From positions 1 through 33,130 of the IMG/VR virus record IMGVR_UViG_3300030060_000840: 33,130 bases of DNA; one strand, written 5' to 3'. Each line of letters opens with the position of its first letter. The first letter of the stretch is position 1. This document shows positions 1 through 33,130 of this stretch, piece by piece. Source of the DNA: a virus. The translations under genes and the position numbers were made by a program. Under the pieces are notes generated by a model, which saw only the letters and a list, made by a program, of their open reading frames with translations, was not told the DNA's origin and ran no database searches.

Positions 1-299
1 AATGCTTCACCATTCTTTTGCTTCAACAAAAGTAAATCGTTATCATAATTATTATTTTTTTTCCCAAGATATTTTGAGATCAAAGCAAAACCATTATGTC
101 TGTATTTGCTTTCGCATAATAATTGTATTGATGTTATGTAATTACTATCTCCAAATATCTTGACACTTAAATCAATATCACTTGGATAATCTTTTAATGC
201 ACCTGATAATGGCTGTCGTTTTGCACTCCATCCCCAGCTATTGAAAAGATTTACCCACCATCTTTCATGGTAACTTCCTTTGTTCTTTTCGTTTGACAT
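1..299 (-). CDS. Holliday-junction-resolvase-like nuclease, partial (3' end outside window)
   Basis: Read on the minus strand from ATG at 299-297, with a GGAGG ribosome site just upstream. The frame stays open to the left edge, so about 99 residues are seen and the C-terminus is missing. A basic, aromatic N-terminus (HERWWVNLF) is followed by QPLSGALKDYPSDIDL and, later, CESKYR. That spacing matches the PD-(D/E)xK core of phage Holliday-junction-resolvase-like nucleases: an acidic residue in the SDID part, then ExK. Such enzymes cleave branched DNA during replication or before packaging. The start overlaps the end of the HTH gene by 35 nt, which suggests coupled translation. Family assignment is from motif spacing only, and other PD-(D/E)xK nucleases are possible. 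Confidence 0.6.
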   Translation of the reverse strand, partial: MSNEKNKGSYHERWWVNLFNSWGWSAKRQPLSGALKDYPSDIDLSVKIFGDSNYITSIQLLCESKYRHNGFALISKYLGKKNNNYDNDLLLLKQKNGEA

Positions 300-546
300 T
301 CGCACCTCCAATAGTTTGAATTGTTATTCCTAATTCAAGTGCATCAAGCCAGCAACTAAACATAAATCCTGATGGCACTCTTTTAAATGTTTCCCACTTC
401 TGCATTAGACTTGGTTCGATACCCATTTCACCAGCCAATGCTTCTTGGCTCATACCTTTTTTATTTCGATATTTTTTTAAATCGTTTATAATTTTTTGCC
501 AGTTCTCTGTTATTTTTACTGGCCTTTTGTAATGAGTAAAGTGCAT
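265..546 (-). CDS. XRE-type helix-turn-helix DNA-binding protein
   Basis: About 93 residues from ATG 546; an in-frame TTG at 552 also exists. Residues ~25-60 contain a Cro/C1-type helix-turn-helix: KKGMSQEALAGEMGIEPSLM, then QKWETFKRVP in place of the usual recognition-helix tail. It should bind DNA as a small phage regulator. It overlaps the upstream gene (461-700) by about 85 nt and the downstream resolvase-like gene by 35 nt, so the three form one compact minus-strand unit. No clear ribosome site precedes ATG 546, so the true start could be shorter, provided helix 1 (ENWQKIINDLKKYR) is kept. Target sites are unknown; the near-palindromes at 714-725 and 1601-1616 are candidates. Confidence 0.6.
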   Translation of the reverse strand: MHFTHYKRPVKITENWQKIINDLKKYRNKKGMSQEALAGEMGIEPSLMQKWETFKRVPSGFMFSCWLDALELGITIQTIGGANVKRKEQRKLP

Positions 547-700
547 CTTCAACCTTTAAAGCTGTTGCGTGTTTCAACTCAGCACCATTGATTGCACGAT
601 AATATGTAGACATATCAATGCCTGAGTGTTTCCATGCTTGTATCAAAGATATATCTATCTTCCTAGATATTCTTATCAATTCAACTATATAACTATTCAT
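461..700 (-). CDS. Small HTH-like regulatory protein
   Basis: 79 residues from ATG 700 (GTG at 706 is an alternative; AAGG lies just upstream). The N-terminal half, IDISLIQAWKHSGIDMSTYYRAIN, has the helix-turn-helix pattern of short Cro-like or excisionase-like proteins. The C-terminus is Lys-rich (KNYKRFKKISK) and suits DNA contact. It lies directly upstream of a second HTH gene and overlaps its 5' end by about 85 nt. The pair resembles a phage regulatory cassette, but no integrase is visible, so a lysogeny role cannot be claimed. A near-palindromic TGCATTAACGCA element sits about 14 nt upstream of the start, where autoregulation could act. Confidence 0.5.
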   Translation of the reverse strand: MNSYIVELIRISRKIDISLIQAWKHSGIDMSTYYRAINGAELKHATALKVEDALYSLQKASKNNRELAKNYKRFKKISK

Positions 701-713
701 AATCACACCTTAC

Positions 714-725
714 TGCATTAACGCA
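714..725. promoter_or_regulatory. Near-palindromic operator-like element TGCATTAACGCA
   Basis: The element lies between the 831-1064 gene and the small HTH gene. It differs by one base from the 12-mer at 1603-1614, and both lie upstream of minus-strand genes. Short inverted half-sites (TGC...GCA) suit a dimeric repressor. The role is inferred from position and repetition only. Confidence 0.3.
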
Positions 726-729
726 ATGA

Positions 730-823
730 ACACAACCACACGGCTTGTTTGGGTTAGCCGTGTTGGTTGTGTATCTCAATGGTAGTACCACCATAGGTAT
801 CCTACATTTTATGGACATTGAGA
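730..823. other. Structured intergenic element: two adjacent stem-loops
   Basis: The first stem is ACACAACCACACGGCT (730-745) against AGCCGTGTTGGTTGTGT (756-772), with a 10-nt loop and a single bulge. The second is TCTCAATG (774-781) against CATTGAGA (816-823), enclosing CCATA/TATGG (791-795 with 810-814). On the plus strand the second stem is followed by a T-rich stretch (ATTCTTTTTATT). The element fills the gap between the minus-strand genes at 831-1064 and 461-700. It may be a terminator, a processing site or a small structured RNA; strand is undecided. It is not a tRNA: no T-arm or acceptor stem can be drawn. Confidence 0.45.
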
Positions 824-830
824 ATTCTTT

Positions 831-1064
831 TTATTCACTATCTTGTTCCTCAAGATATTCTTCTGCTGATGAATATTCATAGCCATCACCACAAACTACA
901 TAATCAAGACTTCTTGATCCATGCCATCCTACTGATTCATTGATTCCATCAACAAAAGCAGTTTTTTCTTTTTCGCTTTCAAAATAATATTCGCTGATGT
1001 CGTTGTTATCCATACCCCATACGACTTCAATTTTGATGTCGCTTTGTTTAGTATAATCAACCAT
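831..1064 (-). CDS. Small acidic hypothetical protein
   Basis: 77 residues, ATG start at 1064. The protein is strongly acidic and ends in a Glu/Asp/Ser-rich tail (SSAEEYLEEQDSE). An N-terminal strand-like segment (SDIKIEVVWGM) and aromatic residues point to a small folded domain. Its start overlaps the end of the preceding gene by 8 nt, so the two are probably translated together. I do not recognise the family. Small acidic early proteins in phages often bind or mimic nucleic-acid-binding host factors, but nothing specific supports that here. Confidence 0.55.
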   Translation of the reverse strand: MVDYTKQSDIKIEVVWGMDNNDISEYYFESEKEKTAFVDGINESVGWHGSRSLDYVVCGDGYEYSSAEEYLEEQDSE

Positions 1065-1296
1065 TGACTTCCTCCTGATCTACATACCAATGAAACTGCT
1101 GGACCTCATACATATTACCTTTCATGTAATCCTCAATGAGTCTGTTGATATTGACTAACTCATTCTCAGCTAGTTTGTAAAAGCCTGGTGTAGTCTTATC
1201 TCTTGTAAGATATATCTTGAGTTTGATCCTACAGTTAAGACTTACAGATATTTCTTTTAAGGTTTCTTTAGCACCTATGTCGACGACCTTACCCAT
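1057..1296 (-). CDS. Hypothetical protein
   Basis: 79 residues from ATG 1296, preceded by GGAGG at good spacing. A longer upstream frame exists but would overlap the neighbouring gene almost entirely, so the short start is preferred. The N-terminal half is beta-like (GKVVDIGAKETLKEISVSL, then RIKLKIYLTR), followed by a helix (AENELVNINRLIEDYMKG). It overlaps the upstream gene by 8 nt and the downstream gene by 8 nt, in a tight three-gene chain. No recognised domain. Confidence 0.55.
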   Translation of the reverse strand: MGKVVDIGAKETLKEISVSLNCRIKLKIYLTRDKTTPGFYKLAENELVNINRLIEDYMKGNMYEVQQFHWYVDQEEVNG

Positions 1297-1561
1297 AGTA
1301 ACCTCCATCTTTATTTGCCATGATTGCTTTTGCTTCAGCTTCTTCAGCAAGAGCATCAAGTATATTGTTACATTCAACTTCAAACATACCGATTGGACTT
1401 GAGTTTGTAATCTCAATACCTCTGTCTCTTAGACTTTGAATAAACCTAAGACACTCGATAGGTGAGTTACCAAACTCAGTTTTCATTGAGTCAACAACCT
1501 TGTTTGCTATTTGATTTAAGATATTGTCAGCCGTCATGGCTTCGCTATTTGATAAATTCAT
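1289..1561 (-). CDS. Hypothetical protein, first of a three-gene chain
   Basis: 90 residues from ATG 1561, with a GGAG-type site in the upstream gap. The protein is helical and mildly acidic, with an Ala/Glu-rich C-terminal helix (NNILDALAEEAEAKAIM) and a Gly/Tyr end (GGYYG). It is preceded by a 58-nt gap that carries the near-perfect palindrome ATTGCATGAACGCAAT (1601-1616), so this gene is a candidate first gene of a regulated sub-operon. No function is recognised. Confidence 0.5.
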   Translation of the reverse strand: MNLSNSEAMTADNILNQIANKVVDSMKTEFGNSPIECLRFIQSLRDRGIEITNSSPIGMFEVECNNILDALAEEAEAKAIMANKDGGYYG

Positions 1562-1600
1562 TCGTTATTCTCCTCTATATTTATCAAAGTGTTATATATT

Positions 1601-1616
1601 ATTGCATGAACGCAAT
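1601..1616. promoter_or_regulatory. Inverted-repeat operator-like element ATTGCATGAACGCAAT
   Basis: The half-sites ATTGC and GCAAT are perfect inverted repeats around 6 nt. The element lies in the 58-nt gap between the ArdC-like gene and the gene at 1289-1561. Its 12-nt core recurs exactly, in reverse complement, at 31725-31736 and with one change at 714-725. It is a candidate binding site for one of the two HTH proteins. Confidence 0.35.
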
Positions 1617-1619
1617 AGA

Positions 1620-2501
1620 TTATGCAACCTTTTTCTGCAATGATCTTGCAATATTTTTGCGTTGATAATCATTGAGAAAAGAGACTGCGTGTTTAGCCAA
1701 AGACATTGCATCCCATAGTGTCTTTGGTTTCTTTTTGACTGCTTGTAACCAGCCTTTGAGGTAAGCAGTTGTATTGTCTGTTGGTTTAGATTGAATCTTG
1801 AGATTTGCAGCGATCAATGCACTGCCAAGTTCAGCAACCAATTCTTCGAAAGCATATGATTGTCTTTCTTGTGATAGCTTTCTGTTTAGTCTTTGGTCCG
1901 CACCTGTCCAATGTATAATCTCATGTGCCAGTACAGAATAGTAATCAATGTCTGTTCTGAATGTATCAAAGTCAGGCATACGGATTTCATCTTTTGATGG
2001 AACATAACAGGCTTTGTTGTGACCAGTATGAATTGTTGCTGGTATGTTTGCGAACCAGTTGATGCACTGCTGTTTGATTGCTTTATCGGTTATCATTTCT
2101 TCTGTTACAAATGATTGCTCTGATTGCAGTTTAGGTAAGCCTTTGACTTGATCGCGATTGAAGACAGCCCAAGTCTTGAAGCCCTTGATGAATACATTAT
2201 CGTCGTCGTCAGTGCCAATTCTTGGTTGCAATATGTATTGATTGTATGCAGTTGCTGACTGACCTCCGACATCACCACCAATTTGTTTCCATTGGTTGTA
2301 TGTACCCCATTGATTACTGGTATAACCTCGCATATCTTTGACCATCCAAAGCCAAAAGCAATTCAATCCTTGATACTCATAGCCATCAGTGTTGATTGGA
2401 AATCTAAAGTCTCGATTATGCCAGGGCATTTGCCATTTGTTATCAATGCCGTCTTCAATCTTTTTGATAATGATTTGAACAATTTTATCTGCTTTGCTCA
2501 T
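1620..2501 (-). CDS. ardC: ArdC-like antirestriction protein (ssDNA-binding domain plus zincin-like metallopeptidase)
   Basis: 293 residues. The N-terminal ~130 residues match the ArdC-type ssDNA-binding domain: MPWHNRDFRFPINTDGYEYQ, then GLNCFWLW, and further on NRDQVKGLP. The C-terminal half is a metallopeptidase with the zinc motif HEIIHW at about residue 193 and a downstream FEELVAELGSALIAA helix supplying the third ligand region. Known ArdC proteins protect incoming DNA from host type I/II restriction. In a phage this would act at genome entry, which fits its place in a divergent, presumably early, block. It shares 17 nt with the upstream membrane-protein gene. Both domains look complete; in vivo activity is an inference. 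Confidence 0.85.
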   Translation of the reverse strand: MSKADKIVQIIIKKIEDGIDNKWQMPWHNRDFRFPINTDGYEYQGLNCFWLWMVKDMRGYTSNQWGTYNQWKQIGGDVGGQSATAYNQYILQPRIGTDDDDNVFIKGFKTWAVFNRDQVKGLPKLQSEQSFVTEEMITDKAIKQQCINWFANIPATIHTGHNKACYVPSKDEIRMPDFDTFRTDIDYYSVLAHEIIHWTGADQRLNRKLSQERQSYAFEELVAELGSALIAANLKIQSKPTDNTTAYLKGWLQAVKKKPKTLWDAMSLAKHAVSFLNDYQRKNIARSLQKKVA

Positions 2502-2691
2502 TGTCTTTCTCCCATCTTGGAATTGTTATTGTTAAATGAACTATTGTATTTAATGCTACCCCAGCTATAACGATTTGCCATATGCCATGATAGGGAAACA
2601 TTTGTGGAAAGCTGTGTATTACATATATGATTGCAATACATAATGGTATGCTCAACCATCCAGCTAGTTTGATTTGACCCATCCTACTCAT
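2485..2691 (-). CDS. Small two-helix membrane protein
   Basis: 68 residues. There are two hydrophobic segments: residues ~9-26 (AGWLSIPLCIAIIYVIHSF) and ~38-55 (IWQIVIAGVALNTIVHLTI). The N-terminus is basic and the C-terminus charged (PRWEKDNEQSR). Its start overlaps the stop of the upstream gene as ATGA, and its end overlaps the ArdC-like gene by 17 nt, so it is translationally coupled in an early operon. It is likely an inner-membrane protein. Superinfection exclusion is one possible role but there is no direct evidence. Confidence 0.55.
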   Translation of the reverse strand: MSRMGQIKLAGWLSIPLCIAIIYVIHSFPQMFPYHGIWQIVIAGVALNTIVHLTITIPRWEKDNEQSR

Positions 2692-2885
2692 GATGCGTTC
2701 ATCCTACACATTGCTCTTGCAACTTCTATGTCTTGCAAGATTATGTGTTTAGTATCTACAAATTTACCAGCATTGAATAATCTTATGTACCTTTCCATTG
2801 TCATGGTATCAAAGTTAAGATCATTCATGTCTTGGCAATACATTACATAAATTGTAAAGTCGTCGAGTGATATTTCTTCTTTCAT
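2688..2885 (-). CDS. Hypothetical protein
   Basis: 65 residues, ATG at 2885 with a GGAG site upstream (TTGGAGTAAATTTATG). It is acidic at the N-terminus and helical overall, with several Met and Cys residues and the ending EVARAMCRMNAS. The stop overlaps the next gene's start (ATGA). No known domain is recognised. The 92 nt upstream are non-coding as far as I can tell and contain two CGACG/CGTCG clusters. Confidence 0.5.
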   Translation of the reverse strand: MKEEISLDDFTIYVMYCQDMNDLNFDTMTMERYIRLFNAGKFVDTKHIILQDIEVARAMCRMNAS

Positions 2886-2977
2886 AAATTTACTCCAAGT
2901 TAATTGTTATTGATGATTACGACGACGGCTATTGCTACTGCTGTAACAACACGCCACGTCGTTTGCGATTTGTTATA

Positions 2978-3157
2978 TCAGAATTGATGGTTGTATTTTA
3001 TGTCGATATATTTGATTTTGTTTTGGTAATATTTAGATTTTGTTGATAGATAATTTTTGTAGTGGTTCATACGTCTAACAGCATGATTGAAATAGTAATA
3101 TTTAGATGACAGTTTTTGACGACGACCACAAGTTAATGTAATAATAATTTCGAACAT
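2978..3157 (-). CDS. Small basic, Tyr-rich hypothetical protein
   Basis: 59 residues from ATG 3157. The start is chosen because a perfect AAGGAGG site stands 5 nt upstream; a longer frame to 3223 would read through the upstream terminator. The protein is very basic and tyrosine-rich (CGRRQKLSSKYYYF, YLSTKSKYYQNKIKYIDIKY). A small nucleic-acid-binding protein is plausible but the family is not recognised. It sits just downstream of a strong terminator, so its transcript should either read through or start in the 3158-3195 gap. Confidence 0.55.
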   Translation of the reverse strand: MFEIIITLTCGRRQKLSSKYYYFNHAVRRMNHYKNYLSTKSKYYQNKIKYIDIKYNHQF

Positions 3158-3195
3158 ATGTACCTCCTTGTTGATACAGTAAGTGGTTGATAAGC

Positions 3196-3228
3196 ATAAA
3201 AAAAGAGGTGGCATGATTACCACCTCTT
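3196..3228 (-). terminator. Rho-independent terminator of the 3248-3664 gene
   Basis: On the minus strand the stem AAGAGGTGG/CCACCTCTT (9 bp, 8-nt loop) is followed directly by seven Ts. It starts about 20 nt after the stop codon of the upstream gene. In the inverted copy (near 4365-4398) the same region is present, but the right half of the stem has been lost. Confidence 0.85.
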
Positions 3229-3247
3229 AGGGAGAATTGGTTTGTGA

Positions 3248-3664
3248 TTAAGCTTTCAATAAAGCATCAATCTCGTCGAGTTCCGCTAGCTTGTTCTTGG
3301 AATTAGATGACTTTGCATTTTGAGTCCAAGCTTTACCAACTAATTTCTTATATACCTCGAGATCAGCCTGGTGTCTGTCATTAAGTTCTGAAAGCTCCTT
3401 TTGCTGTTCTCCAATGACGTAGGCTAGTTTAGACATCTGAACATGGATGACTTCCTGTCCAGAGTATGTCTCACGTAGGTCTGCAAGTTTGTCTCGGTTC
3501 TCAGAGATTTGATCAGACTTATATTGTATGCTGTTAGCAGAAGTGTAACAAGCGTCTCTAGCTATTGATTCTCTGAGATATGTTAGTGAATCTCCAGAAT
3601 GGTAGTTAATAACTTCGATTTTAGAATCTACTAAGTTCTTGTATTTTGTGCTTTTTTTAGACAT
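3248..3664 (-). CDS. Coiled-coil hypothetical protein, first gene of the left minus arm
   Basis: 138 residues, ATG 3664 with GGAGACT 8 nt upstream. It is charged and helical; residues ~50-105 (ISENRDKLADLRETY ... IGEQQKELSELNDRHQADLEVYKKL) look like a coiled coil. The C-terminus is Lys/Ser then acidic (LAELDEIDALLKA). Its own terminator and separate 5' flank make it a monocistronic unit placed exactly at the divergence point of the two genome arms. Function is unknown. It is unusual because a degraded copy of the whole transcription unit lies in inverse orientation across a 104-nt spacer. Confidence 0.7.
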   Translation of the reverse strand: MSKKSTKYKNLVDSKIEVINYHSGDSLTYLRESIARDACYTSANSIQYKSDQISENRDKLADLRETYSGQEVIHVQMSKLAYVIGEQQKELSELNDRHQADLEVYKKLVGKAWTQNAKSSNSKNKLAELDEIDALLKA

Positions 3665-3745
3665 TTTCTAGTCTCCTATTTGGTTAAAATGTAATGCTTT
3701 CGCATCATGATGACGGCATGACATATCATTCGTACATAGAAGATA

Positions 3746-3783
3746 CTGTTCGCCATGACGTCAGTCATATTACTAGCGAACAG
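3746..3783. repeat. Hairpin A at the centre of the inverted duplication
   Basis: The outer stem is CTGTTCGC (3746-3753) with GCGAACAG (3776-3783). Nested inside is ATGAC (3755-3759) with GTCAT (3764-3768). The hairpin is non-coding and not followed by a T-run. It lies in the spacer between the arms, so it is not part of the duplicated unit. Confidence 0.7.
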
Positions 3784-3795
3784 CATACATCAACG

Positions 3796-3840
3796 CGCTT
3801 TCAAGTTAGGCTATGGGTGGTACGGACAAACTTGAAAGCG
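3796..3840. repeat. Hairpin B at the centre of the inverted duplication
   Basis: A perfect 12-bp stem, CGCTTTCAAGTT (3796-3807) with AACTTGAAAGCG (3829-3840), and a 21-nt loop rich in G. It is 12 nt from hairpin A. Together the two fill the spacer between divergent units, a position suited to an origin, a protein-binding dyad or a regulatory RNA structure. No function can be fixed from sequence. Confidence 0.75.
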
Positions 3841-4415
3841 TGCGAATGATATGTGATGTTGACAGCATGATCCTCGCGAAAGGGTTGCATTTTAGCCAAA
3901 TCGTAGGAGACTCAAAATGTCTGAAAAAAGTGCGAAATGCTTTAGAACTTATTAGATTCTAAAATTGAAGTTATGTTTTTAGTATGCCCTTTTAGTACTA
4001 AAAAACTAGCATTGTGGAAGTTTCACTCATGTCTCAGAGAATTGATAGATAGAGTCTTACGCTTGTAACACTTCTGATGACAGTGTACAATGTTAGACTG
4101 GTCATATCTCTGAGGTTCGTGACAAACTCCTACGTGTGATATGCTCTGGACAGGATGTTAGGCATCCTCAGATGTCTATGCTTGCCGTAGTTGGAGAATA
4201 GTGAAAGGAGCGACTTAATGTCAAACACCACTGATGTCGAGGTATATAAGAACCTCTAGTTGGTAAAGGTTGGCACACGAAAAAGCAAAGGCGTCTAATT
4301 GTTAGAACAAGTAAGGAAGTCGACGATATTTATGCGAAAGCTTGGTCACAAACCTAGTCTGCCTTAGAGGTGGCTCTATTAATCATGACGCAACTTTGGT
4401 TAGGCTTAGCAACCA
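3840..4415. repeat. Right arm of the large inverted duplication
   Basis: The arm aligns with the reverse complement of 3184-3735. The 5' flank is especially well kept (GCGAATGATATGT, GCATTTTAGCCAAAT, GGAGACTCAAAATG), and the match ends at the AACCA block at 4411-4415. Beyond that the sequence is unrelated and leads into the terS promoter region. Confidence 0.85.
3917..4342 (+). pseudogene. Decayed inverted copy of the 3248-3664 coiled-coil gene
   Basis: ATG 3917 is preceded by the same GGAGACT as the intact gene. The frame begins MSEKSAK, parallel to MSKKSTK, but a 2-nt insertion and a TAG at codon 13 end it. Homology then continues to the gene's C-terminal codons (AAAGCT at 4337-4342) through many substitutions and several indels, including a 7-nt deletion. 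No frame remains open. The DNA may still work as a structural element or leader for the late operon, since it lies between the divergence point and the terS promoter. Confidence 0.8.
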
Positions 4416-4451
4416 ACAATAAGACTAGCTTGCCCTGGCAAGCCAAGCCTA
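4396..4451 (+). other. Hairpin-rich leader upstream of terS
   Basis: Three stems can be drawn: TTGGTT (4396-4401) with AACCAA (4411-4416), GCTTGC (4428-4433) with GCAAGC (4438-4443), and a long-range TAGGCTT (4401-4407) with AAGCCTA (4445-4451). The first and third share a base and would compete. The segment is non-coding and lies just upstream of a promoter-like sequence. It could be part of a packaging (pac/cos) region or a terminator of transcripts coming from the duplication. Confidence 0.4.
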
Positions 4452-4461
4452 TAATTGTAGG

Positions 4462-4491
4462 TTGACAAGTAGTATTTGGATGAAGTATTAG
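4462..4491 (+). promoter_or_regulatory. Sigma70-like promoter for the late operon
   Basis: TTGACA at 4462-4467, an 18-nt spacer, then TATTAG at 4486-4491. It is followed 19 nt later by the terS start. The -35 box is perfect and the -10 box moderate. It would be read by host RNA polymerase, which fits the absence of a phage polymerase in the window. Confidence 0.5.
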
Positions 4492-4509
4492 GGGGACTAG
4501 GGGGTTGTC

Positions 4510-4896
4510 ATGAGTTCAGATTTAGACAATGGTCGTCGACCTTTGACAAAGAAACAGATGCTTTTAGTTGATACACTCGTAGCAGAAGGTTGTAGTATAG
4601 CTAAAGCCAGCCAAGAAGCTGGCTACGCTAGTGGTGAGTCTGGAAGAGTCACGGCTAGCAAAGCTTTGCGATTACCTCATGTGCAAGAGTACATGATGAA
4701 ACGAATAACAGAATCATTGGGTGTTAATGCTACGTTAGCTAGTGCAAAGCTTGTTAAGCTAGCCAGCGGTGCTAAAAGTGAGTATGTCCAGCTTGAAGCA
4801 AGTAAAGATATCCTTGATAGAGCTGGATTCAAAGCACCAGATAAACATATGCATCTACACGCTGGTGAAATTAAGGTACAGATCGATCTTACATAG
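4510..4896 (+). CDS. Terminase small subunit
   Basis: 128 residues. The N-terminal part (PLTKKQMLLVDTLVAEGCSI, then AKASQEAGYAS) is the DNA-binding helix-turn-helix domain of the Terminase_2 type. It is followed by SKALRLPHVQEYM and a helical oligomerisation region (LEASKDILDRAGF). The protein recognises the packaging site and loads the large subunit. It is the first gene of the plus-strand late arm, with a promoter and two TAGGGGG repeats directly upstream; the GGGGG at 4500-4504 may serve as ribosome site. Unusually, five genes or small ORFs separate it from most of the head module, with terL about 2.5 kb downstream. Confidence 0.85.
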   Translation: MSSDLDNGRRPLTKKQMLLVDTLVAEGCSIAKASQEAGYASGESGRVTASKALRLPHVQEYMMKRITESLGVNATLASAKLVKLASGAKSEYVQLEASKDILDRAGFKAPDKHMHLHAGEIKVQIDLT

Positions 4897-4972
4897 TATG
4901 TAGGGGGGTTAAAAAACGTTGTACTGTTACTGTTACTTCCCTCTCACTCGCATTTATTTCACAAAGGTTCGG

Positions 4973-4983
4973 TTTGTGCGTTG
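4973..4983 (+). promoter_or_regulatory. TTTGTGCGTTG element, copy 1
   Basis: An intergenic 11-mer in the 121-nt gap between terS and the next gene, 35 nt before its ATG and followed by a T-rich stretch and TATAAG. The same word recurs at 13012 and 22594, and with one change at 8936, always ahead of a late gene group. A phage-specific promoter or regulator site is possible. Confidence 0.4.
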
Positions 4984-5017
4984 CCTGATATATTTTTTTT
5001 CCTTTATAAGCTAGAGT

Positions 5018-5689
5018 ATGAAAGATAATTCAAAGATATTTCTAAAAGCTATAGCAAACGCATTTCTCCCTGAGTTCATGGATAGTGATGAACTAAAGAT
5101 GTCGTCGATAAGTAAAGAAACACAAGATGGACTTCAGCAGTTCTTGGATCAGCACATGGGAGATGTACCAGTTGGAACTTATAAACAGTTTACTTATAAA
5201 CATATAAACAAGTTCTTTCAGACTAAATCAATATTTGAAGGTGGTGGTGAGGGTCCAGCCAAACAACTAAAAACAATACTTGGTGGTTTTGGTGTAAGAA
5301 GAACTGACGACGGCTACAATGTAATAGATACTTATGACTTCTATCCAAGACAGAAGTTTACAAACACAGACAAGGGTGTCTTAACAGAAAATTCAAAGAA
5401 AAAGAATGTTGGATATACTGACGTTGCTCTTCAGCTTGCATACAATCTGGTGGTTGGCAATGATAGTGCTGGTGTTCTTTATGAGCCAGCGAGGATGCTT
5501 GGTGGTATTCTTATACCTGAGAATGATGACCGAAGTCCTAAAGACCCAAAGGCTAGTAATAGTTTAGCGATTGATTGGAATATATCTGAGGGTCAATCAG
5601 TTAAGCAGTCTAAACTTGCAAATGCAGTTTTATCTGCAATGCCTGTACCAAAGCAATCTAGTACATCAACTAAGAATAGGGAGAACTAA
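5018..5689 (+). CDS. Hypothetical protein upstream of terL
   Basis: 223 residues, ATG 5018; no strong ribosome site (weak AAGCTAGAG). No signal peptide or membrane segment is seen. A conserved-looking core has GPAKQLKTILGGF and VIDTYDFYPRQKF, then a Gly/Asn-rich part (LGGILIPENDD). The C-terminus is low-complexity (VPKQSSTSTKNREN). I associate YDTYDF-type motifs with uncharacterised proteins in marine podoviruses but cannot assign a role. Its position between terS and terL suggests a virion or packaging-related protein. It ends 1 nt before the next start. Confidence 0.6.
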   Translation: MKDNSKIFLKAIANAFLPEFMDSDELKMSSISKETQDGLQQFLDQHMGDVPVGTYKQFTYKHINKFFQTKSIFEGGGEGPAKQLKTILGGFGVRRTDDGYNVIDTYDFYPRQKFTNTDKGVLTENSKKKNVGYTDVALQLAYNLVVGNDSAGVLYEPARMLGGILIPENDDRSPKDPKASNSLAIDWNISEGQSVKQSKLANAVLSAMPVPKQSSTSTKNREN

Positions 5690-5690
5690 T

Positions 5691-6707
5691 ATGCCACCAA
5701 GAGGTGTTTACAAAGCAAGGCAAGAAACAAGGACAAGGCAAGCTGATCGAAGTGCAAGACCAGCAAGAGAATCTCGTTCAGATCAAAGAGAAAGAGATCG
5801 TCAAGATGCTGAAAGGAGACGACAAGAAGCACAAGCAAAAAGAGCAAGGGAAGCTGATGCAAGAAGAAAGCAAGCACAAGCTAATGCAATTATTGCTCAA
5901 AGAAAAGAGCGAGAACGTAAAGCAAGAGCAAACCAAGCAAGAAATACAATGACAAGATCAAAGCCTGTAGTAGTAAAAAGTGGTATGACAGGCAATCAAC
6001 TTGGTAGGCAAATACAAGACCCATCTGATATTCAAGCAACAATAAAAGCTGGTAAGAAATTTCAAACACAACAAAAACAAAACAATGCTGTTAAGTCGTC
6101 GACAGTAACAAAGATGTCGCCACCATTAGAAAAAGCAAGAGCAACATCTAAGAGAGGTTTGACTATTACTGGTGGTAAGATAAGTACATACTCAGGTGGT
6201 GAAAGTGGACCAAAACAAAAATCTTTGATTTACAAAGACCCTAATACTGGTTCTACAATAGCTACTAAGGAAGCAAGGACAAACATTGCAAAAGGTGGTG
6301 ACTATAATATTGTTGCTTCAACAGCAAGTAAAACACTTGGCAAAGGTATTCCAACACCGACGACAAAAGAAAGACCAGGCTTAAAAGGAACATCACCTAC
6401 TGGTATGCTCTTTAGTCCAACTACTCCATCTATATCTGCTGGTCAGATTATTGGTCAAAAGCCAAAACCAAAAACTGCTGGACCAAAAGGTTTTACAAAG
6501 AAAACTCCAACAGACTTTATGAAACAACAAGCACAGATTGTTGATAGACTTGACCAGCCATCACAGACAAAACTAGATTTATTAACTGGTGAACCAGTAA
6601 AACCAACAACACCAACTCTTCTTTCTGAGCTTACTAGAAAAAGAAAGAGAAGACAAAAGAGTGGGTTTACTGGAATCATGGCACAGATTAGAACATTGCT
6701 GGGATAA
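5691..6707 (+). CDS. Basic low-complexity Arg/Lys/Gln-rich protein
   Basis: 338 residues from ATG 5691, with AGGGAG 6 nt upstream; an in-frame upstream start at 5571 would lie inside the previous gene. Residues 8-85 are almost entirely Arg, Lys, Gln, Ala, Glu and Asp (QERDRQDAERRRQEAQAKR type), predicting a long charged helix. The rest is Thr/Pro/Gly/Lys-rich and probably disordered, ending KRKRRQKSGFTG. A nucleic-acid-binding internal virion or ejected protein is plausible. Such composition is not diagnostic, and I recognise no family. Confidence 0.6.
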   Translation: MPPRGVYKARQETRTRQADRSARPARESRSDQRERDRQDAERRRQEAQAKRAREADARRKQAQANAIIAQRKERERKARANQARNTMTRSKPVVVKSGMTGNQLGRQIQDPSDIQATIKAGKKFQTQQKQNNAVKSSTVTKMSPPLEKARATSKRGLTITGGKISTYSGGESGPKQKSLIYKDPNTGSTIATKEARTNIAKGGDYNIVASTASKTLGKGIPTPTTKERPGLKGTSPTGMLFSPTTPSISAGQIIGQKPKPKTAGPKGFTKKTPTDFMKQQAQIVDRLDQPSQTKLDLLTGEPVKPTTPTLLSELTRKRKRRQKSGFTGIMAQIRTLLG

Positions 6708-6709
6708 TT

Positions 6710-7192
6710 GTGGACCCAGTAACTGCTCTTGCAACAGCTTCAACAGCCTTCAACCTAATAAAAAAAGGCTTCCAGATGGGGAAGGATGTGGAGTCAATGT
6801 ATGGTGACATTGGAAGATGGATGGGTGCTGTTTCTGATGTCAACCATGCAGAGAAGATGTCAAAGAATCCTCCATTGTTTAAAAAATTATTTGCTGGTTC
6901 AAGTGTTGAACAGGAAGCAATGGATGCATTTGCTGCGAAAAAAAAGGCAGAAGCTATGGAAGAAGAACTGCGTAACTGGATTAATCTAACGCATGGTCCT
7001 AACGCATGGTCTGATTTATTGAAGATGCAAGCCAAGATAAGAAAGCAAAGACAAGAACAGTTATATGCACAACAAGAAATGAGAGCAAGAGTATTGAATA
7101 TAGCTGGTGTTATATTTCTCTGTACATTGGTTGGTGCTGTGATAATGTGGCTAGGATATTTATTTTATCAAAAACGAACAGGACAACTATGA
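6710..7192 (+). CDS. Helical protein with a C-terminal membrane anchor
   Basis: 160 residues from GTG 6710, two bases after the previous stop. The N-terminus is Ala/Thr-rich (VTALATASTAFNLIKKGFQM), the middle is a charged helix (AFAAKKKAEAMEEELRNWI), and a single transmembrane segment lies at ~129-152 (VLNIAGVIFLCTLVGAVIMW). A short basic tail follows. Proteins of this layout recur next to terL in marine podoviruses. A role at the membrane during lysis or DNA ejection is possible but unproven. Its TGA overlaps the next ATG (ATGA). Confidence 0.6.
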   Translation: MDPVTALATASTAFNLIKKGFQMGKDVESMYGDIGRWMGAVSDVNHAEKMSKNPPLFKKLFAGSSVEQEAMDAFAAKKKAEAMEEELRNWINLTHGPNAWSDLLKMQAKIRKQRQEQLYAQQEMRARVLNIAGVIFLCTLVGAVIMWLGYLFYQKRTGQL

Positions 7193-7383
7193 GTTTTTTA
7201 CACATACTAAAGCCTGAGGAAAGACGATTACTAAGAACCATTGTTAAAAAAATACATTTACAGTATGTACCTGATGAACATAAATCTGATAGGGAAGCTG
7301 ATAAATTAATTGCAACAATAGGTCCAGCTACAGTTGAACAACTTATAAAAGCTGGTAAAGATAACAACATTGACAACATTTAA
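7189..7383 (+). CDS. Small hypothetical protein coupled to terL
   Basis: 64 residues from ATG 7189, which overlaps the previous stop as ATGA; a longer in-frame version starting inside that gene is less likely. It is helical and basic in the first half (LKPEERRLLRTIVKKIHL) and ends with a short Ala/Lys/Asn part. It overlaps the TTG start of terL by 14 nt. Position between a membrane protein and terL suggests membership in the packaging/late cluster. No domain is recognised. Confidence 0.55.
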   Translation: MSFLHILKPEERRLLRTIVKKIHLQYVPDEHKSDREADKLIATIGPATVEQLIKAGKDNNIDNI

Positions 7384-8887
7384 GTACAAACCTGATGGTG
7401 TAGTATTAAAGGAGTTTATGAAAGATGACTCGTTCTTTAGAGGACTGCGTGGTCCAGTTGGAAGTGGAAAGTCGGTGGCGTGTTGTGTCGAAGTCTTTAG
7501 ACGAGCATTGGCACAGAAAAAAAACGAAAAGGGTATTCGTAAATCGAGGTGGGCGATTATTAGAAATACCAATCCACAACTTAGGACAACGACAATCAAA
7601 ACATGGTTAGATTGGTTTCCAGAAAATACATGGGGTAAGTTTAGATGGGAAGTTCCATATACTCACTTTATAAGCAAAGGTGATTTAGAACTAGAAGTTA
7701 TATTTCTAGCACTTGATAGACCAGAAGATGTAAAGAAACTACTGTCATTAGAACTAACTGGTATATGGATAAACGAAGCAAGAGAAATACCAAAGAGTAT
7801 TGTTGATGCTTGTACAATGCGTGTTGGTCGTTTTCCATCTATGAGAGAGGGAGGTCCAAGCTGGTCAGGTATAATCTGTGATACTAATGCACCTGAGGAA
7901 GATCACTGGTGGGCGATTATGTCAGGTGAAGTACCAGTACCAGATCATATTCCAAAAGAAGAAATAAAGATGCTGGTCAAACCTGATAACTGGTTATTCT
8001 TTACACAGCCACCAGGAATGTTGGAAAAGAAAAACGAAGATGGTACTGTCGTCGACTATAAAGAAAACAGTAAAGCAGAAAACAGAAAAAACCTTTTGAG
8101 TACATACTATGAGAATACTGTCAAAGGTAAAACAAAGTCTTGGATAGATGTATATGTAATGAACAAACTTGGTAGTATCTCTGATGGTAAACCAATATAT
8201 CCAATGTTTGTAGGAGATACTCATGTATCAAAAGAAGAAATACCAGTAGCAGATGGTCAGCCAGTATATATTGGATTAGACTTTGGACTTACTCCAGCTG
8301 GGATATTTGCACAGAAAGTAAGAGGTCGTTGGTTAATACAAGCTGAGATAGTTGCTTTTGATATGGGTATAGTAAGGTTCTCTGAACTGTTGAGAGAAGA
8401 GATTGCAACTAAATATTTAAACTGTGAAGCACTGATATATGGTGATCCAAGTGGTGACTTCAGGGCGCAAACAGATGAAAGCACACCATTTCAAATACTC
8501 AGAGGTGCTGGATTGAGAGCATTACCAGCACCATCTAATGATGTATCTCTAAGAATAGAAGCTGTAAATAAATCATTGATGAAGATGGTTGAGGGTGTAC
8601 CAGCATTTATGGTTGACTATCGCTGTCGACAGCTAATAAAAGGTTTTGAGGGTGGATACCAATATAGAAGATTACAAGTATCAGGTGAAAGATTTGATGA
8701 CAAACCTGATAAAAATATGTATTCACATATACATGATGCACTTCAATATCTTATGTTGGGTGCTGGTGAGGGTAGATCAATCATAGGAAACAATAAACCA
8801 CTACGATCATTTAATGCAAAACCTGAGTTTGATGTTTTTCGTCGACGACCAAAACAAAGAAGAGTTGGCTTGTGGTCACGGATGTAG
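7370..8887 (+). CDS. terL: Terminase large subunit (ATPase and nuclease)
   Basis: 505 residues from TTG 7370 (ATG 7418 would remove 16 residues but still keep the ATPase). Walker A is GPVGSGKS at residues 28-35, and a Walker B-like strand is LTGIWINEAREI near 130. The RNase-H-fold nuclease has acidic motifs YIGLDFGLTPAG near 305, YGDPSGDF near 363 and HIHDALQYL near 463. It powers DNA translocation into the prohead at the portal and cuts the concatemer. Length and motif order match T7/P22-like large terminases. It is followed by a 90-nt gap with TTTGTGCGTGG, then the portal group. Confidence 0.93.
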   Translation: MTTFKYKPDGVVLKEFMKDDSFFRGLRGPVGSGKSVACCVEVFRRALAQKKNEKGIRKSRWAIIRNTNPQLRTTTIKTWLDWFPENTWGKFRWEVPYTHFISKGDLELEVIFLALDRPEDVKKLLSLELTGIWINEAREIPKSIVDACTMRVGRFPSMREGGPSWSGIICDTNAPEEDHWWAIMSGEVPVPDHIPKEEIKMLVKPDNWLFFTQPPGMLEKKNEDGTVVDYKENSKAENRKNLLSTYYENTVKGKTKSWIDVYVMNKLGSISDGKPIYPMFVGDTHVSKEEIPVADGQPVYIGLDFGLTPAGIFAQKVRGRWLIQAEIVAFDMGIVRFSELLREEIATKYLNCEALIYGDPSGDFRAQTDESTPFQILRGAGLRALPAPSNDVSLRIEAVNKSLMKMVEGVPAFMVDYRCRQLIKGFEGGYQYRRLQVSGERFDDKPDKNMYSHIHDALQYLMLGAGEGRSIIGNNKPLRSFNAKPEFDVFRRRPKQRRVGLWSRM

Positions 8888-8935
8888 TTAGGTTAAGAGT
8901 GTTTTTATTAATATATGGATTAGCTATGTATCATT

Positions 8936-8946
8936 TTTGTGCGTGG
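8936..8946 (+). promoter_or_regulatory. TTTGTGCGTGG element, copy 2
   Basis: One mismatch to the other three copies. It lies in the gap after terL, 31 nt before the start of the small gene that precedes the portal. Confidence 0.35.
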
Positions 8947-8977
8947 CTAAAGTCATTTGAATGGAGTATCGAAAATT

Positions 8978-9190
8978 ATGTGTTTTTTTAAAAGTCCTAA
9001 AATGGTAATGCCTGAACCCAAAGTCGATCCTGAAATCGAAAAGCAAAAGGCTGAAGAAAAGAAAAGACAAGAAGCAGAGAAAAAGAAACAAGAAGAGTTT
9101 AACAAAAAGGTTTCTGCTGGAAAAGTTGGTCGTCGATCACTTATATCAGGACAATCAGGTGGTATCGGATATTATAAGGACCCAATGTAA
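8978..9190 (+). CDS. Small Lys/Glu-rich protein preceding the portal
   Basis: 70 residues from ATG 8978; GGAG lies 10 nt upstream, which favours it over an in-frame TTG at 8957. It begins MCFFKSPKMVMPEPK, then has a highly charged helix (residues ~20-43, EKQKAEEKKRQEAEKKKQEE) and ends GGIGYYKDPM. Short MCFFKSPK-type proteins next to the connector gene are common in T7-like and other marine phages. The Cys at position 2 is not in a normal lipobox. The stop shares a base with the portal start (TAATG), so the two are coupled. Likely a minor head or connector accessory. Confidence 0.65.
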   Translation: MCFFKSPKMVMPEPKVDPEIEKQKAEEKKRQEAEKKKQEEFNKKVSAGKVGRRSLISGQSGGIGYYKDPM

Positions 9191-10761
9191 TGGTTGAAGT
9201 AAATACAATTACACCAATCAATACTGGTGCTGATAAACCAGTAGATAATTTATTAAGAAGATATGAAAGAGCAAAGTCACTTAGAGATAATTGGACATCA
9301 TTGTTTGAAGAATGTTATGAGTATGCTCTTCCACAAAGAGAAAGTTTTTATGCAGAAACACCTGGTCAAAGAAGAGATGATAAAATCTTTGATGAAACTG
9401 CCGTCGTCGGTGTACAAGAATTTGCATCAAGGTTGCAATCAGGTCTTGTACCAAACTTTGCAAGATGGGCTGACTTTATTGCTGGTTCAGAAGTACCTGA
9501 AGAACAAAGAGATGAAGTTAATTCTCAACTGCAAGGAGTAACAGATTATGTATTTGAGATTCTACAGAACAGTAACTTTGCTCAAGAAGTCCACGAGTCG
9601 TTTCTTGACTGTGCTGTTGGAACTGGTGTTCTATTATGCGAAGAAGGTGATGCAGTTAATCCTGTTAGGTTTTCAGCAATTCCATTACCTCATGTTGTCT
9701 TGGATGTCGGTCCTGATGACAGAGTTGACTCAATATATAGAGAACGTCAAATTAGGGGTGGACAGCTTTTGGTTGCGTATCCGAAAGCTATTATTCCGCA
9801 AAAAATAAAAGAAGCAGTCCTTAGAAGTCCTGAAGAAAAAAGAAAGATACTAGAAATAGTATATAGAGATTATTCTAGAATTAATGTTATGGCTCATAAA
9901 TATTGCGTTATTGATCTTGAGACAAAACAAAAGATTTTAGATGAACAGTATGAGGGTGTTGGTTCATGTCCTATAATAGCTTATCGCTGGTCGAAAGCAT
10001 CTGGGGAGGTTTATGGGAGAGGTCCATTAATCAATGCCCTCAGTGCAATCAAGACTACCAACCTTACTATTGAACTTATATTAGAAAATGCACAGATGGC
10101 TATATCAGGTATCTATCAGATGGAAGATGATGGAGTTATAAATCCTGATAATGTTTCATTAGTGCCAGGCACTGTGATTCCTAAGTCGCCTGGTTCTGCT
10201 GGATTACAGCCAATAGCAACTGCTGGTAGATTTGATGTCGCTGATCTTGTGTTAAATGATATGCGTAATAATATAAAAAGAGCATTGTATAATGATATGC
10301 TTGGTGATCCAAACAGAACACCAGCTAGTGCTACAGAGATTGCTGAAAGAATGGCTGATCTATCAAGACGTATAGGTTCTGCTTTCGGTCGATTACAAGC
10401 TGAACTTGTAACACCAGTATTACAAAGAGTTGTACATATACTAAAAAAACAAGGTCGTATTGAGATACCTACAATCAATGGTAGAGAAGTAAAAGTAAGG
10501 TCTGTATCTCCATTAGCACAAGCACAGGCACAACAGGATATAGTTTCTGTCGACAGATTCTTAGAATTAGTTGGTGGTAGATTTGGACCACAGATGATTA
10601 ACTTGTTAATAGACAGTGAAGAAACATCTATACATCTAGCAAGAAAGTTTGGTGTTCCTGATAATCTCATAAGAGATAAAGCAAGTCGTGAAGAGATAAT
10701 CAGAATGACAGCACAGCTTGCTCAACAACAACAGCAACAACCTATGATGCCTGAAGAGTAA
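9190..10761 (+). CDS. Head-tail connector (portal) protein, T7 gp8-like
   Basis: 523 residues, close to the length of T7 gp8. The N-terminus LLRRYERAKSLRDNWTSLFE, then CYEYALPQRESFY, is the signature of podoviral head-tail connectors; FASRLQSGLVPNFARWADF follows. The helix LRNRT-like stretch appears as NDMLGDPNRTPASATEI, with ERMADLSRRIGSAFGRL after it. The C-terminus is Gln-rich (AQQQQQQPMM). It forms the dodecameric ring through which DNA is packaged and ejected. It starts by TAATG overlap with the upstream gene and ends the same way with the next. Confidence 0.93.
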   Translation: MVEVNTITPINTGADKPVDNLLRRYERAKSLRDNWTSLFEECYEYALPQRESFYAETPGQRRDDKIFDETAVVGVQEFASRLQSGLVPNFARWADFIAGSEVPEEQRDEVNSQLQGVTDYVFEILQNSNFAQEVHESFLDCAVGTGVLLCEEGDAVNPVRFSAIPLPHVVLDVGPDDRVDSIYRERQIRGGQLLVAYPKAIIPQKIKEAVLRSPEEKRKILEIVYRDYSRINVMAHKYCVIDLETKQKILDEQYEGVGSCPIIAYRWSKASGEVYGRGPLINALSAIKTTNLTIELILENAQMAISGIYQMEDDGVINPDNVSLVPGTVIPKSPGSAGLQPIATAGRFDVADLVLNDMRNNIKRALYNDMLGDPNRTPASATEIAERMADLSRRIGSAFGRLQAELVTPVLQRVVHILKKQGRIEIPTINGREVKVRSVSPLAQAQAQQDIVSVDRFLELVGGRFGPQMINLLIDSEETSIHLARKFGVPDNLIRDKASREEIIRMTAQLAQQQQQQPMMPEE

Positions 10762-11027
10762 TGGCAACTCCAGCTTGGCAAAGAAAAGAAGGAAAAAATC
10801 CTGAAGGTGGATTAAATGCAAAAGGTCGTGCTTCTTACAATGCCAAAGGTGGTAATCTTAAACCACCAGTATCAAAAGAACAAGCTAAGAAAAGTCCAAA
10901 GTCTGCAAAACGTAGAAAGAGTTTTTGTGCTAGAATGAGAGGTATGAAAAGAAAATTAACTTCTGCTAAAACAGCAAACGATCCCAATAGCAGAATTAAT
11001 AAATCACTTCGTAAATGGGATTGTTAA
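10761..11027 (+). CDS. DUF6321-like small basic protein
   Basis: 88 residues with the recognisable opening TPAWQRKEGKNPEGGLNAKG and RASYNAKGG, then RRKSFCARMRGM and RINKSLRKWDC. This is the layout of the DUF6321 family found in many marine phages. It is strongly basic, with paired Cys residues (one central, one terminal). Function is unknown; the conserved place between portal and scaffold suggests a minor virion or DNA-contact protein. It begins by TAATG overlap with the portal gene. Confidence 0.8.
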   Translation: MATPAWQRKEGKNPEGGLNAKGRASYNAKGGNLKPPVSKEQAKKSPKSAKRRKSFCARMRGMKRKLTSAKTANDPNSRINKSLRKWDC

Positions 11028-11039
11028 AGGAGAAAAACT

Positions 11040-11189
11040 ATGCCAATGGGTAAAGGAACATATGGTTCACAAAAAGGTAGACCATCAAAAAATCAAATGC
11101 TAACTGGTAAACAAAAGAACTTACCTGAAGCATTAAAGAAAAAAATCATGGCTTCAAAGATGAAGAAGAAGAAAAATGGCAGTAAATGA
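11040..11189 (+). CDS. 49-residue Lys-rich small protein (PMGKGTYGS type)
   Basis: ATG 11040, with GGAG 7 nt upstream. The protein opens MPMGKGTYGSQKGRPSKNQM and ends with a Lys-rich tail (MKKKKNGSK). Short MGKGTYGS..GRP proteins accompany DUF6321-like genes in marine podoviruses. It is highly basic, so nucleic-acid binding or packaging with DNA is plausible, but untested. Its 3' end overlaps the next gene by 14 nt. The translation was read directly; the frame is too short for usual length cut-offs. Confidence 0.7.
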   Translation: MPMGKGTYGSQKGRPSKNQMLTGKQKNLPEALKKKIMASKMKKKKNGSK

Positions 11190-11343
11190 AGCTGGCAACT
11201 ATACCAAGCCAGCAATGCGTAAAAGAATATTCGCAAGAATAAAGGCTGGTGGCAAAGGTGGAAAGCCTGGTCAATGGTCTGCTCGTAAAGCACAAATGTT
11301 AGCATTAGCATATAAGAAAGCTGGTGGTGGCTATACCTCATGA
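11176..11343 (+). CDS. 55-residue basic protein (KAGGKGGKPGQWSARKAQ type)
   Basis: ATG 11176, inside the end of the previous gene. The product MAVNEAGNYTKPAMRKRIFA, then RIKAGGKGGKPGQWSARKAQ and MLALAYKKAGGGYTS, is a form I recognise as a recurrent small protein in marine phages and environmental viral contigs. It is very basic with Gly-rich turns. Function is unknown. The TGA overlaps the next start (ATGA), giving a three-gene overlapping chain. Confidence 0.7.
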   Translation: MAVNEAGNYTKPAMRKRIFARIKAGGKGGKPGQWSARKAQMLALAYKKAGGGYTS

Positions 11344-11594
11344 AGAAACCTCAACGATCCTTAGTTGCATGGACTAAACAGAAATGGCGAACCAAAAGTG
11401 GTAAGCCGTCGACACAAGGAAAAGATGCAACTGGAGAAAGATATTTACCTTCCTCTGCAATTAGTGCATTATCTGACGAAGAGTACGCAAGGTCAACTAG
11501 AGCAAAACGTCGTGCCATTAAAAAAGGCAAACAGTTTTCTAAACAACCAAAACGTATTTCGGATAAAACTAAATCGCATAGGAAGTTTACATGA
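11340..11594 (+). CDS. DUF5872-like small basic protein
   Basis: 84 residues, ATG 11340 overlapping the previous stop. The sequence KKPQRSLVAWTKQKWRTKSG, then KPSTQGKDATGERYLP, SSAISALSDEEYARSTRAKR and GKQFSKQPKRI, matches the compact basic family I know as DUF5872. It is found in marine phages and some large viruses. It is likely nucleic-acid-binding; there is no proven role. It ends 4 nt into the next start (ATGA). Confidence 0.75.
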   Translation: MKKPQRSLVAWTKQKWRTKSGKPSTQGKDATGERYLPSSAISALSDEEYARSTRAKRRAIKKGKQFSKQPKRISDKTKSHRKFT

Positions 11595-11917
11595 CAAATA
11601 ATATCGGAATTGATGGATTCCCAAGATCAAAAGAAAATGATGAAATGATTTCAGATGCTGTTGGTAGTTGTTTTTCTACACCAATAGGTCAAGAAGTCTT
11701 GAAATATCTTAAAAGTATAACTATAGAAATGGTAGCTGGACCTGATATAACAGATGCAAAGCTACGTCACCTTGAGGGTCAGCGATATATTGTAGGGATA
11801 ATTGAACGCAGAATTGTTCATAATCATGGAGTAAAGAATGGAAGAAGCGACACAGACAGTAGTAAACGATCAGACGGACTCTTCAACAAGCCAAGAAGTG
11901 GAACAAACAAGACCTGA
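11591..11917 (+). CDS. Bbp19-like phage protein
   Basis: 108 residues. The core CFSTPIGQEVLKYLKSITIE, MVAGPDITDAKLRHLEGQRY and IVGIIERRI is the Bbp19-type domain found between portal and scaffold genes in podoviruses. The last ~30 residues (NGRSDTDSSKRSDGLFNKPR) are read from DNA that also encodes the scaffold N-terminus in another frame: an 80-nt overlap. The tail is probably unconstrained. Function is unknown but it is part of the head assembly cluster. Confidence 0.75.
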   Translation: MTNNIGIDGFPRSKENDEMISDAVGSCFSTPIGQEVLKYLKSITIEMVAGPDITDAKLRHLEGQRYIVGIIERRIVHNHGVKNGRSDTDSSKRSDGLFNKPRSGTNKT

Positions 11918-12557
11918 ATGGTTGCCTGAAAAGTTTGAAACACCTGAAAGTTTAGTTCAAAGTTATGGTGAATTAGAAAGTAAGATTGGTCAAAAAGATG
12001 AAACTGTAAGAGATCAGTTCCTACAAGAACTTGAACAAGAGTTCTATAATGGTAGACCAGCATCAGTTGGTGATTACAAAATACCTGAAAGCATTGATGA
12101 AGAACTAGCCCAAGATAATGAAATGTTTAACTGGTGGGCTAATGAAGCATTTGAAAATGGTTATTCACAAGAAGAGTTTGAAGCTGGTATAGGAAAGTTT
12201 GCTGAGTTTATGAATAGTATGCAACCTGACATTGAAGCTGAGAAAGCAAAGTTAGGTGATAATGCTCAAGCAAGACTTGATGCAGTAACTTTGTGGACAC
12301 AGAATAACTTTAATGAAGAAGAGTTTGGTGCAATACAAAATCTTGCTTCAACTGCTGAAGGCATTGGTGTTCTTGAAAAAATAATGGAGATGCAAAAAAA
12401 TAGTAGTCTTGGTGGTAATGGAACTCAACCAGCTACATTAAATCAAGATGACTTAGATGAAATGATGCGTGATCCTAGATATTGGAAGCCTGGTGAAAGA
12501 GATCAAAACTTTGTCAATAAAGTAACTGATGGTTTCAATAAACTGTATGGTTCGTAA
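11838..12557 (+). CDS. Capsid scaffolding protein, T7 gp9-like
   Basis: 239 residues and very acidic, as scaffolds are. The N-terminus is disordered (Thr/Gln/Glu/Ser), then RPEWLPEKFETPESLVQSYG, the usual start of the podoviral scaffold domain, then long helices with SQEEFEAGIGKFAEFM. The C-terminus (REDQ-like PGERDQNFVNKVTDGFNKLY) is the capsid-contacting helical tail. It directs prohead assembly and leaves before or during packaging. It lies two genes upstream of the major capsid protein, as in T7-like phages, and overlaps the next gene by 11 nt. Confidence 0.85.
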   Translation: MEEATQTVVNDQTDSSTSQEVEQTRPEWLPEKFETPESLVQSYGELESKIGQKDETVRDQFLQELEQEFYNGRPASVGDYKIPESIDEELAQDNEMFNWWANEAFENGYSQEEFEAGIGKFAEFMNSMQPDIEAEKAKLGDNAQARLDAVTLWTQNNFNEEEFGAIQNLASTAEGIGVLEKIMEMQKNSSLGGNGTQPATLNQDDLDEMMRDPRYWKPGERDQNFVNKVTDGFNKLYGS

Positions 12558-13059
12558 CTATACAGCTACGATAGGAAGAATTGATATTGTTTCTTCAACA
12601 AGTGAAGATGCAAAGTATCTACAAGAAAATCTAAGACCTGAGGATGTTCGTGAATGTATCATTCATGGTGTTTCACCTAATCGTGCATTACATATGCCAC
12701 TAGTCGATAAAGGCTGTAAAACATTTACAGCACTTGTCGACGACATTCCTATATGTATGTTTGGTACAATGCAGTATTCAAACAACAGTAGCTTTGCTTC
12801 TATATGGTTACTTGGCAGTAAAGATATAGAAAAAAACCACTTTAGTTTTTTAAAAGCATCACGAGAGATTATTGAACTTTTACAAAAAGATTATGAGGTG
12901 TTAGAAAATGTTGTACCATCAGATCATAAAAGAACAATAACTTGGTTAGCTTGGCTTGGGTTTAGTTTTTATTCTGTACCAGTATATGTAAATAGTTTTG
13001 AGTGTTTACGTTTTGTGCGTTGTCAAGAAGGTTTAGAAATGCCAATGCTTAATTCGTAA
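12547..13059 (+). CDS. DUF2833 / T7 gp13-like GNAT-fold protein
   Basis: 170 residues from ATG 12547, inside the scaffold 3' end. The fold pattern is N-acetyltransferase-like: SEDAKYLQENLRPEDVRECI, then a strand pair (TFTALVDDIPICMFGTMQY), SFASIWLLGS, a long helix and ITWLAWLGFSFYS near the end. T7 gp13 (internal virion protein A) and DUF2833 proteins share this pattern and are needed for virion maturation. Placement between scaffold and capsid differs from T7 but is seen in related marine podoviruses. Catalytic activity is not implied. Confidence 0.7.
   Translation: MVRNYTATIGRIDIVSSTSEDAKYLQENLRPEDVRECIIHGVSPNRALHMPLVDKGCKTFTALVDDIPICMFGTMQYSNNSSFASIWLLGSKDIEKNHFSFLKASREIIELLQKDYEVLENVVPSDHKRTITWLAWLGFSFYSVPVYVNSFECLRFVRCQEGLEMPMLNS
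13012..13022 (+). promoter_or_regulatory. TTTGTGCGTTG element, copy 3
   Basis: Lies within the last codons of the gp13-like gene, 146 nt upstream of the major capsid gene. A 108-nt non-coding gap follows before the capsid start, the longest gap in the head cluster. A separate promoter for the highly expressed capsid gene would be expected here. Confidence 0.4.
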
Positions 13060-13167
13060 TGACCCAATGTATGCTGAAAGACCTTTTTAAAGATAATCTT
13101 AATGAAGCTGAAAGTTGGACAATCATCTGCAAACTGATAAATTTTAACTTTTTAAAGGAGACAATCA

Positions 13168-13983
13168 ATGGCTAATACTATTGATACTGCTTTTATTAGA
13201 CAGTTTGAATCTGAAGTACACTTAGCATATCAACGTATGGGTTCTAAATTAAGGAATACTGTGCGTACTGTTGCTAATGTGAGAGGAAGCACAGTTCGCT
13301 TTCAGAAGATTGGTAAAGGTTCAGCTTCTACTAAAAGTAGAAATGGTCAAATCACACCTATGGAATTGACCCACACAACTGTTGATGTAACAATGGAAGA
13401 TCATTATGCTGCCGAATATATTGATAAGTTGGATGAAATCAAAACTAATATAGATGAACGTCAGGCAATCGCTAAATCTGAAGCTGGTGCTTTAGGTAGA
13501 AAGACTGATGAAATATTAATCACTGCTATGGATAGTGGTGCTAGTTCTACTCAAATTCATGACACAAGTTCTGCTATTGAAAAAGCAGATGTGTTAGCAT
13601 TGTTTGAGCAGTTTGGTGTTGCTGACATTCCAGAAGATGGTGGTCGATATGTAGCAATGAACCCAAAGGGATTTGCTGATCTATATGCAATCAATGAGTT
13701 TGCTAGTGCAGACTTTGTTGGTGAAGCTAACTTACCTTTTGCTGGTGGAATGACAGCTAAGAACTTTTTAGGTTTTATGTTCTTTTCTTCTTCTTCAGTA
13801 ACTGCTGGTAAGAATATGGCTTATCACACTTCTGCTGTAGGACTAGGTATTGGTGCCGACGTCACAACAGAATTAAATTACATACCTGAAAGGGTATCTC
13901 ACCTTGCAACGTCTATGATGTCAATGGGTGCTGTTGTTATTGATGACAATGGTGTCTATGAGTTCTTAGACAATAACACTTAG
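13168..13983 (+). CDS. Major capsid protein
   Basis: 271 residues, with a strong AAAGGAG site 7 nt upstream. The start MANTIDTAFIRQFESEVHLA, followed by YQRMGSKLRNTVRTVANVRG and VRFQKIGKGSA, fits the Phage_capsid_2-like HK97-fold family. That family is seen in HMO-2011-type and similar marine podoviruses rather than classic T7 gp10. The following parts include YIDKLDEIKTNIDERQAIAK (spine helix) and AGALGRKTDEILITAMD. There is no protease or delta-domain extension. It forms the capsid shell with the scaffold encoded two genes upstream. Confidence 0.88.
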   Translation: MANTIDTAFIRQFESEVHLAYQRMGSKLRNTVRTVANVRGSTVRFQKIGKGSASTKSRNGQITPMELTHTTVDVTMEDHYAAEYIDKLDEIKTNIDERQAIAKSEAGALGRKTDEILITAMDSGASSTQIHDTSSAIEKADVLALFEQFGVADIPEDGGRYVAMNPKGFADLYAINEFASADFVGEANLPFAGGMTAKNFLGFMFFSSSSVTAGKNMAYHTSAVGLGIGADVTTELNYIPERVSHLATSMMSMGAVVIDDNGVYEFLDNNT

Positions 13984-13993
13984 GAGGTAGATC

Positions 13994-14257
13994 ATGGCTT
14001 ATAGTGCAACTGGATTACACCGAATAGGTGGTGCTAGTGGAGTAAATCTTTGGATTTATCAAACCACAGATACAATCGCAACTGTTAACAGTGCTGGTTA
14101 TTTTAATAACTCTGCTAATATGTTGAACGTAAGGGACTTAATTATTGTTATGGATACTAATACTCCAACAACAAATTTTTGTACCGTGCTTTCAAACACT
14201 GGTTCAGCAGTCGACGTTTCAGACGGAACTGCTGTTGCAGAAACAGATGGCGACTAA
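13994..14257 (+). CDS. Putative head decoration/structural protein
   Basis: 87 residues, ATG 13994, with GGAGG 7 nt upstream. It is rich in Thr, Ser, Asn and Gly, with beta-type alternation (VNLWIYQTTDTIATVNSAGY, VRDLIIVMDTN) and an acidic end. Its position immediately after the capsid gene, small size and beta composition fit a capsid decoration or stabilising protein. No motif proves it. Confidence 0.6.
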   Translation: MAYSATGLHRIGGASGVNLWIYQTTDTIATVNSAGYFNNSANMLNVRDLIIVMDTNTPTTNFCTVLSNTGSAVDVSDGTAVAETDGD

Positions 14258-14262
14258 ATAAT

Positions 14263-14877
14263 ATGAGTCAATCAACATCAGCGACATCTCCTATCGATAT
14301 ATGTACTCGGTCACTGGTGTTGATTGGCGCACAACCAATTACTTCTTTTAGTGATGGATCAAACGAAGCATTGGTTGCTGTTAATCTTTATGAAGATACT
14401 ATTCAAGCTAGTCTTGTAAATACAAGATGGAGATTTGCAGTAAACCAAGCAATAGGTAACAGACTATCAGATGAACCAACTGGTAGATATAATTCAGCTT
14501 ACCAAATACCTTCTGACTCATTAATGATAAATGCTGTTACAGTGAATGATAGAAATATTGACTATCAGATTTATGGTAACTTTATCTTCAATGATGCAAG
14601 TGTTAATGATGTCGTCGTCATAGATTATAATTTTAGACAATTAGAAGCTAAATTTCCAGCATACTTTGTACAGGCTGTTGTCTATGAATTGTCTGGACAC
14701 TTTGCATTAGCACTAGCAAGAAATGATAGTATGTCTAATAATATGTTTGAGAAAGCAAGGTTCTTTATGCAGAAAGCAAGAACACTTGATAGCCAACAGC
14801 AGACAACTCTTAGACTTTCTACTAATCGTTTTGTTACATCAAGAAGGACAACTGGTACACTATCGAGTAATGTCTAA
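14263..14877 (+). CDS. Tail tubular protein A, T7 gp11-like (gatekeeper)
   Basis: 204 residues from ATG 14263; a longer frame reaches back into the preceding gene and is rejected. The N-terminus SPIDICTRSLVLIGAQPITS, then FSDGSNEALVAVNLYED and SLVNTRWRFAVNQA, is the hallmark of podoviral gatekeeper proteins that bind below the portal ring. The C-terminal helix AKFPAYFVQAVVYELSGHFA is typical as well. Length is close to T7 gp11 (196). It ends by TAATG overlap with the nozzle gene. Confidence 0.9.
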   Translation: MSQSTSATSPIDICTRSLVLIGAQPITSFSDGSNEALVAVNLYEDTIQASLVNTRWRFAVNQAIGNRLSDEPTGRYNSAYQIPSDSLMINAVTVNDRNIDYQIYGNFIFNDASVNDVVVIDYNFRQLEAKFPAYFVQAVVYELSGHFALALARNDSMSNNMFEKARFFMQKARTLDSQQQTTLRLSTNRFVTSRRTTGTLSSNV

Positions 14878-16880
14878 TGGCTCGTATTCGAATACCTCTC
14901 AACAACTTTGAAAGAGGTGAAGTCTCACCAGCAATGACATCAAGAACTGATTTGAATGTATATGTTCAATCAGCAGAGAAGTGTAGAAACTTTTTTCTTA
15001 TGGCAGAGGGTGGAGTTAAACGTAGACCAGGCACAGAGTTTATTCATAAATTTACTACTGTCACAGTAGACAATGCAAAAAGATTACAAGTAAAGATAGA
15101 ACCATTTTTATTTTCTGACGACGAAAGATATATTGTAGCATTTAGTGCTGGCAGATGTGACTTCTTTCGTATAGTTGCATCAACTGGTGCAATATCTCAT
15201 ATACAAGCATTAACAGCAGATACAGATAGTACAACATTGCCGTGGACTGTTGATACAATAGAACATCAAACTATAGCACAGTCTGCTGATAATATGTTTG
15301 TTGCTCATAGTTCTCATATACAAATGAGAATAGTTAGAACTGGACTTACAACATTTGAAGTAAGAAAGTTTGCATTTGATGAAACAACAGCTAATGATGA
15401 AAAATTCCAACCATATTTTGCATTTCAAGAAAGTGGTGTAACTCTTACTCCAAGTGGTACAAGTGGTAGTATTACATTGACAACTTCTGCAAACTATTTT
15501 GAAAGTGGTCATGTAGGAACTATTATAAGATACAAAGGTAATGAATGTCTTGTTAGTGGTTTTACAAGTGCAACTCAAGTCAATGCAACTGTTCGTAAAA
15601 CATTATCAGGAACATCAGCAGACACAGATTTTGATGAACAATCATATTCTTCACTTAGAGGTTTTCCAAGTGCTGTTACATTCCATGAAGATAGACTTTG
15701 GTTTGCTGGTACAACAAGTCAACCTGATGGAATATGGTCGTCGAAAACTTCAGAGTTTTTTAACTTTGATGTTGGTACAGCACAATCAAATGAGAGCATA
15801 CAGTTTGCAATTAGTGCTGGTGAGTTTAACTCTATCAAACATTTAACAAGTTCACGAGATTTGCAAGTGTTCACAAGCACTTCTGAATTTTTTATACCAT
15901 CTTTTGCAAGCAGTGCATTGACACCAACAAATGCACAGATACGACGACAAACACCTTTTGGTAGTGCAAGTGTAAGACCTACACCATTTGATGGTGCTAC
16001 AGTATATGTTCAGAGAGGTGGCAAGACAGTAAGAGAGTTTGTATTTAGTGACGAGGAAAGTGCTTATGTATCAACACCTATTTCACTATTAAGTTCACAT
16101 CTTGTGATCGATCCAACGCAAATGACAGCTATGCGTGGTGCGTTGGCAAGACCTGAAAGTTATGCTTTCTTTGTTAATAGTGATGGCACAATCGCAGTAT
16201 TTCATTCAATTCGTAATGAACAAAAGGCTGGTTGGACATTGTGGACAACCTCTGATACTGGCACTACTGGTGGATTTCACAGTATGTGTACTATTGATGA
16301 ACGATTGTTTTGTGTTGCTAAAAGAGATTTAGGTGGTGGTACTGTAAGGTTTATGTTAGAGGAGTTCTTGGATACAGCTACTTTAGATTGCAGTGATGAC
16401 TTCTCAGGAAGTAATGGAGTGTTCACAACAAATTCAATTTTTGAAAACAATGCAAAGGTCGACGTCGTATCTGGAAATGATTATCTTGGAAACTATACTC
16501 AAGGTTCAAATCAAATAGATGTATCTGCTGTTAGTACAACAAGTTCAGCAGAAATTGGTTTTGGTTATACTGGTGTATTAACAACTCTTCCATTAGATGC
16601 AAATGTAGATGGTGGTCCTCTTACAGCAGAACCAAGACAAATAACAAGGGTTAATTTAGACCTGGTGGAAACATTATCTGTATCTGTAAGTAGTGGTGGT
16701 ACAGCAGTACCATTAATATTACAAAGCACAACAGATGATTTTTCACAAGGCTTATCAAAATTTACTGGTAAGAAAGAGTTTAGAATGTTGGGATACAGTA
16801 CAGACCCAAGAGTTTTAATAACTCAAACTGCACCAGTTTCTTTACAACTAAATGGAATGATAGTGGAGGTAGCCTTCTAA
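14877..16880 (+). CDS. Tail tubular protein B (nozzle), T7 gp12-like
   Basis: 667 residues (T7 gp12 has 794). The opening IRIPLNNFERGEVSPAMTSR, then YVQSAEKCRNFFLMAEGGVK and RRPGTEF, is diagnostic. The body is beta-rich with the usual VTFHEDRLWFAGT and TSEFFNFD segments, then RQTPFGSASVRP and VREFVFSDEE. It forms the hexameric nozzle that continues the tail channel and carries the fibres. It overlaps neighbours by one base on each side (TAATG). The shortening is in the C-terminal half, with no sign of frame damage. Confidence 0.92.
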   Translation: MARIRIPLNNFERGEVSPAMTSRTDLNVYVQSAEKCRNFFLMAEGGVKRRPGTEFIHKFTTVTVDNAKRLQVKIEPFLFSDDERYIVAFSAGRCDFFRIVASTGAISHIQALTADTDSTTLPWTVDTIEHQTIAQSADNMFVAHSSHIQMRIVRTGLTTFEVRKFAFDETTANDEKFQPYFAFQESGVTLTPSGTSGSITLTTSANYFESGHVGTIIRYKGNECLVSGFTSATQVNATVRKTLSGTSADTDFDEQSYSSLRGFPSAVTFHEDRLWFAGTTSQPDGIWSSKTSEFFNFDVGTAQSNESIQFAISAGEFNSIKHLTSSRDLQVFTSTSEFFIPSFASSALTPTNAQIRRQTPFGSASVRPTPFDGATVYVQRGGKTVREFVFSDEESAYVSTPISLLSSHLVIDPTQMTAMRGALARPESYAFFVNSDGTIAVFHSIRNEQKAGWTLWTTSDTGTTGGFHSMCTIDERLFCVAKRDLGGGTVRFMLEEFLDTATLDCSDDFSGSNGVFTTNSIFENNAKVDVVSGNDYLGNYTQGSNQIDVSAVSTTSSAEIGFGYTGVLTTLPLDANVDGGPLTAEPRQITRVNLDLVETLSVSVSSGGTAVPLILQSTTDDFSQGLSKFTGKKEFRMLGYSTDPRVLITQTAPVSLQLNGMIVEVAF

Positions 16881-17368
16881 TGTGTCTCTTTGCAACACCA
16901 CAATTATTATTATTTACAACAGTAGCATCAGGTGTAAGTGGAATGATGTCAGCAAGGGCTGGTGCAAAGGAAGCACTTAGGGCTGGTCAAAGAACTGCTG
17001 AAAGAATAGAACAACAAAAACAAGTAGCACAACTTACTGCTGAACAGGAAACAACTGCATTACTTCAAGGCTTTACTCAATCAATGGCATCTAATATTGC
17101 TATGAGGGGTATCATGGGAAGAGATGCAAGTGATCCATCATTTAGAGCATTTGAAAAAAATAACTTTGCTACACTACAAACTGATTTAGAAAGAATGGCT
17201 ATTCAAGGTAAAAATGTAACAAAAAATTATGATCTTCAAAAGTTTGAAGCTGTATCAGGTGCAACTGATAGAGCTAAATCTTTACGACGACAAGGATTAT
17301 TAAATCTTGTTGGTGCTGGTACAGAGGGAATAATGAGATATGATAAAGTCAAAGTTGGAGACAATTGA
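16880..17368 (+). CDS. Internal virion protein, T7 gp14-like
   Basis: 162 residues. A hydrophobic N-terminus (CLFATPQLLLFTTVASGVSG) precedes an Ala/Glu/Gln-rich helical body (AEQETTALLQGFTQSMASNI) with AMRGIMGRDASDPSFRAFEK. T7 gp14 (196 residues) has the same arrangement and inserts into the host outer membrane at ejection. Its place directly after the nozzle gene and before a gp15-size gene supports the call. The stop and next start overlap as TGATG. Confidence 0.8.
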   Translation: MCLFATPQLLLFTTVASGVSGMMSARAGAKEALRAGQRTAERIEQQKQVAQLTAEQETTALLQGFTQSMASNIAMRGIMGRDASDPSFRAFEKNNFATLQTDLERMAIQGKNVTKNYDLQKFEAVSGATDRAKSLRRQGLLNLVGAGTEGIMRYDKVKVGDN

Positions 17369-19503
17369 TGGTAAAGATAGAAAGATTTAAAAACCAAGTA
17401 TTTAACAAACCAGTAGGTGTTGTACGTTCACAAGAAAGAACAGCAGAGTCAGAAACTTGGGAAACAATATCAAGAATATCATCAGCTTTATCAGGTGAGT
17501 TTTATAAAAAAGCAGTTGATGAAGCAAAAGAAGCTGGAACAAGACAAGCATTATCTGTCGACGTCTTTGATGAAAATATGCAGATAACAAAAGCACCTTT
17601 GTCTATGGGAACAATAGGTACAAAAGCATTTGAAGAAACAATGCTTCGTAGATATGAAACAAATATGAGAAGTTTAATAGATACTAAAATAGGAGATGCA
17701 CTAAGAGATAATCCAACAGACGCAGATCAATATAATACTGATGTTTCAATAGCTACTGCTGGTTTAATAGATAATGCTGATCCAGCAATAAAAGGTATTC
17801 TTACTGATTATGCAACAGCAAAAATAGCTATAGGTAATAACACAGTATTAGCAAATACAAAAAAGATTGAAGATGAACAAACAATATTGAGTGTAAGTCA
17901 AACAGCACAAACACTTGCTAACCAGGCTATTAATGCTTTTGCAAATGGTCAGGATGGAACTGGTGCAAGGCTGATGGAAGAAATAGAGAAACAGTACAAC
18001 GATCTGATTTTGGAAGGTGTGATAACTGGAGGAGGAGCAGACCAAAAGATAGTAGAACTGCGTAGACGAGTAATGGAACAAAGAATTGGTATCGCATTAA
18101 ATAACCTTTCTTCTCAAGAAATAATAATGGTAGCTGATAGTTTTGGTAAACAACAATTAGATGATCTACCTGATACAGAAATCATGATTGCAAGAGGTGC
18201 ATCATTTGATCGTATTAAATCATTGCTTAGTAATAATCCTCATATATTAGATAATCAAATAATTAAAAGAGTAATCAATTCTGTTAAAGTAAACCAAGCA
18301 CAATATGAAGATTCACAAAAACAAGCAAATGAAGCAAAAAATCTTACATTAGCATTTGAACAAGGTATACGAATAGATATTGGTAAAAAAGAACAACCAG
18401 TATATTCACAATATGTATTTGGTAAGTCAGGTATAGAACTACAAACAACACAAACTGGTTTACTTTTACCACCAACTAAAGATCAAATGCTTTTGTTAGC
18501 TGATTCAAAAAATCCAAACAGTATTAATTTTTATAGAATAATTGCTGAACAAGGTGTTCTTCCAAAGGTAATGGAAGACAAATTTGATAGACTTACTAAA
18601 GGAACATTAGATGCAGAAGAATCATTTGCTGTTCTTGAGATATATCAAAACATGGCAAACAATATGTCACTTCAAGGTGTGCATAGAGATTTGACTTTAG
18701 GTATGGGTATGAGTCAAACAGTATCAAAAAAAATGAAAGCACTAAATGCTATGTTAACTTTTAATAGTACAATAGAAGGAATACAAGATGCTGTAAATAG
18801 ACTTAATTCAGATGAATTACTAAACTTTAATAATTTATTAAAAGACATGAATTTGGAAATGCAAAGTAAAAATAATGATAAATTTATAGCAAATGTAAGT
18901 ACAGCAAAAGGGATTATACGAAGTGAGTTATTTAAAGATATACAAGATAATTTTATTGTAGAACAAGTTTTAGATGAAACAATGTATTTGGGTAATATAA
19001 TTGGTGTTGAAAATGCTATAGATACAATGGTTAATACTGTAAATAGAGGATGGGTAGAATCAAAATATGCTGTTGATATGCACTCAGGAGGAACAATTAA
19101 AAGAACAAGATTTGCACCTGAAGTTATATTTCAATCTGAAGCATTAACAACATTTGAAAATAAAGTAAAACAACTTTCTGGTATTAGTAATCCAGTTTTA
19201 GGTGAAAATGTATTTGTTATTGTTGACCCAAACTCTGCTAGATCAAATGTTAGATACTATATTGCAACAGGAGAAGAAGGTGATTTAACTCCAGTTGTTG
19301 AAGATAATCAACTTGTTTCAATAGAACTTGAAGAATTTGCAGATCAAATAAGTGACCAATATAATAAGATGATAGAAGAAAATTTATTATATGCTGGTAA
19401 AATTATACAACAAACAAAGGATGCAAAAAACTATAAGTTTTTATTTCATGGAAGTAGTGGTGGTTTTGGTCCTGGCTTAAAATTTAAAATGGGAAATAAT
19501 TAA
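17368..19503 (+). CDS. Internal virion protein, T7 gp15-like
   Basis: 711 residues from ATG 17368 (an in-frame TTG lies one codon earlier); T7 gp15 has 747. It is almost all helical, with the usual start VFNKPVGVVRSQERTAESET and an Ala/Asp-rich first third (DNPTDADQYNTDVSIATAGL). The C-terminal part includes beta segments (VLGENVFVIVDPNSARS). It should be ejected to form the periplasmic tunnel. Assignment rests on order, size and composition. It contains no CGWCG site after 17563, one of the longer gaps in that signal. Confidence 0.78.
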   Translation: MVKIERFKNQVFNKPVGVVRSQERTAESETWETISRISSALSGEFYKKAVDEAKEAGTRQALSVDVFDENMQITKAPLSMGTIGTKAFEETMLRRYETNMRSLIDTKIGDALRDNPTDADQYNTDVSIATAGLIDNADPAIKGILTDYATAKIAIGNNTVLANTKKIEDEQTILSVSQTAQTLANQAINAFANGQDGTGARLMEEIEKQYNDLILEGVITGGGADQKIVELRRRVMEQRIGIALNNLSSQEIIMVADSFGKQQLDDLPDTEIMIARGASFDRIKSLLSNNPHILDNQIIKRVINSVKVNQAQYEDSQKQANEAKNLTLAFEQGIRIDIGKKEQPVYSQYVFGKSGIELQTTQTGLLLPPTKDQMLLLADSKNPNSINFYRIIAEQGVLPKVMEDKFDRLTKGTLDAEESFAVLEIYQNMANNMSLQGVHRDLTLGMGMSQTVSKKMKALNAMLTFNSTIEGIQDAVNRLNSDELLNFNNLLKDMNLEMQSKNNDKFIANVSTAKGIIRSELFKDIQDNFIVEQVLDETMYLGNIIGVENAIDTMVNTVNRGWVESKYAVDMHSGGTIKRTRFAPEVIFQSEALTTFENKVKQLSGISNPVLGENVFVIVDPNSARSNVRYYIATGEEGDLTPVVEDNQLVSIELEEFADQISDQYNKMIEENLLYAGKIIQQTKDAKNYKFLFHGSSGGFGPGLKFKMGNN

Positions 19504-22500
19504 TTGGTAGACGTCGGCAGACCAATAATTGCATATGATAGTATGTCTATGGGTGAGCAAGACCCATCATTTTGGGAAGGAATGATGGCTACATATGGCT
19601 ATCAATATAGACCAATAATGGGTGCATTATATAGTAGTTCTTTTGAAGAAGATGAAAATTTCAATGTATTAGATCATTTAACAGTAGAAGATTTAGATGA
19701 CAGAAACCAAATAACTATTTTAGGCACAGCGAAATCTATGGAGCATTTGCACTATTTAAGAACGCATACATCTAAAATGCGTGAGAATAGAGAAATATTA
19801 AGTAGAAGTGGTTGGGGTTCAATGATTACTGCTGGTATTCTTGATCCAGTAAATCTTCTGTCATTACCATTTAAAGGTGTTGGTATTACTGCAAGAGCAT
19901 TATCAGGTGCAAAGTCAGGTTTTTTTATTGGTGCTGGAACAGAATTATTACGAGCGCCCTTTGAACCTGATGCTACCCTGACAGAAAGTGGCATTAATAT
20001 TGTTGGGTCGACGGCATTAGTTGGAGCATTAGGTGGTATTACTGGTGCTTTCTCTGGTCGTGCAACACAAAAATTTACTGCTGAACAAACTGATGTAAAT
20101 AATTCTTTAAATCAAACTGTAAATCCAAATCAAGCATTTGATTATAAAAATAATTGGTTTGTAAATACACCATTTTATAAATTAGTTGCAACACCAATGA
20201 AAGCTATTATTCAAGGCAACTATCCACAATCAGTTAAAAAGTTAATTACTCAAGTAGGTGCTGATGGTGGTTTAACAAGTATGATGAATAAAGCTGGTCA
20301 AGGTATTTCATCTGTATTTATGAGATCAGTTACATATATGGGTGACTACTATGCTCACTCTCGTAAATTAAATGGTATCTATCATAGTTTTATGAATCAA
20401 ACAAATCAACCAATAGGATTAACAAGTGCTGGATTTCGTGAGTTTGCTGAAAGATTAGCAAGAGAAAGAATATTAAGAGAAGCACAGCCTAACAGAGCAA
20501 GACTATCAAGATTTGAAGAAGAGTTTATTAATGAAATGGATTTGTTCTATACAAAATATGGAACTGATATGCTTAATAATGGATTACTTGCTACAAGAAA
20601 TTCTATCACCAGGCAAATTGATAATTTAAAAACACTCGTCGACGACATAAATACACAAATCAAAGCAGAAAAAAATCCAAGAGCAAAAGTTAAATTAAGA
20701 GAAATGCTTGGAAAACAAAAAGGTAAATTAAAAGATGCTGAAGATTTATTAGCAAGTGGTTATAACCCATTATATCGTGGTGTTTATTATCCAAGATACT
20801 TTAATATTGATGCAATAGCTAATGATATGGATGGTTTTAAAACAATACTTAGAGATTGGTACACAGCTAATCCATTAAATCCAAATGCAACAGCTTCTGA
20901 TATTGAAAGATCAGTAAACAAAACAGTTGATAGGATTTTAAATAAACAAAATCTTGAAGATGATTTTATGGGATATGGTTTATCTAAACATCTTAGACAT
21001 AGAGAACTAGATATACCAAATCATTTGTTATTAGATTTTATTGAGATTAACCCACTGGATACTGCAATGTATTACATGATGAGAACTGGCTCTAAGATTG
21101 AATTTGCAAATACATTTAAAGGCAAATCAATGGATGATCTTGTAGATCAAGCTGAATTAGATATGATTCGTCATGGTAATACAGCACAAGAAATATCTTT
21201 GGCAAAACAAAATCTGTTTCATATGTATGATCGTGTTGTAGGCACACCAATACAAAGACCAGATGCTTTGAATAGAAGAATATCAAGAGCATTAACTGAT
21301 TGGACAGCATATGCTTTTCTTGGTCGTGCTGGATTGTCGTCGTTGCCAGAATTAGGAATGATTATTATGCAACACGCAAGTAAACAGGGTGCGTTAGGTC
21401 TTGGTCAAATAGGTGGAACATTAAAAGGTTTGACAGATTTGAAGGCATTAGGTTTGAGTGCAAAAGAAGTTCAGATTGCTGGTGAAGCATTAGATATGAT
21501 ATTAGGTGTTGCTCATAATAGAATGTATGAAGATTTTTTAAGATCACCTTTTACTAAAGGATTAAGTAAAATTAATGAACAAGGTAAAAGAATATTTTAT
21601 ACAGCTAATTTATTAGCACCTATTACACAAATAACAAAACAAATGTCTGGTATTCTTGGTCAACATTCATTAGTAGATCGTTCACTTAGACTTGTTGCTG
21701 GAACAATAGATCAGGAAGGAATTGAACTTCTTGCAAGATATGGAATAACAATAAGAGATGCACGAAAAATAAAAAAACTCGTCGACGACGGCACAATACA
21801 AACAAGTGACACTGGCAGATTGTTTCTAGCAAATACAGAAAGTTGGGGAGATCAAAGATTAGTAAGAAAGTTTCGTGGTGCATTAGCTACAATGACAAGA
21901 AATACTATTATTAATGCTACACCAGCAGATAAACCAAAAATAATTGATGGTGTTGTATATGCAAGAATGAATCCAGCATTAAAAGCACTAGGTTTTAAAG
22001 TAGATAAAAGATCAAGCACAATAGGATATGAAGTAACAAGAATTGAAAATGGCTTAATGGCACTACCATTTCAGTTTTGGAACTATACATTAGGTGCTAC
22101 TACAAAAATACTTGCATCAGGATTTGATGGTGAAAGAACTGGTAAGGTTGCTGGATTTGCTACTATGCTGGCACTTGGCTATTTAACTCTATATATGAAA
22201 AATCCAAGAAGTTTTAACAATATGGATTATGAAGATCAGCTTACAAGAGCAATAGATCAAACTGGTATTACTGGAATATACAGTGATTTATTTTATATGG
22301 GATTACACGCAAGACATAGGATGGGTAATTTAGATAGAGATGATACATTAATACAACCAAAGTATAGAGTAAATCCACCATCTGATTTGGGTGCTGGTTT
22401 AGAAACTGCAACAGATTTTGCTGGTGCAACACCATCATATTTATTTGATGTAGCTGATACAGCTTATTTATTTGGAAGTGGTCAATCAGATGAAGCAATA

Positions 22501-22593
22501 AGAAAAGCATTAAGACTTACACCAGTATCATCATTATATGGTTTTCGTACATTGGCTGGAGAAATAGAAGATTTCACAAGAGGTAGATTTTAA
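19504..22593 (+). CDS. Large internal virion protein, T7 gp16-like, without transglycosylase domain
   Basis: 1029 residues from TTG 19504, with GGGA upstream; ATG 19543 is an alternative. T7 gp16 has 1318 residues. The N-terminus (EQDPSFWEGMMATYGYQYRP) enters the helical body directly, and I see no lysozyme-like transglycosylase motif, which would account for most of the size difference. Two hydrophobic Gly/Ala stretches (FFIGAGTEL...GALGGITGAFSG) and long helices (TRQIDNLKTLVDDINTQIKA) follow. It is expected to cross the envelope at DNA ejection. Peptidoglycan opening must then come from another virion protein or be unnecessary. Confidence 0.82.
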   Translation: MVDVGRPIIAYDSMSMGEQDPSFWEGMMATYGYQYRPIMGALYSSSFEEDENFNVLDHLTVEDLDDRNQITILGTAKSMEHLHYLRTHTSKMRENREILSRSGWGSMITAGILDPVNLLSLPFKGVGITARALSGAKSGFFIGAGTELLRAPFEPDATLTESGINIVGSTALVGALGGITGAFSGRATQKFTAEQTDVNNSLNQTVNPNQAFDYKNNWFVNTPFYKLVATPMKAIIQGNYPQSVKKLITQVGADGGLTSMMNKAGQGISSVFMRSVTYMGDYYAHSRKLNGIYHSFMNQTNQPIGLTSAGFREFAERLARERILREAQPNRARLSRFEEEFINEMDLFYTKYGTDMLNNGLLATRNSITRQIDNLKTLVDDINTQIKAEKNPRAKVKLREMLGKQKGKLKDAEDLLASGYNPLYRGVYYPRYFNIDAIANDMDGFKTILRDWYTANPLNPNATASDIERSVNKTVDRILNKQNLEDDFMGYGLSKHLRHRELDIPNHLLLDFIEINPLDTAMYYMMRTGSKIEFANTFKGKSMDDLVDQAELDMIRHGNTAQEISLAKQNLFHMYDRVVGTPIQRPDALNRRISRALTDWTAYAFLGRAGLSSLPELGMIIMQHASKQGALGLGQIGGTLKGLTDLKALGLSAKEVQIAGEALDMILGVAHNRMYEDFLRSPFTKGLSKINEQGKRIFYTANLLAPITQITKQMSGILGQHSLVDRSLRLVAGTIDQEGIELLARYGITIRDARKIKKLVDDGTIQTSDTGRLFLANTESWGDQRLVRKFRGALATMTRNTIINATPADKPKIIDGVVYARMNPALKALGFKVDKRSSTIGYEVTRIENGLMALPFQFWNYTLGATTKILASGFDGERTGKVAGFATMLALGYLTLYMKNPRSFNNMDYEDQLTRAIDQTGITGIYSDLFYMGLHARHRMGNLDRDDTLIQPKYRVNPPSDLGAGLETATDFAGATPSYLFDVADTAYLFGSGQSDEAIRKALRLTPVSSLYGFRTLAGEIEDFTRGRF

Positions 22594-22604
22594 TTTGTGC
22601 GTTG
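22594..22604 (+). promoter_or_regulatory. TTTGTGCGTTG element, copy 4
   Basis: Immediately after the stop of the gp16-like gene and 33 nt before the tail-fibre start. If TTGTGC is a -35 box, TAGAAT follows at 16 nt; this is the only copy with a good -10 partner. Confidence 0.42.
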
Positions 22605-22636
22605 AAGTTTATAAAATAGAATATTAGGGTGCGATT

Positions 22637-24025
22637 ATGACATTAGATATTAGTGCAACAAGTCCAAGAGTTCAATATACAGTAGGATCGTCGTCGACAA
22701 CAACATTTGCATATGGCTTTCCTATCTTTCAAGATGCTGATTTAAAAGTATTTGTAGGCTCAACACTTAAAACATTAACAACACATTACACTGTAACTGG
22801 TGCTGGTACTACAAGTGGTGGCAATGTTGTAATGACAACAGGTAATGAAGTAACTAATGCAGATGTAACGATTGTTCGTGATATTACAATATCCAGGACA
22901 ACTGACTTTCCCACTTCAGGTTCATTTCAGGTTGATAGTCTGAATACAGAACTAGATACAATCACAGCAGTACAACAAGAACTAGAAGATGACATTAGTC
23001 GATCACTAAAGCTATCAGATGAAGATGCAACGGCAACCTTAACTCTTCCCCTCAAAGATGCACGAAAAGGTAGATACCTTGCATTTAACGCAACAACTGG
23101 TAACGCAGAAGCTGGACCAACTCAAACAGATGCAACACTAATTGCTACTGTTACAACTGATATTGCAACACTTGCTGATCTACAAGATGGTACAACATTA
23201 ACTAATGGTCTTTCTAATCTAGCTGGTAAAGTAACAGAAATGGGTAGACTTGGTACAGCAGATGCTGTTGCAGATATGGCATTGCTTGGTACAACTGACG
23301 TCGTCGCTGATATGGCATTACTTGCAGTAACAGATGTAATTGCTGATATGGCTTTACTTGCAAATGCCGACGTCATTGCAGACATGAATACACTTGCAAC
23401 ATCAGATATAATTGCTGACCTAAATACTTTAGCAACATCTGATATTGTAACTGACATGAACTTACTTGCTACTTCAGCAAATGTAACTGCTATGGCAAAT
23501 TTAGGTACAAGCACTAATGTAACAAATATGGCTAACCTTAATGCTTCAGGTGTAATAGCAAACATTGCTACTGTTGCTGGTGATACTACAGAAATAAATG
23601 CAGTTGCTGGTAAAACTACTGAAATAGGTTTACTTGGTACTTCTGCCGTTGTTGAAGATATGGGATTTCTTGGAACGTCTGCTAATGTAACTGCTATGGG
23701 TTTACTTGGTACAAGTGCAGTTGTAGAGGACATGGGTTTTCTTGGTACTTCTGCAAATGTTACTGCAATGGGTCATTTAGGTACTTCTGCTAATGTTACA
23801 GCAATGGGATTATTAGGAACAAGTGCTGTTGTAGAAGATATGGGTTTCTTAGGAACTTCAGCTAATGTAGGTCATATGGCAACATTAGGAGCTAGTGGAG
23901 TTGTTGCTGATATAGCTACTGTTGCAACAGATATAGCAAATGTAAATACAGTAGCTTCAAACATTGGAACAATATCAGCCAAAGCAACAAAAGGGTTTGC
24001 TACAGCTATGGCGATTGCGTTGTGA
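22637..24025 (+). CDS. Tail fibre, T7 gp17-like N-terminus with a 12-residue repeat shaft
   Basis: 462 residues. Residues 1-150 match the T7-type tail-fibre attachment domain: SSTTTFAYGFPIFQDADLKV, ITISRTTDFPTSGSFQV and LNTELDTITAVQQELEDDIS are recognisable. Residues ~202-425 are about 20 tandem 12-residue units of the form MxxLGTSxxVxD, likely a trimeric helical or fibrous shaft. The end GFATAMAIAL is one I know from other marine podoviral fibres, so the gene looks complete although it has no receptor-binding knob. The tip is probably provided by the following small fibre-like proteins. Confidence 0.85.
   Translation: MTLDISATSPRVQYTVGSSSTTTFAYGFPIFQDADLKVFVGSTLKTLTTHYTVTGAGTTSGGNVVMTTGNEVTNADVTIVRDITISRTTDFPTSGSFQVDSLNTELDTITAVQQELEDDISRSLKLSDEDATATLTLPLKDARKGRYLAFNATTGNAEAGPTQTDATLIATVTTDIATLADLQDGTTLTNGLSNLAGKVTEMGRLGTADAVADMALLGTTDVVADMALLAVTDVIADMALLANADVIADMNTLATSDIIADLNTLATSDIVTDMNLLATSANVTAMANLGTSTNVTNMANLNASGVIANIATVAGDTTEINAVAGKTTEIGLLGTSAVVEDMGFLGTSANVTAMGLLGTSAVVEDMGFLGTSANVTAMGHLGTSANVTAMGLLGTSAVVEDMGFLGTSANVGHMATLGASGVVADIATVATDIANVNTVASNIGTISAKATKGFATAMAIAL
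23240..23911 (+). repeat. 36-bp coding tandem repeat in the tail fibre
   Basis: About 20 units of 12 codons. The unit pair MGFLGTSANVTA / MGLLGTSAVVED recurs with identical residues but different codons. For example, Ser is TCT in one copy and AGT in the next, and Gly, Thr and Val codons vary. The DNA repeat is therefore much weaker than the protein repeat. Confidence 0.8.
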
Positions 24026-24038
24026 ATAGGAGAATATA

Positions 24039-24374
24039 ATGGCACAAGATTTTGAACGTACAATAACTAAAGATATAGATGCAAGTTTGGTAGATATAAG
24101 AGCAACATCTAACTCTGATGATGCAATAGTTGGTTTACGATTAGCAAATACAACGACGTCGACAATAAATGCTGATGTTGCAATAACTGATAATAGTGGA
24201 ACTGTCCAGGCATATCTAATTAAAAATGCACCGATACCAAGTGGTTCATCATTAGAACTAATAGATGGTGGTGCAAAGATAGTTCTGCAATCAGGAGATA
24301 AACTTCAAGCAAAATCAGATGCAACAAACTCTATGGATGTTGTTGTGTCAGCAGTAGATACAATATCGGAGTAA
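24039..24374 (+). CDS. Small structural-type protein after the fibre
   Basis: 111 residues, with AGGAG 8 nt upstream. The pattern AQDFERTITKDIDASLVDIR, ATSNSDDAIVGLRLAN and later PIPSGSSLELIDGGAKIVLQ predicts a compact beta-sandwich. This type (SDDAIVGxRLAN) recurs in marine phages next to fibre genes. It may be a fibre adaptor or a small tail protein. Function is unproven. Confidence 0.6.
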   Translation: MAQDFERTITKDIDASLVDIRATSNSDDAIVGLRLANTTTSTINADVAITDNSGTVQAYLIKNAPIPSGSSLELIDGGAKIVLQSGDKLQAKSDATNSMDVVVSAVDTISE

Positions 24375-24380
24375 TAAATT

Positions 24381-25175
24381 ATGGGTCATGTAGGTAAAAC
24401 AGTAACACAGAATGTAGTATCAGGAAGTGAAATAACTGATGGTACAGTTACTGGTGCAGATTTAGCTAGTGACATTGCGATAAGTACAAGTGGTGCAATA
24501 ACTACTACTGGTGCTTTTACCTCTAAAGGCATAGATGATAATGCTGATGCTGTAGCTATGACTATAGATAGTTCAGAAAATGTTGGTATAGGAACTACAG
24601 GTCCAGTATCACCTTTGGGAACAAACTTTAAAGTTTTAGATATTAACAGTGGAGTTTGGGGTGGTAATATAAATTTTTCAGGAAATAGTGGTGGTTACAT
24701 TGGTAACAGACATTCTGGTAATGGTGGGCTAGGTTATTATGCTGTTTCTGGACAAGGACATGATTTTGCAGTAAATGGTTCTACTGATTCAGTTTTAAAT
24801 ATAGCATCAGATGGTGATATTACAGGAACTGGTTCTAGATTTAAATTTGGAGCAGCAGGTTCTAGGACTGTAATATCTCCAGGAACAGGTGTTACTGTTA
24901 CACTAGCAGATGATGCAACTTTTTCCGTAGCAGGTTATAGTGGTTCTTCGTCTGCAATGTTACTTATATATGACGCTGGTGGAGGAGGTGCAATGTTTTG
25001 GCATACCTATCAAAGCACAGTAACAAAAGTAGCTGGTGTTGGTGATTATGTTACTTCAGAAATAGATGGCAACACTTGTGTTCATAAAGCAAGTAATAAT
25101 CATGCAGTTAGTTTAACTAATAAAGAGGGTGCTTCCGTTAATTATTATATAATAGCAGTAGCAGCCTACGATTAG
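24381..25175 (+). CDS. Fibre-like/receptor-binding protein 1
   Basis: 264 residues. The N-terminal third is low-complexity (SEITDGTVTGADLASDIAIS), followed by TIDSSENVGIGTTGPVSPLG, the short NVGIGT-SP motif common in tail fibres and spikes. The rest is Gly/Ser-rich and beta-like (GYIGNRHSGNGGLGYYAVSG), ending VNYYIIAVAAYD, typical of a trimer-forming tip. It carries no CGWCG word. It is followed by a small partner gene 10 nt downstream. Confidence 0.7.
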   Translation: MGHVGKTVTQNVVSGSEITDGTVTGADLASDIAISTSGAITTTGAFTSKGIDDNADAVAMTIDSSENVGIGTTGPVSPLGTNFKVLDINSGVWGGNINFSGNSGGYIGNRHSGNGGLGYYAVSGQGHDFAVNGSTDSVLNIASDGDITGTGSRFKFGAAGSRTVISPGTGVTVTLADDATFSVAGYSGSSSAMLLIYDAGGGGAMFWHTYQSTVTKVAGVGDYVTSEIDGNTCVHKASNNHAVSLTNKEGASVNYYIIAVAAYD

Positions 25176-25185
25176 GGAGAAAAAA

Positions 25186-25473
25186 ATGACAATTCAAAGT
25201 ATAGTTATAGACAAATTAACAGAAGAAAAAGTAGACGAAAATAATACTAAATCTAATTCTGGAACTTTAAAAAAGAAAGTTGGTTTTAGAGTTACTAATG
25301 ATAAAGGTGATTTATTTATTATAGATAAATGGTTAACTATTGTAGATGGTAAATCAGATGATGAATATTCTAAAGAAGCATATGATTCATCTAAATCAGA
25401 GATAGATGCTTGGGATAATAGTTTTGCAAAGATAGGTAAAACATTTAACCCAGATACTGGAAAGATTGAGTAA
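25186..25473 (+). CDS. Small fibre-partner protein 1 (assembly protein candidate)
   Basis: 95 residues, with AGGGAG 7 nt upstream. It is charged, with a beta N-terminal half (TLKKKVGFRVTNDKGDLFII) and a helical end (SKSEIDAWDNSFAKIGKTFN). It sits between two fibre-like genes and overlaps the next by one base (TAATG). Small proteins in this position are often fibre-assembly chaperones or attach to the fibre base. No domain is recognised. Confidence 0.5.
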   Translation: MTIQSIVIDKLTEEKVDENNTKSNSGTLKKKVGFRVTNDKGDLFIIDKWLTIVDGKSDDEYSKEAYDSSKSEIDAWDNSFAKIGKTFNPDTGKIE

Positions 25474-26549
25474 TGCCATATATAGGTAAAGGTGCAAACG
25501 GATTTGGAATAAGAGAGAGGTATCGCTACTCTGCGAGTGGAAGCCAAACTGCATTTACTGGCAGTGATCTTAATAGCAAGACACTTCAGTTTGATAGTGG
25601 CTCTTTGTTAGATGTCTACCTCAATGGTGTTCTGTTAGATACAGCAGATTATAATACGTCGACGGCAAATACAGTTACACTAACCAGTGGTGCTACAGCT
25701 TCTGATGAAGTGATGATTGTAGTGTATGATGTCTTTAGCTTATCTGATGCTATGCCTAAAACTGGTGGTACGTTTAGTGGTGGGATAACTGGTACTACTG
25801 GTACGTTTACTGGCGATATAACTGTAGATACTACAACACTTAAAGTAGACAGTAGCAATAATAGAGTAGGTGTAGGCACAGCAAGTCCAGATACTGAACT
25901 TCATGTAAAAGGAGCAACAACTGTAGCAAATTTTGAAGGCACTGGTGGTAGTTCGTTTATAGGATTAAAAGATAGTGATGATGGCACTGTTGGCTTTATA
26001 GGAGTTGATGGTGGTTCTATAAAGTTTCAAACATCTGGTGGTAGTTATTCTGATAAATTAGTTATAGATGCAGATGGTATTATAACTAAACCTTTACAAC
26101 CTATGTTTGAAGTTACTAAAGGTAGTGAACAAACTTTATCTTCTGGAAGTTTAACTTTATTGACATTTGATACAGAAGTTTATGACCTTAATAGTGATTT
26201 TGATTTAAGTAACGATAGATTTATTGCTCCTGTTGCTGGTAAATATGTTTTTCAAGCATACATAACTACAGGAACTATGGTTGCTGGTGCTGGAATAGGT
26301 TTAGTTTGGCAAAAAACAACATCTGGTGGCAGTGAAAGTATTTTTAAACATGGTCATTCTCAATCAACTGAAATAAATATTACCTTTGGATTAAGTTCTA
26401 CTCTAGTTGTTGATTTAGGTTCTGGAGAAGGGATAAGACTTTATGGTTATCATGGTAGTGGTAGTAATCAAAGTTTTGGTGCTGCAAATAATCAATTTAG
26501 TGGCACAAATGCAAATAGTAACTATTGGTCTGGACAGTTAATAGGATAA
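25473..26549 (+). CDS. Fibre-like protein 2 with a C1q-like C-terminal domain
   Basis: 358 residues. Residues 1-95 form an attachment-type domain (RYRYSASGSQTAFTGSDLNS, LLDVYLNGVLLDTADYN, then VTLTSGATASDEVMIVVYDV). Next come MPKTGGTFSGGI, a TGT repeat, and DSSNNRVGVGTASPDTELHV. The final ~135 residues (DRFIAPVAGKYVFQAYI ... NSNYWSGQLIG) look like a C1q/TNF jelly-roll, a trimeric ligand-binding head. The CGTCGACG word occurs only in the N-terminal attachment part. Likely a receptor-binding protein. Confidence 0.75.
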   Translation: MPYIGKGANGFGIRERYRYSASGSQTAFTGSDLNSKTLQFDSGSLLDVYLNGVLLDTADYNTSTANTVTLTSGATASDEVMIVVYDVFSLSDAMPKTGGTFSGGITGTTGTFTGDITVDTTTLKVDSSNNRVGVGTASPDTELHVKGATTVANFEGTGGSSFIGLKDSDDGTVGFIGVDGGSIKFQTSGGSYSDKLVIDADGIITKPLQPMFEVTKGSEQTLSSGSLTLLTFDTEVYDLNSDFDLSNDRFIAPVAGKYVFQAYITTGTMVAGAGIGLVWQKTTSGGSESIFKHGHSQSTEINITFGLSSTLVVDLGSGEGIRLYGYHGSGSNQSFGAANNQFSGTNANSNYWSGQLIG

Positions 26550-26552
26550 TTT

Positions 26553-26882
26553 ATGGCAGTACAACTATACACAAAAGTAAAATTATATTTAGAAGCAAAC
26601 TCAAAAACTTGGGAAGTTGAACAAAGAAATATACATTTACAGAATGATGGTAAAGGTGACTATATTTATTCATGGAATGTAGATGGATTGAATAAACCTA
26701 CTGATGAACAATTAAAATCTTACGAAACAAATGCAAAAATAGAAGAAGCAAATCATAAAATAAGACAGACTAGAAAAACAGCCTATGGAGATATAGGTGA
26801 GCAACTAGATGAAATCTATAAAGATATTGATGCTTGGAAGGCAAGGATAAAAAAGATTAAAGATGATAACCCAAAGGAATAA
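26553..26882 (+). CDS. Small fibre-partner protein 2, tail-assembly-like
   Basis: 109 residues. A beta N-terminus (QLYTKVKLYLEANSKTWEVE) is followed by a helical C-terminus ending TAYGDIGEQLDEIYKDIDAW, then KARIKKIKDDNPKE. The Y-x-x-I-G-(D/E)-Q-L-D ... IK-x-x-NPK ending is shared with many small phage tail proteins near fibre genes. It probably helps assemble or cap the preceding fibre. It is followed 3 nt later by the next fibre-like gene. Confidence 0.6.
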   Translation: MAVQLYTKVKLYLEANSKTWEVEQRNIHLQNDGKGDYIYSWNVDGLNKPTDEQLKSYETNAKIEEANHKIRQTRKTAYGDIGEQLDEIYKDIDAWKARIKKIKDDNPKE

Positions 26883-26885
26883 CAT

Positions 26886-27422
26886 ATGAGTAATGCACGA
26901 AACCTTGCCAATCTGTTAGGAACTGGAACTACTGTACCGAGTGCTAAAATGCCTAGTGGTTCTGTACTACAAGTAAAACAAGCTGTTATAACTGGTACTT
27001 TTTCTACATCAAGCACTTCATTTGTTGACGTAACTGGTTTGACAGTTTCAATAACACCTTCATCAAGTTCAAATAAAATTCTAGTAATTGGTAATTGCCA
27101 AGTAATAGGTGGTGATGCTGGTGGTGGTTACACTATTTTAAGAGGTTCAACAGAAATTTATAGAGGTGACGCAGATGGTAGCAGACAAAGATTTTCTGTA
27201 ACTAATACTTATGCTCGTTCAGATAGTGCAAATTATTATAGTGGTGGAGCATCACAAGCAATATTTTTAGATTCACCAGGCACTACATCTTCAACAACAT
27301 ATAAAATTCAAGCAAAAATTCGTGCAACAGCATTATACATTGGTAGAACAAATTACGATTTAGATAATGATAATGCGTCAAGAAACCCATCATCAATAAC
27401 AGTTATGGAGATTGCAAATTGA
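26886..27422 (+). CDS. Fibre-like protein 3
   Basis: 178 residues. It starts SNARNLANLLGTGTTVPSAK, then MPSGSVLQVKQAVITGTFST, an opening I associate with marine phage fibre tips. The remainder is a single beta domain (GLTVSITPSSSSNKILVIGN, YTILRGSTEIYRGDADGSR) ending SSITVMEIAN, consistent with a trimeric jelly-roll. It overlaps the next small gene by 4 nt at its stop. Confidence 0.68.
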   Translation: MSNARNLANLLGTGTTVPSAKMPSGSVLQVKQAVITGTFSTSSTSFVDVTGLTVSITPSSSSNKILVIGNCQVIGGDAGGGYTILRGSTEIYRGDADGSRQRFSVTNTYARSDSANYYSGGASQAIFLDSPGTTSSTTYKIQAKIRATALYIGRTNYDLDNDNASRNPSSITVMEIAN

Positions 27423-27595
27423 GTGATATTATAAAATCAATATTAGCTATAAAATCAGATGCACAAGTAAGTGTGATTGATGAAGATGTAAATAAAATTA
27501 CTTGGCATGACGGCAATCCAACAAATATTTCTAATAAACAAATATTAGATAAACAAAATGAACTTATAGAAGAAGAAAAAAAATTAACTAAATAA
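27419..27595 (+). CDS. XkdW-like small tail protein (fibre partner 3)
   Basis: 58 residues from TTG 27419, which overlaps the stop of the fibre-like gene (TTGA). The product SDIIKSILAIKSDAQVSVID, then KITWHDGNPTNISNKQILDK, follows the XkdW pattern: I-x-A-I-x-P/S-D-A, then W-x-D-G-x-P, then an alpha-helical end. It was read by hand because it is below usual length cut-offs. It completes a third fibre-plus-small-partner pair. Role inferred: fibre assembly or attachment. Confidence 0.6.
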   Translation: MSDIIKSILAIKSDAQVSVIDEDVNKITWHDGNPTNISNKQILDKQNELIEEEKKLTK

Positions 27596-27614
27596 CCGAG
27601 ATGGATAAATTATA

Positions 27615-27836
27615 ATGACTAAGATGACAAAAATAGTAGAGGATTGGACTCATGCTATTGATTCTTTTAAGGTAATACCAAGAGCATTGATACTATTGTA
27701 TATGTATCTAACATATAAAACTGTGTTTTGGTATATGGGTTTGGAGTCACCAAGCCTGGAGCAGAGTGGTATGGTATCTGTGTTGACGTCGGCTAATGCT
27801 GTGGCAATGGGTTTGTTTATGGGTAGGTCTAGTTGA
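27615..27836 (+). CDS. Holin-like two-helix membrane protein
   Basis: 73 residues. A short polar N-terminus (KIVEDWTHAIDSFKVIPRA) precedes a transmembrane helix (LILLYMYLTYKTVFWYMGL) and a second hydrophobic segment (VSVLTSANAVAMGLFMG). It is the first gene of a four-gene lysis block that ends in lysozyme. Two-TM size and location suit a holin or antiholin, and a second holin candidate lies at 28031. The end overlaps the next gene's TTG by 4 nt. Confidence 0.6.
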   Translation: MTKMTKIVEDWTHAIDSFKVIPRALILLYMYLTYKTVFWYMGLESPSLEQSGMVSVLTSANAVAMGLFMGRSS

Positions 27837-28021
27837 CATGGTTGTTGGTTGTATTTCTTTCAGGAACAGTTCAGGAAAGTGTCTACTTCAGTGATCTGGA
27901 TTCGTGCCTTAGAATTGCACAAAAGATTAGGGCGCAAAACTATGATCCCTCTCTCGCTGGGGATAGCAAGATATGGGTCAAGGCTTACTGCGTTCCTAAG
28001 TCACTTCCTAAAAAAGAATAA
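27833..28021 (+). CDS. Small exported or anchored protein in the lysis block
   Basis: 62 residues from TTG 27833, overlapping the upstream stop (TTGA). A hydrophobic N-terminus (TWLLVVFLSGTVQ) acts as a signal or anchor. The rest is a small soluble domain with two Cys residues (SCLRIAQKIRAQNY ... AYCVPK) that could form a disulfide in the periplasm. Such proteins are frequent beside marine phage holins. A spanin-like role is possible, but no lipobox or coiled coil is seen. Confidence 0.5.
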   Translation: MTWLLVVFLSGTVQESVYFSDLDSCLRIAQKIRAQNYDPSLAGDSKIWVKAYCVPKSLPKKE

Positions 28022-28030
28022 GAGGTAAAT

Positions 28031-28432
28031 ATGTTTCAAAGTTTTATTGGACCTATTGCAAACTTAGCTGGTACTTGGTTACAAGGTAGAGTAGATAAAG
28101 CTAAAGCTGAAACAGAAGTTAAAGTAGCAAAAGCTAAAGCCGAAGCAAAAGTTTATGAGACTTCTGCAACATCAGATATGTTGAATGAACAAGCATTAAC
28201 TAGTCAGATGGCTGGAAGTTGGAAGGATGAATTTTGGACTATTATTTTTGGTGGTATTCTTGTGGCTTGTTTTGTTCCTTATACTCAGCCATATGTAAAG
28301 AATGGATTTGATTTCTTAAACTCAAGTACACCAGGCTGGTTCTCGACTTGCTTGTATATATGTATTGGATCTTCTTTTGGTTATCGCTTTGGTAAAACTG
28401 GATTACAATTAATGAATAAAAAAGGAAAGTAA
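28031..28432 (+). CDS. Holin-like membrane protein
   Basis: 133 residues, with AGAGG 7 nt upstream. The N-terminal half is an amphipathic Lys/Ala/Glu helix (KAKAETEVKVAKAKAEAKVY). After SWKDEFWTIIFGGILVACFV (TM1) comes a loop with QPYVKNGFDFLNSSTPGWFS, then a second hydrophobic region (CLYICIGSSFGYRFG). The GSWKDEFWT...TPGW layout is one I know from holin-like proteins adjacent to lysozyme in marine phages. It ends one base before the lysozyme start codon. Confidence 0.68.
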   Translation: MFQSFIGPIANLAGTWLQGRVDKAKAETEVKVAKAKAEAKVYETSATSDMLNEQALTSQMAGSWKDEFWTIIFGGILVACFVPYTQPYVKNGFDFLNSSTPGWFSTCLYICIGSSFGYRFGKTGLQLMNKKGK

Positions 28433-28433
28433 T

Positions 28434-28841
28434 ATGAACCTTGTCGACGTCATAAAAAAACATGAGGGTTGTCGTCTTGATATGTACAAAGATACAGTAG
28501 GTGTCTGGACAATCGGTTATGGTCACAACTTGGAAGAGGGAATAGATCAAGAAACAGCAGACTTTATTCTTGCTCGTGACTTAGAAAAACATTCTCAAGA
28601 GTTGGATAAGCATAAACCAATGTGGAGAGAGTTACCTGACCCAGCACAGATTGTAATTTTATCTATGCAATTCAACATGGGCTGGAATAGATTCTCAAAG
28701 TTTGTAAAATTTTGGGAAGCTATTGAGAAAAAAGACTACCAAACTGCTGGTAAAGAGATGGAAAACAGCCGTTGGTGGGGTCAAGTTAAATCTCGTGGAC
28801 CTGAGCTACAAGAGCTATTAGTAAGTATTTCTGAGGTATAA
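28434..28841 (+). CDS. Endolysin, T4-type lysozyme (GH24)
   Basis: 135 residues, a compact GH24 enzyme. The catalytic triad falls at exactly the T4 lysozyme positions: Glu11 (KKHEG), Asp20 (MYKDT) and Thr26 (GVWTIGYGH). Later parts include AQIVILSMQFNMGWNRFSKF and the C-terminal ENSRWWGQVKSRGPELQELL. It cleaves the N-acetylmuramic acid - N-acetylglucosamine bond of peptidoglycan. No signal peptide, so it needs the holin. It is the last gene of the late arm. Confidence 0.93.
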   Translation: MNLVDVIKKHEGCRLDMYKDTVGVWTIGYGHNLEEGIDQETADFILARDLEKHSQELDKHKPMWRELPDPAQIVILSMQFNMGWNRFSKFVKFWEAIEKKDYQTAGKEMENSRWWGQVKSRGPELQELLVSISEV

Positions 28842-28863
28842 ACACACACGGAGGTATTGTTTC

Positions 28864-28881
28864 ACCCCTCTGAGGGTCTTT
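28864..28881 (+). terminator. Weak terminator candidate at the convergent junction
   Basis: A short stem CCCT-CTG-AGGG (28866-28876) followed by TCTTTATAT, 24 nt after the lysozyme stop and at the stop of the opposing gene. The stem is only 4 bp, so the call rests mainly on position between convergent operons. Confidence 0.35.
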
Positions 28882-29158
28882 ATATCGACTCGTTTTTTTG
28901 TGATTTGGTACTTTCACCTAGTACACCAGCATATCCAGCTACATCTACGATACTATCATAGTGATCTGGAGTTTCAATTAGCCTGGTCAACTTCAAACCA
29001 ATAAGAATTATGCCAGCTTGTTGTGGTGTTACATGATAGTCAAGCACAAGTGAGATGATTTCAGAAAATCGTTCAAGCATTTTGTCTGGTGGACCATACT
29101 TATCTTCTCTGTCGTCGACTTGAACTTGTGCTTCACGAAGTATTTGTTTAGCTTTCAT
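28880..29158 (-). CDS. DUF6378-like protein
   Basis: 92 residues. The sequence QVDDREDKYGPPDKMLERFS, then LKLTRLIETPDHYDSIVDVA and GYAGV, is the DUF6378 pattern: a REDxYG-P N-terminus and K-xR-x(n)-D-x-x-D-xAGY C-terminus. Members are widespread in phages and are compared with MazG-like all-alpha nucleotide pyrophosphatases, though activity is unproven. It is the last gene of the right minus arm. The start overlaps the previous stop (ATGA). Confidence 0.8.
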   Translation of the reverse strand: MKAKQILREAQVQVDDREDKYGPPDKMLERFSEIISLVLDYHVTPQQAGIILIGLKLTRLIETPDHYDSIVDVAGYAGVLGESTKSQKNESI

Positions 29159-29325
29159 CTTATATACTTATAATAAAAGAATATATTAAACAATACTGAT
29201 ATTATTATTGCTAATGGAAACATAATTACAAAGAGATAAACATTTAACTCTTCATATGTCATTCCCATTATAGCTGAAACTTCTACTAGTGTTAGTACAC
29301 ACCAATCAAATATATCATCTACCAT
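29155..29325 (-). CDS. 56-residue membrane protein
   Basis: Read by hand from ATG 29325 to TGA 29155-29157. The product VDDIFDWCVLTLVEVSAIMG, MTYEELNVYLFVIMFPLAII and ISVLFNIFFYYKYIR has an amphipathic N-terminus, the motif GMTYEELNV, then one strong transmembrane helix. Short proteins with GxTYEExNV and a hydrophobic tail recur in marine phage genomes. Function is unknown. It overlaps the upstream gene by 7 nt and the downstream gene by 4 nt (ATGA). Confidence 0.65.
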   Translation of the reverse strand: MVDDIFDWCVLTLVEVSAIMGMTYEELNVYLFVIMFPLAIIISVLFNIFFYYKYIR

Positions 29326-29555
29326 ATCTGTAACACCTTTCTTGTTGAAATATATTTTGGTAGTCGAACTCTGTTGAAAGACTTTCGTATTTCTTTTTTG
29401 CCTTTACGTTTAGCTCTATCAAACAAATCTAAGTTCTCATTTGATTTGATAGCACCACCTAAAGGTGAGTTGCTTTTAATAACAATGGTTTCTGGTCGAT
29501 ATACACGACCATACTTATCCCATGTTTCTGCTCTTGGATCATCAATAAAACTCAT
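29319..29555 (-). CDS. Hypothetical basic protein
   Basis: 78 residues, ATG 29555 preceded by AAGGAGG. The N-terminus SFIDDPRAETWDKYGRVYRP suggests a small folded part; the C-terminus is basic (DRAKRKGKKEIRKSFNRVRL). It overlaps the upstream gene by 4 nt and the downstream one by 7 nt. No family recognised; nucleic-acid contact is possible from charge. Confidence 0.55.
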   Translation of the reverse strand: MSFIDDPRAETWDKYGRVYRPETIVIKSNSPLGGAIKSNENLDLFDRAKRKGKKEIRKSFNRVRLPKYISTRKVLQIW

Positions 29556-29812
29556 AACTTCCTCCTTATTCGTTTTCCTGTTAGTTTCATTGCTTCTAAT
29601 AAATTGTCAACATCCACTGGTGTTAAATATTTTACACGGCTCATAGAAATGTATTGAATATTTTTTTTTCGTATAAGGCGCAACATACTTGCTTCAGTTA
29701 TCTGATGTTGTTCTTCCCTAGCACACTTGGAACGAAGTTCAGTTGCAAGTTGCTTGAGAGATATAAGGTCTAGCATTTCCTTATATCTCTCTGAGATGTT
29801 AGAACTGGTCAT
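29552..29812 (-). CDS. Putative excisionase/MerR-like HTH protein
   Basis: 86 residues from ATG 29812, which overlaps the SSB-like gene's stop by 14 nt; a longer frame inside that gene is rejected. LISLKQLATELRSKCAREEQ, then HQITEASMLRLIRKKNIQYI, and later YLTPVDVDNLLEAM, resembles the winged-helix arrangement of small phage excisionase-like proteins (helix-turn-helix, then a strand and a LTPxDVDxLL helix). A DNA-binding architectural or regulatory role is likely. No integrase is visible, so excision is not implied. Confidence 0.5.
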   Translation of the reverse strand: MTSSNISERYKEMLDLISLKQLATELRSKCAREEQHQITEASMLRLIRKKNIQYISMSRVKYLTPVDVDNLLEAMKLTGKRIRRKL

Positions 29813-30239
29813 CCCACTGGTCTGGGTTTTTGAAACTGTCTTTGATTTCTTGTAACTTGTCGTCGGCAGTTTCGTTTGGTTCTGTTGTGATGTTGGCAGT
29901 GTCACTTGTCATTTTGTCAGTGACACTTGCTTTGAGATATTTAGTTCCTTCTTGAGCATGACCTTGAGGAAACTCATTTACCCAAAAAGCAATACGTCTA
30001 TCTTCACCAAATGGTCCAGAGAAGTCAGGTGCATTTGGGTTTGCATCTGTTTCTTTAATATATATTGGTGACACTTTCTGATAGAGTTCGTAATACTTTT
30101 CTCCATCCTTAGTTTGACAAGCCATTAACAAAGTATTCTTTTCTTCACCTTTGTTATTGACCTTACCAATGGCACGAAGAACTTGATCTGTTCTTGGTTT
30201 CCATAAGACACCTTTGTCTGTATCATCATAATCACTCAT
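29799..30239 (-). CDS. Putative SSB-like protein (acidic C-terminal tail)
   Basis: 146 residues. The beginning SDYDDTDKGVLWKPRTDQVL and a beta-rich core (TLLMACQTKDGEKYYELYQK, AFWVNEFPQGHAQEGTKYLK) resemble small DUF736-like or OB-type proteins. The final third is acidic and disordered, ending NPDQWDDQF, similar in kind to the acidic, Phe-terminated tip of SSB proteins that recruits partners. It is encoded directly after the ERF-type annealing protein (ATGA overlap), an expected partner. Assignment is tentative. Confidence 0.5.
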   Translation of the reverse strand: MSDYDDTDKGVLWKPRTDQVLRAIGKVNNKGEEKNTLLMACQTKDGEKYYELYQKVSPIYIKETDANPNAPDFSGPFGEDRRIAFWVNEFPQGHAQEGTKYLKASVTDKMTSDTANITTEPNETADDKLQEIKDSFKNPDQWDDQF

Positions 30240-30733
30240 GCAAAATCTCCTTTGTTAGATGATTGTGGTTGTTTTGGTTGTACTTTACCAGTTGGTACAG
30301 TAATACCACTTGCCTTGTTGCCGTCGTCATCTTCTGATGGCAATGCAAACAATGCTTGCAGAGCATATCGCTTTGCATATGTAATAGCTGACCCCAGCTT
30401 TTGAGGATCATGCAAGTTGGGTACAAGACATGGAACTGGTAGTTCTTTGCTTGTGCCACTAGGAACATGAGTAGCAGTAGCAATGATAATTAGATTACCA
30501 GTTTCTGTAACTCTTGATTGATAACCATACAGTATTCCATATTTGTTACCATGATCGCAAGCCTTCATCACTTCTTCAAGACTAGCATATGTGCTTTTGA
30601 AAAAAGGATTTTTGGTAGACTTGGTTGCAGTAATATTGTCTTGTTGAAATAACAACATTGCTTCATCAATATTTTTTGGAGCGATTGTCTGTTGCTTTTT
30701 CGGTTGTATTATATTAGGTTTTTTATCATTCAT
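30236..30733 (-). CDS. ERF-family single-strand annealing protein
   Basis: 165 residues from ATG 30733. That start is preferred over ATG 30748 because GGGAG, its ribosome site, lies within the longer version's first codons. KNPFFKSTYASLEEVMKACD and LGSAITYAKRYALQALFALP, followed by SEDDDGN, are clear ERF signatures. ERF proteins anneal complementary single strands during phage recombination and genome circularisation. It lies just downstream of a YqaJ exonuclease, giving the standard exonuclease-annealase pair. The C-terminus is Gln/Pro-rich. Confidence 0.88.
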   Translation of the reverse strand: MNDKKPNIIQPKKQQTIAPKNIDEAMLLFQQDNITATKSTKNPFFKSTYASLEEVMKACDHGNKYGILYGYQSRVTETGNLIIIATATHVPSGTSKELPVPCLVPNLHDPQKLGSAITYAKRYALQALFALPSEDDDGNKASGITVPTGKVQPKQPQSSNKGDFA

Positions 30734-30790
30734 TATAATTTCTCCCATGAAATGATTTTGAAAATATGATTGGGTGTAGCATTTGTTTCC

Positions 30791-31663
30791 TCATGCTACA
30801 TCCAGTTTGTTTTGGAGAGCAACTCTCCGACCATTCTTAGTTCTGTAAACTCTCACCTGGTCATTGTAAACTTCTCTATCTGTATCTTTCAACTCTTCAA
30901 GAAGTGATTTCTTTGCTTCTGCATTTGCTTTTGCTGATACCAATGTACTTGCATATATATCTGCACTTGATGTAAATGAATTACTTTTACTTACATCTCT
31001 AGCAATCAAGCCGTCGACAATAACTTTATCAACAGATACTTCTTTGATTGCAACTTGTTCCATTGGTGGTGGTGTATCATCTCTGACATAAGCCCAAAAG
31101 TTTTTGACATTGACCATAGTCTTATCAAAGTATTCTCTACTCCTACCTATCCAGCAAACTTCATGTCTGTTGTTACCAAACAATACAGATAGATATGCTT
31201 TCTCAATCTTAGCTACATTGAGATAGAATTGTATCTGTGGCATATAGTCACTGCATACATTATCTAATCTGTTATTTGCATGAGTATGTTTGAACTCAAT
31301 TAAGTAAGTATCAAAATTACTTTCATCATTGGAAGCATAGATGCAATCAATGTTAGCAACGATAACATCAGGATCATCAAAAAGCTGCAATGATAAAGTT
31401 TGATCTACTTTCTTTGGTTGCCAATACTCAGTACGTTCTTCATAGAATATACTGTGCATCATTTCTTCATTGCCACCTGTCATATGTTTTCTAAACCAAG
31501 CATGATTCAATGCTTCAGTTGTTGCACCCATAGCTACTGGTAATACATCTGAAAGATCAGGTGACTGCTTACGACCAGTCTTGATCTCCCACATTTCAAA
31601 CCAGTTGTTGGGGTCTTGTAATTTGGCGACGTCTGAGCCACCGATTGTACCTTTTCGGTTCAT
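30791..31663 (-). CDS. YqaJ-like viral recombination exonuclease
   Basis: 290 residues, ATG 31663 with GGAG 7 nt upstream. PD-(D/E)xK core: GTIGGSDVAKL at the N-terminus, AMGATTEALNHAWF (acidic residue), then DVIVANIDCIYAS (Asp), YLIEFKHTH (ExK) and YMPQIQFYLNVAK (QxxxY). It resects 5' ends to produce single strands for the ERF protein encoded next. All catalytic positions look present. The C-terminal ~80 residues are helical and typical for the family (KSLLEELKDTD). Confidence 0.88.
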   Translation of the reverse strand: MNRKGTIGGSDVAKLQDPNNWFEMWEIKTGRKQSPDLSDVLPVAMGATTEALNHAWFRKHMTGGNEEMMHSIFYEERTEYWQPKKVDQTLSLQLFDDPDVIVANIDCIYASNDESNFDTYLIEFKHTHANNRLDNVCSDYMPQIQFYLNVAKIEKAYLSVLFGNNRHEVCWIGRSREYFDKTMVNVKNFWAYVRDDTPPPMEQVAIKEVSVDKVIVDGLIARDVSKSNSFTSSADIYASTLVSAKANAEAKKSLLEELKDTDREVYNDQVRVYRTKNGRRVALQNKLDVA

Positions 31664-31707
31664 ATTCTCTCCTCTACTTTTGGTTACAATTTACTACTAT
31701 TCGTTAC

Positions 31708-32334
31708 TTATTGCAAGTATTTAATGCGTTCATGCAAGGCATTGGTTAGCTTTTTTCTTAGCATAAACTTATCACCGCAGAATTTATAGATGTCTGCGTA
31801 TGAAGGATACCACTCTTTGTACTTCGTCATGTAGTCAATACACTTTATCATTATGTCTGCTGGTATTCTATCTACATGATTTATCTGTTGAACAAGAGAA
31901 CGTATCTTCAATTCTAAATCTTCTTCATCAAAGTTTTGTTTGTTCATCATTGAAAACATAATCGTAAGCCTGGCTAACAAGTCATCATCCTCAAGTGTAG
32001 TACAATAACCTTTTGATATTTTCAAAGCACGGTGTAACTTCTCTTTGTCATCTGAATGTATGACTATCCTGTTAACTGATATCTTACCATCTTGATAAGA
32101 CTCTTTTATATCAATCATTCCTGATAGTTCTAATAACACTGACAAGCGAACTTCTTTGTCGACTTCGATTGGATTTCCTTCTTCCAGTTTGGACACTAGG
32201 TAATACTTCTTTTCCCTCTCTGTTAACTCCAGCGAACTCTGCAACTCTTTGACACCAACTTCTGTAGTGCTTGAATGGTACTGCGATTGTTGAGTTGGCA
32301 TAATATTTTTTATACTTGATAATTTCTTTGGCAT
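31708..32334 (-). CDS. Hypothetical replication-arm protein, overlapping the initiator-like gene
   Basis: 208 residues from ATG 32334, with GGAG 10 nt upstream, inside the upstream gene. It contains helices (LTEREKKYYLVSKLEEGNPI), a central strand-rich part (SYQDGKISVNRIVIHSDDKE) and a helical C-terminus ending WYPSYADIYKFCGDKFMLRK. The ending resembles the DnaC-/loader-associated 'YPSxADIY' helical parts of phage replication proteins, but I cannot name the family. The overlap with the winged-helix gene is 224 nt, and both frames look coding. Confidence 0.6.
   Translation of the reverse strand: MPKKLSSIKNIMPTQQSQYHSSTTEVGVKELQSSLELTEREKKYYLVSKLEEGNPIEVDKEVRLSVLLELSGMIDIKESYQDGKISVNRIVIHSDDKEKLHRALKISKGYCTTLEDDDLLARLTIMFSMMNKQNFDEEDLELKIRSLVQQINHVDRIPADIMIKCIDYMTKYKEWYPSYADIYKFCGDKFMLRKKLTNALHERIKYLQ
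31725..31736. promoter_or_regulatory. Third copy of the TGCATGAACGCA-type near-palindrome
   Basis: It reads TGCGTTCATGCA on the plus strand, the exact reverse complement of the core at 1603-1614. It lies inside the last codons of the 31708-32334 gene, 60-70 nt before the YqaJ start, so it could be chance or an operator for the recombination genes. Confidence 0.25.
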
Positions 32335-32770
32335 GATCTATCTCTCCAAATTCATTGTTAAGGATTTCTTTCTCAGCATCAGATGGCATCCATTGTTTCC
32401 ATACATCTTTCTGCTGTTCTGTATCGACGACTTTCTTTATTACTTCTCTATTAGGGTGTCTGTCTGATACTGGTGTAGTGTCACTCTGACACTGGTTCTT
32501 TCTGATGACTTTATATTCAAAAAGAAATTCGTAATGATTAGACTTACCACGATCAGGATGTTTGTGTATTAACCTGAGATCAACCAGCTTTTTCAAACAT
32601 CTGATTACTGTACTTCTTGATAGACCAGTTAGTTTTACCAGCCTATCTATTGATGGAAAGCAGTGTCCAGTATTGCTGTTTTCATGATGTGCAAGTGTTA
32701 CAAGTACCCACTTTGCAAGACCATCTGATAGTTCAATATCCATAACTGCTGAGACTCTTTTGAAACTCAT
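32111..32770 (-). CDS. Winged-helix replication-initiator-like protein
   Basis: 219 residues, ATG 32770 with AAGAGG 8 nt upstream. The N-terminal ~90 residues form an HTH_36-type winged helix: GLAKWVLVTLAHHENSNTGH, CFPSIDRLVKLTGLSRSTVI, RCLKKLVDLRLIHKHPDRGK. This arrangement is shared by lambda O-like and other phage initiators that bind origin repeats. The C-terminal ~70 residues (from about HAKEII) are co-encoded with the next gene and end in an Arg/Ser-rich tail (GRRKSNRSRQRSSL). It probably starts replication by recruiting host machinery. An origin was not located inside it. Confidence 0.72.
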   Translation of the reverse strand: MSFKRVSAVMDIELSDGLAKWVLVTLAHHENSNTGHCFPSIDRLVKLTGLSRSTVIRCLKKLVDLRLIHKHPDRGKSNHYEFLFEYKVIRKNQCQSDTTPVSDRHPNREVIKKVVDTEQQKDVWKQWMPSDAEKEILNNEFGEIDHAKEIIKYKKYYANSTIAVPFKHYRSWCQRVAEFAGVNREGKEVLPSVQTGRRKSNRSRQRSSLVSVIRTIRND

Positions 32771-32842
32771 ATCGTTTACCTCTTGACATTGTATGGTTTG
32801 TATTGGTACATATAGATTATTCGTTATCCTCTACTAAATATT

Positions 32843-32881
32843 CCCTCATGGATTGTATCCCCTCTCCATGAGGGTTTTTTT
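32843..32881 (+). terminator. Strong rho-independent terminator, oriented to the plus strand
   Basis: A perfect 10-bp stem CCCTCATGGA (32843-32852) with TCCATGAGGG (32865-32874), a 12-nt loop and seven Ts on the plus strand. It lies right after the stop of the minus-strand gene 32880-33074. In that direction the hairpin is followed only by AATATTTAG, so it is weaker there. It may act on both strands. Confidence 0.75.
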
Positions 32882-33074
32882 ATTTAGGAAATAATTGAAT
32901 TACATTTCCTTTTTTGACGACGACTCTTTCTTCTGGTGACATCAATAGTCTTATATCGATTGCTCTACCATCTACTTGAAAGTTCATTTCCCATTCGCCA
33001 TCAAACTTTTCATTCAAGAACTCTTCAAGTTCTTCAATAAAATTATTTGTTAGACCATTATAAGTATCTCTCAA
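32880..33074 (-). CDS. Small hypothetical protein
   Basis: 64 residues from TTG 33074, with GAGGAG 8 nt upstream; no in-frame ATG fits. It is helical at the N-terminus (NFIEELEEFLNEKFDGEWEM) followed by strands (NFQVDGRAIDIRLLMSPEER, VVVKKGNVIQLF). The layout suggests a small alpha/beta protein. No family recognised. It ends at the bidirectional terminator and begins at the end of another minus-strand gene that lies beyond the right edge. Confidence 0.5.
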   Translation of the reverse strand: MRDTYNGLTNNFIEELEEFLNEKFDGEWEMNFQVDGRAIDIRLLMSPEERVVVKKGNVIQLFPK

Positions 33075-33130
33075 TTTTCATTCTCCTCTGTTTGAAATCT
33101 GACCAGGTGTAATACTTTTGTATTCTTTAC
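33075..33130 (-). other. Edge region: ribosome site for the 32880-33074 gene; probable 3' end of another minus-strand gene
   Basis: On the minus strand this 56-nt stretch has one frame (VKNTKVLHLVRFQTEENEN) that is open throughout and ends in a TGA overlapping the TTG start of the next gene. Such TTGA overlaps are used elsewhere in this genome (27419, 27833). The other two frames are also partly open, so the assignment is weak. Confidence 0.3.

Follow-up and report, generated by a model that had tools for sequence, protein, structure and literature searches.

Why would a virus keep, at the point where its leftward and rightward genes diverge, an untranslatable mirror image of one of its own genes? 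The question is raised by the window analysed here, a stretch of DNA of 33,130 bases that makes up the whole IMG/VR virus record IMGVR_UViG_3300030060_000840. Its rightward genes include terS (starting at 4510), TerL, an internal virion protein and an endolysin, and leftward genes, encoding an anti-restriction protein, a RecE-like exonuclease, ERF and a replication initiator, are found at both ends. At the divergent junction, the leftward series opens with a gene for a protein of 138 aa, and both this gene and the leftward arm are presumed early from their gene content. An earlier note on this DNA had described the junction as a large inverted duplication in which the gene, its flank and its terminator face a decayed copy. 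The features of the junction that emerged from the present analysis are the following:

3116 to 3145, + strand: best sigma70-like match of this strand just outside the 5′ arm, TTGACG-18-AATAAT with TG (promoter search; not significant alone)
3184 to 3735, + strand: 5′ arm of the predicted hairpin RNA, which as + strand RNA would be antisense to the 138-aa gene together with leader and terminator (alignment, fold, pair counts)
3203 to 3228, − strand: putative intrinsic terminator that follows the 138-aa gene and falls within the outermost part of the 5′ arm (terminator-like hairpin with T-run)
3248 to 3664, − strand: gene of the 138-aa all-helical protein, first of the presumed early leftward arm (dN/dS, motif, predicted structure)
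3736 to 3839, + strand: apical domain that separates the arms and contains two small hairpins, CTGTTCGC..GCGAACAG and CGCTTTCAAGTT..AACTTGAAAGCG (fold, sequence)
3840 to 4416, + strand: 3′ arm of the predicted hairpin RNA, a non-coding copy that mirrors leader, gene and terminator region (alignment, relatives, pair counts)
3975 to 4004, + strand: insertion of about 28 nt in the copy, with its own side hairpin TTTTTAGTA..TACTAAAAA (present in close relatives)
4462 to 4504, + strand: promoter-like element TTGACA-N23-GGGGG-ACTA-GGGGG, directly before terS and outside the hairpin (conserved upstream of terS)
4510 to 4896, + strand: terS (terminase small subunit, PHROG), first gene of the rightward late arm

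An inverted duplication with one coding arm

The large inverted duplication of gene, flank and terminator proved to be real. When the reverse complement of 3150-3760 was aligned locally against 3815-4450, the pair 3183-3735 (−) and 3840-4416 (+) was recovered with 434 of 524 aligned bases identical and a score of 266, far above the 15.1±2.2 (maximum 25.5) given by 500 Markov (dinucleotide) shuffles, and a repeat scan recovered the same pair as chained inverted segments that are 79–95% complementary. The arms measure about 553 nt on the gene side and about 577 nt on the copy side and, since a terminator-like hairpin with a T-run (3203-3228) follows the gene, the mirrored unit consists of leader, gene and terminator. 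As for the damage previously attributed to the copy, the early stop stands, its reading frame ending after 12 codons, but a 2-nt insertion and a 7-nt deletion do not describe it fully, given that about 10 insertions, among them one of 28 nt near 3976-4003, and about 9 deletions separate copy from gene. Additionally, the T-run of the gene's terminator is lost in the copy.

The 138-aa gene is protein-coding and the mirrored arm is non-coding. The dN/dS of the gene was 0.13–0.63 in the pairs examined, in which synonymous change is itself limited by pairing, and the motif ARDACYTSxNS was nearly invariant among 41 homologues of the protein. The mirrored arm lacked a full-length ORF in all 34 loci whose stem covers the whole gene, the longest frames being 42–97 aa. 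AlphaFold predicted a confident helical hairpin for the protein (pLDDT 86.5, pTM 0.72). A function could not be drawn from this fold, its PDB matches (Z up to 10.5) being at the level expected of helical bundles, and a structural search returned three weak viral matches of unknown function and no informative relative. The protein matched no Pfam or PHROG family, and the matches of its relatives were weak only. A search of the window for tRNAs found none.

Relatives and covariation between the arms

Close relatives with unrelated DNA in the place of the copy were looked for, and the opposite was found: the 138-aa protein is encoded at 78–99% identity in 12 IMG/VR loci, and both arms and the spacer are present in 12 of 12. 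The IMG/VR loci are partly redundant, and clusters were used where redundancy mattered. In the most distant relatives, the copy is 81–83% identical to that of the window and the gene arm 84–87%, and the insertions and deletions specific to the copy are common to the relatives. An alignment of all arms demonstrated that the two co-vary, with CCTACGTGA in the gene and CCTACGTGT in the copy of the window corresponding to CCTACGCGA and CCTACGCGT in locus L004, and with further co-changes of gene and copy in L007 (ACTTCGTGG and ACTTCGTGG) and L011 (CCTACGTGC and CCTACGTGC).

Pair counts for the window family covered 468 arm-to-arm pairs in 12 sequences (9 distinct) and depend on MAFFT alignments. 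Standard pairs occupied 96.7% of the pair cells, against 91.8% in shuffles and 36–42% in slid structures, a percentage that leans towards the window since the pair structure was taken from its sequence; the double-change counts and the shuffles, which keep relatedness in, are the stronger evidence. Compensatory double changes were counted in 66 pairs (45.6 shuffled, 5–11 slid), double-change cells numbered 207 (81.5 shuffled) and the covariation score was 0.173, and none of these values, the percentage paired included, was reached in 500 shuffles. The further pair types, at 127, were not above the shuffled value of 134.5. A second subfamily presented 55 double-change pairs against a shuffled mean of 18.8 and a third presented 11 against 2.9; in a subfamily of 7 sequences, the fraction paired was barely above that of the shuffles (0.970 versus 0.967). 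Together with the strand asymmetry described below, these counts establish that the two arms are constrained to pair with each other on the + strand, and compensatory base-pair changes above control, by which conserved structured RNAs are recognised, were found in the hairpin.

The substitutions are therefore not random but keep pairing, in every close relative, which bears out the suggestion of the earlier note that the copy is kept as a nucleic-acid structure rather than as a dead gene. Its description as decayed has to be given up, since the 12 relatives and the compensatory change from arm to arm indicate that it is selectively maintained. That it could be a recently decayed duplicate gene without function, as the early stop codon and the frameshifts would suggest, is hardly credible in view of the compensatory change between the arms, the persistence of the copy in relatives whose gene arm has itself diverged, and the recurrence of full-length mirrors in about 13 sequence clusters. 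The relaxed, independent change relative to the parent gene that marks a pseudogene is absent, the arms instead co-changing to a degree reached by 0 of 500 shuffles, and such covariation rules out neutral decay of the copy.

Long inverted repeats are known substrates for gene conversion and template-switch correction, and arms that track each other could also arise by concerted evolution without function, in which gene conversion or quasipalindrome (template-switch) correction copies the gene into its mirror. This explanation is quite improbable, because 49 co-changed pairs between the window and locus L008 lie in at least 17 tracts, split by 50 retained non-Watson–Crick positions. Moreover, correction would not leave a G·U to A·C ratio of 27:1, and the insertions and deletions specific to the copy are common to the relatives.

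Strand asymmetry and the predicted fold

When the 12-sequence window alignment was read as + strand, 454 cells were G·U and 17 were A·C. Within the window, the differences from gene to copy were A>G in 24 and C>T in 15 cases, changes that keep G·U pairs in + strand RNA, against 3 G>A and 3 T>C, which do not. A deamination bias acting in the copy only was considered and rejected, the single-sided changes of the gene arm being biased in the same way; since single-sided transitions favour G·U over A·C in both arms (11–13 versus 2–4 in the gene arm, 15–17 versus 0–2 in the copy), a mutation bias confined to the copy is disfavoured. Across 32 stem-sequence clusters, G·U exceeded A·C in 30, with 2 ties and no reversal (sign test p = 1.9e-9), and the ratio was 61:0 in locus L056; some short-stem families presented little or no asymmetry. 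Because G·U lies so far above A·C, a single transcript holding both arms is needed, and not two transcripts diverging from the centre.

The + strand RNA of 3160-4509 was predicted to fold as a single rod at −700 kcal/mol and the − strand gave −563, compared with −318±27 (+) and −286±34 (−) for 48 control windows of the same size from the genome. The predicted + strand hairpin comprises about 470 bp, about 60 small loops or mismatches and, at the apex, a domain of about 100 nt. Judged only roughly, the mismatches looked randomly placed rather than regularly spaced, with paired runs of at most 27 bp and a mean of about 8.

The main rival to an RNA is + strand single-stranded DNA, which, during replication or packaging, would fold as a hairpin and serve as an origin, a packaging site or a template-switch hot spot. 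G·T pairs are tolerated in DNA hairpins too, so that such a strand predicts the same asymmetry; several families carry an apex with a GAA triloop of the GCGAAGC type, and the site adjoins terS and the twin G-tract element. Nevertheless, this alternative is considered unlikely, given that a G·U over A·C preference of 454:17 goes far beyond the need of a DNA hairpin, that nothing ties the + strand to a single-stranded stage, and that the apex sequence varies across families, the apical motif of the window being present in only 3 of 43. Since G·U is preferred so strongly, we infer that the molecule is a transcribed RNA rather than + strand single-stranded DNA. Thus, the + strand of 3184-4416 probably encodes a non-coding RNA that folds as a giant imperfect hairpin, with its 5′ arm antisense to the first early unit, and on this reading the hairpin is a conserved giant RNA structure and not a dead gene.

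Distribution among terS loci

A search with terS returned 80 loci, 57 of them with enough upstream DNA. A main stem of at least 70 bp was found upstream of terS in 45 of the 57 and one of at least 100 bp in 39, whereas control windows downstream in the same loci held such stems in 8 of 60 and 0 of 60 cases, respectively. As a rule, the stem of these terS loci extends over the beginning of the divergent gene and over the leader of terS. The 138-aa family, used as query, yielded 66 loci, and in 34 the stem covers 95–100% of the gene, with arms of about 400–580 nt (one cut by the contig end) and proteins down to about 33% identity. Across the whole group, the hairpins range from about 80 to 490 base pairs. 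In a sister subfamily (L140, L142-L157), the stem lies over only 7–30% of the 138-aa gene, and therefore stem length has changed within the family.

Some further observations concern the surroundings and the tip of the stem. Two terS loci (L024, L057) seem to have no long stem, and their adjoining leftward gene encodes a 295-aa protein that by appearance resembles the product of the window's anti-restriction gene. In five others (L043, L053, L054, L070, L076), a few hundred bases of apparently structured non-coding DNA lie between the main stem and terS. At the tip of the stem there is often a GAA triloop set in a GCGAAGC-like sequence (L058, L059, L069, L071, L084, L086 and others). A GAA triloop of the GCGAAGC type is an unusually stable DNA minihairpin, and the inverted duplication might have originated by a fold-back at such an apex. 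Apex sequences differ from one family to the next, and GTTCGC..GCGAAC was discarded as a conserved apical motif.

Among cultured phages, Pelagibacter phage EXVC031P Hodr is the nearest relative; its TerS and TerL are 64% and 66% identical to those of the window. It carries at the same place a nearly perfect stem of 218 positions without strand asymmetry (L014, OQ414635.1 reverse complement, 5258-5800; 199 Watson–Crick, 4 G·U, 4 A·C and 11 other), perhaps a young hairpin. Its divergent gene, of 147 aa, is apparently unrelated to the 138-aa gene, no match between them having been found. In Methylophilales phage MEP301, the next nearest by TerL, the gene order around terS differs and terS is co-directional with its neighbours.

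Promoters at the junction

It had also been proposed that the duplication put an early promoter on the other strand and in this way drove late transcription, and the proposal agrees with the location of the arms at the divergent junction and with the leader region being among the parts that are kept. It is unsupported because terS has its own conserved promoter-like element: TTGACA-N22-25-G5-8-N2-7-G5-8 is found downstream of the stem and before terS in 53 of 58 loci. In addition, searches for a shared promoter at the inner region and for a consistent promoter at the outer edges of the arms gave nothing better than shuffles, and a pair of diverging transcripts would exert no selection for pairing within a single strand, a signal that needs one transcript. 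A copied promoter is, consequently, very improbable. The twin G-tract has a single occurrence in the window and could represent a G-quadruplex or a packaging signal. The sigma70-like match at 3116-3145, which is present outside the 5′ arm in the window family, is a possible start of the hairpin RNA.

A possible role for the hairpin

Provided that the RNA reading is right, the most likely mechanism, which we put forward tentatively, would be self-sequestration of an antisense RNA together with a dsRNA block. In this case, the 5′ arm would run exactly antisense to the first early transcription unit over its full length, from the leader through the 138-aa gene to the terminator, and the 3′ arm would be an untranslatable mirror of this unit. 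An RNA polymerase crossing the junction in the late direction would generate an antisense RNA perfectly complementary to the first early mRNA, the mirrored arm would fold this antisense back on itself and so neutralise it, and the junction would become a long dsRNA block, as RNase III substrate or decoy, between the early unit and the late terS operon, which would start at its own promoter. This mechanism is favoured because the stem matches the early unit end to end in the full-length families and covers the translation start in the short-stem families. Alternatively, the hairpin could serve as a dsRNA decoy that engages a host factor, be it RNase III or a sensor of a defence system, or as a structural switch that opens when the early mRNA invades the 5′ arm, with which, unlike the mirrored arm, this mRNA pairs perfectly.

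Whatever the mechanism, we lean towards the view that a widespread group of marine phages keeps a non-coding mirror of its first early gene by selection on pairing alone, and that a late-direction transcript would form a dsRNA rod of hundreds of base pairs. If so, the sequence of the rod would be free to change while the rod itself persists, a protein would be encoded on one DNA strand and, on the opposite one, half of a giant RNA duplex, and the locus would be a prokaryotic counterpart of the hairpin RNAs born from gene inversion.

Comparison with known systems

In eukaryotes, hairpin RNAs (hpRNAs) arise from inverted duplication of their target genes (PMC10317233). The phage locus likewise contains a protein gene in long inverted duplication, with the pairing of the arms maintained and with one arm of the predicted long hairpin RNA antisense to the gene; however, the 5′ arm in the phage is the living gene itself and the host is a bacterium, so that the likeness is one of arrangement only. 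To our knowledge, bacteria have no Dicer-type siRNA pathway; we know of no small RNAs from the phage hairpin, and processing into silencing RNAs would not be expected in a bacterium.

That structured RNA from the terminase region can be relevant for bacterial immunity is demonstrated by the CBASS-activating cabRNA of staphylococcal phages, which is about 400 nt long, comes from within terS-terL and has dsRNA parts (PMC10686824). The hairpin shares with it the terminase region and, by prediction, the dsRNA, but it would be about 1.2 kb long, lies upstream of terS and consists of one long stem that mirrors another gene. An identification with cabRNA was rejected, given that the stem ends at 4416, before terS at 4510, and is thus not from within terS-terL.

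Some large non-coding RNAs of the GOLLD, ROOL and OLE kind are carried by phages. These RNAs are ornate, multi-branched and oligomer-forming (PMC12286853), whereas the hairpin, although also a large structured non-coding RNA by prediction, would be a single long rod in which the sequence can vary freely. The Rfam covariance models, including GOLLD, ROOL and OLE, had no match at gathering score in the whole window, and the sole match at E<1 in 3100-4520 was MIR1222, with 22.6 bits against a cut-off of 90.

In cis-antisense control, as in ColE1 RNA I/RNA II with Rop or in type I toxin-antitoxin systems, an RNA is fully antisense to a gene. By its position, the 5′ arm would likewise be an exact antisense of the 138-aa gene, and the 138-aa protein resembles Rop in being a helical hairpin, a generic match. 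The difference is that the antisense arm would be sequestered by a mirrored, sense-like arm of the same molecule.

Long dsRNA in bacteria is usually thought to be harmful or short-lived, and RNase III cuts dsRNA. A hairpin of about 500 bp kept down to about one third protein identity would point to a role for long dsRNA in bacterial infection; a search of open-access full text found no paper on such a hairpin and no description of such a role. The locus would also offer a clear-cut example of a gene under two simultaneous constraints, one from the protein that it encodes and one from pairing of the antisense strand. These proposals could be tested in the cultured Pelagibacter phage EXVC031P Hodr, which grows on HTCC1062 and carries a hairpin of its own at the corresponding place.
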